From: Fodinisporobacter ferrooxydans
Lineage (GTDB): Bacteria > Bacillota > Bacilli > Tumebacillales > MYW30-H2
NCBI RefSeq assembly: GCF_022818495.1
Contig: NZ_CP089291.1
Coordinates: forward strand, 3,985,501-4,049,500
Direction: 5' to 3'
Length of the DNA: 64,000 bases
Within the stretch, counting starts at the first letter, position 1. Each line of letters starts with the position of its first letter. The notes below the pieces were generated by a model. It was not told the DNA's origin. It did not search any database and saw only the letters and a program-made list of their open reading frames with translations. The translations under genes and the position numbers were made by a program. Shown piece by piece: positions 1-64,000 of the stretch.

Positions 1-543
1 GAAAATAATATCCCCTTCCGAGAGTCCAAGATTTGTTCCGATATAGTCGAGAATTGTTTGAAAATCAAAAATCATTTCGGCAGGTGTTCCATGTTGTACA
101 ACCACTCCATTTTTTCGCAAACCGAAGGATACGGACTGCAAGGATGTTGCATCATCGACGGGGCGAAAAGGAGCCAAAACTGCTGAATTGGGAAATCCTT
201 TTGACAAGACCCACGGATGTCCTTTCGCTTTCAAGACACTCTGAATATCTCTCGCTGTAAAATCAATGCCAATGGTAAAAGCGTTTACAAGTTCTTGAAG
301 ACGCATACCCGGTTGATATGTACGGCAGACCCAAAGGACGATTTCCACCTCATGATGGATTTCACCCAATGTTTTAAAAAAAGGGATGGTACCATCCGCT
401 TGTGCAATTGCATGTGTCGGTTTTGTAAAAATCATCGGCTGCTCCGGAATCGCATTTCCTAATTCCTTTGCATGAAGACCGAAATTCCGTCCGACACAAT
501 AAATGTTTTTCACATTGGAAAATGATTGATATCCTTGTTCCAT
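1..543 (-). CDS. Fumarylacetoacetate hydrolase (FAH) family protein, C-terminus cut by window edge
   Basis: Reading the minus strand from the ATG at 543 gives an open frame of 181 codons that runs off the left edge. It is preceded by a strong GGAGGTG ribosome binding site about 8 bases upstream. The protein opens with a region typical of the FAH fold (residues 13-45, with CVGRNFGLHAKEL and the FTKP motif). It continues with GEIHHEVEIVL at 60-70, where the His and two Glu residues match the family's divalent-metal ligands, and then IGIDFTARDIQ. The family hydrolyses or decarboxylates acyl-pyruvates and related 2-keto acids in the cytoplasm, and some members act in sugar-acid or aromatic catabolism. 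A sugar-acid dehydratase gene lies 1.2 kb upstream on the same strand, so a role in 2-keto-3-deoxy acid breakdown is possible but only inferred. The exact substrate cannot be read from the sequence. Confidence 0.85.
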   Translation of the reverse strand, partial: MEQGYQSFSNVKNIYCVGRNFGLHAKELGNAIPEQPMIFTKPTHAIAQADGTIPFFKTLGEIHHEVEIVLWVCRTYQPGMRLQELVNAFTIGIDFTARDIQSVLKAKGHPWVLSKGFPNSAVLAPFRPVDDATSLQSVSFGLRKNGVVVQHGTPAEMIFDFQTILDYIGTNLGLSEGDIIF

Positions 544-641
544 CTGCTTGTGCACCTCCATCCGTATTATATCAGTGTTTCTCTTTTTTCGAGAAGCGAA
601 TCTTTAGGCAGTCTGCCCGGCACTTACACTTTATTTTATTT

Positions 642-1214
642 CTAAATAATTGGTTCGGATAGCCAAGATTGCAAGATGTCTTCCGTAAGATCCGCTTTCG
701 ATTGTTGCTGAAGATATGGAATGTCGAGACGTTCCCGATGTGTTTGAAACAATCGCAATCCCCATTCACAATCGCTCGTTGACTTCCAGTGTTTACAAGC
801 TCGCAAACGATCCAAAATAATGTCCTCTACGCCAATCATGTATACATGCCGTCCATTGGATAAATTCAGCTTTAACACACGATTATAATCAGCTTCCTCA
901 AGCTGATCTCCTGGTATTTCAACGGAAACGCTCAAGCCTTCATGGTACCAATGTCTTCCTTCTTTATGAAAACCCAACGCAAGCAAAAGTTCATTTGCTA
1001 AAGGATAATTGCTAAACACCATGTCAATGTCCCACGTTGCATAGGCTTCTTTTGTATAAATCTCAACAGCCAGTCCTCCGACCACAATCGGGTGAATCCC
1101 TTGTTGTTCTTCCGTTAATTCCGTAAATATGCTTGCGACTCCAAGCATGGATTCTAATTTGGATTTTCCCTGAAGGCGCTTAAGTTCTTCCTTAGCTTGG
1201 TCAATCCGCTTCAT
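642..1214 (-). CDS. Nucleotidyltransferase-fold protein (DUF6036/AbiEii-like)
   Basis: This 190-residue protein has a motif near residues 43-67 reading HPIVVGGLAVEIYT followed by TWDIDMVFSN. That is the GG...DxD-type signature of minimal nucleotidyltransferases such as the DUF6036 and AbiEii-like groups. A charged C-terminal half follows, with EDIILDRLRACKHW, a pattern common in these proteins. The gene overlaps the preceding small gene by 14 bases, so the two are probably translationally coupled. AAGGAGTGG before the ATG lies inside the upstream gene. Proteins of this fold often form toxin-antitoxin or abortive-infection modules, but no catalytic toxin residue set can be confirmed here. The molecular function is therefore unassigned, and the fold assignment is moderately secure. 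Confidence 0.65.
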   Translation of the reverse strand: MKRIDQAKEELKRLQGKSKLESMLGVASIFTELTEEQQGIHPIVVGGLAVEIYTKEAYATWDIDMVFSNYPLANELLLALGFHKEGRHWYHEGLSVSVEIPGDQLEEADYNRVLKLNLSNGRHVYMIGVEDIILDRLRACKHWKSTSDCEWGLRLFQTHRERLDIPYLQQQSKADLTEDILQSWLSEPII

Positions 1215-1431
1215 AATACCACTCCTTAGAGTTTATAATTCTTACTTTTCCCGAAACCAACGCTTGTTCAAATTTTTTTTTGCATAAACGATCCAAAATT
1301 CGGGACTCTCCCGCATCTCTTGTGCGGGTTCTTATGGTGCGCTCTGACTTTAGGTTTAAAAGAGTACGATCCACATGATTTTTTTTGGATTCGATCCATT
1401 CATTCAAATCGTCGATCGAGAGTTCTTTCAT
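1201..1431 (-). CDS. Small charged protein, first gene of the nucleotidyltransferase module
   Basis: The 76-residue protein begins with an acidic helix-like stretch (MKELSIDDLNEWIESKK) and is rich in Lys and Arg further on. It has no membrane segment and no motif I recognise. Its stop codon overlaps the start of the nucleotidyltransferase gene by 14 bases, and both read on the minus strand. GAGGAAT lies a suitable distance upstream of the ATG. The tight coupling and the small, charged partner resemble the layout of toxin-antitoxin pairs, with this gene in the antitoxin position, but that is an inference from arrangement only. It could equally be an accessory subunit of an uncharacterised nucleotidyltransferase. 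Confidence 0.6.
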   Translation of the reverse strand: MKELSIDDLNEWIESKKNHVDRTLLNLKSERTIRTRTRDAGESRILDRLCKKKFEQALVSGKVRIINSKEWYYEAD

Positions 1432-1736
1432 TGGAATAATTCCTCACTTCCAAGTTTTAAATAATTATACTCCAAAAGCATGAAAAGACGGATGCAGCAC
1501 CTGTATTCACTCTTTTCCTTTTTGGTTATATACAAAAATCATCCTTTGCCATGCCGGTATCGTATCATAAACATATGGTTTTGACGTTTGATTTGGAAAA
1601 GCATTTTGGGATGAGTGGAAAGGAATACATAACATTTATTACCTTATTAGTATTTTTCATGCAGAATCAAGCATCTCATCTATCAACATGCAGAACGATA
1701 TGCCTGAATTAAATAGCATACAATAGCTAAACCAGA
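1432..1736. other. Intergenic stretch without a recognised gene
   Basis: About 305 bases between the nucleotidyltransferase module and the sugar-acid dehydratase. It is AT-rich and has no convincing hairpin terminator. A 33-codon plus-strand frame near 1611 has no ribosome binding site and no family resemblance, so I do not call it. The stretch probably holds the promoter of the small gene that starts at 1431. Confidence 0.5.
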
Positions 1737-3710
1737 CTACAATCCCAGTGCCTTTTTGCCGGCTTCGAGAACCGTTATGATACGATCGACGTCGTAAATG
1801 CTTCCCCTCCAGGTGCCGCCGCTTGCCGATTGCAGTGCGGCCCAAAGGCGAGTATCATCCGGAAGGTCCGGATCCGGCTGCAATCCCGGGTGGGGTGTAC
1901 GGTTCGCGAGAATCGCGGCTCCCTCTTCCGGACGAAACGTTTTATCGCCTTCACCGATAAAGTTGACACTACCTGTCAAGTTGTTGCGGTCGATGATTAC
2001 TTCTATTACATCGCCATCCCGCAGTTTGCCAATCGGGCCGCCTGCCAATCCTTCCGGACCGATGTGGCCGATACATGCACCGGTAGATACTCCGGAGAAA
2101 CGCGCATCTGTAATCAGAGTTACATATTTGCCGAATGGAAGGTACTTTAGTGCAGAGGTGAGCTGATACGTTTCTTCCATACCTGTCCCGGAAGGCCCAC
2201 GACCCATCAATACCATGATGTCACCCTTTACAATTTGGCCGTCTTTAATCGCCTTTATTGCAGCACGCTCTGTCGTAAATACTTTCGCTTTGCCTGTATG
2301 GCGATAGATTCCGTCATCATCCACTACAGTCGGATCAATGGATGTCGATTTAATGACAGAACCTTCAGGAGCAATATTACCGGTCGGGAATGTGACAGTA
2401 GAGGTAAGACCCATGCGTTTGGCTTGATCCGGACTCATGATCACAGTGTCCGGATCCACCCCTTCTACTTCCTTCAAATATTTTCTTACATTGTATCTGC
2501 GTTCGGAGGATTCCCACCAATCCAATACGATGCCCAAAGTTTCGCCGGTGACCGTCTTGACGGATTCATCCAAGACACCCAAAAGGCGTAAATGCAGCAT
2601 GACTTCCGGTACCCCGCCAGCCAAGAATGCCAAAACCGTCGGATGATAGATCGGCCCATTCGGCAAAACACTTACGAGGCGCGGCACTTCCCTGTTCACT
2701 TGAATCCAGTCATTTACCGTCGGCAAACTGCAGCCCGCAGCATATGCGACCGCCGGGATATGAAGCAGCAAGTTGGTGGATCCTCCGAAAGCCGCATGCA
2801 GTATCATGGCATTTCGGATCGCTGCATCCGTCAAAATATCCTTCATGGTCATGCCGTTAGACTCCAATTTTATCAAAGCGCGGGCTGACTGGCGGGCCAG
2901 TTCTTCCCAAATGGGTTGGCCGGACGGCGCCAATGCGGAATGCGGCAATGCCATACCGAGTGCTTCAGCAACCACTTGTGAAGTACCCGCCGTCCCTAAA
3001 AATTGACAGCCGCCGCCTGGTGTAGCGCATGCTCGACAACCAAAATCGGCAGCTTGCTCCAATGTGATTTCCGAATTCGCGTATCTGGCGCCAATTGTTT
3101 GAACTTTTCCCGCATCTTCACCGCTTGTCGGCGGCAATGTGACTCCGCCCGGAACAACAATACACGGGAGATCATGCATGCCCGCTAAGGCAACCATCGT
3201 TGCAGGCAGCCCTTTATCACATGTCGCTACACCCATGACAGCTTTCCTGGTAGGCAAAGAACGAATCAGCCTTCTTTGGACGATGGCCGCATCGTTTCGG
3301 TAAGGCAGCGAATCAAACATCCCGGTCGTGCCTTGGGATCTTCCGTCACATGGGTCGCTGACATATCCGGCGAATGGAATGCCGCCTCTTTTCCGAATTT
3401 CCATTGCAGCCGCTTTCATGAGTATGCCGACTTCCCAGTGCCCGGTATGATAGCCTAATGCAATCGGCGAACCGTCTTCGGCTCGTATACCGCCTTGCGT
3501 GCTGAGAATCAGAATTTGCTTTCCGTTTAATTCGCCAGGTTTCCAACCCATGCCGACATTTTGCGACAACCCGAAGAGATCGCCGCTCGGGAGATTCAGA
3601 AGCATGTCCGGCGTTAATGGCAGAGAACCCTGCGGACCTGGGGCATTTGTTTGCACGTTGTATAATTCGTCCCGGCCTTCACCCATAATATAATGAATCT
3701 GTTCGCTCAT
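1737..3710 (-). CDS. yjhG: YjhG/YagF-family dihydroxy-acid (D-xylonate) dehydratase
   Basis: The 657-residue protein matches the E. coli YjhG/YagF sugar-acid dehydratases over its whole length, and they are about the same size. Family landmarks are PSGDLFG (41-47), [19 protein letters not shown] (118-135), [11 protein letters not shown] (162-172), [14 protein letters not shown] (232-245), [14 protein letters not shown] and, late in the protein, [10 protein letters not shown] with the [18 protein letters not shown] block. Cys121, Cys164 and Cys235 stand where the IlvD/Edd family holds its Fe-S cluster. Known members dehydrate D-xylonate to 2-keto-3-deoxy-xylonate in the cytoplasm. This gene stands alone, with no adjacent aldolase or xylonate regulator in view, so the physiological substrate is an inference. 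The start used (ATG at 3710) gives the canonical N-terminus. Confidence 0.92.
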
Positions 3711-3748
3711 TTTTTATCACATCTTTCATCGATCATTTACGCATGTTT

Positions 3749-3979
3749 TCACTGTGAAACAAAAGACCCATCTTTCTTTGCTTGTAATAGCAAGTTTGTG
3801 AAAATTGATGTTTGCTGGATTTTGGGTTCCATCCGCGTTGAAATGTAACCCCTTTCAAATGAATCTAAACGTAAAGCAATGTCTTCAAAACGTGTTTCCA
3901 TATATGATTCGATACGCTTTTGTCCTGCTTCTAGTTGATTCAATTTCTCAGGAATTTGCTGTAACAACTGTTCCGACAT
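3749..3979 (-). CDS. Small coiled-coil hypothetical protein
   Basis: An in-frame ATG lies eight codons upstream at 4003, but the ATG at 3979 has GGAG nine bases before it and gives a 76-residue product starting MSEQLLQQIPEKLNQLE. Residues 1-50 show a heptad-like spacing of Leu and Ile (PEKLNQLEAGQKRIESYMETRFEDIALRLDSFE), so a short coiled coil is likely. There is no membrane segment and no known catalytic motif. It lies just upstream of the dehydratase gene on the same strand, separated by 38 bases. I do not recognise a family. It resembles short coiled-coil proteins scattered through Bacillales genomes. Confidence 0.5.
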   Translation of the reverse strand: MSEQLLQQIPEKLNQLEAGQKRIESYMETRFEDIALRLDSFERGYISTRMEPKIQQTSIFTNLLLQAKKDGSFVSQ

Positions 3980-4188
3980 AGTTTCACGCTCCATTCTCCT
4001 CATTTGATTCTACTACAAAAAACAAAAGTTTCACACAAAAACCGCATCACTTCGATATGATTCCTGTTGGCAACACTAACAAATGCCTAACACTTGTCCA
4101 CACGTACCCAGCATAGGACGTCAAAATTTCCTCATTTGACTTTTCTGTAGTACAATAAAACGGATTCTTACATAATGGAGGTATTGAA

Positions 4189-4632
4189 ATGAAAAAAGGC
4201 AGTATTGAACTGGAAAACGGGAACAAACTGGTGATTGAATTTTATCCTGAATACGCTCCTGGAACAGTTGCAAACTTTGAGAAATTGGCGAATGAAGGAT
4301 TTTATAACGGGTTGACGTTCCATCGTGTCATTCCTGGCTTTGTGGCACAAGGCGGCTGTCCGAGAGGAACTGGCACGGGCGGGCCAGGATATACCATTAA
4401 ATGTGAAACGGTGGACAATCCGATCAAGCATGAACGCGGTATTTTATCAATGGCGCATGCGGGTAAGGACACGGGCGGTTCGCAATTTTTTATCGTTCAT
4501 GACCGCAAATCCACCGCCCATCTCGATGGCGTACATACAACCTTTGGCAAAGTAGTAGAAGGCGTGGAATACATCGATCAAATTAAACAAGGCGACAAGA
4601 TGAAAGAAGTCAAAGTTTGGGATGAAGAGTAA
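4189..4632 (+). CDS. ppiB: Cyclophilin-type peptidyl-prolyl cis-trans isomerase
   Basis: A 147-residue single-domain cyclophilin that catalyses cis-trans isomerisation of peptide bonds before proline and assists protein folding in the cytoplasm. No signal peptide is present. The catalytic core is clear: [13 protein letters not shown] (residues 44-56, with the active-site Arg and Phe), [28 protein letters not shown] with the conserved Gln-Phe-Phe, and [19 protein letters not shown] lies about 8 bases before the ATG. It is a single-gene unit followed directly by a strong hairpin terminator. Confidence 0.95.
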
Positions 4633-4648
4633 AATCTGGACAAAACAA

Positions 4649-4692
4649 AATCACCTCTCTCCGCTTTCATGCGGATTGAGGTGATTATTTTA
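4649..4692 (+). terminator. Rho-independent terminator after ppiB
   Basis: The arms AATCACCTC (4649-4657) and GAGGTGATT (4678-4686) enclose a second stem, TCCGC/GCGGA, and are followed by a T-rich run. It may also work in reverse for the convergent reductase gene. Confidence 0.85.
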
Positions 4693-4786
4693 CTAACCTA
4701 CTTTTTGGAGTCATTCGCTATACTGTACGAATTGCTATACTACAAATACATTTTTAGCACAACCTCTTTGTGACTCTTCTACTCTT

Positions 4787-5677
4787 CTATCGCTTCTGCA
4801 CAACAATATCTGCCCATTCTTCATAACATTTCACGACGGAACTCACATCTTCAAAGCCGTAGCCATTTGCCGTAGCCATTTGCAGAAGTTGTTTGACGGT
4901 GGACAATACCGGCACCGGGATATTCAACTGCTCTGCCAGCTGAGTAGCCAGCTTCATGTCTTTATACATTAATGCAGTTGCAAAATCCGGTTGAAAATCC
5001 CGGTTGATAATTTTAGGCGATTTGTTATCTGTCATACCGCTGCGAGCACCGCCGCCGCTTACGACTTTTACAAACAATTCCGGATCCACTCCTGCTTTTG
5101 TCGCGATCATCATCCCTTCGACAAGTGACAACAAATTGATGGCTCCCATCGTATTGTTGGCCAGCTTTGTATAGGAACCGGCACCGCTTTCACCCATATA
5201 ATATGCAGCTTTTCCCATCGTTTCAAACAATGGCAAACATGTTTCATACACTTCTTTCTTGCCGCCCACCATAAATGTCAAATTGCCTTCCGTTGCCTGT
5301 GGCTTGCTTCCTGTCACCGGAGCGTCCAGCATATCCACTCCGATCTTGCCAAGAGCTTCATAAATCTTTTGGCTCGTATTAGGAGAAATCGTACTGCAAT
5401 CAATCACTATGAGACCTGCTGACGCCCCCTCCAAAATTCCCCGATTTCCAAATACTACTTCTTCCACTGCCGTATCTGCCGTAAGCATTGTAAACACGAC
5501 TTCCGACTGCCGAGCGACATCTGCAGGAAAGTCGCATCTGTTAGCGCCTTTCTTGACTAGTTCTTCCGCCTTTGCTCTGGTGCGATTGTAGACAGATAAC
5601 TCATAGCCGGCGTTCAGCAGATTGACAGCCATTGGTTCACCCATGATCCCCAATCCGATAAATCCGATTCGTTTCAC
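4787..5677 (-). CDS. 3-hydroxyisobutyrate dehydrogenase / tartronate semialdehyde reductase family
   Basis: A 296-residue beta-hydroxyacid dehydrogenase that reduces or oxidises short 3-hydroxy acids with NAD(P)H. The N-terminal Rossmann motif is GLGIMG (8-13). The substrate-binding loop is DAPVTGSKPQATEG (118-131), and the catalytic lysine is Lys171 in KLANN. All are in canonical positions. The start is GTG at 5677, supported by GGGGGAGGT eight bases upstream; no better ATG exists. Family members include GarR, GlxR, MmsB and succinic semialdehyde reductases, and sequence alone does not settle which applies. A role in sugar-acid metabolism would fit the nearby dehydratase, though the two are separated by ppiB on the opposite strand. 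Confidence 0.88.
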   Translation of the reverse strand: MKRIGFIGLGIMGEPMAVNLLNAGYELSVYNRTRAKAEELVKKGANRCDFPADVARQSEVVFTMLTADTAVEEVVFGNRGILEGASAGLIVIDCSTISPNTSQKIYEALGKIGVDMLDAPVTGSKPQATEGNLTFMVGGKKEVYETCLPLFETMGKAAYYMGESGAGSYTKLANNTMGAINLLSLVEGMMIATKAGVDPELFVKVVSGGGARSGMTDNKSPKIINRDFQPDFATALMYKDMKLATQLAEQLNIPVPVLSTVKQLLQMATANGYGFEDVSSVVKCYEEWADIVVQKR

Positions 5678-5890
5678 AACGTACTACCTCCCCCTATTTC
5701 CGATGGTTGCTAGAATGATACAGATGGATTTCGAATGATTTACCGTTTAAGATACACCCGAAATTCAAGCGTTTTCAAATCAACATGTTTTTCCTTTGCA
5801 AACCATTTGGACAAAGAGTCATCTTCTCTTTCCATTATAAAAGATTCGCTGTTAAAGATATACAATCTCGCGAAAATTCACCATTCAAAA

Positions 5891-5935
5891 ACAAAAAAAT
5901 CCAGCCGCCTGTTTTTCGGCAGGCACACTGGATTC
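5891..5935 (-). terminator. Terminator of the LysM/3D gene
   Basis: A hairpin with outer arms ATCCAG/CTGGAT and an inner GCCTG/CAGGC stem lies just downstream of the stop at 5953. On the minus strand it runs into a T tract. Confidence 0.8.
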
Positions 5936-5952
5936 CCTTGTTTATCAATTGT

Positions 5953-6777
5953 CTATTTTACGATATACACTTTTACATTTTGAATTCCGAAATTGCTTGC
6001 ATTCGCATCCGATGTAGGGATGAACATGTCAATATGGTTCCCTTGAATTCCGCCGCCGACATCAGAAGCAGTAGCGAACATGCCTCCTGTCGGCAATCCA
6101 TTAAAAGAATACCCTGTGATATACAGTTTGGAGCCAAGGGGAATCACTGACGGATCCACGGCAACCGTTCCTAATTTCAGGGGATTGCCAAAATAATCAA
6201 CAGCTCCCCATGAACCGTTTGATGCGGCAGAAGCCGTATATGCGGTGGCCTTCGCGCTTATTTCTTGCGAGTACTGGAACGTTTGTCCGTTTGCAGCCGT
6301 TGCCACGTTTTGTCCTGTACTTGCATTCGCCGTTTGACCACTTGTGGCTGCAGCCGATTGCATTGCCGCTGCAGAAGCCGTTGCTTGCGCCACTGCTTGT
6401 CCACTTGCCGCGGTATTCGGCGCCGCCGGAATGTTAAGTGCGAGTCCTGCGTATATGTTTGACGGATCAACCGTTGGATTTGCTGCAAGCAAATCACTTA
6501 CAGGAACATGATAGGATTGTGCAATCGTCCAAAATGTATCCGTATCTGTTGCCGTATACGTCGTATAACCGGGGATTTGAATCGATTGTCCTGTTTGCAA
6601 ATTTTCCGGATCAATGCCTGGGTTTGCTTTTTGCAATTCGGAAACGCTGACATGAAATGTCTGGGAAAGTTTCCAGAGCGTATCATTTGCATGTATTTGA
6701 TAGGTTGCGGCAAACGCTTGTCCGCCGAAAGCGATACATGAGATCCCTAATCCAATTGCCAACAGTTTTTTTAACAC
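5953..6777 (-). CDS. Secreted LysM-3D cell-wall protein (YocH-like)
   Basis: The 274-residue protein starts with a signal peptide (about 1-23, cleavage near AFA-AT) and is exported. Two LysM peptidoglycan-binding repeats follow (about 24-69 and 70-113). A low-complexity Ala/Gln/Ser/Thr linker runs to about 170. The C-terminal 3D domain carries the characteristic FATASDVGGGIQGNHIDMF motif, whose aspartates make up the family's active centre. Such proteins (YocH, YuiC, Rpf/MltA-like folds) cleave or remodel peptidoglycan. The start is GTG at 6777 with AAAGGAGAG upstream. The leader contains a c-di-AMP riboswitch, so expression should respond to c-di-AMP and therefore to potassium and turgor status. 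Confidence 0.92.
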   Translation of the reverse strand: MLKKLLAIGLGISCIAFGGQAFAATYQIHANDTLWKLSQTFHVSVSELQKANPGIDPENLQTGQSIQIPGYTTYTATDTDTFWTIAQSYHVPVSDLLAANPTVDPSNIYAGLALNIPAAPNTAASGQAVAQATASAAAMQSAAATSGQTANASTGQNVATAANGQTFQYSQEISAKATAYTASAASNGSWGAVDYFGNPLKLGTVAVDPSVIPLGSKLYITGYSFNGLPTGGMFATASDVGGGIQGNHIDMFIPTSDANASNFGIQNVKVYIVK

Positions 6778-6799
6778 CCTAGTTCTCTCTCCTTTTATT

Positions 6800-6940
6800 T
6801 GCCGACGAGGTTAGCTGACGGGTTCGGGTTGAGGATACACCCCTACACAGTCTGTGATTCACCCCAATGTGAGAATGTGTATGTATACATTCTGTAAAGA
6901 ATTCCCCCGCTCTTCTTTACAAACGGTTTTTAAAGAAGAT
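6800..6940 (-). promoter_or_regulatory. ydaO/yuaA-type c-di-AMP riboswitch
   Basis: The minus-strand leader of the LysM/3D gene contains the conserved core of the ydaO-yuaA class in the right order: GAGCGGGGGAA, TTGGGGTGAATC, a GTAGGGGTGTATCC segment, then CCCGAACCCGTCAGCTAACC and CTCGTCGGC close to the gene. In this class c-di-AMP binding stabilises a structure that switches off genes for wall hydrolases and potassium uptake. The aptamer ends about 22 bases before the GTG start. I see no separate strong terminator stem, so control may act through the 3' end of the aptamer and the ribosome binding site. Confidence 0.9.
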
Positions 6941-7030
6941 TTGGCATGAATAGAGTAACACGGAAACTATTTGGCAAAAAGGCAAAGATATTGGTTCCCT
7001 TGCCAGTTATTGTATCAGTACGAGAAGTTG

Positions 7031-8401
7031 TTATTTCAAATTCGAAATTTCTTCCCAATAGTGGCAAATCGTTAGCAATCCTTTGTCAAAATTCTCAAGA
7101 TGAAAATGTTCATCCGGTGCATGGAAATTTTCATCTGGCAAGCCGAACCCCATTAGTACGACAGGCACATGCAACAAGCGGCCAAAGGTTTCAACGATCG
7201 GCACAGATCCACCCATGCGAGTGAAGACTGGAGTGACGCCATACCCTTTTTCATAGGCCCGTGCGGCTGCTTGAATCAGCGGATGATCATACGGCGTAAC
7301 AAATGGCCGTCCTTTGTCTTGTCGCGTAACGTTTATAGTTACTCCTTTTGGCGTATGTTTCCGGATATGTGCTTCCAAGCGATCCAAAATATCATCAGGA
7401 TTTTGCTCGGATACCAATCGGCAGGTAATTTTCGCATGTGCCTCCGATGGAATCACCGTTTTCGTACCTTCTCCCTGGAATCCGCCGTAAATCCCGTTAA
7501 TCTCCAGCGTCGGCCGCGCCCACATGCGTTCAAGGGTTGAATAGCCCGCTTCACCAAACAACTCCTGCAATCCCAATTCGGCTGCGGCTTTGACATCATC
7601 ATAGCCAAGTGCTTGAAACGCCTCGCGCTCCTCCTCTGTCAACGGTTTCACCTGATCATAAAAACCTTCCACCGTTACGCGTCCATTGCCGTCATGCATG
7701 GAAGCGAGCAGTTCCACCAGGGCGTGTATGGAGTTTGGCACACCTCCGCCATAGATGCCTGAATGCAGGTCTCCTTTTGCAGCTTTCACATCGATTTGCA
7801 AGGCGCATAATCCACGCAGGCCATAGCAGATGGCAGGCCTGCCCCGTTCATACATCGTGGTATCGGAAATGACCAGGACATCCGCTTGCAACAACTCTTT
7901 GTGCGTTTCTACGAATTCTTCCAGATGCGGGCTGCCGATTTCCTCTTCCCCTTCAATACAAAACTTCACATTGACAGGCAATGTACCGGTTGTTTGCATA
8001 AATGCTTGCAACGCTTTGATATGCATAAACGTTTGGCCTTTGTCATCACTGGATCCACGGGCATATAGTTTCCCGTCCCGAATCGCCGGTTCAAAAGGCG
8101 GCGTTGTCCAAAGATGCAGCGGATCGACCGGTTGTACATCGTAATGTCCATAAATCAAAGCCGTCGGTTTGTCCTTTGCACCCAACCATTCTGCATAGAC
8201 GACAGGGTTGCCTTTCGTCTGCATCACTTCAACTTTTGACATGCCGATTGACTGTAAAGCTGCTGCGATCCATTCCGCCGCATGCCGAATGTCATGTTTA
8301 TGATCCGATAAAGCGCTGATGCTGGGAATTTGCAACAATTCCTTCAGTTCTGCCAAATGTTCTTCACGCCGTTGTGTGAAGTATTGTTCAAATTGTGTCA
8401 T
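7031..8401 (-). CDS. M20-family metallo-dipeptidase
   Basis: A 456-residue cytoplasmic dipeptidase or carboxypeptidase of the M20/CNDP-like group. Metal-binding and catalytic landmarks are YGHYDVQPVDP (His and Asp), SSDDKGQ (bridging Asp), EGEEEIGS (general base Glu and metal Glu), SDTTMYERGRP, and the late HAPDEHFHLENF that supplies the last His. An in-frame ATG lies 8 codons upstream (8425), but GGGAGAG sits six bases before the ATG at 8401, so I use that start. Proteins of this type hydrolyse X-His or other dipeptides. The gene is flanked by the LysM/3D gene and ctaB on the same strand, with gaps that suggest separate transcription. Confidence 0.9.
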   Translation of the reverse strand: MTQFEQYFTQRREEHLAELKELLQIPSISALSDHKHDIRHAAEWIAAALQSIGMSKVEVMQTKGNPVVYAEWLGAKDKPTALIYGHYDVQPVDPLHLWTTPPFEPAIRDGKLYARGSSDDKGQTFMHIKALQAFMQTTGTLPVNVKFCIEGEEEIGSPHLEEFVETHKELLQADVLVISDTTMYERGRPAICYGLRGLCALQIDVKAAKGDLHSGIYGGGVPNSIHALVELLASMHDGNGRVTVEGFYDQVKPLTEEEREAFQALGYDDVKAAAELGLQELFGEAGYSTLERMWARPTLEINGIYGGFQGEGTKTVIPSEAHAKITCRLVSEQNPDDILDRLEAHIRKHTPKGVTINVTRQDKGRPFVTPYDHPLIQAAARAYEKGYGVTPVFTRMGGSVPIVETFGRLLHVPVVLMGFGLPDENFHAPDEHFHLENFDKGLLTICHYWEEISNLK

Positions 8402-8477
8402 ATGTAACTCTCCCTTTCCTTCCATATGTGTACATCCAAATTATACATGTTGCGCAATCAGAAAATAAACGTTGCGG

Positions 8478-9425
8478 CTATACCAAGTCAAAAATCATGA
8501 CAAGAAACAATGCATTCATATAAATGAGGGAATAGCGGAACATCCGTTTTGCCCATGCAACATCATCCGTCCCGGTTAGGCCAATCCGTGCGTAAACAAT
8601 ATACAAAAATCCCAATACAACAGCGGTGATCCCATACACGCTCCCTGCCACATGCAGAAAATAAAACAGCAGCGTCTCCGGAACCATCACAATGGTCCAC
8701 TGCAAAATTTTCCGTTTGGTTATTTCGAATCCATGGACTACAGGCACCAGCGGAATCCCGGCATTGCGATACTCTTCCGTGCGCTTCATGGCAAGAGCAT
8801 AGAAATGCGGCGGCTGCCAAAGAAATAGAAAAGCAAAAACAGCCATGGCAGTCCAGCTTACCTGCCCGGTCACAGCAGTCCAGCCGATCACAGGCGGCGC
8901 TGCACCGGCAATTCCGCCGATCGCCGTACTTAGCGGGCTGGAACGTTTTAACCACATCGTATAGATGCATACATATGTAAATACGCCAATCAATCCCCAA
9001 ATGCTTGCCATTATAGTCGTTAACGTTGCCAATGCCAGCAAGCCCGATAGAACGAGCACAATCCCAAGCCATAAGACAGCTTTCGCTTCCAGGCGCCCCT
9101 GTACCAATGCCCGTTTTCTCGTTCGTTCCATCCGTCGGTCAATATCGCGATCGATATAATTGTTGAGCGCGCACGCTCCGGCAATGACCAACGCAGACCC
9201 AAGGCACGTATACGACAACGTATCCACTTGCAAGTGACCACGGCTCGCCAACCAAAGTCCGACAAACGTGGTAAAGAGATTTGCACCGGTGATGCCGACT
9301 TTTGTCACGCCTATGTACTCTTGCCAGCCCCCGAATTTCTTCGAAACAGTTGTTTCGACAGCCGCCATCGCTGCTGTTTCAGCTCGCGTTTCATTTAATG
9401 TTTGAACAGATACAGGGTGTTCCAT
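8478..9425 (-). CDS. ctaB: Protoheme IX farnesyltransferase (haem O synthase)
   Basis: A 315-residue UbiA-family membrane prenyltransferase that converts haem B to haem O for haem-copper terminal oxidases. The key polyprenyl-diphosphate motif NNYIDRDIDRRMERTRKR is present about a quarter of the way in. The second Asp-rich/PPHFYALA region (WQPPHFYALAMKRTEEY) follows two thirds along. At least eight hydrophobic membrane segments are visible. The ATG at 9425 has AAAGGGGAAAAA upstream and gives the usual family length; an upstream extension to 9485 lacks a ribosome binding site. No ctaA or cta oxidase genes lie next to it. Confidence 0.94.
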   Translation of the reverse strand: MEHPVSVQTLNETRAETAAMAAVETTVSKKFGGWQEYIGVTKVGITGANLFTTFVGLWLASRGHLQVDTLSYTCLGSALVIAGACALNNYIDRDIDRRMERTRKRALVQGRLEAKAVLWLGIVLVLSGLLALATLTTIMASIWGLIGVFTYVCIYTMWLKRSSPLSTAIGGIAGAAPPVIGWTAVTGQVSWTAMAVFAFLFLWQPPHFYALAMKRTEEYRNAGIPLVPVVHGFEITKRKILQWTIVMVPETLLFYFLHVAGSVYGITAVVLGFLYIVYARIGLTGTDDVAWAKRMFRYSLIYMNALFLVMIFDLV

Positions 9426-9767
9426 GATTTTTCCCCTTTCGCTCGTGACGACACACAGATGTACAGAATCGATACGTTCCTGCAAAATAGCGCAAAAACA
9501 AACCGTTGCAAATCTATGAAAACATGCCTGTGATGCATGAAGGATGCGAGTATATGGATATTTTTAGTATACGTATAAAGATTGCCTGACGTCTGTGAAT
9601 TTATTTTCACGTTTTTCTTACATTTCAATCACATGTATCATTAAGAATTTGTAAATATCTTTGATTTTTTTGTGCAAACACAATCAATCCTAGTTTATAA
9701 TGTTCAAGGTAAAAGATATCTGTACACAAACCACACTCCATTTTTTGTGGTTTCAGGAGGCAGTCAA
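9426..9767. other. Divergent promoter region between ctaB and the phosphate transport pair
   Basis: About 340 AT-rich bases with no gene. A plus-strand -10 element TATAAT (9696-9701) with a weak -35 TGCAAA (9673-9678) at 17-base spacing fits transcription of the DUF47-PiT pair. I see no clear Pho box and no hairpin. Confidence 0.4.
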
Positions 9768-10382
9768 ATGTTCAAAAAACAATCTCATTTTTTTGATATG
9801 CTTGTCGATGCGGTCAAGCATTTGTATGAAAGCTCTGTCAAATTTCGTGAGGCATTCTATGCTGGAGAAATCCAGGGAAGCGAATTTGCAATCGCAATGA
9901 AAGAATTGGAACGGAAAGCGGATGAAAAAACACATGCGATTATCGCCGCTTTAAATGCAACGTATTTGACACCGATCGATCGCGAGGATATTCTTGCACT
10001 TGCGTCGAAAATTGATGATGTGATGGATGGAATTGAAGCTTGTGCAAGCCGATTTGACCTATATGACATCACGCAAGTCGACACCATCATGAAATCATTT
10101 GCTACCAATATCGAACGCACAATTGCCCAACTCCTGTCGGCATTCTCCGCATTGCAAAGCAGACGGACAAACGATATCCATCAATACTGCGTCGCCGTAA
10201 ACGCACTGGAAGAAGAAGGCGATCAATTGCTGCGAAACGGGATCAAATCATTGTTCAAGCGCGAAAAGGATCCCATTGTTCTTATTAAAATCAAAGAAAT
10301 TTATGAAATTTTAGAAGACGTTACAGATTCCTGCGAAGACGTGGCGAATGTACTGGAATCTGTCGTAATGACGAATGCATAA
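9768..10382 (+). CDS. DUF47/PhoU-like accessory protein of the PiT transporter
   Basis: The 204-residue all-helical protein belongs to the DUF47 (YkaA/YkaA-like) group, distant relatives of PhoU. Typical segments are FFDMLVDAVKHLYESS, ELERKADEKTHAIIAALN, TPIDREDILALASKIDDVMDGIE and the C-terminal LEDVTDSCEDVANVLESVV. It is thought to bind the cytoplasmic side of PiT transporters and modulate phosphate uptake. The ATG at 9768 follows TCAGGAGGCAGTCAA; a longer frame from 9672 has no ribosome binding site. The phosphate transporter begins 9 bases after its stop, so the two form an operon. Confidence 0.92.
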   Translation: MFKKQSHFFDMLVDAVKHLYESSVKFREAFYAGEIQGSEFAIAMKELERKADEKTHAIIAALNATYLTPIDREDILALASKIDDVMDGIEACASRFDLYDITQVDTIMKSFATNIERTIAQLLSAFSALQSRRTNDIHQYCVAVNALEEEGDQLLRNGIKSLFKREKDPIVLIKIKEIYEILEDVTDSCEDVANVLESVVMTNA

Positions 10383-10391
10383 GGGGATCGT

Positions 10392-11381
10392 ATGATTACA
10401 CTGATTTTAATCATTGTTGTGCTCGGCCTATTTTTTGATTTTAGCAATGGATTTCACGATACGGCAAACGCAATTGCCACTTCTTTATCGACAAAGGCTC
10501 TGACGCCCAGAACAGCCATCATACTTGCCGCTCTCTTAAACTTGTTAGGCGCACTCATGTTTTCCGGTGTCGCGAAAACAATTGGCGGAAGTATCGCAGA
10601 TCCTCTAAAAATACATAATGGCATGATCGTCGTCCTGGCCGCTCTCATTTCTGCTATTGCCTGGAACCTGATTACCTGGTACTTCGGTATCCCAAGTTCG
10701 TCTTCCCACGCATTAATCGGTTCTCTTGCCGGCGCGGTAATTTCGGCAGCAGGCGTACAAGCTGTCAATTTTGCAGGCTTTATATCCATTATCGAATATC
10801 TGATTGTATCCCCGATTATCGCTTTTATCGTAGGATACATTTTAATGAATATTTTGCAGATGGCATTCGCCAATTTTCCTCCGCGCAAAGTAAACAAGAT
10901 TTTCCGCAGCTTGCAAGTGCTCTCTGCCGCATTTCAAGCGTTTTCGCATGGTACAAACGATGCGCAAAAAACGATGGGAATCATTACGTTCGCTCTTGTT
11001 GCAGGTGGTTTTCAGCACGATTTGAGCATCCCTCTCTGGGTCAAAGTACTGGCTGCCGTAGCGATGGGGTTAGGGACTTCCGTTGGCGGCTGGAGAATTA
11101 TCCAGACAGTCGGCACGAAAATTATGAAATTGGAGCCCATCAATGGTTTTTCGGCAGACTTGTCCTCGTCCTTGGTAATCATTATTTCTACACTTTTGCA
11201 CCGCCCTTTAAGCACCACACATGTGATTTCTTCATCGATTATGGGCGTAGGCACGGCAAAAGGCTTGCGCGCTGTAAAATGGGGGATGGCCGGCAGGATT
11301 GTCATCGCATGGGTGATAACATTGCCGATCACCGCCATATTGGCTGGCTTTGTATACAAACTATGCGCCGCTTTTCAATAA
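10392..11381 (+). CDS. PiT-family inorganic phosphate transporter
   Basis: A 329-residue integral membrane protein with about ten hydrophobic segments. The PiT signature appears twice as inverted repeats: GFHDTANAIATSLSTKALTP near residue 20 and FSHGTNDAQKTMG in the second half. The family imports phosphate (or sulfate in the CysP branch) using the proton or cation gradient. The DUF47 gene immediately upstream is the usual genetic partner and supports phosphate as substrate. Confidence 0.93.
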   Translation: MITLILIIVVLGLFFDFSNGFHDTANAIATSLSTKALTPRTAIILAALLNLLGALMFSGVAKTIGGSIADPLKIHNGMIVVLAALISAIAWNLITWYFGIPSSSSHALIGSLAGAVISAAGVQAVNFAGFISIIEYLIVSPIIAFIVGYILMNILQMAFANFPPRKVNKIFRSLQVLSAAFQAFSHGTNDAQKTMGIITFALVAGGFQHDLSIPLWVKVLAAVAMGLGTSVGGWRIIQTVGTKIMKLEPINGFSADLSSSLVIIISTLLHRPLSTTHVISSSIMGVGTAKGLRAVKWGMAGRIVIAWVITLPITAILAGFVYKLCAAFQ

Positions 11382-11460
11382 AGTCTTGCGGTACTCGGAT
11401 GAAGGAGTTTTTAAATCCAGAAAAATGGATGAAATCGTGTAAGCAAAGAATCGAAGGCGT

Positions 11461-11515
11461 CAAAATGATAGTCAAAATGATAGTCAGAATGATTGCAGAA
11501 TGATTGCAGAATGAT
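11461..11515 (+). repeat. Short tandem repeat with 11-12 base period
   Basis: Two perfect copies of CAAAATGATAGT are followed by two copies of CAGAATGATTG and a partial unit. This makes five imperfect head-to-tail units in the 3' region after the phosphate transporter. Nothing indicates coding function. It may be a slippage-generated array. Confidence 0.8.
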
Positions 11516-11536
11516 AAAGGAAAGCTGCTCTTATAC

Positions 11537-11570
11537 AAGGAGTTCACACAAATGTGAACTCCTTCTTTCG
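11537..11570. terminator. Bidirectional terminator between convergent genes
   Basis: A perfect 12-base stem, AAGGAGTTCACA (11537-11548) with TGTGAACTCCTT (11553-11564), and a four-base loop. It lies between the PiT gene and the convergent small gene at 11613. Confidence 0.8.
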
Positions 11571-11612
11571 GAGCTGATTTCTCTGCTGCAAGCACATACC
11601 AGAAAGAACTTG

Positions 11613-11888
11613 CTACCACCAAAACCAAGGTGAAAATGCTGCAAGCGCCAAAAATGGTAAAAAGAAAAATGGCCAAAACGCTTCTTCCGCCTGCAAGGAA
11701 TCCGGTCGGTCGGCCGTTTGCGCTTCAACCATTCCTTGTGCGCTGCTTGTTTGCACCATCCGGGCATTTCTTAAAACAATTCCATCCGGACGGATTTCAT
11801 GTAATATGCCTGTGTGCATTCCATAGGAAGAATGAACAACAATCGGACGGCCAAGATAGGGTTGAAAATGTCCAGCAGTGAGAGCCAT
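11613..11888 (-). CDS. Small conserved protein with Sm-like N-terminus and Trp-rich hydrophobic tail
   Basis: The 91-residue product starts at the ATG at 11888, supported by GGGAGGATGCGAT just upstream. Residues about 8-45 (PYLGRPIVVHSSYGMHTGILHEIRPDGIVLRN) look like a short beta-rich, LSm-like fold: a GxxV...G.L....G.. pattern. The last 22 residues form one strongly hydrophobic, aromatic tail ending in PWFWW. Similar small proteins occur in spore-forming Bacillales, where their role is unknown to me. The tail suggests membrane association. The gene is monocistronic. Confidence 0.7.
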   Translation of the reverse strand: MALTAGHFQPYLGRPIVVHSSYGMHTGILHEIRPDGIVLRNARMVQTSSAQGMVEAQTADRPDSLQAEEAFWPFFFLPFLALAAFSPWFWW

Positions 11889-12123
11889 ATCGCATCCTCC
11901 CTTCATACATATCTTCGTTATACTTTATGTGCAGGGAAAGATAGGAGCCATCAGCATGTATCTATTTTTCATAAACTCGCTCGATTTTTATATGTAATGT
12001 GACAGAAGAAATCCGCAATATCTCCATGATTGATCGTTCCACACTTTCCCTTTACAATAAATATGTATCAAGCAAGTACCAGCGGACACTCGAAACCGCT
12101 GTACATTCATAGGGGGTACATAC

Positions 12124-12804
12124 ATGACAAAACATTTAAAAGATCGAATCCCGCCCGGTCAATTCCTGACGGAAAAATTTCCGGTTCTGCATGCAGGCGA
12201 TGTACCAAACGTAGATTTGGCTGCATGGAATTTTAAAATATCCGGTCTCGTTGAAAAAGAAATCATTCTCGACTGGAATCGCTTTCTGGCACTGCCCCAA
12301 TCCCGCATCCTTTGCGACATCCATTGTGTTACCACTTGGTCCAGGCTTGACAACGTCTGGGACGGTGTGCTGTTTCGAGATCTGATGAAGCTCGCCAATG
12401 TGTCGCCAGCGGCAAAATTCGTTTTGATTCATGCAGAAGAGGGTTGGACGACAAACCTGCCTCTTGAAGATTTATTAGGAGATCACGTACTGTTTGCCCA
12501 TTCCCATGACGGAAAGCCGTTGACACCCCAACATGGCTGGCCGTTACGGCTGGTAGTGCCACATCTTTATTTTTGGAAAAGCGCAAAATGGGTGCGCGGC
12601 ATTGAATTTTTGGATCACGATGTTCCCGGTTTTTGGGAAGAACGGGGGTATCATCTCTATGCGGATCCTTGGACGGAACAACGATTTCGAGACGATCCGG
12701 AATGGTATGATACCGGGGTGAATTCAGAGGAATATTACCGCACCATAAAAGCTCGTGTCCGGGAAGAAATGAGACGCCGCAAAAACAGCCAGCCAGCCGA
12801 GTAA
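12124..12804 (+). CDS. Sulfite-oxidase-like molybdopterin oxidoreductase (YuiH-like)
   Basis: A 226-residue protein consisting of the oxidoreductase molybdopterin-binding domain alone. The segment LCDIHCVTTWSRLDNVWDGV (63-82) contains Cys68, the probable molybdenum ligand. Later blocks are GWTTNLPLEDLL, LTPQHGWPLRLVVPHLYFWKSAKWV and the charged C-terminal tail. No haem domain, dimerisation domain, signal or Tat peptide is visible, so it is cytoplasmic and resembles YuiH and related methionine-sulfoxide-reductase-like proteins. A good AGGGGG lies 7 bases before the ATG. The electron donor is not evident from the neighbourhood. Confidence 0.88.
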   Translation: MTKHLKDRIPPGQFLTEKFPVLHAGDVPNVDLAAWNFKISGLVEKEIILDWNRFLALPQSRILCDIHCVTTWSRLDNVWDGVLFRDLMKLANVSPAAKFVLIHAEEGWTTNLPLEDLLGDHVLFAHSHDGKPLTPQHGWPLRLVVPHLYFWKSAKWVRGIEFLDHDVPGFWEERGYHLYADPWTEQRFRDDPEWYDTGVNSEEYYRTIKARVREEMRRRKNSQPAE

Positions 12805-12819
12805 AGCCGGGGGAAAATG

Positions 12820-12867
12820 GGCGGTCGTTTCTTTCCGGCGCAATCAGCATTGGTAAGAACGACCGCC
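12820..12867. terminator. Long inverted repeat after the molybdoprotein gene
   Basis: GGCGGTCGTT (12820-12829) pairs with AACGACCGCC (12858-12867), with extra pairing inside. It sits between the molybdoprotein gene and the convergent acyl-CoA dehydrogenase remnant. It has no T tract, so it may be a weak terminator or an unrelated cruciform. Confidence 0.45.
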
Positions 12868-12887
12868 AGTTGTGAACAAGCATCCGA

Positions 12888-13127
12888 TTACAGCTCCAAT
12901 TCTTCGTTGATAATAACCGAATACGCCCAATCGGCGCCCGCACCTCCATATGTTTCATCCACATCCGGACATAAGTACCCCTGTTCTTCCAACTTGCGCC
13001 AAAATGATCTTGGGATTTCTCTCGTTTCTTCCCATGTATCATAGTAAGGAACGGCTTCTTTTTCCAAGAATTTTCGAAACGTATTTCGAAACATTTTATG
13101 TTCATTTTTGAAATAAAAATGTGACAT
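12888..13127 (-). pseudogene. Acyl-CoA dehydrogenase, N-terminal fragment
   Basis: The 79-residue frame reads like the first part of an acyl-CoA dehydrogenase: FRKFLEKEAVPYYDTWEE, then EIPRSFWRKLEEQGYLCPDVDETYGGAGADW, then YSVIINEELE. Intact members are about 380 residues, so the middle beta domain and the catalytic C-terminal helices are missing. The frame ends abruptly two residues after the INEELE motif, and the following bases carry no further resemblance. The gene faces away from the acyl-CoA synthetase gene. That suggests a former divergent fatty-acid degradation locus in which this gene lost about 80% of its length by deletion. Confidence 0.85.
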
Positions 13128-13179
13128 ACAACGTTCCCCCTAAACGAAATTTCCTTTATAATAAATCGTATATGAAAAC

Positions 13180-13189
13180 CGAACGTTCG
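13180..13189. promoter_or_regulatory. Candidate TetR-family operator in the divergent fatty-acid promoter
   Basis: A perfect palindrome, CGAACGTTCG, lies between the acyl-CoA dehydrogenase remnant and the acyl-CoA synthetase, close to an AT-rich promoter-like stretch. GAACGTTC-centred operators are common for TetR-type regulators of fatty-acid degradation. No such regulator is encoded nearby, so this is a suggestion only. Confidence 0.4.
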
Positions 13190-13269
13190 TTAGAGGATAG
13201 AGGTGTAATCTACTAAAAACATTGTATTATGATTCGATTTTCCATTCCTGTAAAGCGAGGAGATCTAGT

Positions 13270-14892
13270 ATGATGCAGGTACCGTTAACATTACCATCCT
13301 TCCTTTTTCGTGCGGAAACCTTGTTTCCAAAGAAAGAAATCATCTCCCGTACGAAACATGGCATGTTTCGCTATACATACAGAGAATATGCAAAGCGCAC
13401 TCGTCAATTATCCAGCATACTGCGCAAATTGGGAGTCAAACGCGGTGACCATGTCGGTACATTAGCCTGGAATGACCACAGGCACTTGGAAGCATATTTT
13501 GCAATACCATGCATGGGCGCAGTATTGCATACGATCAACTTGCGTTTATCCCGCGAACACATACGTTACATTATCAACCATGCAGGAGATAAAATTCTTA
13601 TCATCGATGAAGATTTGATACCAATCATCGAATCCATGCAATCCGAGTTGCCAACCGTTGACGCGTATATCATATTATCCGATCTTGACACAATTCCTGC
13701 AACTACATTGCATCCCGTTTATTCCTATGAAGCATTGCTGAAAGAGGGAGATCCTGATTTTCTATATCCGGATGATCTTGATGAAAACGCTCCCTTAGGA
13801 ATGTGCTATACGTCTGCAACGACCGGCAATCCAAAAGGCGTCATCTATTCCCATCGCGGCATATACCTGCACAGCATGTGTTTGGGCCTCGTAGATTCGT
13901 GTGGAATTTCCGAAACGGATTCAATTCTTCCCGTAGTGCCGATGTTTCATGTAAACGCTTGGGGAATGCCTTTTGCTTCCGTCTGGTTTGGTGCTCGGCA
14001 AGTATTGCCGGGGCCGGCGCCTACGCCAACGATTCTGGTCGAATTAATTGCCCGTGAACATGTAACCGTCGCTGCCGGAGTTCCAACCGTTTGGCTCGGT
14101 GTGGCACAAGTATTGGAACAAACAAACGCTGATATTTCCAGTTTACGCGCGATCCTGTGCGGAGGTTCCGCTGCTCCCCGGGCATTAATCGAAACATTTG
14201 AACAAAAATTCGGTATTCCTTTTATACATGCATACGGAATGACAGAAACAACGCCAGTCGCTCTTGTATCCCGTTTAAAATCCTATCATCAAACATTGAC
14301 AGATTCACAAAAACTGGATATCCGTTCCAAACAAGGATTGTTGGTTCCAGGGATCGAAATGAAAATCCTCGGAAAATCCGGTGCAGTCAAATGGGACGGC
14401 CAAGAGATGGGAGAGCTATGCTTCCGCGGAAACTGGATTGCCGATGCATATTATCAAGATGATCGAAGCCAAGATGCCTTTGTGGATGGGTGGCTGCATA
14501 CCGGGGATATAGGAACGATCGATGAAGAAGGCTATGTAAAGATCATGGATCGGACAAAAGATCTGGTCAAAAGCGGCGGTGAATGGATATCGACTGTCGA
14601 GCTGGAAAATACGCTCATGGCACATCCGGCCGTCTTCGAAGCAGCCGTTATTGGCATCCCCCACCCCAAATGGCAAGAGCGTCCCATTGCTTGTGTGGTT
14701 TTAAAAGAAGGCTTCAAAAATAAAGTAGAGAAACTAGAATTGCTGAATGTTTTGCAAGGAAAATTTGCAAAATGGTGGATTCCCGACGATGTACTTTTCC
14801 TTGAGGAAATCCCGAAAACGTCCGTCGGGAAATTTTTAAAACGCGCATTGCGGGATCAGCTTCGACAGTACTACGACAATTCTGCGGAGTAA
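13270..14892 (+). CDS. Medium/long-chain acyl-CoA synthetase (FadD/LcfB-like)
   Basis: A 540-residue member of the ANL adenylating superfamily that activates fatty acids to acyl-CoA with ATP. The AMP-binding motif is YTSATTGNPKGVIYSH. It is followed by the A5-type AYGMTETTP, the HTGDIGTIDEEGYVKIMDR hinge motif, and the C-terminal TSVGKFLKR with the catalytic lysine. The start at 13270 follows GCGAGGAGATCTAGT. The gene stands alone, divergent from the acyl-CoA dehydrogenase remnant. The likely function is beta-oxidation entry of medium- or long-chain acids, but substrate chain length cannot be read off. Confidence 0.9.
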   Translation: MMQVPLTLPSFLFRAETLFPKKEIISRTKHGMFRYTYREYAKRTRQLSSILRKLGVKRGDHVGTLAWNDHRHLEAYFAIPCMGAVLHTINLRLSREHIRYIINHAGDKILIIDEDLIPIIESMQSELPTVDAYIILSDLDTIPATTLHPVYSYEALLKEGDPDFLYPDDLDENAPLGMCYTSATTGNPKGVIYSHRGIYLHSMCLGLVDSCGISETDSILPVVPMFHVNAWGMPFASVWFGARQVLPGPAPTPTILVELIAREHVTVAAGVPTVWLGVAQVLEQTNADISSLRAILCGGSAAPRALIETFEQKFGIPFIHAYGMTETTPVALVSRLKSYHQTLTDSQKLDIRSKQGLLVPGIEMKILGKSGAVKWDGQEMGELCFRGNWIADAYYQDDRSQDAFVDGWLHTGDIGTIDEEGYVKIMDRTKDLVKSGGEWISTVELENTLMAHPAVFEAAVIGIPHPKWQERPIACVVLKEGFKNKVEKLELLNVLQGKFAKWWIPDDVLFLEEIPKTSVGKFLKRALRDQLRQYYDNSAE

Positions 14893-14946
14893 ACAAGTCT
14901 GACGGAGTACAGAGAATACAGAGCAAACGATTGAAGCCGATCAAGC

Positions 14947-15005
14947 AAAGCACAACTCCACTGTCGGCATGGTAGTTCCATGCGGCAGCGGAGTTGTGCT
15001 TTTTG
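14947..15005 (+). terminator. Strong terminator after the acyl-CoA synthetase
   Basis: AAGCACAACTCC and GGAGTTGTGCTT form a 12-pair outer stem with an inner GCATGG/CCATGC stem, followed by TTTTT. It separates the gene from the convergent mnmA and may serve both. Confidence 0.9.
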
Positions 15006-15040
15006 TCCACTTGCTTGTAAAAACTCCTGCAAAAAACTCT

Positions 15041-16509
<1,469 letters not shown>

Positions 16510-16655
16510 ATGTTCTCTATGTTCTCTCCTTATCGAATCGGTTCCGCCTGTCTCCACACGGCCAAAACCGTCTGTCATTTTTTAAACTGCTTTTTATTAA
16601 AACTCCATTGTTTTATTTTACGCGTTTTACTTTATAATGCAAACAATATGCAAAT

Positions 16656-16686
16656 ACAGCCTTCCACCCGGCTCGGCAAAGGCTGT
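16656..16686 (-). terminator. Probable terminator after the GGDEF-EAL gene
   Basis: ACAGCCTT and AAGGCTGT enclose a GC-rich loop just downstream of the stop at 16720 on the minus strand. The following T content is modest. Confidence 0.5.
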
Positions 16687-16719
16687 CATCCATATACCAG
16701 TGATTTTCATTGTACATGA

Positions 16720-18213
16720 TCAGGCAATGATTTCCTTTGAAGATTCCAGAAGCTTTGTAAACTCTTCCGCTTTTAACGGCTTGCTAAAATAATATCCTTG
16801 CATATCGTCACAATTGCGCATGCGCAAGAACTCCAGCTGGCCTTCTGTCTCCACACCTTCCGCAATCACTTTTAATTTCATATGGTGTGCCAACGAAATG
16901 ACAGCCGTCACAATCGCCGCATCATCCGGATCTGTCGCGATATCTTGAACAAACGACTGATCAATTTTCAAGCTGTTGATCGGAAACCGTTTCAAATAAT
17001 TCAAGGAAGAATAGCCGGTGCCGAAATCATCAATGGATATATGAATCCCGATGGCTTGCAACTGCTGTAAAATCGAAACAGTAAATTCCATGTTCTGCAT
17101 TAAAATGCTCTCTGTCACTTCGACTTCCAGCCAACGCGGCTCCAAACCCGTCTCTGCCAAAATCTTCGAAATCACTTCGACCAGATTCTTTTTCTGAAAC
17201 TGCCGGGCGGATAAATTGACGGCAACCCGAAGAGGCGGAAATCCTGCATCCTGCCAATCCTTGTTTTGTTTGCAGGCCATCCGCAAGACCCATTCGCCAA
17301 TGGGAACGATGAGGCCTGATTCTTCCGCAATGGGGATAAATTTCGCCGGTGAAATCATTCCCAATTTCCCATGGTTCCAACGCAGCAATGCTTCCATGCC
17401 GATCACCTGATTCGTCTTGATATCCACTTTCGGCTGGTAACTCAAGAAAAACTCTTCTTTTTTTAAAGCGTTACGAAGACTGTTTTCCAATTCCATCCGT
17501 TCGGCGACATTTTCACTTAGGGATGCGGAATAAAACTGATAATTGTTCTTTCCTTGCGTCTTTACCTGATACATCGCCGTTTCCGCATATTGCAGCAATT
17601 GTTCGGCTGTTTCGCCATCAAATGGAAAGCGGCTGATCCCGATGCTTGCCGTGATATAAAGTTCATGACCTTCAATTAAAAAGGGCAGGGAAAGCAAGTC
17701 GAGGATCGTTTGTGCGATCGAGCTTCCATATTTGGAATCATTCGTGTTCTTTAAAAAAAAGACAAATTCATCGCCGCCGTGTCTGGACACCGTTTCGCCG
17801 ATGCTTTCAAGAGATGTCAGGCGCTTCGCCACTGCCTGCAATAGCATGTTGGCAACCTTGCGGCCAAGAGAATCGTTGACATTTTTAAAGCGGTCTATAT
17901 TCAGGTAAAAAATGGCACATTTTGAATCTTTGCTTGCAGTATCTGACAATTCCTGCTGCAAATGTTGATAAAACAAATGTTTGCCAGGCAATCCAGTCAG
18001 TGGATCATACTGCTCAATTGTTCCTTCTTTATGTCGATCGAAAAACGAATAGACCACACCTGTACCGACAGCTGAAATCAAAATTGCTGCAAGAATTTCC
18101 GAAAATATAGAAGATACAATTCGTGTGACACCCAATAGTACGAAACAAACGGCCAAATGAATCACATAGATTGTAGTCAATTTTATAGTTGTCTGCCGAT
18201 TCAAAATATGCAC
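16720..18213 (-). CDS. Membrane-anchored GGDEF-EAL protein (c-di-GMP turnover)
   Basis: The 497-residue protein has two N-terminal membrane helices (about 10-32 and 36-57). A GGDEF domain follows (about 68-230) with an intact RHGGDEF at 144-150, then an EAL domain (about 245-490). The EAL domain keeps the catalytic set: EALLRW (274-279), EVTES, the DDFGTGYSSL loop, KIDQSFV and EGVET. Both activities are therefore possible, though many tandem proteins act mainly as phosphodiesterases. No RxxD inhibitory site is seen five residues before GGDEF. There is no extra sensor domain beyond the short membrane segment. The gene is monocistronic. Confidence 0.92.
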   Translation of the reverse strand: MHILNRQTTIKLTTIYVIHLAVCFVLLGVTRIVSSIFSEILAAILISAVGTGVVYSFFDRHKEGTIEQYDPLTGLPGKHLFYQHLQQELSDTASKDSKCAIFYLNIDRFKNVNDSLGRKVANMLLQAVAKRLTSLESIGETVSRHGGDEFVFFLKNTNDSKYGSSIAQTILDLLSLPFLIEGHELYITASIGISRFPFDGETAEQLLQYAETAMYQVKTQGKNNYQFYSASLSENVAERMELENSLRNALKKEEFFLSYQPKVDIKTNQVIGMEALLRWNHGKLGMISPAKFIPIAEESGLIVPIGEWVLRMACKQNKDWQDAGFPPLRVAVNLSARQFQKKNLVEVISKILAETGLEPRWLEVEVTESILMQNMEFTVSILQQLQAIGIHISIDDFGTGYSSLNYLKRFPINSLKIDQSFVQDIATDPDDAAIVTAVISLAHHMKLKVIAEGVETEGQLEFLRMRNCDDMQGYYFSKPLKAEEFTKLLESSKEIIA

Positions 18214-18419
18214 CTCATGATTTTCGATACGTTTTTAAATTCTGTTTCAACACTATTCGACAGCATTTCACAATTTTCCTGCAAAAATTTCACTGATTAT
18301 AGAAATTATTGGCTCAGCTATAAATTTGCTGGAAATATTTCCGAGTATTGCAACATATTTTTTCGTATTACGCCTGATTAAAGAAATTCTGATTGAATTT
18401 GTTGCCCAATTCGCTAACC

Positions 18420-18753
18420 GCAGCGAACGCTCCAGCTTTGGCAAGCGGGAAATATATTGTGCCAACCTGACTTCAATGAATGCGAATATGGTAAGATAGA
18501 TACAATACTCTTGCATCGAAAAGGAGACTGGAATGACTACTTTCAATACGTATTACATGCCTTTCCAACGATTGCAGCAAAGAACGTTGTCATGATTGGC
18601 GACCGAAAATTTGATATCCTGGGTGCATCCGAATTGGGAATCCACTCCATTGCAGTCGCTTATGGGTATGGCCCGATTGCTGAATTAGAGGCAGCGAAGC
18701 CTACTTGTCTTGTGAAAACAGTAGCTGATTTGCACGGGCAGTTAGTCAGATGA
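18420..18753 (+). pseudogene. HAD-family phosphatase, C-terminal remnant
   Basis: The frame open from about 18420, with a possible TTG at 18457, reads QPDFNECEYGKIDTILLH and ends in VVMIGDRKFDILGASELGIHSIAVAYGYG plus a short tail. The GDRKFDILGA segment is motif IV of phosphoglycolate-phosphatase-like HAD hydrolases. The N-terminal nucleophile motif DxDGT, the cap domain and motif II are absent, and stop codons precede the fragment. It is therefore a relic of about 100 residues of a normally 215-residue enzyme. It precedes the NfeD-SPFH pair by 28 bases but is unlikely to work. Confidence 0.75.
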
Positions 18754-18781
18754 TTTTAAAAACTGGGGAGGCTTTTCCGCC

Positions 18782-19216
18782 ATGTGGATGATATGGCTTT
18801 CTCTTTCCGGGTTATTTGTTCTATTGGAAATGCATCTTGGAACGTTTTATATGCTCCTGCTTTCCATTGCAGGCGTATGTTCCATGTTTAGTTCCTTATT
18901 CACCGGATCGATTCTTATCCAAACGGTTTTATTTTGTATCATTGCATTCCTTGAGTATGTATTTTTACTGCCCTATATTCGAAAGTGGCGAATCTTTTCG
19001 AACAATGAGCAAGAAGCGGTTGCGATCACCCCACAGGACCTCGTAAATAAAACCGGCTTTGTCGTCCGCGATATCCTGCCCGGATCCGGAGGCTTGGTAA
19101 AAATCGATTCGGAGCTCTGGACCGCAATGGCGGAGGAATCGATTCCCGCTGGTTCGAAAGTGATCGTTGAAAGCGTTCATGTAACAAAAGTAATTGTTAA
19201 ACCGTCCATAGAGTGA
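18782..19216 (+). CDS. NfeD-like membrane protein
   Basis: A 144-residue protein with three or four hydrophobic helices in the first 75 residues. A soluble beta-rich OB-like domain follows (about 88-140; NKTGFVVRDILPGSGGLVKIDSELWTA), the NfeD C-terminal domain. The typical partner is a stomatin-type SPFH protein, which starts 30 bases downstream and even overlaps in an alternative start. Together they are thought to organise membrane microdomains or quality control. GGGGAGG lies ten bases before the ATG. Confidence 0.87.
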   Translation: MWMIWLSLSGLFVLLEMHLGTFYMLLLSIAGVCSMFSSLFTGSILIQTVLFCIIAFLEYVFLLPYIRKWRIFSNNEQEAVAITPQDLVNKTGFVVRDILPGSGGLVKIDSELWTAMAEESIPAGSKVIVESVHVTKVIVKPSIE

Positions 19217-19245
19217 AGGTACATTCCGCTAGGAGGTTGAATCAT

Positions 19246-20178
19246 ATGGCAGGCTTAATCGTAGGTATCATTCTTCTGATTTTGATCATCTTCTTGATTG
19301 CAAAAGGCATTCGCATCATCCCTCAACAAACAGTAGCGATTGTCGAACGCCTAGGCAAGTTTTACAAAGTGTTGAACCCTGGTGTCAACGTGATCATTCC
19401 CGTCATTGATGCGGTACGCATTCGTCATGATTTGCGAATGCAGCAAGAAGTTGTGCCATCCCAATCGGTGATTACACGGGACAACGTGGCAGTGGGAGTT
19501 GAGTTGGCGACATTTTTCACCGTCGTCGACCCCAAATTGGCGACATACGGAATTGCCAACTACGTGCAAGGGATTCATAATATTGTCGCTTCTGCTTTGC
19601 GTGCGACTATCGGAAAGCTGGAATTGGATGAAATTCTATCGAATCGGGATCGGATTCAGGCGGATTTGCGGCAATCTCTTGATGACGCATCGGAAAAATG
19701 GGGTGTACGTATCGATCGGGTAGAGATCCTGCAATTGGACATACCCAACGATATTCAAAATTCCATGGAAAAGCAAATGCGGGCAGAACGGGAAAAGCGG
19801 GCCAGCATTTTGCAGGCGGAAGGGGAAAAGCAAGCAATCGTGTTGCGTGCAGAAGCACAGCGTTCGGCAGTCGTATTAGCGGCAGAAGCAGAAAAACAAC
19901 GACAAATCCTGGAAGCAGAAGCAAATCAAAAATCGCAAGAATTGCAGGCATTAGGCCGGGCACAAGCGATTCGGCATGTGGCGGAAGCGGAAAAAGCCCG
20001 TATTGAAGCATTGCGGGCGGCCGGTCTTGACGAAAAAGTGCTTGCCTATAAATCTTTTGAGGCGCTCTCCGATATGGCAAACGGCCAAGCATCCACCATT
20101 TTTCTGCCTACAGATGTTGTCAAGACACTTGGATCGGTTGGGGCCATCGCAAAGGTATTTGAAGAAAGCAAAAAATAA
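19246..20178 (+). CDS. SPFH/band 7 (stomatin, QmcA-like) protein
   Basis: The 310-residue protein begins with one membrane anchor (2-24). The band 7 domain follows (about 25-190; IIPQQTVAIVERLGKFYKVLNPGVNVIIPVID at its start, cut here by description only). A long charged, Ala/Glu-rich coiled coil runs to about 260 (AEKQRQILEAEANQKSQEL). The C-terminal part, GQASTIFLPTDV, is typical of the stomatin-like group. The start at 19246 follows TAGGAGGTTGAATCAT. The family forms large oligomeric rings in the membrane and acts with NfeD partners, here the upstream gene. Confidence 0.92.
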   Translation: MAGLIVGIILLILIIFLIAKGIRIIPQQTVAIVERLGKFYKVLNPGVNVIIPVIDAVRIRHDLRMQQEVVPSQSVITRDNVAVGVELATFFTVVDPKLATYGIANYVQGIHNIVASALRATIGKLELDEILSNRDRIQADLRQSLDDASEKWGVRIDRVEILQLDIPNDIQNSMEKQMRAEREKRASILQAEGEKQAIVLRAEAQRSAVVLAAEAEKQRQILEAEANQKSQELQALGRAQAIRHVAEAEKARIEALRAAGLDEKVLAYKSFEALSDMANGQASTIFLPTDVVKTLGSVGAIAKVFEESKK

Positions 20179-20227
20179 TCAATCGAGAAAGTTAGCAAGC
20201 GTGAAGACGCAAAGATAAGAAGCATGA

Positions 20228-20277
20228 AACCGCCTCTTTCCAGGGATATTTCCCACAAAAAAAGGCGGTTTTTTTTG
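20228..20277 (+). terminator. Terminator after the NfeD-SPFH pair
   Basis: AAACCGCCT and AGGCGGTTT form the stem, followed by eight T residues. Confidence 0.92.
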
Positions 20278-20393
20278 TTGCCTGTCAGATACGGGAATTC
20301 CCTCCCGATCCGCCACATATACTACAACATGTTGTCCAATCTCGACTTTGTACATGTGTAATAGATTACGATTTTTCATTCGGAGGATACCCT

Positions 20394-21602
20394 ATGGCTT
20401 GGCAGAATTCTCTTGTTCCGTTATTTTGGATTCTATTTCTGTCCTTTTGCTTTCAATTTCTTGCTTCCAAACTTCCGCTATTAAAAATTCCTACGGTAAT
20501 CGCCTATATTTTTTTGGGGATGATTCTCAACAACAGCGGTTTTCTGTCATTTTCTACTTCCGATTTACACTGGCTAAATGGAATCAGCCATTTCGGATTG
20601 TTTTATCTCATGTTTTTATCCGGATTGGAGGTGGACGTGAAAATGTTTGACATACGTTCCGATTCGGGCAGAACTGACACACATGACGGAAAACCTTTGG
20701 TCATCGGCTGCATGATGTTCGTTTCTACCGCTTTTTTATCATACCTAATTGCAAGAATTGTGCAACAGATGGATCCGCATGTACAAGCATGGATGATGAT
20801 GCTGATTCTATCAACAACTTCCTTAGGAATCATTTTGCCGGTCTTAAAAGAAATGAAGCTTATTCGCTCACAGTATGGACAAACTTTATTGACTGCAGCT
20901 TTTCTTGCGGATTTGTTGACAATGCTGGCCATCTCCATTGCAGCCGATATTTATCAAAGCGGCTGGCACATTCGCCAACTCTATGTCGGTTTGTTGCTTC
21001 CCTTTTTTATTATACTCTATTTGATGATCCAGCGAATCCGCCAAACATCTTTATGGGACAAGTATATAACTCCGAACCCGACAGTAAAAATCCAAGCATC
21101 TCTGGCATTGTTGGGATTGTTCGGCATTGTAACAGACTTCGTCGGCGCCGAATCGCTCTTGGGCAGTTTTTTAGCAGGAATTTTATTTTCCTGTTTTCGA
21201 TTGGGTGAACATAACCGCTTACGGATCCAGCTTGAACTGATCGGCTACAGTTTTTTAATCCCCATATTTTTCATTATGGTCGGCATGCAGTTTCATCTGC
21301 GAGCATTTTTGCATGACTCTGCCGCTCTTTCCTGGATCCCGTTTCTGCTTTTGTCAGCATACGCAGTGAAATTTTTACCGACCTTGTGGTTTGGACGTTT
21401 TTTTGGATTTCGAAATGTAGTCGCAGGTGGTGTCCTTTTATCTTCCCGTTTGACACTGGTAATTGTCGCATGTTCGATTGGACTTCATTTAGGAATTGTC
21501 TCAACAACCATCTATGAAGCAATGATTATTGTCGCGATTCTGACTTGCACCCTATCTCCCATTGCGTTTGTCATGCTGCAAAAAACATTTACAAGCGAAT
21601 AA
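20394..21602 (+). CDS. CPA2-type monovalent cation/proton antiporter
   Basis: A 402-residue membrane protein with about twelve hydrophobic segments and the Na_H_Exchanger fold. The N-terminal part has IPTVIAYIFLGMILNNSG and HFGLFYLMFLSGLEVDVKMF, a family signature near TM3. The ion-binding region is probably AESLLGSFLAGILFSC and the preceding helix LLTAAFLADLLTM. There is no C-terminal TrkA-N or RCK domain in this polypeptide, and no adjacent regulator subunit such as KhtT. CGGAGGATACCCT precedes the ATG. The expected role is Na+ or K+ efflux and pH homeostasis; the ion specificity is unknown. Confidence 0.87.
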   Translation: MAWQNSLVPLFWILFLSFCFQFLASKLPLLKIPTVIAYIFLGMILNNSGFLSFSTSDLHWLNGISHFGLFYLMFLSGLEVDVKMFDIRSDSGRTDTHDGKPLVIGCMMFVSTAFLSYLIARIVQQMDPHVQAWMMMLILSTTSLGIILPVLKEMKLIRSQYGQTLLTAAFLADLLTMLAISIAADIYQSGWHIRQLYVGLLLPFFIILYLMIQRIRQTSLWDKYITPNPTVKIQASLALLGLFGIVTDFVGAESLLGSFLAGILFSCFRLGEHNRLRIQLELIGYSFLIPIFFIMVGMQFHLRAFLHDSAALSWIPFLLLSAYAVKFLPTLWFGRFFGFRNVVAGGVLLSSRLTLVIVACSIGLHLGIVSTTIYEAMIIVAILTCTLSPIAFVMLQKTFTSE

Positions 21603-21661
21603 GATTGCCGGCATGATTAACGATGGGATTGATAGACGATCGCTTTTGATGCGTTTTTTAT

Positions 21662-21695
21662 ATAGTCAAGCTGTATCTGCTGTTTGACTATTTTC
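21662..21695 (+). terminator. Probable terminator after the antiporter
   Basis: TAGTCAA (21663-21669) pairs with TTGACTA (21684-21690), followed by TTTTC. Confidence 0.6.
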
Positions 21696-21939
21696 ATCAT
21701 ATCATAAAAAATCTCATGCGGTTCATATGGAAGAATTACATGGAATTTTTGTATTTATCGGAAACAAATTCCTCTCTGTGTCCGCTTTCATTTCAAATTA
21801 CGACAAAATTCCATTCAATTATCATTTGTAAGCAATTTCATTAAAATAATTGTCGATAAATATACATTGCCCGATTTTAAAATTGGTCGTATACTGTCAA
21901 TTGTTGATGGAAACTGAAAATGTTGGAGGATTTTAGGAG
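21696..21939 (+). other. Leader region of the Spo0E-like gene
   Basis: AT-rich sequence without a gene. TTGTCGAT at 21850-21857 differs by one base from the Spo0A box TTGTCGAA and would make sense upstream of a sporulation regulator, but one such site can occur by chance. Confidence 0.3.
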
Positions 21940-22131
21940 ATGGAAGAAGTGGTTTTGGAACATGTTGTGGAATCATTACGAGTGTATATGATGGAATTGG
22001 CCAATCAAACACATGATCTTGGCGATGCGAAAGTCATTGCCGTCAGCCAGATGTTAGATGTCTGTATTGTTAAACTACAACGGATGAAAATGACACAGTT
22101 TCAACACAACAAATACCACTTCGCTCATTAA
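21940..22131 (+). CDS. Spo0E-like aspartyl-phosphate phosphatase
   Basis: This small two-helix protein of 63 residues carries the Spo0E family signature as VSQMLDVCIVKL (SQxLD motif, residues 35-39 within it) after a long first helix. Spo0E-type phosphatases remove phosphate from Spo0A and hold back sporulation. The Asp of the motif is the catalytic residue and is present. GGAGGA lies nine bases upstream of the ATG. The gene is monocistronic, bounded by a strong terminator. It is one of the clearest markers here for a spore-forming Bacillales organism. Confidence 0.88.
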   Translation: MEEVVLEHVVESLRVYMMELANQTHDLGDAKVIAVSQMLDVCIVKLQRMKMTQFQHNKYHFAH

Positions 22132-22140
22132 AATCCTTGA

Positions 22141-22179
22141 AATAAACAAGCAGGTAGCACAGCCACCTGCTTGTTTATT
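22141..22179. terminator. Bidirectional terminator
   Basis: A perfect stem of AATAAACAAGCAGGT with ACCTGCTTGTTTATT lies between Spo0E and the convergent metallopeptidase gene. The arms carry T runs on both strands. Confidence 0.92.
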
Positions 22180-22196
22180 TCTAATAGGATCCATAT

Positions 22197-23267
22197 TTAC
22201 ATTTGACCATTGTCGAGTTTTTGATAATAACTTTTCTCATAATCCGCTTTGGACATTTTATAGTGGCTAAAAAAACTCTGATCTACGCCGTATTTCGGGA
22301 TATCGTTGAGAAACGATTGAAATGTTTGGCTTCCATATGTTTGCAGCAAATGACGTACAGCCAAATAATCTTCCCACTCCACATTATAACCAGCCTGCAA
22401 AATATCAGTTTCGCTTGCGGTCAATGGCAGCAATTGCCCTTGAGCCGCTGCTTGCTGCAACTGCTGATCGTACATTCCAAACTCATTTTGCACAACTTGC
22501 GATGACAATTTTGCTTGTGCAAGCAATCCGTCATGCCAAGCGATTCCTTCATTGATCCAGGTCGGCAAAACATCGCCCAGCCGCTTTTGATTGATCACTA
22601 CATGTGTCAATTCATGCGTAAGCACGTTTGCCAAATCCGATTCATCTTGCAAATTGTATAAAGGAATCCAAATATCGGAGCCAACTGTCAACCCACCTGT
22701 TTCCGAAACGATATTCGGCAACTGATTTTGCCGAATTCCTGCTTGCAGCAAAGCATTTCCATAGGAATCCTGACTGGAAAACAAGACGATATGTGTTTTT
22801 CCTGCCGGGCTCGCCCCAATCGTTTGCGTAAGGATGGGGATGGAAATGGTTTTAACGAGATTAGCAGCGGCTTTTAATTGCGTATTTGTTACATTTCGAT
22901 CGCCGGCAGACAGTTGGATTCCGCCAACCGCGATCTGACGATTCAGGTGCTGCCGCGGCAAACGGTGAATACCTGCACGACGAACAACCGTCTGATCAAG
23001 CAGTTGTTTGTTCAGCAGATTCGCATCATTAAATATTTGATTCATCTGTTGCAAAACATTTGTAAGATCCGGTTGATTGGATTGAAACAATTGATCGATC
23101 GAAGACATGTCTCGCAGCAATTGTCGCTCCAGTTGTTGAACACCTGAATCTGCCTGCACATGTACGTTTGACACATATGTGTCATGCAACGAGTTTGAGG
23201 TTTGAAGCGTAGAATGTCCAAATACTGGAGTGAGTGTCAGTAAACCTGTCAGCAGAATCCCTTTCAT
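22197..23267 (-). CDS. Secreted gluzincin-type metallopeptidase (peptidase MA-like)
   Basis: The 356-residue protein starts at the ATG at 23267, after AGGGGAGAGGAAT, with a hydrophobic signal sequence (1-18). The zinc motif HELTH stands at 218-222. The third ligand Glu follows in WINEGIAWHDG about 18 residues later (Glu240). This HExxH...E spacing is that of gluzincins of the peptidase MA/DUF2268 type. The first 150 residues are Gln-rich helices, possibly a wall- or self-association region. It is expected to act outside the membrane. A role in spore or wall processing would fit but is not shown. Confidence 0.85.
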   Translation of the reverse strand: MKGILLTGLLTLTPVFGHSTLQTSNSLHDTYVSNVHVQADSGVQQLERQLLRDMSSIDQLFQSNQPDLTNVLQQMNQIFNDANLLNKQLLDQTVVRRAGIHRLPRQHLNRQIAVGGIQLSAGDRNVTNTQLKAAANLVKTISIPILTQTIGASPAGKTHIVLFSSQDSYGNALLQAGIRQNQLPNIVSETGGLTVGSDIWIPLYNLQDESDLANVLTHELTHVVINQKRLGDVLPTWINEGIAWHDGLLAQAKLSSQVVQNEFGMYDQQLQQAAAQGQLLPLTASETDILQAGYNVEWEDYLAVRHLLQTYGSQTFQSFLNDIPKYGVDQSFFSHYKMSKADYEKSYYQKLDNGQM

Positions 23268-23529
23268 ATTCCTCTCCCCTATGCCTGCATTTGAAACAAT
23301 ACCTGATCGAGTACGCATACACGAACAAGGTTATTACGTATTATAACAAGATTCCTAGAAGTTGCGAGCAATTCCGCCATTTTTCCTAATTTTTTTCACA
23401 TAATTTTATAGAAACCTGGAAATTGTAAAAAGGGATACGCCAACAGGATTTTTCAGTCATGATCGGACATTTCCTTCATGACAATCATTGAAATCATTCG
23501 AAAAACCATTGGAATCAGGAGAGATGCAG

Positions 23530-23730
23530 ATGAAACAACAGTTGTCGGCACGAGAATTACTTGCACAAATCAAACAGTTGCAAAAAAATGGTGAATCCTT
23601 ACATATAGAGGAAGTTAAATATTCTCATCCAAAGCTTTTAGAACAGGCACTCGCCTATTACCCGACCTGGGAAGACGCCGTAAAGATGACAGCCATGGAA
23701 TCAGGGCTCAATCTGCATGCAAACGACTAA
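23530..23730 (+). CDS. Small helical hypothetical protein
   Basis: The 66-residue protein starts at the ATG at 23530 with TCAGGAGAG upstream; an ATG at 23524 is too close to that site. It contains one repeat-like helical unit, HPKLLEQALAYYPTWEDAVKMTAMESGL. That resembles the 'YFGSWENALKAAG' helix pairs found in small DNA-associated or homing-endonuclease-linked proteins. No catalytic motif is present. It precedes the next hypothetical gene by only 21 bases on the same strand. Confidence 0.6.
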   Translation: MKQQLSARELLAQIKQLQKNGESLHIEEVKYSHPKLLEQALAYYPTWEDAVKMTAMESGLNLHAND

Positions 23731-23751
23731 ACATGTTGGCATATATACACA

Positions 23752-24312
23752 ATGTTTGATCCGACCATTTTTGATAATTTGAAAATTGTACTGGAAGGAG
23801 AATTATATGATCAGGAACGGAATGGCATGATTCATTTGCTTGGCAGGAATGATTGGCTTGATCTGGCAAGTTTCCGTCGATCATTCCAAATGCAAATGTT
23901 CTATGTCAGTTTGCCGGAGATTCAAATCTCGATTCATCTTTCCAGCGAATTAAAAGACTTTGCCACAGAGCTTCTGAAAGCCGTTGCGGATGAACGACCT
24001 GGCTGTATCATGCAAGTGATATTGCAAATGGACAATTGCGTCTTGGATGAAGCCAAGCTTGCATGTACACATCAATCGTTTCTCGCCCAATGGGAATATT
24101 CTGTCCACATTCAATATAAAACCATTACATGCTACCCTTCGATTGTCGCAACAGATCACTCACATTCCGACCAACTGCTCCATCCGCATACCGGATCGGT
24201 GATCGAATTGACATTTATGCAAAAAATCAACGAATCGCACATAGACGAATTCTCCGCATTAATCGAGACAATCCGGGATATCGCATCGTATGTAAAGAGC
24301 CATTGGCTATAG
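23752..24312 (+). CDS. Hypothetical protein of spore-forming Bacillales
   Basis: The 186-residue soluble protein starts MFDPTIFDNLKIVLEGELYD, with mixed alpha/beta composition and no signal, membrane segment or catalytic motif that I know. Proteins with this opening occur in several Bacillales genomes under the label 'hypothetical'. The ribosome binding site is weak, so translation may depend on coupling to the gene 21 bases upstream. It ends 33 bases before the convergent flavoprotein gene. The function is unassigned. Confidence 0.65.
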   Translation: MFDPTIFDNLKIVLEGELYDQERNGMIHLLGRNDWLDLASFRRSFQMQMFYVSLPEIQISIHLSSELKDFATELLKAVADERPGCIMQVILQMDNCVLDEAKLACTHQSFLAQWEYSVHIQYKTITCYPSIVATDHSHSDQLLHPHTGSVIELTFMQKINESHIDEFSALIETIRDIASYVKSHWL

Positions 24313-24345
24313 CAAATGGCTCTAGCCAATGGCATGAATCATCCA

Positions 24346-25803
24346 TTACGATTGCTTTGAACAAATATGCCTCGCCACATGGATTCCTGCTGCAGAAGCT
24401 TGCGCCAATCCGCGAGTAATCCCAGCTCCGTCCCCAACGGTAAACAATCCTTGAATGTCCGTTTCAAACTTGTCGTTCAGTCGAGGTCTCGCACTATAAA
24501 ATTTCGCTTCTACGCCATAAAACAACGTATGTTCTGAAGCAATGCCAGGTGTAACTTTGTCGAGGGCATCCATCATTTCAATCAAGGACTTCATCGTATT
24601 GTATGGCAACACAAGTCCAATGTCTCCCGGTACTGCTTCCTTGAGAGTGGGCTCAATAAATCCTTCCTGCAATCGCTTTACCGTGGATCGGCGACCTTTC
24701 AGAATGTCCCCATATTTCTGAACGATTACAGATCCATTTGATAAATCATTGGCACGGCGGCTAATCTCTTTGGCGTATTCAATCGGCTTGTCAAATGGCT
24801 CTGTGAACGTATGGGAGACGAGCAATGCAAAATTCGTATTTTTGCTTCCCAATGCCGGATCCTTATAGGAGTGGCCATTTGCAGTCATGACGCCGGAGTG
24901 GTTTTCAACGACAACGTGGCCGCTCGGATTGGAACAGAATGTTCTGACTCTTGTCCCCACGCTCGTATTAAAAATAAATTTCGCTTCATACAGATGTTTG
25001 TTGATCTCTTGCATAATGACATCGGATGTTTCGACACGTACTCCGATGTCTACTTGGTTATTAAACATGCTTACGCCGTATCGCTTTAACATTTTGGCCA
25101 ACCATTCGGAACCATCACGGCCTGGGCCAATAATGACGGAATCCGCAAACACTTCTTCGCCGTTTTTCAAGCGTACACCTGTAATCCGGTAGTTTGGACG
25201 TTTGTCATTTGTACCTTCTATTGTCTCTACGATCAAGTCCTCCACATATGTGCGGAAACGAAACTCCATTTTATTTTCTAATGTTTCGTAGATATTTTTC
25301 AAAATTTTTATATTTTCTTCCGTACCCAAATGGCGAACGCGGGCTTTCAACAATTTAAGTCCGGCTGCAGCCGCCTGCCGTTCAATCTGCGCCACTTCAT
25401 GTGTGGTAGGGTCTGTAATCACATCTGTCGCGCCATGAGCCAGATTGATCGAGTCTGCATATTCGATCAGCTCTAAAACCCGGGAAGGTGCCAGAAAATC
25501 GGTCATCCAGCCGCCAAATTCTGTCGTCAGGTTAAATTTTCCGTCACTATATGCACCGGCCCCACCCCAACCTGCTGTAATCGAACAGGCCGGCAAACAT
25601 CCTGCATATTCTTTTTTCTTTGTTGCCGGGGGACATTTCTCAATTTTTTCTTCAAGAATCGGGCAATTTCTATGTTTTATATCATGGCCTTTGTCAATCA
25701 ATACTACTTTCAATTCCGGTTTTAGCTTCGTCAATTCATAAGCAGCAAATATACCGCTGGGTCCGGCACCGACGATCACAACATCATACCGCATTGTGTT
25801 CAT
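24346..25803 (-). CDS. FAD-dependent oxidoreductase of the COG2509 type
   Basis: The 485-residue flavoprotein has the FAD Rossmann motif VGAGPSGIFAAYEL at 11-24. A distinctive Cys-rich stretch follows (CPILEEKIEKCPPATKKK, then CLPACSITAGWGGAGAYSDGK), with IIGPGRDGSEWL near the middle. The C-terminal GLFTVGDGAGITRGLAQASAAGI closes the FAD site. The COG2509 group is widespread in Firmicutes and has no established reaction. The Cys-rich motif suggests iron-sulfur or redox-disulfide chemistry. Purine-repressor-like sites lie directly upstream. Confidence 0.88.
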   Translation of the reverse strand: MNTMRYDVVIVGAGPSGIFAAYELTKLKPELKVVLIDKGHDIKHRNCPILEEKIEKCPPATKKKEYAGCLPACSITAGWGGAGAYSDGKFNLTTEFGGWMTDFLAPSRVLELIEYADSINLAHGATDVITDPTTHEVAQIERQAAAAGLKLLKARVRHLGTEENIKILKNIYETLENKMEFRFRTYVEDLIVETIEGTNDKRPNYRITGVRLKNGEEVFADSVIIGPGRDGSEWLAKMLKRYGVSMFNNQVDIGVRVETSDVIMQEINKHLYEAKFIFNTSVGTRVRTFCSNPSGHVVVENHSGVMTANGHSYKDPALGSKNTNFALLVSHTFTEPFDKPIEYAKEISRRANDLSNGSVIVQKYGDILKGRRSTVKRLQEGFIEPTLKEAVPGDIGLVLPYNTMKSLIEMMDALDKVTPGIASEHTLFYGVEAKFYSARPRLNDKFETDIQGLFTVGDGAGITRGLAQASAAGIHVARHICSKQS

Positions 25804-25811
25804 CTCCTTAT

Positions 25812-25918
25812 AATGTTCGTATTTAATCCACTATTTCCCCTTTATAAATTCTAACAGTCGAAATATGCAAAGTCAAATACGAACTTTATGTATTTATACA
25901 ATTAAATCATTCGTATTT
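25812..25918. promoter_or_regulatory. Three PurBox-like sites upstream of the COG2509 gene
   Basis: The 13-base motif AAATACGAACWTT occurs on the minus strand at 25812-25824 and on the plus strand at 25875-25887. A weaker minus-strand copy lies at 25906-25918. The last two face each other with an 18-base gap. The Bacillus PurR box is AWWWCCGAACWWT in facing pairs about 16-17 bases apart, so each good copy here differs at one defined position. This suggests PurR-type purine or (p)ppGpp-linked control of the flavoprotein, but no experimental analogue is known to me. Confidence 0.45.
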
Positions 25919-26069
25919 ACTCAAAAAGAAAAATAAAATCCTATAGTTTTGATTATGTCAACAGGAATATCCACTGGATATTTTATAATTTTCTATTATA
26001 ATGGACAGAGTGGTCTTTTTAATGAATACATGCATGGTGAAAAATTATATACATGAAAAGGAGAAACTT

Positions 26070-26459
26070 ATGAAAGCATCCAATGCGTTTGTAAAAATTC
26101 TTTTAACAGCCGTTATGGTCATTGGCATCGTCGCAGTCATTCTTCTGCAAGTGCTTCAAGACCCTGTGCGGAAACAGAACGATCCACTCGTCGTTACAGA
26201 AAATTTTGTGCATTATATTGAACTTGGACAGTATGATAAAGCAAACCAGCTTTCTGCACCGACTTTACAAAATCAACCGCAATGGATCAACGCACTGCGT
26301 CAATTAAATTTGAGTCTTGAGCCAAATGCCGTCATGTTTAAAAACCTTGGACAAACAGGTACGCAAGCAAAAATTCAATTTTATTCCCAGCCGGCATATG
26401 TATTATCGTTGACAAATGACAACGGTAAATGGTATGTTGCCGGACCAAGCGCTCAATAA
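26070..26459 (+). CDS. Membrane-anchored hypothetical protein
   Basis: The 129-residue product starts at the ATG at 26070 behind GAAAAGGAGAAACTT; a longer frame from 26001 lacks a ribosome binding site. Residues 9-28 form one membrane anchor. The rest faces outward and resembles small NTF2/DUF4878-type domains (ENFVHYIELGQYDKANQLS ... KIQFYSQPAYVLSLTNDNGKWYV). No catalytic motif is visible. It is monocistronic and ends before a strong terminator. The function is unknown. Confidence 0.7.
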   Translation: MKASNAFVKILLTAVMVIGIVAVILLQVLQDPVRKQNDPLVVTENFVHYIELGQYDKANQLSAPTLQNQPQWINALRQLNLSLEPNAVMFKNLGQTGTQAKIQFYSQPAYVLSLTNDNGKWYVAGPSAQ

Positions 26460-26534
26460 GCAGTCGACGTTCTATTTTAAAGTTATAATCCAGGAGATGG
26501 AACGATTAACATTTACGCACCGCAACAACAAAAA

Positions 26535-26583
26535 AAACTCTGGGGAGAACCACAAAGAACGTGCAATTCTCCCCAGAGTTTTT
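26535..26583. terminator. Bidirectional terminator
   Basis: AAAACTCTGGGGAGAA and TTCTCCCCAGAGTTTT form a long perfect stem with A and T runs on both sides. It lies between the membrane-anchored gene and the convergent spore-protein gene. Confidence 0.92.
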
Positions 26584-26605
26584 AAATTTTCACAGCATAT
26601 ATTCT

Positions 26606-26893
26606 TTATTTTTGTTCCGGTTTGTTCAATCGCTCTTGTGCCATTCGGATCATTTCGCGCACCATGGCGCCTCCGATATGACCGCCCACTTGCCCGACTT
26701 GTTTGCTGCTTAATTCGCCATTGTATTCTGTATTCAATGGTACACCAAGTTCTTTTGCGACTTCGTATTTTACTTGATCGGGCCGATCCTTCCGTACCGG
26801 ATATCCTTGCTGCTTCATCACCTGAATTTTTAATTGATCGAGTCCCGATTCAGCACCACGGATCAAGGGCCGTTTCGAATGTCTCTTGCTCAT
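26606..26893 (-). CDS. Alpha/beta-type small acid-soluble spore protein
   Basis: The 95-residue protein carries the SASP core. It has the germination-protease cleavage region VKYEVAKELGVPL (usually KxEIAxExGV) and the DNA-binding C-terminal block QVGGHIGGAMVREMIRMAQ. SASPs coat and protect DNA in the forespore and are degraded on germination. The N-terminus is longer and more basic than in SspA or SspB, as in the divergent SspF/SspH-like members. The ATG at 26893 follows ATAGGTGATTGC. Forespore-specific (SigG) expression would be expected from the family. Confidence 0.92.
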   Translation of the reverse strand: MSKRHSKRPLIRGAESGLDQLKIQVMKQQGYPVRKDRPDQVKYEVAKELGVPLNTEYNGELSSKQVGQVGGHIGGAMVREMIRMAQERLNKPEQK

Positions 26894-27025
26894 GCAATCA
26901 CCTATCAATCGGATATGATGTATCGCAACCGACTTTGCAGCGTTTGCGACGACAAACTCTTGTTGTACATAGTGTGGGCAGTTGCTTTATAAACATGCAT
27001 ACGATTGTGGTTATCCTATACAATC

Positions 27026-27268
27026 TCAGATCAACAGTTGAACTTCCTGATCTTTATATAGCCGGTTTATAAATCTATCAATGATTTGATCTTGCTCAAT
27101 CATTTGTTTTGGGTTAGGAATATCAGAAAAATAAACAATGCGCGAAATCGAATGTGTTTCTGGATCAACCAGCAATGAAATATCTACTGTATTTAAAACC
27201 ATTCGCTCGTTTTCGTTGAGCAGTTTTTTGGAAAAATAGTCATAATCAATGCCAAACATTTTATCCAT
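27026..27268 (-). CDS. Small hypothetical protein
   Basis: The 80-residue product opens MDKMFGIDYDYFSKKLLNENE and is acidic with short beta-like stretches. No membrane segment or motif is recognised. GAGGGAGTGATTCCAA precedes the ATG. It lies 130 bases upstream of the spore-protein gene on the same strand and may be read into it, though each appears to have its own spacing for a promoter. The function is unknown. Confidence 0.6.
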   Translation of the reverse strand: MDKMFGIDYDYFSKKLLNENERMVLNTVDISLLVDPETHSISRIVYFSDIPNPKQMIEQDQIIDRFINRLYKDQEVQLLI

Positions 27269-27699
27269 TTGGAATCACTCCCTCATCTGTGCAGTCTTCA
27301 CATGATATCGTTTGATCTATTTGTGATATTTTTCACATTGTTTCGAAAATAAACATCTTATATGAATCCACCATGACCGTTCCAGTCTGGATGATCATCT
27401 CCCTATCGAAATCGATAATCTCTTGAGATTGAATTCCTTCTGTCATTTATTATCTGCATTCACGCATGTTTCGACGAGAGCCATTTCTTCTATTTTTTGT
27501 ATCGTCTTTTTGAATCATTCGGTCACACAAATGGACTGCTCCAAAAAGACTAAACGTATGTGATTCAACATTTTCAAAAACATTCTTTCATGAAAATGGG
27601 ATGCGGTTCATTGCCGAACAACCGCATCCCATGATGTATCCTCGAAAAGCCTCCGCAACCAAGAGTTTTTGAGAATTTTTCCTTTGACTGATCGCTACA
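27269..27699 (-). other. Long gap with terminator; possible 37-codon minus-strand frame
   Basis: ATGGGATGCGGTT (27596-27608) and AACCGCATCCCAT (27620-27632) form a terminator for the symporter gene on the minus strand. A 37-codon frame at 27333-27446 (minus) reads like coding sequence (EIIDFDREMIIQTG) but lacks a ribosome binding site and a known family. It may be a relic. Confidence 0.6.
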
Positions 27700-29232
27700 T
27701 TACCCTTGAATGGTCTCTGATGAAAAATGATAATCATGCGGTGCTGTAGCATCCGAGCCATGCTTGACTCCGATCGCACGGAAGACGGGTGTCAGCACGA
27801 CAGCAAGCGCCAAATTAATAATGACCGCGTAAATCGCAGCATATGCAGGAATCACAGAACCACCCAAATGCAATGGATAGATGGAATTAAAGTTTTGTGA
27901 AACAGCCATATACGTTCCTGTAATCATTCCAACAAGCCAGCCGACGATCAGTGCATGGCGATGCAGCCAGTTGGTATACAATCCGATAAATACAGCCGGC
28001 AATGTCTGCAGAATCCAAATTCCGCCTAACAGCTGCAAGTTGATTGCGTATTCCTTTGGCAAGAAGATGATGAAGAACAACGCTCCGACCTTGACAAGCA
28101 AGGAGACAAGTTTTGCTACACTCGATTCTTGATGTGCCGTACAATTGGGATTGATATATTCTTTATATACATTGCGTGTAAACAGGTTGGAAGCTGCAAT
28201 CGACATAATGGCTGCCGGAACCAACGCACCGATGGCAATGGCAGCAAAAGCAAAACCTGTAAACCAATCCGGGAACATTTTCAAGAACAAACCTGGAACC
28301 GCATCGTTCGGAGTTTTCGGATGAACTCCTGCCGCAATCGCCATATAGCCAAGCAAGGAAATGATGCCAAGCGCCAACGAGTATGCAGGCAACAAAGCGG
28401 AATTCCGCTTGATCACATTCCGGCTGCTGGAACTTAATACGCCTGTCAATGAGTGCGGGTACAGGAAAAGCGCCATGGCGGACCCAAATGCGAGCGTCGA
28501 ATATGCCCAAAAACCGCTCGGCCCAATTACCAGCGCTCCGGGGGGCTTATGCTTCGGCAATTCTGCCGCCGCAGCGCTGAAAATATGGCCAAAGCCGCCG
28601 AGTTTGATAGGGATATACACGATCGCAACGATGACCGTAATATAAATCATCAAGTCTTTCACCACTGCGATCACCGCAGGCGCGCGCAAACCGCTCGTAT
28701 AGGTATACACAGCCAATATTGCAAATGCGATAATCAACGGCAAATCTCCAATAATGCCGGTGCCGGTCAACCCCATGGACGCCAACACCGTTTGCATTCC
28801 TACCAACTGCAAGGCAATGTACGGCATTGTTGCCAGGATTCCCGAAAAGGCGACAAGCAATGCGAGTGTCCGGCTGCCGAAACGATCTTTCACAAAATCG
28901 GAAGCGGTAATATACCCATATTTCTTGGCCACTGACCACAAACGCGGCATCACGACGAAAATAAAGGGATAGATAATAATCGTGTAAGGAACTGCATAAA
29001 AACCGATCGCTCCTTTCCCATACATCAATGCAGGCACAGCGATAAACGTATATGCGGTGTACAAATCTCCGCCTAGCAAAAACCATGTGATCAACGTACC
29101 AAAACGCCTTCCGCCTAACCCCCACTCGTCCAACTGCCTCAAATCTCCCCTGCGCCAATTTGCCGCATAGAAGCCGAGAACTGTTACAAGGACAAAAAAC
29201 AAAATGAATACGATAAGTGCTGTCCAGTTCAT
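27700..29232 (-). CDS. Sodium:solute symporter, monocarboxylate (MctP/YodF-like)
   Basis: A 510-residue SSS-family transporter with about 13 membrane helices. The N-terminus LDEWGLGGRRFGTLITWFL carries the substrate-gate motif of this branch. GYITASDFVKDRFGSRTLALLVAF is the SSS signature region. Members of this subgroup (YodF, MctP, PutP-like) carry short monocarboxylates such as pyruvate or lactate, or small amides, with Na+ or H+. The DUF3311 gene 190 bases upstream is the customary small partner of MctP-type symporters and supports monocarboxylate transport. Confidence 0.88.
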   Translation of the reverse strand: MNWTALIVFILFFVLVTVLGFYAANWRRGDLRQLDEWGLGGRRFGTLITWFLLGGDLYTAYTFIAVPALMYGKGAIGFYAVPYTIIIYPFIFVVMPRLWSVAKKYGYITASDFVKDRFGSRTLALLVAFSGILATMPYIALQLVGMQTVLASMGLTGTGIIGDLPLIIAFAILAVYTYTSGLRAPAVIAVVKDLMIYITVIVAIVYIPIKLGGFGHIFSAAAAELPKHKPPGALVIGPSGFWAYSTLAFGSAMALFLYPHSLTGVLSSSSRNVIKRNSALLPAYSLALGIISLLGYMAIAAGVHPKTPNDAVPGLFLKMFPDWFTGFAFAAIAIGALVPAAIMSIAASNLFTRNVYKEYINPNCTAHQESSVAKLVSLLVKVGALFFIIFLPKEYAINLQLLGGIWILQTLPAVFIGLYTNWLHRHALIVGWLVGMITGTYMAVSQNFNSIYPLHLGGSVIPAYAAIYAVIINLALAVVLTPVFRAIGVKHGSDATAPHDYHFSSETIQG

Positions 29233-29422
29233 AATAGGCTCCCTCTCTATTTTTTATCTTTTTCCATCTCTCATTGGTTTTGTTAACCTGTGCAATTTGA
29301 AAACATGTGCAACTTTCCAGTGCTCCGAATGAATCGAAACATTCGGAAATTTCAGTTTATAAGCGGTTCAATTACGCCCGTTCCTTTTGTCGTAGCTTTA
29401 CATAAACTCTTTCATCGGAAAA

Positions 29423-29632
29423 TTACCGATTTTTAGTAGCAAAATAGACGATGCCGGTAAGAATTGCACTAATCACTACCCATAAAGATTGGTAGAAATA
29501 AAAATAGGGTATACCCCAGATGACCGGATCTTTGGAAGCGTAAAACGGCATCCATAATGTTGCGATAAACGGAATGATCAACAGCAGATGCCAAGCAGTC
29601 AGCTCTGATTTTTTTTGTTGTTGATCGTTCAT
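29423..29632 (-). CDS. DUF3311 small membrane protein, symporter partner
   Basis: The 69-residue protein has two membrane helices (about 15-36 and 44-64) with the DUF3311 pattern LLLIIPFIATLWMPFYASKDP, then IWGIPYFYFYQSLWV. It commonly precedes an SSS-family symporter and is thought to be an accessory subunit. AAAGGGGTGGAGTTGT lies before the ATG. The gap of 190 bases to the symporter is longer than usual, and an internal promoter could sit there. Confidence 0.86.
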   Translation of the reverse strand: MNDQQQKKSELTAWHLLLIIPFIATLWMPFYASKDPVIWGIPYFYFYQSLWVVISAILTGIVYFATKNR

Positions 29633-29806
29633 ACAACTCCACCCCTTTCCTCTTGTATTTTTTGAATTAAATAAAGATTAAAAATATTAAATACAGATAG
29701 ATTTTGACATAAGTTTGAACTTACGTCAATGTTTTTACAAAATTCAAATATAAACATACCGGTTCCATAAGAATCCGAGCACGATTCGAAAGGTATCCCT
29801 TTTATC

Positions 29807-31591
29807 TTACATACGATTTGCCAACAATATGATCGTAAATATTACAATTCCCACTGCAATTGCTATCCAATCTTTTTTTTCCATTTTTAAAACAATGCCT
29901 GTTGTTCGTACGTTATTTACCGTTTTATACCCTCTCGCTTCCATTGCTTCCGAAAATCCTTCCGCCACTTTCATGACGGAAAGCAGGAATGGAATGGTTA
30001 CAACGGGAACATCCCGCAGCCGCAAACTTCCTGATTGGCGTTGTGCCGATTTTCCCCGTGCCCGGGCGATCCTCGTAAACCGCTCCAACTCTGCAGAAAT
30101 GATCGGGATAAACCGCAGCATAAAGGAAGCGGCCAATGCAAATTCTTCCACAGGCACGTGCCACGCGGAGAGCAATGAGAGGGATTGTTTCAATCCTTGT
30201 TTGATCTTAAGCTGGCTTGTTGTTTGTACAAAGACGATCCCCAGGATCATGATCCATAGATAACGCGACAATTGCAGGCAGGAAAAAGCAGCTTGCGCAA
30301 AGGAAAAACCGGTTAATTTCAACGATTCATGCGCTTGGCCAAGATCCCATTGCAAGCCGGAAACAAGCAGGGAAACGCCCATAAAATACAAAAAAGGACG
30401 AATCATTCTCCAAACCATACGGAAATGCAAACCGGACAAGAACACCATCGACAATGCAACGATACCGGCAACACACGTCCCGATCCACGTTAGTTGCATT
30501 ACGATTCCTATTGAAATCAGCACATACGACAGCCATTTCCCGCGTGGATCCAATTGCCTCATCCAATGGACATTTGTCTTCCCGCTTTCCGTGCGGTGTT
30601 TTGCGTTCGGCTGCACTTCCCGTTCCCGATTCGTTGCTTCCCGGAAGCGGGCGGAAGCGTCAGGTGAAACTGCATGGATTTGCGAATGCACCAAAGGTTT
30701 TTGCGTATCCAACTGTCGCCGCATACCCTTTCGTGGATGAATCGTTGTGCAGCCTCTCATGTTTGCAAGAATTGCATCTGCCATTTGACTCTCTGTGTAA
30801 CGGGGATCAATATGAGCATATCCAATGCCCGCAAGCGCACAAGCCGCCTGCATGCTGCCGGACAAGCCAACACCTGCTTGCTGCAGCCACTCCGGATGTT
30901 TGTACAGCTGATCGATCCCCGCCTGATAAAGGAGCTTGCCTCCTTCCATGATCAACACTTCATCCGCAAAGGGAAAAAAGGTATCAAAATCGTGTGTTGC
31001 AATGACAAGTGTCCCATTCGTCCGCTGTTTCCATTGCCGCAAACCATCCAGCAGTTCAGAAATGGCTGACGGATCCAGACCTGCTGTCGGCTCGTCGAGA
31101 AACAGCCATATCGGATCTGCAGCTATCGTAGAAGCAAGCGCTACTTTGCGTTTTTGGCCGCCGCTCAAAAATAATGGACTTGCCTGCAAGAATTCCCTCG
31201 GCAACCCGATGTCCCGCATGCCGCGATCGATTCGGTCGATCCGCTCCTCCTTTGTGTATCCATAAGGACGCAACGAATATTCGAACTCTTTTTGCACTGT
31301 TCCCGCAAACAATTGTTGTTCCGGATATTGGAAAACAACGCCGATGGATGTGGCTATGGTTCGATTCAATCGATGTTTGTGCCACAACGGATGATCGAAA
31401 AAAGAAACGGCGCCCATATGCGGCTGTTTCAAACCGGCCATTACATCGATCAAAGTAGACTTTCCGGATCCTGTTTGACCGATAATCAGAACAATGGAGC
31501 CTTGGGATAATCGAAAGCCAATGTCCCGGAGAATCGGAAGCTTGAGGCTGGTATCGGCATAAACTGTAACATGCTCTAAACAGATTGACAT
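29807..31591 (-). CDS. Fused ECF transporter ATPase EcfA2 and transmembrane subunit EcfT
   Basis: The ATG at 31591 overlaps the end of the upstream ATPase gene by 16 bases and gives a 594-residue fusion. Residues 1-240 are a complete ABC ATPase: Walker A GQTGSGKST (38-46), LSGGQ (142-146), Walker B with Asp166-Glu167, and the H-loop His200. Residues about 245-345 are a charged linker. From about 350 come five to six membrane helices of EcfT with its two Ala-Arg-Gly coupling motifs, ARARGK and EARGY, near the end. In most genomes EcfA2 and EcfT are separate chains. The fusion fixes a 1:1 stoichiometry. It powers uptake of vitamin-type substrates with an S-component such as BioY, encoded divergently. 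Confidence 0.93.
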   Translation of the reverse strand: MSICLEHVTVYADTSLKLPILRDIGFRLSQGSIVLIIGQTGSGKSTLIDVMAGLKQPHMGAVSFFDHPLWHKHRLNRTIATSIGVVFQYPEQQLFAGTVQKEFEYSLRPYGYTKEERIDRIDRGMRDIGLPREFLQASPLFLSGGQKRKVALASTIAADPIWLFLDEPTAGLDPSAISELLDGLRQWKQRTNGTLVIATHDFDTFFPFADEVLIMEGGKLLYQAGIDQLYKHPEWLQQAGVGLSGSMQAACALAGIGYAHIDPRYTESQMADAILANMRGCTTIHPRKGMRRQLDTQKPLVHSQIHAVSPDASARFREATNREREVQPNAKHRTESGKTNVHWMRQLDPRGKWLSYVLISIGIVMQLTWIGTCVAGIVALSMVFLSGLHFRMVWRMIRPFLYFMGVSLLVSGLQWDLGQAHESLKLTGFSFAQAAFSCLQLSRYLWIMILGIVFVQTTSQLKIKQGLKQSLSLLSAWHVPVEEFALAASFMLRFIPIISAELERFTRIARARGKSAQRQSGSLRLRDVPVVTIPFLLSVMKVAEGFSEAMEARGYKTVNNVRTTGIVLKMEKKDWIAIAVGIVIFTIILLANRM

Positions 31592-32409
31592 ATCGCACCA
31601 CACATTTGTTGAAATTCTTCGACCGTCAACGGACCTTTGGGAATATCGATCCCTTTTTGCTGCAACAGCCGAGCCACTTGGACCACGTAAGGCGGAGGAA
31701 ACCGGAATTGTTCGCACGGACTCCATTCTGTTTGATTTGACACGCCGTAAAAAAATTTTCGGGGACATCCGGAAAACTTGATCCTTCCGTCTTCCAAAAC
31801 AATGACCCGATCGGCCCAGGCTAATTCTTCCATCCATTGGGTAATCCATACGATTGTACGGCCTGCTTTGTGCAACGTACGAACCACTTGCAACATTCGC
31901 TCGCGTGCCAGCGGATCCAACATGGATGTGGACTCGTCAAACAAAAATAGATTCGCACCTGTGACCAGGCAGCCGGCAATGTTTAACAATTGCTTCTGCC
32001 CGCCTGACAAGCGGGATACTTCCCAATGGATATCCATGGCAAGTCCTACTTGCTGCAATGCCTCTCTTGCACGTATTTCCATATCGTTCGGATCTACCTG
32101 GAAATTCTCCATGCTAAAACATAAATCTTCGAATATTGTCTCGCCGATCAATTGGGAATCCGGATTTTGAAAAACCATCGAAATGTGCCCCAAGTCTGCT
32201 TGTTTTGTGATCGTACCTTTGGATATCGGGCACAGACCGGCAATCACCTTTGCCAACGTGCTTTTTCCACTGCCGTTGCGTCCGGCGATCGCCAACCATT
32301 CTCCTTGTCCGATTTGCAGTCCGATCTCATGCAAGGACGTATGCAAGCCATTCCTTTGTCGGTATACCACACTTACATTTTGCAATTCAAGAATCGGATG
32401 ATTATTCAT
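31576..32409 (-). CDS. ecfA1: ECF transporter ATPase EcfA1 with altered H-loop
   Basis: The 277-residue ABC ATPase has Walker A GRNGSGKST (43-51), Q-loop QNPDSQ (81-86), LSGGQ (134-138) and a Walker B with Asp158-Glu159. Where the switch-region His of the H-loop is expected (typically THDM), this protein has Gln191 in WITQWMEEL. Its active site may therefore be catalytically impaired, with the fused EcfA2 doing the work; in many heterodimeric ABC proteins one site is degenerate. It is translationally coupled to the fusion gene by a 16-base overlap. Confidence 0.9.
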   Translation of the reverse strand: MNNHPILELQNVSVVYRQRNGLHTSLHEIGLQIGQGEWLAIAGRNGSGKSTLAKVIAGLCPISKGTITKQADLGHISMVFQNPDSQLIGETIFEDLCFSMENFQVDPNDMEIRAREALQQVGLAMDIHWEVSRLSGGQKQLLNIAGCLVTGANLFLFDESTSMLDPLARERMLQVVRTLHKAGRTIVWITQWMEELAWADRVIVLEDGRIKFSGCPRKFFYGVSNQTEWSPCEQFRFPPPYVVQVARLLQQKGIDIPKGPLTVEEFQQMCGAICQSV

Positions 32410-32603
32410 AAATAAGTTCCCTCACATATTCAGAAATCGACAGTTGCGAGTGACTGCGTGTGTCAGAATTTTATTATAGTGTGCTGACTATTCTTTTACA
32501 AAATAGAATGATATGTGTATAGTATTTTTTAGAAGTTTTGTTGCATGTATCATGTGCAATATTTTAGAATGAAATATTTAATTTTTGGTAAGGAGGCTTC
32601 CGA

Positions 32604-33197
32604 ATGAGAGAAAAGTTCACGATTCGCGGCATTATTTTCAGCGCATTATTCGCAGCTATTTTTTCCGCAGCAAGTTTTTTGAACATTCATTTGGGATTTT
32701 CACCTGTTCCCATCACATTGGAAAATCTTGTGGTCATGTTGACAGGAGCGTTTCTTGGAGCTGGATACGGCTTTTTTAGTATGCTGCTGATTGTCGTATT
32801 GACAACACTCGGTTTACCGCTGATACACGGAAGCGGCGGATTGGCACTGATTTTAGGGCCTACCGGTGGATTTATTTGGATGTATCCGATATCCGCCATG
32901 TGTATCGGTTTTATTGTAGAACGCCTCAAAAGCAAACCGATCGTCAGTTCGATTTTGATGTTTCTGTCCTTTGAAATTTTCGGCTCCCTTGTTCTCTATG
33001 TAACAGGAGTACCATGGCTTGCGCATGTTGCCGGTTTAAGCTTCGGAAAAGCGATGCTCCTAGGTTGTTATCCATATTTGCCGGGCGATGCAATCAAAGC
33101 ACTGATCGCTACAAGTATCGCTGTGCCGATAAGCCAAGTGTATCCGATCCGCCGACTGATTGGAAAGCAAGACACAAATGTAGTTATCGCAAAATAA
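32604..33197 (+). CDS. bioY: BioY-type biotin transporter S-component
   Basis: A 197-residue membrane protein with six hydrophobic segments. The BioY fold shows FSPVPITLENLVVMLTGAFLGAGYG in the first third, LPLIHGSGGLALILGPTGGF with its conserved Gly-rich loop, and PYLPGDAIKALIA near the end. These residues form the biotin site in known S-components. It is divergent from the EcfA1/EcfA2-EcfT genes with 194 bases between. No BirA operator is obvious there. TAAGGAGGCTTCCGA precedes the ATG. The likely role is high-affinity biotin uptake with the adjacent ECF module. Confidence 0.9.
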   Translation: MREKFTIRGIIFSALFAAIFSAASFLNIHLGFSPVPITLENLVVMLTGAFLGAGYGFFSMLLIVVLTTLGLPLIHGSGGLALILGPTGGFIWMYPISAMCIGFIVERLKSKPIVSSILMFLSFEIFGSLVLYVTGVPWLAHVAGLSFGKAMLLGCYPYLPGDAIKALIATSIAVPISQVYPIRRLIGKQDTNVVIAK

Positions 33198-33257
33198 ATT
33201 GGCCCAATCAATTGCTCTTGGTGTCTGTGTTTCGTTGCATTGCCGTTCAAACAAAGA

Positions 33258-33310
33258 AGTGTGTGCCAACCGCTGGCAAGTAGCGGGCGGTACACACTCC
33301 TTTTCGTTTT
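33258..33310 (+). terminator. Terminator after bioY
   Basis: AGTGTGTGCC pairs with GGTACACACT around an inner CCGCT/AGCGG stem, followed by a T-rich run. Confidence 0.8.
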
Positions 33311-33397
33311 GCATGTATTTATATTGCACGCTTCATGCCACATGCAGGATATGTATTCCTACTGCAATAATCCGTGTAATGAAATATGAAATCTGCT

Positions 33398-33730
33398 TCA
33401 GGCAATCGAAGTACCGTTGGGAACCGGTTGGTGCGGTTTGAGCAATACTACATCGCCCTTCTCGGGTACTCCGCCTAACACCAGGACTTCCGATGGAAAA
33501 CCTGCGATCCGGCGTGGCGGAAAATTGACAACTGCCACAATTTGCTGCCCGACCAATGCATCCGGTTGATATCGTTTCGTAATTTGTGCACTCGATCGTT
33601 TGACTCCAATTTCCGGACCGAAATCGATTTGCAGCTTAATGGCCGGTACTCTCGCTTCAGGAAAAGGCTCCGCATGAATAATCGTGCCAATCCGAATATC
33701 TAATATTTGAAAATCTTCAATAGTAGCCAA
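33398..33730 (-). CDS. csaA: CsaA-type tRNA-binding chaperone
   Basis: The TTG at 33730 gives a 110-residue product, the same size as Bacillus subtilis CsaA. It is preceded by AAAGGGG at correct spacing. An upstream in-frame GTG at 33763 would add 11 unconserved residues. The OB-fold landmarks are present: [21 protein letters not shown], then [19 protein letters not shown], and [19 protein letters not shown]. CsaA binds tRNA and unfolded precursors and supports protein export. No secretion gene is adjacent. Confidence 0.94.
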
Positions 33731-33823
33731 ATCAAATACCCCTTTATTTTCATCTCGTTCCACTGTCTTTTTTCAAAAATTGTGCCAGTATTTTTTCAAT
33801 TGTCAATTTTTCAAAACCTGCAA

Positions 33824-35362
33824 CTATGCGAAAACTTGAAAAGCCTGTCCAATTTTATCAAGGATATCTCCCGCCAGCAAACTGTTCATGCCTTTCTCAT
33901 GTGCAGCCAGATCCCCCGCATACCCATGTATATAGGCGCCGATACAAGCCGCTTGCGTAGCATTTAAGCCTTGCGCCAATAAACCGGTGACAAGTCCGGC
34001 AAGAATATCCCCTGTCCCGCCTGTAGCCATTCCCGGATTTCCGGTAGGATTGACAAATACTTCTCCTTCCGGTGTGGCTATCAGCGTATGCGCACCCTTT
34101 AAAATCAGCGTGACCTGGTGTTCCACGGCAAATGTTCGGGCGATCAATATCCGGTTTTCTTGAATGGCTTGGATCGGCAACTGGGCAAGCCGCGCCATTT
34201 CTCCCGGATGAGGCGTCAATACGGTTGATGAATTTCGCTTCGGCAATTGTTTAAAATCCCTCGCCAGAAGATTTAAACCGTCTGCGTCGATCACCAACGG
34301 GCCGCCCACCGACTCCCATATGTCTTTCAGCAATTGCTGCCCTCCAGGAAACTGCCCTATCCCCGGCCCAATCCCAATCGACGTCTTCCCAATGGATACG
34401 GCAAGCAGTGTATCCCTGGCTCCCTCGGTCCAATTTCCTGAACCATCATCCGGAGCTCCGACCAGCATGGCTTCCGGCAGATGTCCTGTCATTTGTCTCG
34501 CCAACGCCTCAGGCAAAGCCCATGTCAAGAGCCCACAGCCGCTGCGCAAAGCCCCGCCGGCGCAAAGGAGCCCGGCGCCGCTCATCCCCTGCGATCCGGC
34601 GATCATCAATGCATGCCCATAGGAGCCTTTGTGTGTACTTGGCTGTCTCGCCACCAAAGAAGCAATCTGCATCCGTTTTTTCAGGAAGTCAGCATTCAGA
34701 AGAAACGTTTGCAAAGCAAATGTTTTTGCTACGACATCCGGAATTCCGATCGGCACGACTTCAATCTTTCCCGCCCATTGCTTCCCCGGATATTGAACCA
34801 ATCCACGTTTCAAAAATGCCAGCGCCGCTGTTTGTACAGCTTGTATGCACGGATCGTACACCTTTCCTGTATCCGCATCCAACCCGCTCGGAATATCGAT
34901 TGCAACTATCGGCAAGCCGCTTCGATTGGCTTCCCGAATCATCGCTGCATAAGAACCTCGCGGCGCATCTTTGGATCCTGTTCCCAATAATGCATCGACA
35001 ATCCCGTCAAACGTATGCCAATGAATGGTTTCCCGTTCATAAACAGACCATGGAATTCCAAGCTTTGTCACAATATCCCGCTGGATCGCAGCTTCCCCTT
35101 GTAAACGCTCCGGCGGCTCTGCAAACACAATATGTATCTCATACCCCGCTTCAAACAAGTGGCGGGCAACAACCAATCCGTCGCCGCCATTGTTCCCTTT
35201 GCCAACCAGAATCAGCCAATTGCATGGTACAGGATAGCTTTGCTGGATCATGCGCGCCGCTTCCCGACCGGCATTTTCCATTAACACCAATCCTGGAATT
35301 CCTAGCATATCGATGGTGTATCGGTCAATGGCCCGCATCTCAGCAGCATTCACTACATACAT
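33824..35362 (-). CDS. nnrDE: Bifunctional NAD(P)H-hydrate epimerase/dehydratase (NnrE-NnrD)
   Basis: The 512-residue fusion repairs hydrated NAD(P)H. Residues about 1-215 are the YjeF-N epimerase domain with VGKGNNGGDGLVVARHLF near 60 and DALLGTG. Residues about 235-510 are the ADP-dependent dehydratase with a ribokinase-like fold: ADGLNLLARDF, LTPHPGEMARL, and the catalytic GTGDILAGLVTGLLAQG motif. The start at 35362 has AAAGGGGGTGCTCACT upstream; an earlier ATG lacks this. It lies upstream of a DUF4359 gene and ldh with short gaps, but each may be separately read. Confidence 0.93.
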   Translation of the reverse strand: MYVVNAAEMRAIDRYTIDMLGIPGLVLMENAGREAARMIQQSYPVPCNWLILVGKGNNGGDGLVVARHLFEAGYEIHIVFAEPPERLQGEAAIQRDIVTKLGIPWSVYERETIHWHTFDGIVDALLGTGSKDAPRGSYAAMIREANRSGLPIVAIDIPSGLDADTGKVYDPCIQAVQTAALAFLKRGLVQYPGKQWAGKIEVVPIGIPDVVAKTFALQTFLLNADFLKKRMQIASLVARQPSTHKGSYGHALMIAGSQGMSGAGLLCAGGALRSGCGLLTWALPEALARQMTGHLPEAMLVGAPDDGSGNWTEGARDTLLAVSIGKTSIGIGPGIGQFPGGQQLLKDIWESVGGPLVIDADGLNLLARDFKQLPKRNSSTVLTPHPGEMARLAQLPIQAIQENRILIARTFAVEHQVTLILKGAHTLIATPEGEVFVNPTGNPGMATGGTGDILAGLVTGLLAQGLNATQAACIGAYIHGYAGDLAAHEKGMNSLLAGDILDKIGQAFQVFA

Positions 35363-35407
35363 AGTGAGCACCCCCTTTGTCTCACCCGCCGTTTGCATAG
35401 TTGCCTT

Positions 35408-35722
35408 TCAAAACAATGCGGACGTTGTCTTTGATTCTATTTTACGCAAAGGGATAAAATTATGGAAGATTCCTAACACTTGCACCCGGCTGCCTTCCAG
35501 GTCTGTTTCAAAAATGGTAAAGACGCCATAATTTTGCGTTTTTGTGGCATTTTCAAACATCTTATCTCCGAGTAATGAAACAAGTCCTTTTTGCAGCATG
35601 GAATTACTTTTTTCCATTGCTTTTTCTTTGATCCACGAAACATATTCCGTTTTGGCTGGATTGGTAATTGCCAAAAGGATGAGGATGCCAAATATGAGCA
35701 CCAGGTTGCGGATCTTGAACAT
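35408..35722 (-). CDS. DUF4359 family exported or membrane-anchored protein
   Basis: A 104-residue protein with one N-terminal hydrophobic helix (7-20). The DUF4359 hallmark follows: LLAITNPAKTEYVSWIKEK. Then comes a short soluble part (QNYGVFTIFETDL ... VQVLGIFHNFIPL). The family is common in Bacillales with no assigned function. It lies 14 bases after the ldh stop on the same strand, so it is probably co-transcribed with ldh. Confidence 0.83.
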   Translation of the reverse strand: MFKIRNLVLIFGILILLAITNPAKTEYVSWIKEKAMEKSNSMLQKGLVSLLGDKMFENATKTQNYGVFTIFETDLEGSRVQVLGIFHNFIPLRKIESKTTSALF

Positions 35723-35736
35723 TTGCTTCGCTCCCT

Positions 35737-36684
35737 TTAAAATCCAATCTCATGCAAAAATTTCTTGAGAGTTGTCGCCGATTGCTGCAAATTCTGCTCT
35801 TCTTCGATCGTTAAAGCCATAGGAATCACTTGTTCTACACCGTTTCTGCCAACGATGGAAGGGACGCCCAAACATACGCCATCAATCCCATGATAGTTTT
35901 CCAAATACGAGGACACTGGCAAAATACTTTTTTGATCTTTTAAAATGGCTTCACAAATCCGTGCCAATGCAAGTGCAATGGCATAATAAGTCGCTCCTTT
36001 TTTTTCGATGATTTTATAAGCTGCCATTCTCGTCTCATTGTAAATTTCGTTTTTTTGCTCATCTGTCAAATGCCAGGGGCTGCCTGGCTGACGCTGGTTG
36101 ACGCCAACTCCTGCTATATATAAGGAACTCCACAGTGCTACTTCCGAATCCCCGTGCTCGCCGATAATCATGCCGTGAACGCTGCGCGGATCTACACCAA
36201 ATTTTTCCGCCACCAGATAGCGAAAACGGGAGCTGTCCAACAATGTTCCGGATCCGAAAACGCGTTGCTTGGGCCATTCCGACAGTTTCAGAGCTACTTG
36301 TGTCAGAATGTCGACAGGATTTGTAGCGATTAATAGAATCCCGTCCGTATTGTATTGAACCACTTGCCGGATAATCGACTCAAAAATTTTTACATTGCGA
36401 TTCATTAAAGCCAAGCGGGTCTCCCCTTCTTTCTGGGCCGCGCCTGCCGTCACTACAATAATATCCGCATTCGCACAATCTGCAAAGCAACCTGCCGTAA
36501 TTTTCATCGGCGACGCCAGCAACAGACCATGATTGAGATCCAGCACATCCCCTTCCGCCTTGTTTTGATTCACATCGATAATGACCAGCTCATTTGCCAG
36601 CCCTTTTAACAAAACCGTATAAGCAAATGTGGAACCGACCGCACCATTTCCGATTAACACAATTTTCGATGATCCTTTTGCCAT
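35737..36684 (-). CDS. ldh: L-lactate dehydrogenase
   Basis: The 315-residue enzyme interconverts pyruvate and L-lactate with NADH in the cytoplasm. The NAD motif GNGAVGST is at 12-19. Gln84 in GAAQKEGETR is the residue that selects pyruvate over oxaloacetate. The active-site pair is Asp150-Arg153 in GTLLDSSRFR, with His177 in IIGEHGDSE. All catalytic residues are present. This supports fermentative NADH reoxidation when oxygen is short. No clear Rex box is visible upstream. Confidence 0.95.
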   Translation of the reverse strand: MAKGSSKIVLIGNGAVGSTFAYTVLLKGLANELVIIDVNQNKAEGDVLDLNHGLLLASPMKITAGCFADCANADIIVVTAGAAQKEGETRLALMNRNVKIFESIIRQVVQYNTDGILLIATNPVDILTQVALKLSEWPKQRVFGSGTLLDSSRFRYLVAEKFGVDPRSVHGMIIGEHGDSEVALWSSLYIAGVGVNQRQPGSPWHLTDEQKNEIYNETRMAAYKIIEKKGATYYAIALALARICEAILKDQKSILPVSSYLENYHGIDGVCLGVPSIVGRNGVEQVIPMALTIEEEQNLQQSATTLKKFLHEIGF

Positions 36685-36884
36685 ATGTCACAATCTCCTC
36701 TGCTTAAATTACAGTTCTCTCCACTTTTTCTGTGTTACAACCTGAAATTAACAAATTTACAAGTATCCTAGCACGTTTTTTGATGTACAGCTAGAGAAAA
36801 TGTATGAATGTTTTGTAGTGAAAATGTTACAGATACTTGAATTTTCCGGGTGGAAATCTATTACACAAAATAGCAAACTCATTG

Positions 36885-36916
36885 CAAAAAAACCATATCC
36901 ATTTTTTGATATGGTT
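36885..36916 (-). terminator. Terminator after the 29-residue membrane miniprotein gene
   Basis: ACCATATC (36892-36899) pairs with GATATGGT (36908-36915), followed on the minus strand by a run of seven T residues. Confidence 0.8.
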
Positions 36917-36979
36917 GTAATGTCCTATCTTTGAATAGGATGTTATGCATTCGATATAGTCTGACTGCCGCAACACCCT

Positions 36980-37069
36980 TTAGGAGAGTACTTCATATAA
37001 ATAAAAAGCTAATGCGATTAAAATGGCGCATATCCCAAAAACCAACACCATTAACTTTTTCGAAGTCAT
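36980..37069 (-). CDS. 29-residue single-pass membrane miniprotein
   Basis: A 30-codon reading frame runs from the ATG at 37069 to TAA at 36980 with a well-placed GAGGTGAAAAAG. The product starts MTSKKLMVLVFG and is one membrane helix (about 5-26) with a positively charged N-terminus and a short acidic tail ending LYEVLS. The frame sits in an otherwise gene-free 670-base gap between ldh and a lyase gene and has its own terminator, which argues that it is real. It is too short for family assignment. Bacillales miniproteins of this kind (for example stressosome- or oxidase-associated ones) interact with larger membrane partners. Confidence 0.6.
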   Translation of the reverse strand: MTSKKLMVLVFGICAILIALAFYLYEVLS

Positions 37070-37285
37070 CTTTTTCACCTCAGTAATAAATTGTGTGAAA
37101 TTCCAATTTTGTATGCAGAAGTACGTTTTCCATGTTTTTCAAAGCAAGAGATCGGTACTGCTTGTCTGCGCCAATTATTTTTTCCGTTGTAAATAGTCTT
37201 TTTGTACTAGTATTTTAAGACTATATGCGCTATACTGTCAGTACCGGATAGTACTTTTATCACCTATACCTATACCTACTCTTAC

Positions 37286-37322
37286 AAAAATAGACACTGC
37301 ATTTGGCAAGTGTCTATTTTTG
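37286..37322. terminator. Bidirectional terminator
   Basis: AAAAATAGACACT and AGTGTCTATTTTT form a perfect 13-base stem with A/T runs on both sides. It serves the lyase gene on the minus strand. Confidence 0.88.
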
Positions 37323-37354
37323 TACGACCGGAACCATCTATGTATGAAAGACTG

Positions 37355-38533
37355 TCATCTTTTTATTCGTTGTACAGCCGCTTCTATTCTGGACAGTCCC
37401 TCTAACAACGTAGTTCTCGGACAGCCGATATTGATTCGTGCAAATCCTTCTCCGCCAGCGCCAAATGTATGCCCGAGATTCAGGCCTACTTTTGCTTCTT
37501 TTGTAAGAAATTCGCCCAATTGTGTATCCGATAATTCCAGTGCGCGAAAATCCAGCCAAATGAGATACGTTCCCTCTGGGCGTATGGCGCGGATCTCCGG
37601 GATGCGCTCCTTTACAAAGGCAAGCAATGTATCAACATTTCCCTTTAGGTACTGCAATAATTGATCCAGCCATGGTTCACCATCCTGATACGCCGCTTCC
37701 GTTGCAGCGATTGCCACACTGTTGAACATATGAAGGGCATAACGCAGCAATGCTTGTTGAAATTTGCGCCGCAACGTTGCATTTGGAATCACAGCATAGG
37801 AAAACGGCAACCCTGCAATGTTAAACGTTTTGGTAGCTGCCATACAGGTAAGGGAATGTTGGGCAAAGGATTCCCGTACGGATGCAAACGGCGTAAAGGG
37901 ATGATCGGGATACACGATATCGCAATGAATTTCGTCTGATAGTATCATCACACCATGTTTTTCACAAATTTCGCCTAATTTCTGAAGTTCTTCTTTTGTC
38001 CATACTCGTCCAACCGGATTATGGGGATTGCACAAAACCAATATCTTTGTCTGTGCATCGATCAATTGCTCCAGCCCGTCATAATCCATCACATACTTGT
38101 CATCCTGCCATATGAGGGGATTATTGACCAATTCCCTCCCTGTCATTTCAACCGTCCGTTTAAACGGCGGATAAACAGGCGGCTGAATGATGATTTTATC
38201 GCCAGGTTCTGAAAACGTTTCGATCGAGAGAGCCAATGTCGTCACAACGCCAGGACAGAACACAAACCAGTCCGTTTCCACAGGCCAGTTGTGCCGGCGA
38301 CCCAACCAGCTTTGGATTGCTTCCCGCAGCGTATCCGGTACAAACGGATATCCGAATACACCGTGCTCCGTAACTTTGTCAATCGCCGTGCGGATAGCCA
38401 GAGCAGACACAAAATCCATGTCAGCCACCCACATCGGCAAAACGTCCGTGGAGCCGAAAAGCTTATTCAGTTGGTCCCATTTCATGGAATGGGTGTTAAA
38501 CCGATTCAATACATTGTCAAATTGATCATCCAT
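37355..38533 (-). CDS. PatB/MalY-type cystathionine beta-lyase or aminotransferase
   Basis: A 392-residue PLP enzyme of fold type I. The ATG at 38533 follows GTGAGGTGCAATCAA; longer frames to 38791 are AT-rich and have no ribosome binding site. MKWDQLNKLFGSTDVLPMWVADMDF is the characteristic MalY/PatB opening (17-41). CNPHNPVGRVW and SDEIHCDIVY position the cofactor. Lys235 in AATKTFNIAG forms the Schiff base. The family cleaves cystathionine or cysteine, or acts as an aminotransferase. The divergent membrane gene next to it gives no hint of pathway. Confidence 0.92.
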   Translation of the reverse strand: MDDQFDNVLNRFNTHSMKWDQLNKLFGSTDVLPMWVADMDFVSALAIRTAIDKVTEHGVFGYPFVPDTLREAIQSWLGRRHNWPVETDWFVFCPGVVTTLALSIETFSEPGDKIIIQPPVYPPFKRTVEMTGRELVNNPLIWQDDKYVMDYDGLEQLIDAQTKILVLCNPHNPVGRVWTKEELQKLGEICEKHGVMILSDEIHCDIVYPDHPFTPFASVRESFAQHSLTCMAATKTFNIAGLPFSYAVIPNATLRRKFQQALLRYALHMFNSVAIAATEAAYQDGEPWLDQLLQYLKGNVDTLLAFVKERIPEIRAIRPEGTYLIWLDFRALELSDTQLGEFLTKEAKVGLNLGHTFGAGGEGFARINIGCPRTTLLEGLSRIEAAVQRIKR

Positions 38534-38749
38534 TTGATTGCACCTCACACATTCTAGGATAAAATTCCCTTTGGACGTATCCAGTCTACTAGAAACATTT
38601 GATAAAAGGAAGATGACATAGTACAAAAGGACTATTTTATTCATTTTATACATTAGTCTAATTTTGTCCTGTGCGAACATGATGGATCGATTATAATAAA
38701 TCATATTACATGAAATAAACGCAAACGAGCTATAAGGAGTATACGATAG

Positions 38750-39343
38750 ATGTCCAACTTCAGTCAGAAAATCAAACAGTTTTTTGATCATCTGGATATG
38801 GTTTTCCTGGAATGGATCCGCTCCCGATCCACATTAATTGCCGCAATCCTCGGCATTTTTCTCATCGTTTGGGGGATCGCCACACAAGACTGGTTTCTGA
38901 TCGTACAAGTCATTGTTTCCGCTGCAATCGGTTATCGATTGGGATTTATTCCCGGTGTTTCATTTGATACACTGATCGCGTTTATCCGCTTTTACCATGT
39001 ACATTTTGAAGTTGTTTTATTGCCATTTCCATTTTTGCAATACTTTATTTGCGCCTATATTACCTGGCTTGGGTTCCGCCATCACCAAATGAGCGCACTT
39101 CTCAAAGAAAAACTAAGCGAACTGGATCCGCCCAATCATGTCGTCACTTGGTCCTTTGTAAATGAAGTCCGGAATTCCCTTATGGCGATGCGCCTTCTAT
39201 TATTCCGCTATGCAAAAGAAACGACAGCACAGACGGATATGAAGATCGTAGAAGAAGAATTGCTGCGCCTTGAAACTCTTTTTGGAAAACTTCCCAAAGA
39301 AGAGAAGAAAACAAGCATAAAGATGAAAAAGGAATCTGTATGA
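38750..39343 (+). CDS. Membrane protein with histidine-kinase-like dimerisation helix lacking the phospho-histidine
   Basis: The 197-residue protein has an amphipathic N-terminus and about three or four hydrophobic segments between 27 and 108. A cytoplasmic helical part follows (about 125-178). There, SFVNEVRNSLMAMRLLLF (135-152) lines up with the HEIRNPL phospho-acceptor helix of sporulation-type sensor kinases. Asn replaces the conserved His (position 138), and Ser replaces the Pro. A second helix, VEEELLRLETLF, matches the second helix of a DHp hairpin. No ATPase domain exists here or downstream. It may dimerise with or block real kinases, or be a truncated relic. AAGGAGTATACGATAG precedes the ATG. 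Confidence 0.65.
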   Translation: MSNFSQKIKQFFDHLDMVFLEWIRSRSTLIAAILGIFLIVWGIATQDWFLIVQVIVSAAIGYRLGFIPGVSFDTLIAFIRFYHVHFEVVLLPFPFLQYFICAYITWLGFRHHQMSALLKEKLSELDPPNHVVTWSFVNEVRNSLMAMRLLLFRYAKETTAQTDMKIVEEELLRLETLFGKLPKEEKKTSIKMKKESV

Positions 39344-39360
39344 TTCCTTTTCATCTTTTC
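39319..39360 (+). terminator. Terminator overlapping the end of the DHp-like gene
   Basis: AAAGATGAAAAAGGAATC pairs with GATTCCTTTTCATCTTT. The stop codon lies in the loop region, and T residues follow. Confidence 0.85.
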
Positions 39361-39439
39361 CATACATATTAAATATTGCGTGCATACGAAATGCATCATC
39401 AATTCTTCAAATCGAACATTTCAATCAAATATACATGGA

Positions 39440-40744
39440 TTACGCGAGAACCATGCTTTGCTTTTGCATAATGTATTGACTGGACTGGTATGCGCTTGAG
39501 AATGAAAGCTCCGAAAGCTGGCCTTGTCCTTCACACCAATCTCCCGCAAAAAACAGATTCCGGTATTCCGGGAAAAATAATGGCATCGCCTGTTGATGCA
39601 TGTTCCATTTAATTTCCTGGACGACTGCTTTTTGAGAAATACGCGGAACGACAAGCTCGTCTCTCCATCCAGAAAAATATTTGTCATACATGTCTTCAAT
39701 ATTTTTCTTGTAACGATCAATAACGTCCTTGTTGCCGATATCCTCATTTTTCAGATATGTCGTTGCTTGTAACAGTTGCCCGCCCTCAGGTACGCATGTC
39801 GTGTCATAATAGGAAATATCTGTAATAAACACTTTGTCTTTCCGATTGTACACATACGTATATGGCACTTCGATTTTGTTTTTCAAGCCAATGTCATAAA
39901 CCAACACATATGTAGGATCATATTGCGCATATTGTTTGATGGCATATTCGATTTTGGTGTTCTCAAACAACTTTAACAGGTCGCTAGGCGGTATACAGAA
40001 AATAAATTCCTCTGCCTCGATCCATCCATCCTTTGTGCAAACAGCGGTGACACGGTCTTCTTCCACTTTCACTTCATCCACTTTTGCCTTTGTTTGAATC
40101 ACACCGTCATTTTGCTCAATCACTCTGACAAACTCGGATATCAAATTTTGCCAACCACCGCCTATATAAGCAACCGGCTTATTGGTTGTAAAAATTCTTC
40201 TATAATAGGTAAAGAATATATCGGAGGGTATTTTTTCCGGCTCCCTTGTGAAGAAGTTGGACGATGCCAGTGTCAACATCATCTCTTTGACTTCATTGCT
40301 CACTTTTTCTTGTTCCAACCACTTTCGAATGGAAATATGAGGATTGCCCGTCTCTGCTTTAATCAAAGTTTTGACGATCTGATACACAAAGGAAAGCTTA
40401 TGCATGCCCTGAATTGCTTTCGTGCGGAATAATCCCACAACATTTGCAGGAACGGCTGTCAACTCTTCTCCAATATCATATTTTGCCTTTAAGGGATTAA
40501 AATCTTTCCAGTCGATATGGATGTCAAGTTCTTTTTCCAACTGTTTCAAAACAGATGTATCACGGCCATAGATCGCATGTGCGCCAAAGTTAAAGGCAAA
40601 ACCTTTAATATTGATCGTGACAGCTCTCCCACCCAAATTTGCTTTTTCCAACAATAAAACTTTCTTGCCGCTGTGAGACAAATGCGCAGCAGCGGAAAGT
40701 CCAGCCAATCCCCCACCTACCACCACTACATCAAAGCGTTTCAT
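39440..40744 (-). CDS. FAD-dependent amine-oxidase/phytoene-desaturase-like oxidoreductase
   Basis: The 434-residue flavoprotein has the Rossmann motif VVVGGGLAGLSAAAHLS (6-22), followed by LLEKANLGGRA, which binds the FAD ribose. Blocks in the middle (AYIGGGWQNLISEFVRVIEQ) and the C-terminal NLFFAGDWCEGQGQ complete an NAD(P)-binding_8/amino-oxidase fold. Such proteins include phytoene desaturases and protoporphyrinogen oxidases, but there is no neighbouring carotenoid or haem gene. The ATG at 40744 follows AGAGAGGAGTCATATC. The reaction is unknown. Confidence 0.85.
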   Translation of the reverse strand: MKRFDVVVVGGGLAGLSAAAHLSHSGKKVLLLEKANLGGRAVTINIKGFAFNFGAHAIYGRDTSVLKQLEKELDIHIDWKDFNPLKAKYDIGEELTAVPANVVGLFRTKAIQGMHKLSFVYQIVKTLIKAETGNPHISIRKWLEQEKVSNEVKEMMLTLASSNFFTREPEKIPSDIFFTYYRRIFTTNKPVAYIGGGWQNLISEFVRVIEQNDGVIQTKAKVDEVKVEEDRVTAVCTKDGWIEAEEFIFCIPPSDLLKLFENTKIEYAIKQYAQYDPTYVLVYDIGLKNKIEVPYTYVYNRKDKVFITDISYYDTTCVPEGGQLLQATTYLKNEDIGNKDVIDRYKKNIEDMYDKYFSGWRDELVVPRISQKAVVQEIKWNMHQQAMPLFFPEYRNLFFAGDWCEGQGQLSELSFSSAYQSSQYIMQKQSMVLA

Positions 40745-40919
40745 GATATGACTCCTCTCTAAAAAACAGCCTTTATTAGTATAGCCCAAAATTTCAAACT
40801 GGCAATATAAGAAACGGATTTCAGTGTTTTTTCAAACATTTTTTCTAAATTGAAGAATTTGTCTTAATGGTTGCACAAATCAAAGAAAGTTTCATTAGTG
40901 GATCTGTGGAATCTCCAAT

Positions 40920-40947
40920 ATAAAAAGACACAGCAATGGCTGTGCCT
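40920..40947 (-). terminator. Terminator after the APC permease
   Basis: CACAGC (40929-40934) and GCTGTG (40939-40944) form a short stem with a four-base loop. It is followed by T residues on the minus strand. Confidence 0.75.
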
Positions 40948-41042
40948 CTCAAACGTTGAAAAATCTTTATTGTAGTACTATACGATTTCTATTTCAAACG
41001 ACCGACTCCAGAAGATTCGAACGAACTTGTTCGACATGTTTT

Positions 41043-42476
41043 TCAACTGACCGCCTGTTTTTGTTCAAATCCTGCCGCTGTTGCATCTTCACTTGCAAGT
41101 TTGCTGTGTCTGCGGCCATATGTGAAGTAAACGACGAGTCCAATCACAAACCACACGACAAACCCAGTCCATGTAATGCTTGACAATTGCAACATTAAGT
41201 AACCGCAAAATACAATGGCTAACAGTGGAATCCACGGAACAAACGGAACTTTAAATGCACGATGCAAATTGGGTTGTTTCTTCCGAAGGACAATAATCCC
41301 AACGGAAACAGCGATAAACGCAAACAATGTTCCAATGTTTGTCAAATCAGCAAGCTTGTCCAATGGCACAAGTCCGGCAAAAACGGAAACCATTGCGAAT
41401 GTTACCCAACTGCCCGCTACAGGAGTTTGTGTCTTGGGATTGACATTGGACAATACTTTGGGCAATAAACCGTCACGGCTGATTGCATAAAACAAGCGGA
41501 TTTGACCGTAAATCATCACCAATAAGACAGTTGTAATCCCGATAATTGCGCCAAGCGAAATAAATCCTGCCGCCCAATTTTGATGGATGAACTGAAGCGC
41601 GAAAGCAACAGGGTTTTTCACATTCAATTGTTGATAAGGAACCATTCCCGTCAAGATACCGGACACAATGATGTACAATACGGTACACACGGCAAGGGAA
41701 CCTAAAATACCGATCGGCATACTTTTTTGCGGATTTCTGACTTCTTCCGCTGCCGTTGATACGGCATCAAACCCAATGTAAGCAAAAAAGACGGTAGCAG
41801 CGCCGGAAGCCACGCCGGAAAACCCAAATGGCATAAACGGCGTCCAGTTCACCGGTTTCACATACCAAACACCCACTGCGATAAACAATACGACCACAAT
41901 CAACTTAGTGACAACCATGATCGAATTGAGGCGTGTGGATTCTTTAATCCCTCGCGACAACAAAAATGTCAGCAACAAAACAATCAGGATTGCCGGAATA
42001 TCAATATATGTCCCTTTTGCAGGATCATACGCACTCGACAAGGCAGTTGGAATGTGAATTCCAAAGCCGGCAAGCAAACCTTGAAAATATCCGGACCAGC
42101 CGCTGGCAACCGCCGATGAAGCAAGCCCGTATTCCAAAATAAGGTCCCATCCCAAAATCCAGGCAAACAATTCGCCAAACGTTGCGTAACTGTATGTATA
42201 CGCACTCCCGGAAACCGGTACAGTAGAAGCAAATTCCGAGTAACAAAGAGCCGCAAACGCACACGCCAGGCCAGAAAGGACGAATGACAGGATCAAAGCA
42301 GGCCCCGCATGCTTGGCAGCCGCCACACCGGTTAGTACGAAGATACCTGTACCGATAATGGCCCCGATCCCAAGCATCATCAAGTCAAACGGACCGAGTT
42401 CGCGCTTTAAAGATGTGCCCTTGTTCTCTACTTGAGAAAGCAAAGAGGCAATAGACTTTTTGCGAAATAGATTCAT
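41043..42476 (-). CDS. APC-family amino acid permease (YfnA-like, cationic branch)
   Basis: The 477-residue protein has about twelve to fourteen membrane helices. The APC signature near the N-terminus is FDLMMLGIGAIIGTGIFVLTG (written here as its core, IGAIIGTGIFV). FAYIGFDAVSTAAEEVRNPQ marks TM6-loop6. The long C-terminal extension and the KHAGPALILSFVLSG pattern match the CAT/YfnA subgroup. It should import neutral or cationic amino acids with protons. AAGGGGAGAGAAAC precedes the ATG. The gene is monocistronic, and substrate specificity is unknown. Confidence 0.9.
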   Translation of the reverse strand: MNLFRKKSIASLLSQVENKGTSLKRELGPFDLMMLGIGAIIGTGIFVLTGVAAAKHAGPALILSFVLSGLACAFAALCYSEFASTVPVSGSAYTYSYATFGELFAWILGWDLILEYGLASSAVASGWSGYFQGLLAGFGIHIPTALSSAYDPAKGTYIDIPAILIVLLLTFLLSRGIKESTRLNSIMVVTKLIVVVLFIAVGVWYVKPVNWTPFMPFGFSGVASGAATVFFAYIGFDAVSTAAEEVRNPQKSMPIGILGSLAVCTVLYIIVSGILTGMVPYQQLNVKNPVAFALQFIHQNWAAGFISLGAIIGITTVLLVMIYGQIRLFYAISRDGLLPKVLSNVNPKTQTPVAGSWVTFAMVSVFAGLVPLDKLADLTNIGTLFAFIAVSVGIIVLRKKQPNLHRAFKVPFVPWIPLLAIVFCGYLMLQLSSITWTGFVVWFVIGLVVYFTYGRRHSKLASEDATAAGFEQKQAVS

Positions 42477-42626
42477 GTTTCTCTCCCCTTAAATTTTACA
42501 ATCCATTTTATTTTTAAAATTATCTAACAACAAGATCTATCTGACATTATATTTTGATTTTTTAAATTTATCAATAACATTTTTATACAATTAAATATTT
42601 TTAATAAAAGGTTAATAATTTTTTGT

Positions 42627-43625
42627 CTAGCGTTCCCCGACATTCACGATCGTTCTACCGCGAACATTCCCTTTCAAAATTTCCGGTAAAACGTTTGGAA
42701 GCTGCTCCAAAGGAATCTCTTGTCCGATTTCTTGCAAGAGAGTTTCGGGCTTCCATTCATTCGCCATCTGGTTCCATACTTGCATACGAATGTCCATCGG
42801 GCAGTACACCGAATCTATCCCTAGAAGATTGATTCCGCGAAGGATAAATGGAAAGACGGTTGTCGGCACATCAGTACCGCCAGTCAAACCGCTCACTGCT
42901 ACCGAACCTCCGTATTGTGTAGTGCTTAAGATATACGCAAGTGTTCGCCCGCCCACAGGATCGACAGCAGCAGCCCACCGTTGTTTATCCAGCGGCCGGA
43001 AGGATTCCGGTGAAACTTCTGTTCGGTGCAGTATCTCTTTGGCGCCAAGATTTTGCAAATAGGCATGCTCTTCGGTCTTTCCCGTACTTGCTGCTACGTG
43101 ATATCCGCGTTTTGCCAGCATGGCAACAGCCATGCTTCCGACTCCACCGGTCGCACCTGTCACAAGTATCGTCCCTTTTTCAGGTCGTATGCCATTTTGT
43201 TCGAGTTTATGTATCGATAAAGCTGCTGTAAAACCGGCAGTTCCAAAAACCATCGCCGCTTTTAATGTAAGAGCTTCCGGCAACGGCACAACCCAATCTG
43301 CACGCACTCTGGCAAATTGGCTAAAACCGCCGAAATGCGACACACCCATATCGTAACCGGTTACCAATACCTGATCTCCTTTGGCAAAACGGGAATCTTC
43401 CGATGATTCTACAATTCCGGCGAGGTCAATCCCGGGCACAAACGGATAAGATCGAACGATTCGCCCATTCGGGTCTGCCGCTAATCCATCCTTATAATTC
43501 ACACTGGAATACATCACTCGGATCAGAACTTCTCCCTCCGGCAGTTCAGCAAAGGACATCTCTTGCAGGGATACTGCAAACATATCCTCCCTCTTATTCA
43601 CAACCAACGCTTGAAATGCTTCCAT
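42627..43625 (-). CDS. YhdH/AcuI-family NADPH reductase (acrylyl-CoA reductase-like)
   Basis: The 332-residue protein is a zinc-free medium-chain dehydrogenase. The early YSSVNYKDGLA motif (40-50) and PFVPGIDLAGIVESS are those of the YhdH/AcuI subgroup. VTGATGGVGSMAVAMLAKRGY forms the NADPH site, in which the usual zinc ligands are absent. Known members reduce acrylyl-CoA or quinones. AGAGGAGAATCGTTAG precedes the ATG. It is monocistronic and its neighbours do not point to a pathway. Confidence 0.9.
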   Translation of the reverse strand: MEAFQALVVNKREDMFAVSLQEMSFAELPEGEVLIRVMYSSVNYKDGLAADPNGRIVRSYPFVPGIDLAGIVESSEDSRFAKGDQVLVTGYDMGVSHFGGFSQFARVRADWVVPLPEALTLKAAMVFGTAGFTAALSIHKLEQNGIRPEKGTILVTGATGGVGSMAVAMLAKRGYHVAASTGKTEEHAYLQNLGAKEILHRTEVSPESFRPLDKQRWAAAVDPVGGRTLAYILSTTQYGGSVAVSGLTGGTDVPTTVFPFILRGINLLGIDSVYCPMDIRMQVWNQMANEWKPETLLQEIGQEIPLEQLPNVLPEILKGNVRGRTIVNVGER

Positions 43626-43886
43626 CTAACGATTCTCCTCTCTTAAACCATATCGTTCTTTCCATTGTAACATGGTTTTTGGATGTAACATGGCTTTTGA
43701 CACATAATCGGATGATTCGTATATACACCTTACCGAATTGCCATACGTTGTGAATCTCAAACCAACGTCGCCCTATCAAAAAAAGAAAAAATGTCCACAA
43801 ACAAAAATTACAGATAAAATGCATGCTGCTTGTTTATTCATCATGCAACCCGTCAAAACTGTTGATAAAATCAGGAGGGATGGGAC

Positions 43887-44372
43887 ATGGGATTCAGACT
43901 TTTTAGTGATGATGAAACGGTAATCGACTACGAAATCAAACCCAATCATGAGCGGATCTTTACGGACCTAAAGATCGGATCCTACGAAATTGAGATGCCG
44001 GAAGGGGATACTCTTAAACCATGTGTTGACAGGTTGCAGTTAACACCCCAAGACATCGAAAATCTTCGATATTATTTATCGGGAAACAATTTTAATGAAT
44101 TAAAATTCGAATGGGAATATGCAAAGAAAAAGCTAAAAGAAAGAATTCCAAGTGAACGGCAAACGGTGGATGACTTGCTTTTGGAATTGACGCCCAATAT
44201 ACTTGAAACACAATATGACTATCGGTTTTTAGAGACCATCTCTTTGATTGTAGCATTTGCCGATAAACACAAAGAAAGACAAGATTTTTTGTTTATCGGT
44301 GAGCGTTCGGATCTAAAGGAACAACAAGCGTCGCCATCATGGGTAAATCCTTGGGAATCAGGAGCTGACTAA
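43887..44372 (+). CDS. Hypothetical acidic protein
   Basis: The 161-residue soluble protein starts MGFRLFSDDETVIDYEIKPN behind CAGGAGGGATGGGAC. It is acidic with alternating beta and helical stretches and has no recognised motif, signal or membrane segment. The last 40 residues are rich in Lys, Glu and Trp. It is followed at once by a perfect terminator, so it is transcribed alone. I do not recognise a family. It lies between a reductase and the acetate operon with no overlap to either. Confidence 0.6.
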   Translation: MGFRLFSDDETVIDYEIKPNHERIFTDLKIGSYEIEMPEGDTLKPCVDRLQLTPQDIENLRYYLSGNNFNELKFEWEYAKKKLKERIPSERQTVDDLLLELTPNILETQYDYRFLETISLIVAFADKHKERQDFLFIGERSDLKEQQASPSWVNPWESGAD

Positions 44373-44379
44373 AAAACGG

Positions 44380-44407
44380 ACAGACACTTCGGTGTCTGTT
44401 TTTTTGA
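44380..44407 (+). terminator. Terminator after the acidic hypothetical gene
   Basis: ACAGACAC, a TTCG tetraloop and GTGTCTGT, followed by seven T residues. Confidence 0.95.
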
Positions 44408-44602
44408 ATATTTTCCGTTCAAAATCAGGAATTCTGTTACTAAAGTTTTGCAATAGGATACGCATTTCCTTTTTTCCACAAGATTCATAACCAAATGTAA
44501 TACTGCTGTAACATTCAAGGATTAGGATAAACATGTAGTCGCTGATGCGACGCACTTTGACCCCCTTTTATATATACTTTAGATGGCGTACATGATGTGC
44601 GT

Positions 44603-44920
44603 CTATTTTTTTTTACGGCTTCTTACTTCTTCCCGTAAACAATCGACCATTTTGTCAAAACTGGCCGCCTTTTTATGGTAGATCATGCACAGGACCCATG
44701 TCATAAGAAATTGCACAAAAGCAAACAGCCAGGCCAGAGTGACTCCATCTGCTATATGGAGATTCATTCGTTTCGAATATGCCGTTAAGACAGGCAGCAA
44801 AACATAAAAAACAGCAAAACAGATGGTGAACAGAAGGAGAAACCTCTTCTTTTCTCTTATTAAATATTTGAACGTATTGGATTGTAAGACGATCGAATCC
44901 AGCATGTTTTCCTTGTCCAT
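44603..44920 (-). CDS. DUF485 membrane protein, symporter partner
   Basis: The 105-residue protein has two membrane helices (about 24-46 and 58-81) flanked by charged termini, with the DUF485 pattern FKYLIREKKRFLLLFTICFAVFYVLLP. The YjcH/DUF485 proteins pair with ActP-type acetate/glycolate symporters. It is the last gene of the minus-strand operon that contains the ActP-like symporter and LytS/LytTR genes, 50 bases after the response regulator. The ATG at 44920 follows GGGGTGATTTC. The product may stabilise or regulate the symporter. Confidence 0.88.
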   Translation of the reverse strand: MDKENMLDSIVLQSNTFKYLIREKKRFLLLFTICFAVFYVLLPVLTAYSKRMNLHIADGVTLAWLFAFVQFLMTWVLCMIYHKKAASFDKMVDCLREEVRSRKKK

Positions 44921-44970
44921 GAAATCACCCCGTATCAAAATGGTTTTCTGGAAAAGATGTTGTATATGGT

Positions 44971-45768
44971 TTATTGTTCGAGAATTTTGAATAATGCCTT
45001 GGCCGATGTACGGCTAACCGGAATTTTTGTCTTTTCCTTGTTCTTCAAAAGAGCATTATATGCTCCGTTAAACCAGGGAGTAATTTCATATATATAGTCC
45101 AAATTCACCAAATAACTGCGATGAGGCCGAAAAAACGGGTAGTGTTTGACCTTTTCTTCCAATTCCTGCAGTGTCATTTTTGCCTGAATGGTTCCCTGAT
45201 CCGTATGGATCTCAATCCATCTCTCTTGCTTCACCGCATATTGAATCGATTGCGGGGAAAGAACGATAACTTTTTCTCCATCGTCAATCAACAACTTTGC
45301 ATGACGGTTGGAAGATAAACTGTTTGGAGTTGTTTCTTTCGATATGGAATCGCCATCCTCTGCTTTCATCAAGGGTCCGCTGCGATAGCCCAATTTTTTT
45401 CGCACGCGTTCGATCGTCGCTTTAAACCGTTGTATATCATAGGGTTTTAAAAGATAATCAACCGCTTCCAAGTCAAATGCTTGTATGGCATATTCGTCAT
45501 ATGCTGTACTGAAAACGAGCAACGGAATATCGGTATCGTTTTCATTCTTTTGAAACGCTAACGTTTTAGCAACTTCAATGCCTGATAATGAAGGCATATG
45601 AATGTCCAGGAAAATGACATCCGGCTTGTACTGATGAAATAATTCCAACAATTGTTCGCCATTTTCCGCACTCGGGCAAAGGATAAAATCCTCTTCTTGC
45701 TGTATAAGATACGCCAATTCCTCGCGAACCAACCGCTCATCTTCTGCGATCATCGCTCGAATGTTCAT
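44971..45768 (-). CDS. LytTR-type response regulator
   Basis: A 265-residue regulator with an N-terminal receiver (1-125) and a C-terminal LytTR DNA-binding domain (about 155-265). The phospho-acceptor is Asp55 in VIFLDIHMPSLSG, with acidic residues at Asp10-Glu11 and Lys at FKATIERV completing the pocket. The LytTR part has AKMTLQELEEKVKHYPFFRPHRSYLVNL. It binds DNA repeats upstream of its target. Its gene overlaps the kinase gene by 32 bases, so the two are made together. The likely target is the operon's own symporter promoter. Confidence 0.92.
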   Translation of the reverse strand: MNIRAMIAEDERLVREELAYLIQQEEDFILCPSAENGEQLLELFHQYKPDVIFLDIHMPSLSGIEVAKTLAFQKNENDTDIPLLVFSTAYDEYAIQAFDLEAVDYLLKPYDIQRFKATIERVRKKLGYRSGPLMKAEDGDSISKETTPNSLSSNRHAKLLIDDGEKVIVLSPQSIQYAVKQERWIEIHTDQGTIQAKMTLQELEEKVKHYPFFRPHRSYLVNLDYIYEITPWFNGAYNALLKNKEKTKIPVSRTSAKALFKILEQ

Positions 45769-47524
45769 GCAGTTGCCTCTCCTTTTGGTTCAGAATCGGA
45801 ATACTAAATGAAACGGAGCATCCTTTTTCCGGTAAATTTTTGATATGCAAGGAAGACCCGGCACCCAATACATGTATGAGGCGCTGATTCACATTATAAA
45901 GACCAATCCCATTGCCTTGCTCGCTTTGAATTGGCTGCATCCCCAATTGATCCATGACTGCAACTGGTATTCCTTTTCCATTATCACATATTTCGATCTC
46001 AATTTCTTCCTTTTTTTTGCGAACCATGATCTTGATCACACCTCCGGCAGATACATCCGTCAACCCATGTTTCAAGCTGTTCTCAACGATCGGCTGCAGT
46101 GTGAACGGAGGAATGAACGCAGACTCAGTGCCCTCATCAACTTTACAATCGATGGTCAGCTGGTCGGAGAAACGTACCTTTATGATTTCGATATACGCCC
46201 AGAGATGTGCCAATTCCTTTTCCATCGGAATCAAGGAAATGCTTGTCATTTTTAAATTCAGACGCATGAATTGACCCAACTGAACGATAATATGCCTCGC
46301 CAGATCCGGATTTACGCGGATCAAGGTAGAAATCAAGTGAAGTGTGTTAAAGAGAAAATGCGGATTGATCTGTGCCTGCAAATTCCGCAATTGTGCCTCT
46401 TGCACGAGAGCCTTCATATGTTCGGCAGCCACGACATCCAACTGGTTGGAAAGCAATTTTGCCAGCCCCTGCGCCAAAGCGACATCAACAGCCCGCAACT
46501 GTTGAGAGCGTTGAAAATACATTTTCACCAAGCCCACCACTTCTCCCGCTTGACACAGCGGCATGAGAATCGCAGCATGCAGCGGGCATTTCGAATGATT
46601 GCAGCGGATTTGATCCTGGTTCAAAGCAATTTGAATTTCCCCGGATTCTACAGCGATACGTGAAAGGTTCGTCTTTAGCATTTCCCCTTGTTTGTGGTGG
46701 TCGGATCCAAGGCCCAAATGCGCCAATACTTGTTCCCTGTTCGTAACGGAAACGGCTGAGAGCTTTAACTCCTGTTGCAATAGTTTGGCTATTTCTGTCG
46801 CGGTTTCGAAGCTTAATCCCCGTCTTAAATACGGCAGCGCCGCTTCTGCAATCCGCAATGCCTGCAGTGCCGCAACTGCCGCCCCTTGTTCCTGTTCAAA
46901 GAGAGCGACCCGAATCATCGCCGTAAAGATAGCGATGGCGATGCTGTTCGTAATGACAAGCGGCAGGCCAATCCTGTCAACAAGGGCAATCGAATGTCGG
47001 GGTGTGGATGTAAAAATCAATAACAGGCCCATATGCAAAATAGGCACGAACATACCAATAAACATCGCTTTTGTCGGTGCAATGACACGCTCCTCTGAAA
47101 AAAACCGGGCAGTAGCTCCGCTCAAAATGCCAGCCAAAGGATGGATGAGGCTATTTGCGAATGATTCATCGCCCCCGAGAAAATAGGTGTAAAGGCCCAG
47201 AATCATTCCGGAACCAAAGCCTACAAAAGGTCCGCCCAATAATCCGGCGATCACGATTGCTACCAATGATGGTCCGACAAGCATTTCGTCCTGTCCCAGT
47301 TTGAAGATGAACCAATGCGGTGCAATGCGGTCCTCTGCCAGCAATATACCCATCTGCGTTGCAATGATGCCGAGTGTACCGAAAAGAATGGAATGATAGC
47401 AAACCGTTTTGTAATTGAATTTGCGATCCAATACAGAACGAAAGGATGGAATACGAGTCAACATAAAAACTAAGACAAGAAACAGGCCCATGCGTTGAAA
47501 AAAAAGAATCGTAATGTCTGCCAT
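45737..47524 (-). CDS. LytS-type sensor histidine kinase
   Basis: The 595-residue kinase has six membrane segments of the 5TM-5TMR_LYT type (1-200). A GAF-like domain follows (about 230-370; SVTNREQVLAHLGLGSDHH and a CNHSKCPLHAAIL Cys pair). The phospho-acceptor region is AQINPHFLFNTLHLI (about 395), and the HATPase_c domain carries NSLKHGL, DNGKGIP and GNGIGLYNV. LytS-family kinases sense small metabolites (acetate, pyruvate) or membrane state. The two Cys in the GAF-like region (CNHSKC) could bind a metal or respond to redox. It starts 10 bases after the ActP-like gene. Confidence 0.92.
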   Translation of the reverse strand: MADITILFFQRMGLFLVLVFMLTRIPSFRSVLDRKFNYKTVCYHSILFGTLGIIATQMGILLAEDRIAPHWFIFKLGQDEMLVGPSLVAIVIAGLLGGPFVGFGSGMILGLYTYFLGGDESFANSLIHPLAGILSGATARFFSEERVIAPTKAMFIGMFVPILHMGLLLIFTSTPRHSIALVDRIGLPLVITNSIAIAIFTAMIRVALFEQEQGAAVAALQALRIAEAALPYLRRGLSFETATEIAKLLQQELKLSAVSVTNREQVLAHLGLGSDHHKQGEMLKTNLSRIAVESGEIQIALNQDQIRCNHSKCPLHAAILMPLCQAGEVVGLVKMYFQRSQQLRAVDVALAQGLAKLLSNQLDVVAAEHMKALVQEAQLRNLQAQINPHFLFNTLHLISTLIRVNPDLARHIIVQLGQFMRLNLKMTSISLIPMEKELAHLWAYIEIIKVRFSDQLTIDCKVDEGTESAFIPPFTLQPIVENSLKHGLTDVSAGGVIKIMVRKKKEEIEIEICDNGKGIPVAVMDQLGMQPIQSEQGNGIGLYNVNQRLIHVLGAGSSLHIKNLPEKGCSVSFSIPILNQKERQLHEHSSDDRRR

Positions 47525-47534
47525 TCATCCATCC

Positions 47535-49034
47535 TCACAGTTGCTCTGGATTGATTCCGGTCTGTGATCGTATCCATACATGCAGATAGCGATTCTCATC
47601 TACAGGTTGCCTGGAACATAGCGTGCCGAAAACAAATCCCAAAAATCCAAGGGGGATCGCAATGATGCCCGGATTGAAATTGTTTAGAAACATGCTGTGA
47701 GAACCCCAGAAAACAAGCGCCAACGATGCGATCAAACCGGTTATGATACCTGTGAATGCTCCTGTCGAGTTGAATCGCTTCCAATATAAGGTAAACAAGA
47801 TGAGCGGCAAATTGGTGGAAGCAGCTACTACGAATGTCAAGGAGACAGGAAAAACGGCGTTGCTATGTTGAATGTCCAAAGAGACCAAGACAGCTGCGAA
47901 ACCGATGACAACAGCCGTTAGTTTTGCCGCGATCAACTGTTTTTTTTCGGTTGCCTGTCCTTTCAGCAGAATCACGTTATAAATGTCATGAGAAAACGAG
48001 GAGGTGGCAGAAAGCAGCAAGCCTGTTACAACCGCCAGAATGGTAGTAAACGCAATGGCGGAAATAAACGCCATAAAAAAATTCCCTCCTACCGCGGCGC
48101 CCAATAATGGGGCAGCCAAATTTCCGGACGGGTCAATTGCAACAAGCCTGTCCCAACCGACCAATGCGACTGCACCGAGTCCCAGAATCAATGTGATGAG
48201 ATAAAAGACGCCGATTACAATAGTGGCCGTTACAATGGATTTGCGCACTGCCCGTGCATCTTTCACGGTAAAAAAGCGATTTAAAATGTGCGGCAATCCG
48301 GCCGTTCCCAAAACAAGAGAAAAATTAAGAGACAGCATTTCCAAAGGATTGGAAAACATGTTTCCCGGGGCAAAAAACTGTTCTTTATAAGGCGTTGCTG
48401 TTTTGACTTGTTCAAGCAGGCTGAATAGATCCCAATGAAACCGGGCAAGAACCATTAAGGATACCAGAAATGTTCCAGTCAGAAGAAGCACGGTTTTTAC
48501 AATTTGAACCCAGGATGCCGAAACCATCCCCCCGAAAACAACATAGAGAATCATCAGCGTGCCGGTTACAAGTACAGAAACCGTATAATGGACCCCCAGC
48601 AACAGATGGACAAGCAGGCCGACTGCCACCAATTGTGGAACCATGTATAAAATAGAAATCGCCATGGTGTTTAAAGAAATGATCATGCGAATCTTGCCGG
48701 ATGGAAAGCGGACACAAATCACATCGGCGAGAGTAAACGTTCCCAAATGGCGAATCGGTTCGGCAAAAAGAAGCAGCAGCAAATACGAGACCAGAAAGCC
48801 GATCGAATACAGAAACCCGTCGTAGCCGTGCAGTGCGACCGCCCCTGTAATCCCCAAAAAAGAAGCGGCACTCAAGTAGTCTCCGGCAATGGCCAAGCCA
48901 TTCTGCAATCCGGTCAGACTTCCGGCAGCAGTATAAAAATGATGTGTGGATGTCCCTCGCTTGGCTGACCAATAACTGATCACAAGGGATCCAATCAGGA
49001 TGGCTGCAAAAAAAATAAAATAGGCCGAGTTCAT
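47535..49034 (-). CDS. ActP-like sodium:solute symporter (acetate/monocarboxylate)
   Basis: A 499-residue SSS-family transporter with about 13 helices. TGLQNGLAIAGDYLSAASFLG (core AIAGDYLSAASFLGI) is the ActP-type motif. GTFTLADVICVRF and VFGGMVSASWVQIVKT follow in canonical order. ActP in E. coli imports acetate and glycolate. The DUF485 gene in the same operon is its usual partner, and satP and acsA follow upstream. The LytS-LytTR pair encoded directly after it suggests control by the same substrate. AAAGGTGAATCT precedes the ATG. Confidence 0.9.
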   Translation of the reverse strand: MNSAYFIFFAAILIGSLVISYWSAKRGTSTHHFYTAAGSLTGLQNGLAIAGDYLSAASFLGITGAVALHGYDGFLYSIGFLVSYLLLLLFAEPIRHLGTFTLADVICVRFPSGKIRMIISLNTMAISILYMVPQLVAVGLLVHLLLGVHYTVSVLVTGTLMILYVVFGGMVSASWVQIVKTVLLLTGTFLVSLMVLARFHWDLFSLLEQVKTATPYKEQFFAPGNMFSNPLEMLSLNFSLVLGTAGLPHILNRFFTVKDARAVRKSIVTATIVIGVFYLITLILGLGAVALVGWDRLVAIDPSGNLAAPLLGAAVGGNFFMAFISAIAFTTILAVVTGLLLSATSSFSHDIYNVILLKGQATEKKQLIAAKLTAVVIGFAAVLVSLDIQHSNAVFPVSLTFVVAASTNLPLILFTLYWKRFNSTGAFTGIITGLIASLALVFWGSHSMFLNNFNPGIIAIPLGFLGFVFGTLCSRQPVDENRYLHVWIRSQTGINPEQL

Positions 49035-49105
49035 AGATTCACCTTTGTTTTGGAATGAGTCGCTGTCTATTCATTATAATGGTTTCAGCACAAAGTATAT
49101 AGACG

Positions 49106-49279
49106 TTATTCATCATCCAATGGGCCAAACTCCAACTCTTCCAGTTCCTCAATTTCACCGTCTTCCCATCGAATCACCAATGTGCGGATGAAGCATGCGG
49201 GATTTTGAAATATTTGTATAATATACCCTTTTTTCTTTGTTTGCGGATGTTCCACGCAATCGCCGGTTTTCAATCTCAT
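49106..49279 (-). CDS. 57-residue small protein with acidic C-terminus
   Basis: The minus-strand frame starts at the ATG at 49279 behind a strong GGAGGATTCTTC and ends at 49106. It opens MRLKTGDCVEHPQTKKKGYI, has a beta-rich middle (IRTLVIRWEDG) and ends in an acidic stretch (EIEELEELEFGPLDDE). The fold suggested is a small SH3-like or KOW-like barrel (GDxV...GxV...). No family is recognised. It sits between satP and the ActP-like gene, 71 bases upstream of the symporter on the same strand, and could be the first gene of that operon. Confidence 0.65.
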   Translation of the reverse strand: MRLKTGDCVEHPQTKKKGYIIQIFQNPACFIRTLVIRWEDGEIEELEELEFGPLDDE

Positions 49280-49302
49280 GAAGAATCCTCCTTATCAAAA
49301 AC

Positions 49303-49334
49303 AAAGCCGCTCCATCAGTTGTCCGGAGCGGCTT
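49303..49334 (-). terminator. Terminator after satP
   Basis: AAAGCCGCTCC (49303-49313) pairs with GGAGCGGCTTT (49324-49334), followed by T residues on the minus strand. Confidence 0.88.
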
Positions 49335-49342
49335 TGACTTGT

Positions 49343-49924
49343 TTAAGCGGAGATGCCTGTCGCCGGTGCGGGATTCACGACCGGTTTGCCCACAGGCAGT
49401 ACGGTACGGCCGGCAACGCTGTTGATGACACCGGCAGCCGATGTGTACAGAGCCAGCAGCCCGCAAAGTTCTCCCATCCAGCCTCCGAGCGCCGAGGAAC
49501 CGAGAATGCCGAATTCATGGAATGCCAGCAGGAAAAACGTAAGCGTCAAAGTCAGGAAGACAAAGAACAGAGCGCGATTCAAGTAGAAGCTGCCAAACCA
49601 CAAATAGAGTGTAAGGATGCCAAAGAAGAATAGGAAAAGACCGACTCCTGTTTTCGGTGCCATGCGCACAATCAGATAAAACGCAATCCAGAATGCTCCA
49701 TATGAAGTAAATGCCGTCGCGCCAAACGTATTTCCTTTGCGAAACTCCCACATGCCAGCCAACAGCTGTGCACCGCCGCCATATGCTACTGCCAGCGCAA
49801 GTACGACACCCAACGCCTCACCGGAGACTACTCCTGCGTTAATCAGGCTGAGAATACATGTCGTGATACCGAATCCCGCCAATCCCAGCGGTCCTGGATC
49901 TGCAATTTTTACTTGTTCACCCAT
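49343..49924 (-). CDS. satP: SatP/YaaH-type acetate/succinate transporter
   Basis: A 193-residue GPR1/FUN34/YaaH-family channel-like protein with six membrane helices. Its N-terminal signature is ADPGPLGLAGFGITTCILSL (core NPxG-type: DPGPLGLAGF). FTSYGAFWIAFYL and the helix-breaking Asn-Ala motif NAGVVSG agree with the family. E. coli SatP moves acetate and succinate with protons. The ATG at 49924 follows GGGAGGATGTGCTCAG. Its position between acsA and the ActP-like operon makes acetate the likely substrate. Confidence 0.93.
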   Translation of the reverse strand: MGEQVKIADPGPLGLAGFGITTCILSLINAGVVSGEALGVVLALAVAYGGGAQLLAGMWEFRKGNTFGATAFTSYGAFWIAFYLIVRMAPKTGVGLFLFFFGILTLYLWFGSFYLNRALFFVFLTLTLTFFLLAFHEFGILGSSALGGWMGELCGLLALYTSAAGVINSVAGRTVLPVGKPVVNPAPATGISA

Positions 49925-50118
49925 CTGAGCACATCCTCCCATTTTTCATCAAATAATTTTTAATCCAATCATTTTTCATTCCATGCCTTTTCATTTTACC
50001 AAGCAGCTTGCATACATTTCTGAAAAAACAGCGAATTGAAATCAATCACCTCCTTTTTCCCGTACAAGAATCATGTCGGAAACTATAACCGCAAACCGCA
50101 TGAATTGCTGAAACGAGT

Positions 50119-52074
50119 TCACTCCGCGTGTTTATAGAGATCCTTTAAAGATTCGACGACTTTTGGATCCGCCAGCGTTGTAGTATCTCCCAGCACTCTG
50201 CCTTCCGCAATGTCGCGCAGCAATCGGCGCATGATCTTCGCACTGCGCGTCTTTGGCAGTTCAGCGGTAAAAATCACTTCTTCCGGGCGCGCAATCGCAC
50301 CGATTTTCTCGACAACATGCTGTTTCAATTCCGTTGCCAAGTCTGTGTTCATCTGAACACCTTCCTTGACCGTGACAAACGCCGTAATGGCCTGGCCTTT
50401 GACTTCATGTGTGCGTCCGATGACCGCCGCTTCCGCCACCCCTTTGTGATCCACCAATGCACTTTCCACTTCCATCGTGCCAATGCGGTGACCGGAGACA
50501 TTGATCACATCATCAAAGCGTCCCAACACCCAAAAATCGCTGTCCTCATCGATACGGGCGCCGTCACCCGATAAATACACGCCGGGAAACTTGCCAAAAT
50601 ATGTTTTCCGGAATCGTTCGTCATCGCCCCAAATGGTCCTAAGCATCGACGGCCACGGTTTTGTAATCACGAGATAGCCGCCGTTGCCCGGGCTTACCGG
50701 GTTTCCTTGTTCGTCGAATACTGCCGCCGCGATGCCGGGCACGGGACGTGTGGCAGAACCAGGTTTGGCAACCGTGATTCCGGGCAGCGGCGAGATCATG
50801 GCGCAACCGGTTTCCGTCTGCCACCACGTGTCTACAATCGGACAGCGTCCCTTTCCCACGTGTTCGTTGTACCACATCCACGCTTCCGGATTGATGGGCT
50901 CACCCACCGTCCCCAACAACCGAAGTGTATCCAGGTTATGTTTTTCAATGTGTTCCGGTCCCCACTTCATGAATGTGCGGATGGATGTCGGTGCGGTGTA
51001 AAGGATTGTTACGCCATACTTCTCGATGATTTCCCAAAATCTGTCCCGATTCGGCCAATCTGGCGCACCTTCATACATGACCACAGTCGTGCCTGCAGAC
51101 AGCGGACCATAGACGATGTACGTATGACCCGTAACCCATCCGATGTCTGCCGTACAAAAGTATACGTCCTCATCTTTTATATCAAATACGCTGCGCATGG
51201 AAGTATTGGCTCCTACCAGATAACCGCCGGTCGTGTGTACGATTCCTTTCGGCTTGCCGGTCGTACCGGATGTATAAAGCATGTACAGAATGTCTTCCGC
51301 ATCCATTTCTTCCGCCGGGAACGGAGTATGCGGCGCTTGACCCATCAATTCGTGCCAGTAAACGTCCCGCCCGGGCATCATTTGCGCATTCGCCAATTGA
51401 CCGATCCGTTCAACGACCAATATTTTTTCAATCGGAGTATCTGCAACAGCGTCATCCGCACTCGTTTTCAATGGAATGACACCGCCGCGGCGCCATCCGG
51501 CATCTGCCGTAATCAAAAGTTTCGAATCTGCATCGATGATCCGTTCACGCAGCGCTTTTGCCGAGAAACCTGCGAACACGACGGAATGAATCGCTCCGAT
51601 CTTCGCACATGCGAGCAGCGAGATGGGAAGTTCCGGAATCATCGGCAGGTAAATCGTTACCCGATCCCCTTTTTTGACTCCTAAACTTTGCAGCACATGC
51701 GCCGCTTTATCCACTTCACGGCCTAACATATCATATGTCAAGACTTTGCTGTCTCCCGGCTCTCCTTCCCAAACGATGGCAGCCTTGTTCTTGCGCGATC
51801 CGGCACGATGACGGTCAACCGCATTGTATGCGGCATTTAATTTACCGCCCAAAAACCATTTCGCATGGGGAGGATTCCAATCCAATATCTGATCAAACGG
51901 TTGAAACCAGGTGAGGTGTTGCGCTTGTTCCGCCCAATAAGCCTCCGGATCTTTCGCCGCCCGTTCATAGATGCCCGGATCGTTAAAATTCGCCTGATTC
52001 TTGCATTCATCCGATGGTGCAAACTTTCGATTTTCCATTAAAAGCGTATCCAATCCATTGATTTCCGTGGACAT
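50119..52074 (-). CDS. acsA: Acetyl-CoA synthetase
   Basis: The 651-residue ANL enzyme activates acetate to acetyl-CoA via acetyl-AMP. The early signature AEQAHHLTWF-like region ([19 protein letters not shown]) and the AMP motif [20 protein letters not shown] are canonical. [11 protein letters not shown] is the acetate-pocket motif, with Trp restricting substrate to C2. The catalytic Lys lies in [13 protein letters not shown], the usual site of acetylation control. The ATG at 52074 follows AGAGGGGAAAGGGAA. A perfect cre lies about 120 bases upstream, as expected for catabolite repression of acsA in Bacillus. Confidence 0.97.
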
Positions 52075-52194
52075 TTCCCTTTCCCCTCTCTGCATTCAAT
52101 TATGTTTTCCTGCCTCAAATACAGGAAAACAAACAAATAATCATGTTTGTGCAGGCACACAGCCCAGTCCCAAACATCTGCAAACCTCTATATT

Positions 52195-52208
52195 TGAAAG
52201 CGATTTCA
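52195..52208. promoter_or_regulatory. Perfect cre site upstream of acsA
   Basis: TGAAAGCGATTTCA fits the CcpA consensus TGWAANCGNTNWCA at every position and lies about 120 bases before the acsA start. CcpA binding here would repress acsA during growth on preferred sugars. Confidence 0.85.
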
Positions 52209-52314
52209 TATCGATATAATTTTAAGAAAAAATTCAAACGTATAGTTGAAAAAGTCTTGAAATGTTAAAATCTGTGTCTGAGATGTCAAAATTCATGCTT
52301 GTTATGTAAATATT

Positions 52315-52391
52315 AAAAACGCATCTCGCACAATTGGTTTGTTGAGCAGCGTTATACTCCACTGCGCCAATTTTTGCGAAGATGCGTTTTT
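52315..52391. terminator. Terminator after the fructose PTS gene
   Basis: AAAAACGCATCT with AGATGCGTTTTT, plus an inner CAATTGG/CCAATTT pairing. It serves the EIIBC gene on the minus strand and may shield acsA from read-through. Confidence 0.75.
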
Positions 52392-52447
52392 GTATCTTGT
52401 CAGTATTCAAGAATGAGTGGAACGTATCTCAAACAACAGGTTTTTTC

Positions 52448-53893
52448 TTAAACTGCAGGTTTTTTCAAGAAAGATACGAGCACAGCTGTCACAATTGCAC
52501 CGATGACGATCGATAATGTGTACAGCAGTACGTTGCCTACCGCATTCGGAACAGCCAAGACGAAGATTCCGCCATGTGGCGCCCGCAGTGTGCATTGAAA
52601 CAGCATGGATAATGCGCCTGTGATCGCTGAGCCGATGATAATCGATGGAATCACACGGAATGGGTCGCGGGCGGCAAAGGGAATCGCTCCTTCCGTAATA
52701 AATGAGATTCCCAGGACAGCAGCAGCTTTGCCGGCTTCTCGTTCATCATTCGAGTATTTGTGTTTTGCAATAAATGTCGACAGTGCCATGCCAAGCGGCG
52801 GAACCATGCCTGCCGCCATCACTGCGGCCATGATGGTGTATCCCGCCGTTGTTTGCGTACTAAGCATACCTGTCGCGAATGTATAAGCAACTTTATTAAT
52901 GGGACCACCCATATCAGCAGCCATCATCGCACCAAGCAAGAGACCGAGACCGACCGAAGCCGTTGCTCCCATGCCTTTCAATTCATTTGTGAGCAAATTC
53001 ATTAAGTCCTTTACAGGCGTACCGATGACAAATATCATGATAAGACCGACGATTGCCGTAGCGAAAAAAGGAATAATGAGAACCGGCATCAAACCTTGGA
53101 AATTTTTAGGTAATTTTATTCCGTCACGAATCCATTTTGCTACATACCCCGCAAGAAAACCGGCAATAATCCCGCCCAAAAATCCTGCGCCCGTAGATGT
53201 TGCCAATATGCCGCCGACGAGACCCGGTGCAAGACCCGGACGATCGGCAATTGACATGGCAATGAATCCGGCAAGAATCGGAACCATAAGTGCGAATGCG
53301 GAGCCGCCGCCGATATCCATCAAAGCTTTCGCAATTGTATAGTATGGAGAAGAAGGATCTTTAAATGCCGTAATGCCAAATGCAAAACTAATGGCAATCA
53401 ACAAGCCCCCGGCGGTGACAAGCGGAATCATGTGCGATACGCCGTTCATCAAGTGCTTATAGAAGGCAGGCATTGCAGCTTTTTTCTGTTCTTTCGCAGC
53501 CTTTACTTGCGCTGCATAATCTTTATTCGCATGCAACACAGGAGCTGAAAACGATTCGTGAATCAAATGTTTGGGGTCCCGAATGGCTGAAGAAACGGAT
53601 ACTTCCAACACTTTTTTTCCATAAAAACGATCCATCTCCACTTTCTTGTCAGCCGCGATAATTACAGCATCCGCGTTTTGTATTTCAGCGTCAGACAATA
53701 TGTTTTCTGCACCTACAGAGCCTTGTGTCTCGACTTTGATTTGATAGCCAAGTTCTTTTGCCGACCTCTCCAGCGCTTCTGCCGCCATATACGTATGGGC
53801 GATCCCGGTCGGACATGCGGTAATAGCCACCAACTTTTTCACTGTTTGTTTGTTATTGTTCGCATCTGGTTCAGAATTACGATCCATTAACAT
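52448..53893 (-). CDS. Fructose-type PTS EIIBC component
   Basis: The 481-residue protein has an EIIB domain (about 20-118) with the phosphocysteine Cys27 in ITACPTGIAHTYMAAEAL. A linker leads to an EIIC domain (about 145-475) with about eight or nine membrane helices. GLVGGILATSTGAGFLGGI and SFITEGAIPFAARDP are landmarks, the latter the substrate-binding TEGAIP motif. No EIIA domain is fused and no EIIA, fructose-1-phosphate kinase or fruR gene is adjacent. It must receive phosphate from an EIIA encoded elsewhere. The start used (ATG at 53893) follows AAAAAGGTGATATGC. A cre-like site lies 150 bases upstream. Confidence 0.92.
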   Translation of the reverse strand: MLMDRNSEPDANNNKQTVKKLVAITACPTGIAHTYMAAEALERSAKELGYQIKVETQGSVGAENILSDAEIQNADAVIIAADKKVEMDRFYGKKVLEVSVSSAIRDPKHLIHESFSAPVLHANKDYAAQVKAAKEQKKAAMPAFYKHLMNGVSHMIPLVTAGGLLIAISFAFGITAFKDPSSPYYTIAKALMDIGGGSAFALMVPILAGFIAMSIADRPGLAPGLVGGILATSTGAGFLGGIIAGFLAGYVAKWIRDGIKLPKNFQGLMPVLIIPFFATAIVGLIMIFVIGTPVKDLMNLLTNELKGMGATASVGLGLLLGAMMAADMGGPINKVAYTFATGMLSTQTTAGYTIMAAVMAAGMVPPLGMALSTFIAKHKYSNDEREAGKAAAVLGISFITEGAIPFAARDPFRVIPSIIIGSAITGALSMLFQCTLRAPHGGIFVLAVPNAVGNVLLYTLSIVIGAIVTAVLVSFLKKPAV

Positions 53894-54471
53894 GCATATC
53901 ACCTTTTTCCTTATAAATGTAAAATTACAAATAACTATAAAAATAAAAATAAAAATAAATTTCAGAATCAATCTTTGCTATCCACCATTCCTGCTTTCGA
54001 TTGCCTCCTTTCAATCCAACCGTATTCTCTCTACCCCTATATTGAAAGCGTTTCCTCGTAATCTTAGTATAATGATGTGAATCCGAGAAATCAATCATAA
54101 AATTTCAAATTCAACCATAATCATTCTAAAAAAAATCATTTTCATTCAAATTTTCTCCTAACAATATGCTGCATGGCAGAATCTGATCCATGAAAGGTTT
54201 GTCGAAATGCAGAATTGGAATGGAAATAGCCACCCAAATGCGAGCGGCTAAATTCTCAGGAATTGATTGGGCAATCGCAGCGGTTGGAGCGGTTGGAATT
54301 GTGACAACTTTATAGAAACTCCAACTGTAAGCGTTTGTAATATCTCTCAACTATTTACTATTCCGAGGAATCGTAGTTTAATTATTTTGTTACTAGTTAC
54401 GAAAGAATAAACGATGTACATTTACAAGTCTAAGGCAACTATGAAAATGAATCGATCAGGGGGTTTTCTCC
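53894..54471. other. Long intergenic region with cre-like site; no convincing gene
   Basis: The stretch holds the EIIBC promoter region. A 74-codon minus-strand frame at 54126-54350 (core IPTAPTAAIAQSIPENLAAR) has no recognised family and no good ribosome binding site, so I treat it as a possible relic only. A run of A residues before TCATTTTCATT near 54133 resembles half of the Fur-type palindrome found at 57 kb, but not closely. Confidence 0.4.
54043..54056. promoter_or_regulatory. Cre-like site upstream of the fructose PTS gene
   Basis: TGAAAGCGTTTCCT matches the CcpA consensus at all but two positions. It lies about 150 bases before the EIIBC start, next to a TATACT that could be the -10 element on the minus strand. 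Confidence 0.5.
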
Positions 54472-54933
54472 TTGTTTTATATCCTTGTGTTTCTTGCTTC
54501 CTGGATCGCTTTCCTCATTTTTGGAAATAAAAAGCGATTTCGAGAACTCTATACAAATTCATTAATCGCGATGATTATGAGTTTGACTTCTGATGTCATT
54601 GCTTCGATTTATCCGTTTTGGTTTTATAATGACCCGAAAACGCATATCCCGAAATTGATTGTCGAATTACTGGATGATTTTGGAATATATCCGGTGATTG
54701 CGTATTTATACGTGCAATTTCTGCCGGAAACATTAAGAAAATGGTTTTTGTACACATTTCTTTGGACTACAGGCGGAATTTTGACTGAGTATTTTATGAT
54801 AAGAAATGAGTATATCGTTTATAAATTAGGTTGGTCGCTATCTTGGTCTTATGTAAGCAACTGGATTATATTTGGAATCCTTACGGGACATCATGTATGG
54901 TCGTCCAAAAAACAAATGAAAATTACCGCCTGA
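54472..54933 (+). CDS. CBO0543-family membrane protein (copy 1)
   Basis: The 153-residue protein has about four membrane helices. IFGNKKRFRELYTNSLIAMIMSL at the start and the later YPFWFYNDPKTHIPK match the CBO0543 family pattern (NKKRF...FWxYxxP). The start is TTG at 54472 with CAGGGGG upstream. The family is found in Firmicutes, often in several copies, without a known function. A second member lies at 60.6 kb in this window, on the same strand. Its end overlaps the relic of a decarboxylase gene on the opposite strand. Confidence 0.82.
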   Translation: MFYILVFLASWIAFLIFGNKKRFRELYTNSLIAMIMSLTSDVIASIYPFWFYNDPKTHIPKLIVELLDDFGIYPVIAYLYVQFLPETLRKWFLYTFLWTTGGILTEYFMIRNEYIVYKLGWSLSWSYVSNWIIFGILTGHHVWSSKKQMKITA

Positions 54934-55060
54934 CTGCTTTTTTCGAATGTAATTCTTCCTGCATCCATACTTGTCCGAGCCGCACAATCTCTGTCATTAC
55001 CGCTGCCATATCGTCAACCGTTGCGGCTGGATTGAGAAACACGCTCCTCAATACTATCAT
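54923..55060 (-). pseudogene. PLP-dependent decarboxylase/aminotransferase, C-terminal remnant
   Basis: The minus-strand frame from the ATG at 55060 to TAA at 54923 reads 45 residues. SVFLNPAATVDDMAAVM and EIVRLGQVW resemble the last strand and helix of group II PLP decarboxylases (typically 'FLNPxTTxxDI...LLDEI'). The rest, more than 400 residues with the PLP lysine, is missing. It ends within the convergent CBO0543 gene. It is adjacent and divergent to an XRE-cupin regulator, a partner class often found next to amino-acid decarboxylases and transaminases. Deletion of the rest of the gene is the simplest reading. Confidence 0.55.
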
Positions 55061-55125
55061 GAACGTTGGATTTCAAGATTTTTTCTACTATAATAGAAAT
55101 AATCGGAGTTTTGGAGGCAATTTGG

Positions 55126-55686
55126 ATGAACTTTGGGAAGAACGTGAAGCAGGAACGCAAGAAAAATAGCCTGACTCTTGAACAGCTTGCCGAACGGAGT
55201 GGAGTCAGTCGTTCCATGTTGTCACAAATCGAACGGGAAGAAAAAAATCCCACCATACAGGTAGCCTGTCAGATCGCCGAGGCATTGAATACCACTCTTT
55301 CGCAACTGATTGGTGAGCAAGAACGGCGAGAAGTGTTTGTGATTCGAACCGCTGAAAGACAGATGTACCGAGATGAACAGTCAGGATTTGAACGACATGT
55401 ACTTTCTCCATCACTTCCCTCGAATCGGCTGGAATTTATTTTGAACGTGATTCCGCCGGGGCAAGAATCCGGCATATTTCCCGCTCACAAACCGGGAGTC
55501 AAGGAATATATCAGCGTTGCCGAAGGAAAATTGACAGTTTGTCTGGGCGCTGGGGATGTGGTTTATACGTTGGCGGAAGGAGATTCCATCTTTTTTGATG
55601 CGGATGTGGAACATCGTTTTGCAAATAAAGGCGATGAAGAATGCCGATATTATCTGGTGATTGATTCTTACGGCAAGAAACTATAA
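55126..55686 (+). CDS. XRE-family regulator with C-terminal cupin
   Basis: The 186-residue protein has a helix-turn-helix of the XRE/Cro type (about 5-62; LTLEQLAERSGVSRSMLSQIE ending in IEREEKNPT) and a cupin_2 domain (about 110-180; GVKEYISVAEGKLTVCLG, then EGDSIFFDADVEHRFAN). HTH-cupin regulators sense a small ligand and commonly control adjacent amino-acid, polyamine or metabolite genes. Here the divergent neighbour is a decarboxylase relic, so its target may be lost. The ATG at 55126 follows TTTTGGAGGCAATTTGG. Confidence 0.9.
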   Translation: MNFGKNVKQERKKNSLTLEQLAERSGVSRSMLSQIEREEKNPTIQVACQIAEALNTTLSQLIGEQERREVFVIRTAERQMYRDEQSGFERHVLSPSLPSNRLEFILNVIPPGQESGIFPAHKPGVKEYISVAEGKLTVCLGAGDVVYTLAEGDSIFFDADVEHRFANKGDEECRYYLVIDSYGKKL

Positions 55687-55999
55687 AGTGCGACTATAAA
55701 ATGCATGAAATTCACTCTGAAAAGACCAACGAATATTAGCATGATTGGGTCATTTGACAAATAAGTTATCATGTTGTAAGATATATTTTATAAACCTTGT
55801 TATGCACAAATTCGATTTCTTGGTGAGGAATCGTTTAAAATAATGCAACTGGATTGATATTATTAGGTTAGGCAGTAAATCGTGAATGCCATTGTCATTA
55901 GCGTTGATTTGGGGCTTTTGACTTTCGTCCGTTGAATCATTTGGTGTGTAAGCATCATCCTGCTCTGCAGAAGGATGATGCTTTTTCATTTATCCTCGT
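55687..55999 (+). terminator. Gene-poor region with a strong plus-strand hairpin at 55951-55986
   Basis: AGCATCATCCT (55951-55961) pairs with AGGATGATGCT (55972-55982), followed by TTTTC, downstream of the XRE-cupin gene. The preceding 260 bases hold no gene I can support. A 79-codon minus-strand frame that runs through the hairpin looks like chance. Confidence 0.7.
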
Positions 56000-56746
56000 T
56001 TACTCATCGTAAATCATCTTTCGGGTCATCCCTCCATCGATCACCAAATTTATGCCGGTGATAAAATCATTTTCAGGATTGGTAAGATACAAACAGGCTC
56101 GCGCAATATCCTCCGGCCTTCCAACCCTCATGGAAGGGTGTTGCAGATGGTCTCTCGGCTGAAGTGTATTGTAATCGCCCGTTTCGATCCAGCCAGGACT
56201 AATGGCGTTTACCCGAATATGATCGGGCCCTAAAGAAAGGGCAAGGGCATGTGTCAAAGAGAGGATTCCCCCTTTCGAAGCGGCATACGCTTCCGAATTC
56301 GGTTCAGACATGAGCGCGCGCGTGGAAGCGATATTTACGATGGATCCTCCGCCATGATTTCTCATGATTTTGGCCGCCTCCCTTGAGCAAAGAAACGTTC
56401 CACGCAGATTCGTTCCCACTACGTAATCCCATTCTTCAGTTGAGAGATCATAAGGAGACTTCCATACCCCAATCCCTGCGTTATTGATCAGGACATCCAC
56501 CCCGTCCACTTGTCCCCCGACGGAATTAAAAAAATCCTCGATCTCTCCTGGTTCGCTCAAGTCCAGAACATGTGAAAAAACGCCAGCGCCGGCCTGTTCA
56601 ATGAGCATAGAGGTATGTTGCAGTTCGCCTGCATCTTTATCGATGATGAAAAGCCTTGCTCCCTGTTGCGCATATGTAATCGCAATGGTTCGGCCGATTC
56701 CTTTGCCAGCCCCCGTTACAATCACTACTTTTCCTTCATATGACAT
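56000..56746 (-). CDS. Short-chain dehydrogenase/reductase (classical SDR)
   Basis: The 248-residue Rossmann enzyme has the cofactor motif TGAGKGIG (11-18), NNAG (88-91) and the catalytic Ser141 (IASTRA), Tyr154 and Lys158 (YAASK). Acidic residue Asp36 after beta-2 (IIDKD) suggests NAD(H) preference. The C-terminal INLVIDGGMT is typical of glucose-dehydrogenase/FabG-like members. GGAGCAGAGAGT precedes the ATG. It is divergent from the Fur-family gene across 290 bases that hold the Fur-type operator. The substrate is unknown. Confidence 0.92.
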   Translation of the reverse strand: MSYEGKVVIVTGAGKGIGRTIAITYAQQGARLFIIDKDAGELQHTSMLIEQAGAGVFSHVLDLSEPGEIEDFFNSVGGQVDGVDVLINNAGIGVWKSPYDLSTEEWDYVVGTNLRGTFLCSREAAKIMRNHGGGSIVNIASTRALMSEPNSEAYAASKGGILSLTHALALSLGPDHIRVNAISPGWIETGDYNTLQPRDHLQHPSMRVGRPEDIARACLYLTNPENDFITGINLVIDGGMTRKMIYDE

Positions 56747-56971
56747 ACTCTCTGCTCCTTTGCAAAATAGTTACTGGGATGCATGATTATTTTCAGTAGA
56801 GATTTCATGAAGCGATCACCTCAACTCAGAGCTATTGGAAACAATTGTATCACAAGTAAAAATCATTTCCATCCGGGAAAATGTCTAAGAAAACGTGAAA
56901 ATCGATAAAATCAAGAGAATTTGAATCATACTTTTCGTTTTCATAATTTGATACAATGATAAAAATTACGG

Positions 56972-57026
56972 TTGACAATTCGAGTCGATATGTTTATGAT
57001 TTTATAGAAAATCATTTTCTATAAAA
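56972..57026 (+). promoter_or_regulatory. Fur-family gene promoter and 27-base palindromic operator
   Basis: TTGACA (56972-56977), a 17-base spacer and TATGAT (56995-57000) form a near-consensus SigA promoter. Directly after it, bases 57000-57012 and 57014-57026 form a perfect 13-base inverted repeat around a single C. Its core AGAAAAT-C-ATTTTCT has the 7-1-7 layout of Fur/PerR/Zur operators. The operator covers the transcription start and ends 12 bases before the gene start. This suggests tight self-repression by the encoded Fur-family protein. Confidence 0.8.
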
Positions 57027-57038
57027 GGGTTGGATGAA

Positions 57039-57488
57039 ATGAATCGAGCATCGAATGAAAACCATAAGGATATGGAGCAGGTAACAGAATTGCTCCATCA
57101 GCAAAATTTCCGGCTTACAAGAGAACGGGCGGCTGTTTTGGAGTTATTCATGCAAGCAGATCAAATGCTGACACCCATCCAGCTTTATGAATACGCTCAA
57201 AAAAATGGCGTCGAAATCGGATTGACCACAGTGTATCGGTTGCTTGAAGTATTGACGAAGGTTGGTCTTTGCTCACCATTTTTAGTAGACGGAGTGATTT
57301 ACTACACCTTTTGCATACGCCATCATCATCATCATTTTGTATGTTTGGCTTGCCAGAAAGTACAAGACATTTTTGAGTGTCCTTCCTTTCAAAACCTGAC
57401 GGAATATGGACAAATCAAATACCATAAAGCGGATATGTTCGGGTATTGTACGTCTTGCCAAAAGGATCATGAGGAGCAATTCCTGTAA
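57039..57488 (+). CDS. Fur-family metalloregulator (Zur/Fur-like)
   Basis: The 149-residue regulator starts at the ATG at 57039 behind AAAAGGG. The winged helix (about 10-85; FRLTRERAAVLELF, TPIQLYEYAQ, IGLTTVYRLLEVL) is canonical for Fur proteins. The dimerisation domain has a run of five His (RHHHHHFVCLACQ) and two CxxC motifs (CLAC and CTSC), the structural zinc site. The regulatory metal cannot be identified securely. The downstream metal-transporter gene hints at Ni, Co or Zn. The palindromic operator right upstream fits autoregulation. Confidence 0.93.
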   Translation: MNRASNENHKDMEQVTELLHQQNFRLTRERAAVLELFMQADQMLTPIQLYEYAQKNGVEIGLTTVYRLLEVLTKVGLCSPFLVDGVIYYTFCIRHHHHHFVCLACQKVQDIFECPSFQNLTEYGQIKYHKADMFGYCTSCQKDHEEQFL

Positions 57489-57583
57489 TGAAGTAATTTA
57501 AGCTTTGAACGAAAAAAGCACCTCTTGTATACTAGGAAACGTTCGACGCAGAACAATACCTACATACGAAAAGAGGCGCTCAC

Positions 57584-58882
57584 ATGAAGTATAAGACGAA
57601 GCAGAAACAGAATCAACGGATTACAAGAATTACCGAGAACACATTGGTGGTTGGAGCTGACATCGCAAAGAAGATACACGTAGCTCGAGCTGTGGATTTC
57701 CGTGGAATTGAGCTTGGGAAGGACTGTGTGTTTCACAACGACCAGGAAGGGCTGACGAAGCTGGCAGCGTGGATGAAGGAGCTTGGCCGAATTCATGAGA
57801 AAACAGACATTATATTCGGCATTGAACCGACTGGACACTACTGGTTCCCGTTAGCGGCGTTTTTGAAGGAGCAAGGCATTCAGGTTGTTGTTGTCAATCC
57901 GCATCATGTGAACAAGAGCAAGGAGCTCGAGGACAACTCACAGACCAAAAGCGACTACAAGGATGCAAAAGTCATTGCCGACCTCATTCGGAATGGAAAG
58001 TACTCAGAACCTAACTTACCGACCAAGGAATACGCAGAATTACGCATTCTGATGAATCTTCGCGAGAAGGTCATGGTGAGCTTGATTCAAGTGAAAACAC
58101 GGATCACAAACTGGTTTGACCGCTACTTTCCAGAGTATCCACAGGTATTTAAGGACTGGGAAGGGAAAGCGTCCCTCATGACCATGCGTCAGTTTCCAAC
58201 TCCAGAGGAGATTGTCTCCGTAGGCGCCAGAGGCGTTCTCTCACATTGGAAGACGGAAATCAAGCGTGGGGTGGGCATTAAGAGAGCGGAGCAGCTCTAT
58301 GCGACCGCAACGGCTTCCATCGGGCTTACCGAGGGACTGGCAGCGGCTCGAATCGAGCTGACTATCTTGCTGCAGCAGTACGATCTGTATGGCAAGCAGG
58401 AAGAAACCATTATGGCGCAAGTCTTGCAGATTCTTGAGAAGATCCCCGGAACTCGGCAGATGCTGAGCATCCCAGGGGTTGGTGTTCTGACCGTCGCCGG
58501 TTTCCTAGCGGAGGTTGGCGATCTCAACAACTATGATCACGGACAGCAAATCATCCGCTTGGCTGGACTGAATTTGACTGAGAATAGTTCTGGAAAACGG
58601 AAGGGGAAAACGGGGATCAGCAAGCGGGGTCGTTCTCGATTAAGAGGCATCTTGTTTCGCGCCATGCTACCGATGGTGGCCAAAAACGAAGAATTTAAAG
58701 AGCTGCACAAGTATTACACGACACGTAGTCAGAATCCGTTAAAAAAGAAGCAGTCGATCATCGCCTTATGTGGAAAACTGGTTCGCGTACTTTATACATT
58801 GGGGACAAAGCAGAAAGAGTATAACGCAAACGATGTACTGGGGCCAGTCCGACAAGCCCAGCTACAACAAAGTGCAGCATAA
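57584..58882 (+). CDS. IS110-family transposase (DEDD recombinase)
   Basis: The 432-residue transposase has the N-terminal RuvC-like DEDD domain with Asp26 (VVGADIAKK), Glu80 (FGIEPTGHYW), and Asp123 and Asp126 (SDYKDAKVI). The C-terminal Transposase_20 domain follows (LSIPGVGVLTVAGFLAEVGD, then GLNLTENSSGKRKGKTG), with the Ser used by the family in DNA cleavage. The frame is intact, so the element may be active. GAGG seven bases before the ATG lies inside an inverted repeat (57518-57526 with 57571-57579). This could hide the ribosome binding site and limit translation. Confidence 0.93.
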   Translation: MKYKTKQKQNQRITRITENTLVVGADIAKKIHVARAVDFRGIELGKDCVFHNDQEGLTKLAAWMKELGRIHEKTDIIFGIEPTGHYWFPLAAFLKEQGIQVVVVNPHHVNKSKELEDNSQTKSDYKDAKVIADLIRNGKYSEPNLPTKEYAELRILMNLREKVMVSLIQVKTRITNWFDRYFPEYPQVFKDWEGKASLMTMRQFPTPEEIVSVGARGVLSHWKTEIKRGVGIKRAEQLYATATASIGLTEGLAAARIELTILLQQYDLYGKQEETIMAQVLQILEKIPGTRQMLSIPGVGVLTVAGFLAEVGDLNNYDHGQQIIRLAGLNLTENSSGKRKGKTGISKRGRSRLRGILFRAMLPMVAKNEEFKELHKYYTTRSQNPLKKKQSIIALCGKLVRVLYTLGTKQKEYNANDVLGPVRQAQLQQSAA

Positions 58883-58933
58883 AATAAAAAATAGAACACG
58901 TATCAACAGCTTAGTATCTGGTTTTTAATAAAT

Positions 58934-58957
58934 GAAATATCCACAACTGGATATTTC
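58934..58957. repeat. Perfect hairpin downstream of the transposase gene
   Basis: GAAATATCCA and TGGATATTTC with a four-base CAAC loop, 50 bases after the stop codon. It may end the transposase transcript or be part of the right-end structure. Confidence 0.85.
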
Positions 58958-58984
58958 ACAAATTCAACATTATCAACAAACTGA

Positions 58985-59190
58985 AAACTCGATTATTCAG
59001 ATGTGCACAACTTTGACAACGGAAGCACCGGAGAAGCCGAAGGATTTTATCCATAAGGGCAACGACCCAGTCGAGGAGCAAGAATCGGCCTCCACCCCTT
59101 GAGAGGTAGAACGAAGGAATGTAAGGGCATAGACCCAGCGTGACATGGGAGGGTAAACCCCGAGGGAGAACGTGGAGATCCACTGTGCGA
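58985..59190 (+). ncRNA. Candidate IS110 bridge RNA (right-end noncoding RNA)
   Basis: This GC-richer, noncoding stretch carries a motif repeated 68 bases apart: TAAGGGCA, two variable bases, then GACCCAG (59054-59070 and 59122-59138). Each copy folds as a GGG/CCC hairpin. Other short stems include GGG-TAAA-CCC near 59150 and GTGGA-GA-TCCAC near 59175. Bridge RNAs of IS110-family elements have two similar loops that recognise target and donor DNA and are encoded in a noncoding end. Two related hairpins fit that plan. The exact ends and guide bases are not determined. Confidence 0.55.
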
Positions 59191-59204
59191 TCATACCATT
59201 TTAT

Positions 59205-59360
59205 CCACAGTTTGGAAATCAAGACTTTCAAGCCCTATTCCTGCCACCGGCTCTTACAGAAAAAAATGTATTGAATTCAATTTTCATCCAATATCCTCAA
59301 GGTGTCAAAGTTGTAAAACTAAGAATGAGCGAGAAAACAGGAGAAAACATTACTTTATAG
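59205..59360 (+). pseudogene. C-terminal fragment of an unrecognised gene next to the IS element
   Basis: An open frame continuing out of the IS right end ends with TAG at 59358-59360 and reads about 45 codons of protein-like sequence (ALFLPPALTEKNVLNS ... VKVVKLRMSEKTGENITL). It abuts the start of the metal-transporter gene, as in an operon. Its N-terminal part is absent; the IS element or an associated deletion appears to have removed it. I do not recognise the family. Confidence 0.5.
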
Positions 59361-59374
59361 TGGGAGGGATCGGT

Positions 59375-60265
59375 TTGTTGAACGTCTGGGATCCCCAACA
59401 TGTATCGGTTGGAATGGGATTATTGACTGCGTTTTTATTGGGATTGATTCACGGCATTACGCCTGATGAACATACATGGCCCATTACGTTTAGTTACGCA
59501 ATCGGCAGCCGAAGTACGCAAGGCGGCATGAAAGCAGGGTTCCTGTTTGCATTGGCATTTACGTTTCAACGGGCAATCGCTTCACAACTCGCGTTTTTTG
59601 CTTTGGTCGGCTTTCTATTCCATCCGAGTGCCGAAAATATCGTATATGGAGTCGTAGGCATTGTGATGGCGATTTCCGGATACTACATCCGCTTTCGCCA
59701 TAAGACCATTCACTTATTTCCCTGGTTGGAAAAATGGATGCCCAACCGCCCGGATTCGAATGAACCAATCCCCATAAAAATGCCTTTGATTCATGGAGTG
59801 ATTGCAGGCTGCGGGACAGGAGCTTTTGCTACGATCATTTACACAGTAATCGCCCCCGCAATGCCTTCAGCCTGGTTCGGGTTTGTTCCGGGACTTGTTT
59901 TTGGTATCGGCACTGTTTTTATGCAAACGTTGATCGGAGCTTTATTCGGCTGGTGGATGGAAAAATATCAAGTAAGCGCAAAAGCAAAGGCCTACATTGG
60001 CACAACGGTAGCAGGAAACACTCTTTTGTACGGTGGCGTCATGTTTGTCCTTGTGGGTCTCTTGGGATTGTTTTTGCCAGGCATTTCGGATTGGAGTATA
60101 GCGACAGGGATAAAAGTACACAATCTGGATTCCATTAATACAGGCCTTTTATTGTCGGTTTTTGTAGTGGCAGGTGTGGGGGGAATCTCTCTTTGGAGAG
60201 CAATGCGCTATATTCGATTTCATTCCAAGCAAGAAATGGATTTGGAAAATTCCCTGATGCCTTAG
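59375..60265 (+). CDS. NicO/UreH-like membrane transporter (nickel/cobalt-type)
   Basis: The 296-residue protein has about seven membrane helices. The segment LGLIHGITPDEHTWPITFSY in the first helix (core HGITPDEH) is the metal-binding HxxxxDH-type motif of NicO and UreH-like transporters. Further helices have GFLFALAFTFQRAIAS, and GLLLSVFVVAGVGG lies near the end. GGGAGGG stands 6 bases before TTG at 59375 and 9 before TTG at 59378, so either TTG may start. It overlaps the end of a gene fragment, indicating a former operon. The Fur-family gene beyond the IS element may once have controlled it. Confidence 0.75.
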   Translation: MLNVWDPQHVSVGMGLLTAFLLGLIHGITPDEHTWPITFSYAIGSRSTQGGMKAGFLFALAFTFQRAIASQLAFFALVGFLFHPSAENIVYGVVGIVMAISGYYIRFRHKTIHLFPWLEKWMPNRPDSNEPIPIKMPLIHGVIAGCGTGAFATIIYTVIAPAMPSAWFGFVPGLVFGIGTVFMQTLIGALFGWWMEKYQVSAKAKAYIGTTVAGNTLLYGGVMFVLVGLLGLFLPGISDWSIATGIKVHNLDSINTGLLLSVFVVAGVGGISLWRAMRYIRFHSKQEMDLENSLMP

Positions 60266-60304
60266 AACCCACATTACGAAAACAAATGAAAACGGGTTGC
60301 AACA

Positions 60305-60332
60305 AAAAACCACAGTGATATCTGTGGTTTTT
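60305..60332 (+). terminator. Terminator after the metal transporter gene
   Basis: AAAAACCACAG and CTGTGGTTTTT form an 11-base stem followed by T residues. Confidence 0.92.
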
Positions 60333-60422
60333 AAGCGTTATTCCCGATATATGTCATAGAATCCAAGCTTCATTTATAACTTCCCAGCAACTCCGTGCAC
60401 AAAGGATTCAATCGGTTTGTCT

Positions 60423-60577
60423 TTATTTTTTGAGCGCAACTTGAAAAAGGCGTCTTGGCAAGCCGCCTTCCTCAAATTCATGTATTTCCTGAATATCGTA
60501 TCCCTGCGCCAACTCTTTCACCTTGTCTTGATCGAAGAAGTGAACGATTATTGTAAAATAATGTATCTCTTTAGAGT
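60423..60577 (-). pseudogene. SAM-dependent methyltransferase, C-terminal remnant
   Basis: The minus-strand frame ending at TAA 60423 reads about 51 residues, including HFFDQDKVKELAQGYDIQEI and HEFEEGGLPRRLFQVALKK. This is the C-terminal strand-helix pattern of small class I methyltransferases. The SAM-binding glycine motif and most of the fold are missing, and a stop precedes the fragment. It lies between the metal transporter and the second CBO0543 gene. Confidence 0.6.
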
Positions 60578-60628
60578 CTTAGGGTTACATTAAAGGTGCT
60601 CATAACTGAATTTGGAAAGGCATATGTC

Positions 60629-61150
60629 ATGATACGAATCCTATTGGTTATCGTTATGTTGATCGTGGTATGGCGTTGGGGAGATTGGAGACACTGGGAA
60701 AAATATCAAAGCACCGCGCTTTACTTTATAGCGACAGATTTGTTGTATAATTTTTTAACATACAATCATTCTCTATGGCTGTACCATCCCGCTCACCCCG
60801 TCATCGTACCTACACATACTTTGAATAACCTTATGGTCACACTCATTTTTTTCCCATGTACAGTGATTCTTTATCTCTCGCGATATCCTGCAGGATTAGG
60901 AAAACAAGTCGTCTACATCTTATTCTGGATAGGCATGTACTTATCGGTTGAAGCTGTGTTTCATTTTTATTTAGGGATTTTTTCATATCACAATGGCTGG
61001 AATTATGGGTGGTCGATCCTTTTTAATTTTGTTATGTTTCCTATGTTGCGACTACATTATAAAAAACCGCTATGGGCATATGCACTTTCCGTGGTTACAA
61101 TAGTTTCCTTGATGCTTATATTTCAGATACCGATTTACAAAATGAAATAA
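60629..61150 (+). CDS. CBO0543-family membrane protein (copy 2)
   Basis: The 173-residue protein starts at the ATG at 60629 with GGAAAGG upstream; an in-frame GTG at 60596 has a poorer site. It has four or five helices and the family features WGDWRHWEKYQSTALYF, NHSLWLYHP, then PTHTLNNLMVTLIFFPC and FSYHNGWNYGWSIL. The paralogue at 54472 is shorter and diverged. Function is unknown. The two copies bracket the region with the IS element and several gene relics. Confidence 0.82.
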   Translation: MIRILLVIVMLIVVWRWGDWRHWEKYQSTALYFIATDLLYNFLTYNHSLWLYHPAHPVIVPTHTLNNLMVTLIFFPCTVILYLSRYPAGLGKQVVYILFWIGMYLSVEAVFHFYLGIFSYHNGWNYGWSILFNFVMFPMLRLHYKKPLWAYALSVVTIVSLMLIFQIPIYKMK

Positions 61151-61191
61151 AAAATAATCATTCAGACAAATACCGCATGTAATAAATAAAT

Positions 61192-61227
61192 CGCCATTTA
61201 TCCCCTCTTAGGAGGGGATAAATGGCG
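61192..61227. terminator. Bidirectional terminator
   Basis: A perfect 16-base stem (CGCCATTTATCCCCTC with its complement) and a four-base loop, between the CBO0543 gene and the convergent YxjG-like gene. Confidence 0.9.
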
Positions 61228-61242
61228 GATTACGTTTAAAAT

Positions 61243-62367
61243 TTACTTCCAGACAGCTTGGGCAATTTCAACCACATGCCGCAGTTTCGCCCACTGCTGT
61301 TCTTCCGTCAGCAAATTGCCCTCTTCTGTTGATGCAAACCCGCACTGCGGACTTAGGCACAACTGATTCAAATCGACAAAGCGGGAAGCTTCATCAATGC
61401 GCCGTTTTATATCTTCTGGATTTTCCAATTCCCCAAATTTCGATGTAATCAAGCCAAGCACAATCTGCAAGTCAGACCGTTTCACGAAACGAAGTGGTTC
61501 AAAGCCGCCAGCTCGGTCGCTGTCATATTCCAGGAAAAACCCATCGATTGCAAGACCATCAAATAACGTTTCCGCCACCGGTTCATAACCGCCGGAGGAA
61601 ATCCATGTCGAGCGGAAATTGCCCCGGCAAATGTGCATGGTGATTCTCAGATCATCCGGGCGGTCCGCAATCGCTTGATTAATTGTTTTCGCATACAAAG
61701 CACTCAGTTCATCAGGGTCGAATCCCCGGGCCCGAATTTGCTCTTTCTGTTCTTCTGAGCAAAGATACGCCCACGACGTATCATCCAGCTGAAGATATCG
61801 GCAACCGGCATCATAGAAAGCTTGAATCGCCTTTTTATATGTATGGGCCAAATCATGAAAAAACTCGTCTTTATCCCTGTATGCACTCGTTTCGATTTCC
61901 CCTCTGAAATGCAGCATACTTGGGCTTGGGATCGTCATTTTAGCCGTATGCGATCCGGCGATGCTGTGCAGAAACTTGTAATCCTCCAGCATCGGATGAT
62001 TCGTGAAATCCAGTTTGCCTACTACCTTGACGGCGTGAGACTTGGTTTGCGTTTGATGGAATTGGATGCCGCTTTCTTTTTCGTAACCTTCCACGCCATC
62101 AAGGTTTTCAAGAAAATCAAAATGCCACCATGCCCGTCGAAATTCTCCGTCTGTCACGGCCTGCAGCCCAATCTCTTTTTGCTTTTCCACAATGCGACTG
62201 ATCTCTTCGTTTTCGATCAATCGTAATTGTTCCGCCGAAATATCGCCTGCCGTTTTTTGCAACCGCGCCTTTTTAATCCGTTCCGATCTTAATAAGCTGC
62301 CTACTTGATCCGCTCGAAACGGTGGTTCGTTACGATGCAGCAATTGATTGGAATTTTGCACCAACAT
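61243..62367 (-). CDS. yxjG: YxjG/YxjH-type cobalamin-independent methionine synthase-like protein
   Basis: The 374-residue protein corresponds to the C-terminal MetE half, about the size of YxjG and YxjH in B. subtilis. FRADQVGSLLRSERIKKAR is the family opening (17-35). TDGEFRRAWWHFDFL, LDDTSWAYLC, THICRGN-type MHICRGNFRSTW (His and Cys zinc ligands) and the C-terminal LCLSPQCGFAS (last Cys ligand) follow. It is thought to make methionine from homocysteine with a methyl donor that need not be folate. The ATG at 62367 follows GAAGGAATGT. No SAM riboswitch is visible; only a terminator stem precedes it. Confidence 0.92.
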   Translation of the reverse strand: MLVQNSNQLLHRNEPPFRADQVGSLLRSERIKKARLQKTAGDISAEQLRLIENEEISRIVEKQKEIGLQAVTDGEFRRAWWHFDFLENLDGVEGYEKESGIQFHQTQTKSHAVKVVGKLDFTNHPMLEDYKFLHSIAGSHTAKMTIPSPSMLHFRGEIETSAYRDKDEFFHDLAHTYKKAIQAFYDAGCRYLQLDDTSWAYLCSEEQKEQIRARGFDPDELSALYAKTINQAIADRPDDLRITMHICRGNFRSTWISSGGYEPVAETLFDGLAIDGFFLEYDSDRAGGFEPLRFVKRSDLQIVLGLITSKFGELENPEDIKRRIDEASRFVDLNQLCLSPQCGFASTEEGNLLTEEQQWAKLRHVVEIAQAVWK

Positions 62368-62419
62368 ACATTCCTTCTTTCTATGAGATACGCAATAGAT
62401 ATGTAAAAACGTAACAAGT

Positions 62420-62464
62420 AAAAACAACCTCCTTCCGCTTGGAAAACAGCAAAGAGGTTGTTTT
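62420..62464 (-). terminator. Terminator between the YdjO-like gene and yxjG
   Basis: AAAACAACCTC and GAGGTTGTTTT form the stem, with T residues following on the minus strand. It ends the upstream YdjO-like transcript; attenuation of yxjG is possible but not indicated by other leader structure. Confidence 0.75.
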
Positions 62465-62474
62465 AACTTTACTT

Positions 62475-62651
62475 CTATTCTATTCTAATGTTCTTTGTTT
62501 CTTCAACCATTTTACTGCTGCACATCGGACACTTCGGCTCGTCAACCAATACAAACTCTTTCCTTGACCAACAATTGCAGGAAGTACATTGCCAAATAAC
62601 TGTATCCTGATAGACGTATTCACTGACGGGACGTTTTGTATTATAAGCCAT
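62475..62651 (-). CDS. YdjO-like cold-inducible zinc-ribbon protein
   Basis: The 58-residue product starts at the ATG at 62651 behind AGGAGGATTCCA. It opens MAYNTKRPVSEYVYQDTVIW and carries two Cys pairs, CTSCNCW and CPMCSSKM, which form a zinc ribbon. The layout (short charged N-terminus, WxCxxxxCxxW, FVLVDEPKCPMC) is that of Bacillus YdjO, a cold-inducible protein of unknown role. A different, longer frame overlapping here (62480-62695) is spurious, because it ignores this ribosome binding site. Confidence 0.85.
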   Translation of the reverse strand: MAYNTKRPVSEYVYQDTVIWQCTSCNCWSRKEFVLVDEPKCPMCSSKMVEETKNIRIE

Positions 62652-63184
62652 TGGAATCCTCCTATTCGCAAGGTCTTCAGTTCATGACATTGCATATGCT
62701 CAAAACAAAAAATTCACAAATAAAGAGCAACGATCAAGTTGAATCGATAGCTCTTTATACACTGGGAATTGCTGAATTTCATCTATACTGAAAGATTAAT
62801 TATATCATAAATCATAATCAATAACCACATTTATGCCCATAACTAAACACATTTTAGTGCAGACACGTTTTCGGCTAAATACCTGTCCATTGTTTTTACC
62901 GATCTCATGTATGGCATATTCAAGATCGCATTGTGTCCGATCCCGTAAATATTGCTTGGCACCGTTTCTCGCTAAGTTTCATTTCTCTTGCTATAAGTCG
63001 TGCATACTTTGCTACATTTTCAGAATGACAAGCAGTCCCCCCCTTTTCCCCCCTTTAGATTACGACGAAACCGTTTGTAGGTAAATAGTGAATTATGTCG
63101 AATTTTGTTTTGGAAATATATTTATAAATTGTCCAAAAATATCAAAAATTATTACCGATAATTACTACTCAAACATGTCACAAA
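62652..63184. other. Long AT-rich region without a supported gene
   Basis: A hairpin (ATAAAGAGC ... GCTCTTTAT, about 62720-62757) lies upstream of the YdjO-like gene. An 83-codon plus-strand frame at 62833-63084 is Cys/Arg/Ser-rich, has no ribosome binding site and no family, so I do not call it. The region is probably eroded sequence between two former genes. Confidence 0.5.
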
Positions 63185-63270
63185 TTATTTTTCGTATAAT
63201 TCTAAAGGCAATCCGTCTGGGTCGCAAAAAAAGGTGAATTTCTTAAATGAAACCATTGAACATTTGCAAA
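63185..63270 (-). pseudogene. VOC/glyoxalase-family protein, C-terminal remnant
   Basis: The minus-strand frame ending at TAA 63185 reads about 28 residues: VSFKKFTFFCDPDGLPLELYEK. The FxDPDGxPLELYE pattern is the last metal-ligand strand of vicinal-oxygen-chelate proteins. Nothing upstream continues the fold, and a stop codon stands before it. It is a relic. Confidence 0.55.
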
Positions 63271-63413
63271 ATTCTTAATAATCATCCTCTAATTACTCTA
63301 AAATGGCTGACAACAGGAATACATAACTTTTTTGGTGTTTTTTTCGGATTGAAACACCGAAAAACAAGGAATAAACTGGCTACATCTGACTGACAAAATT
63401 GAGGTGAGTTGTT

Positions 63414-64000
63414 TTGCTCCTGAACTATGTAGGCATGTTGTTCTGTATCGTCGTTTGGGGTAGTAACTTTGTTGCAAGCAGTTGGCTTGTACAGCAATTT
63501 AGTCCACTTGCGCTGGCAGCGATTCGTTTATCGTTAACTTCGGTTTTTTTAGTAATCTCCGCATTGCTTATGCATAAATTTTCCGTTCTCTCAAAAAAAC
63601 ACCTTGTTTATTTGCTTCTTTCCGGATTTTTTGGAACGCTAATCAATCAGGTTTGTTTTTTTAAAGCCGTAACATATACATCTCCTACAGAATCGGCCTT
63701 GATTATGTCGTTAACACCTATTGCAACGTGTGCTTTTGCTTATTTTATTTTAAAAGAACAAATTACGCCACGCATGGTTATTGGCTCAATGATTGCCATA
63801 ATGGGCGTATATGTCCTGATTGCACGCGGCACGGGACTCATCCATCCGAGTCTTGGCGACGCCTATGCTTTTGGCGCCATGTTGAGTTTTTCATTCAATC
63901 AGGTAATTATCCGAAAACTCACACTATATCTTGATACATTTATTGTTACCGTTTATTGTACGATACTTGGAACAGGGATGTTTATTCCACTGGCCATGAT
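63414..64000 (+). CDS. EamA/DMT-family exporter, cut by window edge
   Basis: The frame starts at TTG 63414 behind GAGGTGAGTTGTT and runs 195 codons to the right edge. The first EamA repeat is complete. VGMLFCIVVWGSNFVAS, then FSPLALAAIRLSLTSVFLVIS, VTYTSPTESALIMSLTPIATC, and the Glu/Gly-rich loop ERITPRM-like (KEQITPRMVIGSMIAIMGVY) give five helices, and the second repeat begins (GDAYAFGAMLSFSFNQVII). DMT exporters of this class move amino acids or small metabolites out of the cell. The substrate is unknown. Confidence 0.88.
   Translation, partial: MLLNYVGMLFCIVVWGSNFVASSWLVQQFSPLALAAIRLSLTSVFLVISALLMHKFSVLSKKHLVYLLLSGFFGTLINQVCFFKAVTYTSPTESALIMSLTPIATCAFAYFILKEQITPRMVIGSMIAIMGVYVLIARGTGLIHPSLGDAYAFGAMLSFSFNQVIIRKLTLYLDTFIVTVYCTILGTGMFIPLAM

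What the first reader, a model, noticed from the sequence alone, without database searches (positions are those of the whole stretch)
58883..59205. Candidate bridge RNA in the right end of an IS110-family element
The transposase frame is intact and followed by about 320 noncoding bases, while the left region has only about 95. The right stretch holds the same hairpin motif twice (TAAGGGCA-NN-GACCCAG at 59054 and 59122) plus several small stems. IS110-family bridge RNAs carry two related loops that read target and donor DNA, so a duplicated hairpin in the longer noncoding end is what one would look for. The duplication and stems are seen directly; the RNA role is inferred.
Basis: partly seen in the sequence, partly recalled or inferred. 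Interest (0 to 1): 0.75.

Follow-up and report, generated by a model that had tools for sequence, protein, structure and literature searches.

The report
Bridge RNA aimed at ribosome-binding sites
The stretch encodes the guide RNA of a jumping gene of the IS110 family; its guide reads the start signal in front of bacterial genes (the ribosome-binding site), so the element inserts just ahead of genes and leaves that signal in place.

Summary
The finding holds up. An IS110-family element, window 57477-59366 (1890 bp), has 8 near-identical copies in this genome. Its right noncoding end holds a conserved ~180-nt RNA (59016-59195) with covarying stems and two loop modules, one for each copy of the duplicated hairpin. 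An unbiased RNA-versus-flank scan over about 150 copies puts the target guides in module 1. The left guide (59072-59078, CGAGGAG) reads the left flank. The right guide (59046-59052) pairs with the right flank. Module 2 matches the element's own ends. Guide and target change together across 24 distinct guides (class-level permutation 0/10,000), including two guide types in one Brevibacillus genome. An intact empty site shows scarless insertion without duplication. This is a bridge RNA (seekRNA) encoded in the right end, as in the IS1111 group, but with a 432-aa transposase of IS110-subgroup size. What seems unreported is the target: in this clade the guide copies a Shine-Dalgarno sequence. Copies sit in (A/G)AGG-AG|G, and the right end (GTGGGAG) rebuilds a Shine-Dalgarno at the original spacing. 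The tie to genes is explained by the motif itself (61% of sites versus 51% of all such motifs). Transcription and activity were not tested.

The parts
57477..59366 (+). IS110-family element, from after the left core AG to the right core AG (1890 bp)
   Evidence: 8 copies in the genome break off at these ends; empty-site logic confirmed for a homologous element
57471..57476 (+). left half of the target: GAG-G-AG of the interrupted Shine-Dalgarno sequence; 57475-57476 is the presumed AG core
   Evidence: left flank plus right flank gives CATGAGGAG|GGATCGGTTTGTTG, an SD ahead of a start codon that overlaps the stop codon of the upstream Fur-like gene
57505..57533 (+). promoter-like TTGAAC-N17-TATACT in the left end, reading towards the transposase and the RNA
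   Evidence: consensus match only; a similar motif is visible in relatives' left ends
57491..57497 (+). left subterminal repeat AAGTAAT
   Evidence: perfect 7-bp inverted match to 59349-59355 at a fixed register; AAGTAAT or AATTAAT in both ends of many relatives
57584..58882 (+). DEDD transposase/recombinase, 432 aa
   Evidence: PF01548, PF02371; NF033542 'IS110 family RNA-guided transposase' 227 bits against cut-off 140; matches IS621 8wt6, E 1.5e-11
59016..59195 (+). conserved bridge RNA (seekRNA), modelled part
   Evidence: 50-sequence alignment A1; 95.3% of pair cells paired, 115 two-sided changes against 32 in shuffles, 0/500; model R1 finds exactly the 8 copies in the own genome
59036..59040 (+). 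5' strand of the stem closing target module 1 (GCCGA), pairs with 59085-59089
   Evidence: helix 1: two-sided changes at 4 of 5 pairs
59046..59052 (+). [quoted passage not shown]
   Evidence: best complement diagonal of all RNA columns, flank +2..+6; 10-nt match in L199, 8 nt in L240 and L245
59055..59070 (+). hairpin 1 (AAGGGCAACGACCCAG), inside module 1
   Evidence: GGG/CCC to GAG/CUC and GGA/UCC in relatives (helix 2)
59072..59078 (+). [quoted passage not shown] pairs with its bottom strand
   Evidence: best identity diagonal of all RNA columns, flank -7..-3; 0/10,000 in class-level permutation
59085..59089 (+). 3' strand of the stem closing module 1 (TCGGC)
59092..59101 (+). 5' strand of the stem closing donor module 2 (CCAC, CCCTTG)
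   Evidence: pairs with 59172-59175 and 59161-59166; covariation helices 3-4
59116..59121 (+). right donor guide GGAATG, complementary to CATTCC/AATTCC at the left end of the element
   Evidence: GGAAT invariant in A1 and ATTCC present in the left ends examined; no covariation possible because nearly invariant
59123..59138 (+). hairpin 2 (AAGGGCATAGACCCAG), inside module 2
   Evidence: helix 6
59146..59151 (+). left donor guide TGGGAG, same as the right-end sequence TGGGAG
59172..59175 (+). 3' strand of the stem closing module 2 (GTGG)
   Evidence: helix 3
59349..59366 (+). right end: subterminal repeat ATTACTT (59349-59355) and terminal GTGGGAG with core AG (59365-59366); supplies GGGAG to the downstream gene

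Best explanation
59016-59195 encodes the bridge RNA (seekRNA) of the IS110-family element 57477-59366. Shown by sequence evidence: a conserved RNA with two loop modules. In module 1, a 5' guide (59046-59052) pairs with the right side of the target and a 3' guide (59072-59078) matches the left side. In module 2, a 5' guide (59116-59121) is complementary to the element's left end and a 3' guide (59146-59151) matches its right end. The left target guide is a Shine-Dalgarno mimic, so the element inserts into (A/G)AGG-AG|G in front of genes. Its right end (GTGGGAG) then joins the remaining G and the start codon, which rebuilds a Shine-Dalgarno at the old spacing. Inferred: the RNA is transcribed with the transposase from the left-end promoter, is bound by the DEDD recombinase, and bridges the circular donor junction (right end joined to left end) with the target during recombination at the AG core.
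For: Eight copies with clean ends, seven of them in SD-type sites. RNA structure with compensatory changes. Guide-target covariation: 24 distinct left guides over 124 sites, class-level permutation 576 matches against 375 (sd 45), 0/10,000; right guide 407 against 331 (sd 11), 0/2000. Unbiased scan picks the same two stretches as the top diagonals. Natural guide swap inside one genome (L162-L166 against L180-L182). Odd guides match odd targets: TATACGAG, CATACGAG, GGGGCAG, CGCTAAG, CTCCCGGAG. Intact empty site without duplication in a related species. Transposase homologous to the bridge-RNA recombinase IS621.
Against: No transcript data. The donor guides are nearly invariant, so their pairing is not supported by covariation. 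The right-guide match in this window's own copy is partial, and one of the 8 copies (L043) sits at TATGAG|A inside coding sequence. The association with gene starts is no stronger than expected from the motif.
Confidence: 0.94

Rival explanations
1. The conserved stretch is a structured RNA or DNA end needed for the transposase to bind the element, and target choice comes from protein-DNA contacts with the Shine-Dalgarno motif.
For: The stretch is far better conserved than the coding part (81% against 65% in distant copies) and lies close to the right end.
Against: The only RNA columns that track the left flank form one diagonal with base identity, and those tracking the right flank form one diagonal with complementarity. 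Copies in one genome with different guides sit at the matching different targets.
Confidence: 0.03
2. It is a bridge RNA, but the Shine-Dalgarno targeting is incidental: the guide simply recognises a common purine-rich motif, and rebuilding of the SD gives no selective advantage.
For: 61% of insertions precede an ORF start, but so do 51% of all A(A/G)GGAGG motifs in the same loci, against 12% of random positions. Relatives aim at other motifs, for example GGGGCAG|GTTAGTTGAA.
Against: SD guides are kept across many genera, with AGGAG nearly fixed while the three bases before it drift; the right end keeps GGGAG.
Confidence: 0.4
3. The repeated hairpin is a chance or attenuator-like feature of the transposase 3' end with no guide role.
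For: A 15-of-17 repeat arises in 2 of 40 shuffles.
Against: Both hairpins are conserved with compensatory changes in 50 homologues, and no terminator-like site was found in the element.
Confidence: 0.01

Closest known systems
IS1111-group elements with right-end bridge RNA/seekRNA (ISEc11, ISKpn4, ISPa11; PMC11187229, PMC11208160)
   Same: Long noncoding right end with the RNA downstream of tnp; top-strand match 5' of bottom-strand match in the target loop; 7-bp subterminal inverted repeat in this element; scarless insertion.
   Different: Transposase 432 aa instead of 330-350 aa; subterminal repeats lie further from the ends and are imperfect in many relatives; target is the Shine-Dalgarno sequence rather than attC, REP or a fixed site.
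IS621 / ISCro4 (IS110 group, bridge RNA in left end)
   Same: Homologous DEDD recombinase (8wt6 E 1.5e-11, 9t56 E 1.3e-9); RNA with a target loop and a donor loop, left and right guides in each. The core CT of IS621 (own knowledge) is the reverse complement of the AG inferred here.
   Different: RNA in the right end; guide order reversed within each loop; longer transposase; different target.
TIGR-Tas tandem-guide systems
   Same: Distant similarity of the C-terminal domain (NF052498, 27.7 bits, below its cut-off of 100).
   Different: No TIGR array; the element is a transposon with one RNA.

Membership tests
IS110 family (RNA-guided DEDD transposases) | DEDD N-terminal domain plus Transposase_20 C-terminal domain with the SG motif | tested here: met
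   PF01548 and PF02371, NF033542 above cut-off; GLNLTENSSG fits the G--P----SG spacing, with L in place of P (sequence)
IS110 family (RNA-guided DEDD transposases) | Scarless insertion into a specific site, no target duplication | tested here: met
   Copies' joined flanks; empty site of equal length in G034 for a homologous element
Bridge RNA / seekRNA | Conserved structured RNA in a noncoding end, with a target loop and a donor loop | tested here: met
Bridge RNA / seekRNA | Target loop guides covary with target DNA | tested here: met
Bridge RNA / seekRNA | Donor loop guides pair with the element's own ends | tested here: inconclusive
   Matches GGAATG/CATTCC and TGGGAG/TGGGAG are present but nearly invariant, so no covariation test was possible
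Bridge RNA / seekRNA | RNA is transcribed and co-purifies with the transposase | not testable with these tools
   No expression data
IS1111 group | RNA in the right end; top-strand match 5' of bottom-strand match | tested here: met
   Guides at 59046-59052 (complement) and 59072-59078 (identity); order compared with PMC11187229
IS1111 group | Subterminal inverted repeats of 7-17 bp | tested here: inconclusive
   Perfect 7 bp here (AAGTAAT), shorter or imperfect in many relatives
IS1111 group | Transposase of 330-350 aa | tested here: not met
   432 aa, in the 395-455 aa range given for the IS110 subgroup in PMC11187229; so not filed under IS1111

The most novel reading that the evidence does not exclude
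A whole clade of RNA-guided transposons in Bacillota carries a guide that mimics the Shine-Dalgarno sequence. It uses the ribosome-binding sites of the genome as a near-universal family of safe sites and repairs each site by carrying a Shine-Dalgarno in its right end, so downstream genes stay translated. Related lineages have switched guides to palindromic repeats or other motifs.
Probability: 0.55. Interest if true: 0.75.

Novelty: new member of a known kind. Interest (0 to 1): 0.6.

Why it matters
It adds a large, naturally varied set of right-end bridge RNAs (57 of 300 sampled genomes of the class) in which guide and target swaps can be read directly. Such a set is useful for working out guide rules and for finding recombinases with short, abundant targets. 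A mobile element that aims at ribosome-binding sites and restores them would also explain how such elements reach high copy number in gene-dense genomes with little harm, which can be tested by expression studies.

Tried and rejected
Rfam at gathering thresholds gave only a c-di-AMP riboswitch elsewhere in the window. A first structure pairing GGAG with CTCC (module 1) was dropped because it uses the same CC as the better supported CCAC/GTGG stem. The view that insertions favour gene starts beyond the motif was tested and rejected. A literature search for Shine-Dalgarno or ribosome-binding-site targeting by IS110/IS1111 elements found nothing relevant, but the library holds open-access papers only and ISfinder was not available. 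Some automatic left-end calls were wrong (L189, L209-L212, L253) and were left out of the statistics. Structure prediction was not used because the homology to IS621 was clear from sequence.

Full report
WHAT IS THERE. The transposase frame at 57584-58882 is intact (432 aa), has the two IS110-family domains, passes NCBI's model for 'IS110 family RNA-guided transposase' (227 bits, cut-off 140) and matches the solved IS621 and ISCro4 recombinases. The genome holds 8 copies, identical or 99% identical. Comparing them puts the shared stretch at about 57472-59367. Allowing for the AG that occurs at both ends, the element is 57477-59366. The right noncoding end is therefore about 483 bp and the left about 107 bp.

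THE REPEATED HAIRPIN. By itself a 15-of-17 repeat is only marginal (2 of 40 shuffles reach it). The strong evidence is conservation. In distant copies the 3' noncoding part aligns at 81% while the coding part is at 65%. In 50 homologues found through the protein the stretch 59016-59195 is conserved, and a structure with a stem closing module 1, a stem closing module 2 and one hairpin in each has 95.3% of cells paired (shuffled 86.6%) and 115 two-sided changes (shuffled 32, 0 of 500). Sliding the partners by 1-3 columns collapses the fit. A covariance model made from it finds exactly the 8 element copies in the own genome and hits 57 of 300 sampled genomes of the class.

TARGET SITES. In seven of the 8 copies the joined flanks give (A/G)AGG-AG|G, a Shine-Dalgarno sequence, and a start codon usually follows. 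In the window the joined flanks restore the end of a Fur-like gene whose stop codon overlaps the start of the next gene, with GAGGAGG in front of it. The eighth copy (L043) lies at TATGAG|A in coding sequence. The same site type is seen in Paenibacillus, Brevibacillus, Aneurinibacillus, Alicyclobacillus and Clostridia. For one Brevibacillus panacihumi copy (L074) a related genome, G034, has the uninterrupted site: 442 of 442 bases align at 98%, with AAAAAAAGGAGGAGAAGGAGAATG intact and no duplication.

GUIDES. I compared every RNA column with every flank position over about 150 copies. For the left flank the best of all diagonals is base identity between flank -7..-3 and window 59072-59076. For the right flank it is complementarity between flank +2..+6 and window 59050-59046. 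These are the two sides of module 1 around hairpin 1. Insertion sites are independent events, so the flank side is not confounded by relatedness of the elements. With 24 distinct left guides over 124 sites, reassigning guide classes never reached the observed agreement (0 of 10,000). For right guides ending in CC the register that includes the core G gives 407 matches against 331 (0 of 2000). Single cases are telling: TATACGAG (L105), CATACGAG (L102), GGGGCAG (L116), CGCTAAG (L223) and CTCCCGGAG (L254) each match their own left flank. L199 has a 10-nt right-guide match, and L240 and L245 have 8 nt. One Brevibacillus genome (G195) holds copies with guide CGAGGAG at ACGAGGAG sites and copies with AAAGGAG at AAAGGAG sites.

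DONOR SIDE. Module 2 has GGAATG on the 5' side of hairpin 2, complementary to the left end (C)ATTCC, and TGGGAG on the 3' side, equal to the right end TGGGAG. These are nearly invariant, so covariation cannot be tested; the role is inferred from position and from known bridge RNAs. The right ends examined finish in GGGAG or a close variant.

HOW IT PROBABLY WORKS. The left end has TTGAAC-N17-TATACT reading inwards, and no terminator-like site lies in the element, so transposase and RNA are probably one transcript. The recombinase would bind the RNA, module 2 would hold the circle junction (right end joined to left end), and module 1 would hold the target. Exchange at the AG core inserts the element without a scar. 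Transcription, processing, binding and catalysis are inferred. Because the right end brings GTGGGAG up to the remaining G and the start codon, a Shine-Dalgarno is rebuilt at the same spacing; whether that keeps translation going is untested.

CONTROL ON THE SHINE-DALGARNO CLAIM. Of 122 sites of this guide type, 75 (61%) are followed by a start codon and at least 40 open codons 4-13 nt after the core. Random positions give 12%, but all A(A/G)GGAGG motifs in the same loci give 51%. The guide mimics a Shine-Dalgarno; there is no sign of extra selection for real gene starts.

CLASSIFICATION. By PMC11187229 and PMC11208160, a right-end RNA with the top-strand match 5' of the bottom-strand match and a 7-bp subterminal repeat are IS1111 traits. 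The transposase length (432 aa) is that of the IS110 subgroup, some of which are reported to have a downstream noncoding region. I file it in the IS110 family with a right-end bridge RNA and leave the group open. I found no report of Shine-Dalgarno targeting by such elements, but the searched library is limited.

Noticed in passing
window 59219-59299: Between the RNA and the right end the 8 copies fall into two types (4 and 4) that differ at about 24 positions in 81 bp, although the rest of the element is almost identical; this looks like a swapped segment.
   Followed up: partly
window 59211-59240: A further possible hairpin (GTTTGGAAA..TTTCAAGC) follows the modelled RNA, and similar stems (GTTTTGGA..TCCTAAGC, GTCTGG..CAGGC) are visible in relatives; the RNA may extend further 3'.
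   Followed up: partly
window 59239-59252: AAGCCCTATTCCTG resembles the left end AG|CCATTCCTG, and similar text occurs at the same place in relatives; meaning unknown.
   Followed up: no
L116 and L205 right ends; L081, L048, L228 right flanks: Right end directly joined to left-end-like sequence (GAGGGAG|CATTCCTG), and repeated right-end remnants next to the right end: traces of tandem or nested events at the element's own SD-like end.
   Followed up: no
L115, L116, L119, L122, L123, L205, L236: Related elements target a palindrome-like repeat, about TTCAACTAACGGGGCAG|GTTAGTTGAA, in Cytobacillus and others, with matching left and right guides.
   Followed up: partly
window 57030-57488 and 59360-60265: The element splits an overlapping gene pair: a Fur-family regulator (its last codons and stop now come from the element) and a membrane protein with a weak DsbD_2 match.
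   Followed up: partly
window 6785-6956, minus strand: c-di-AMP riboswitch (RF00379, 76 bits).
   Followed up: no
window 57584-58882: The transposase C-terminal domain weakly matches the TIGR-Tas endonuclease model (27.7 bits, below cut-off).
   Followed up: no
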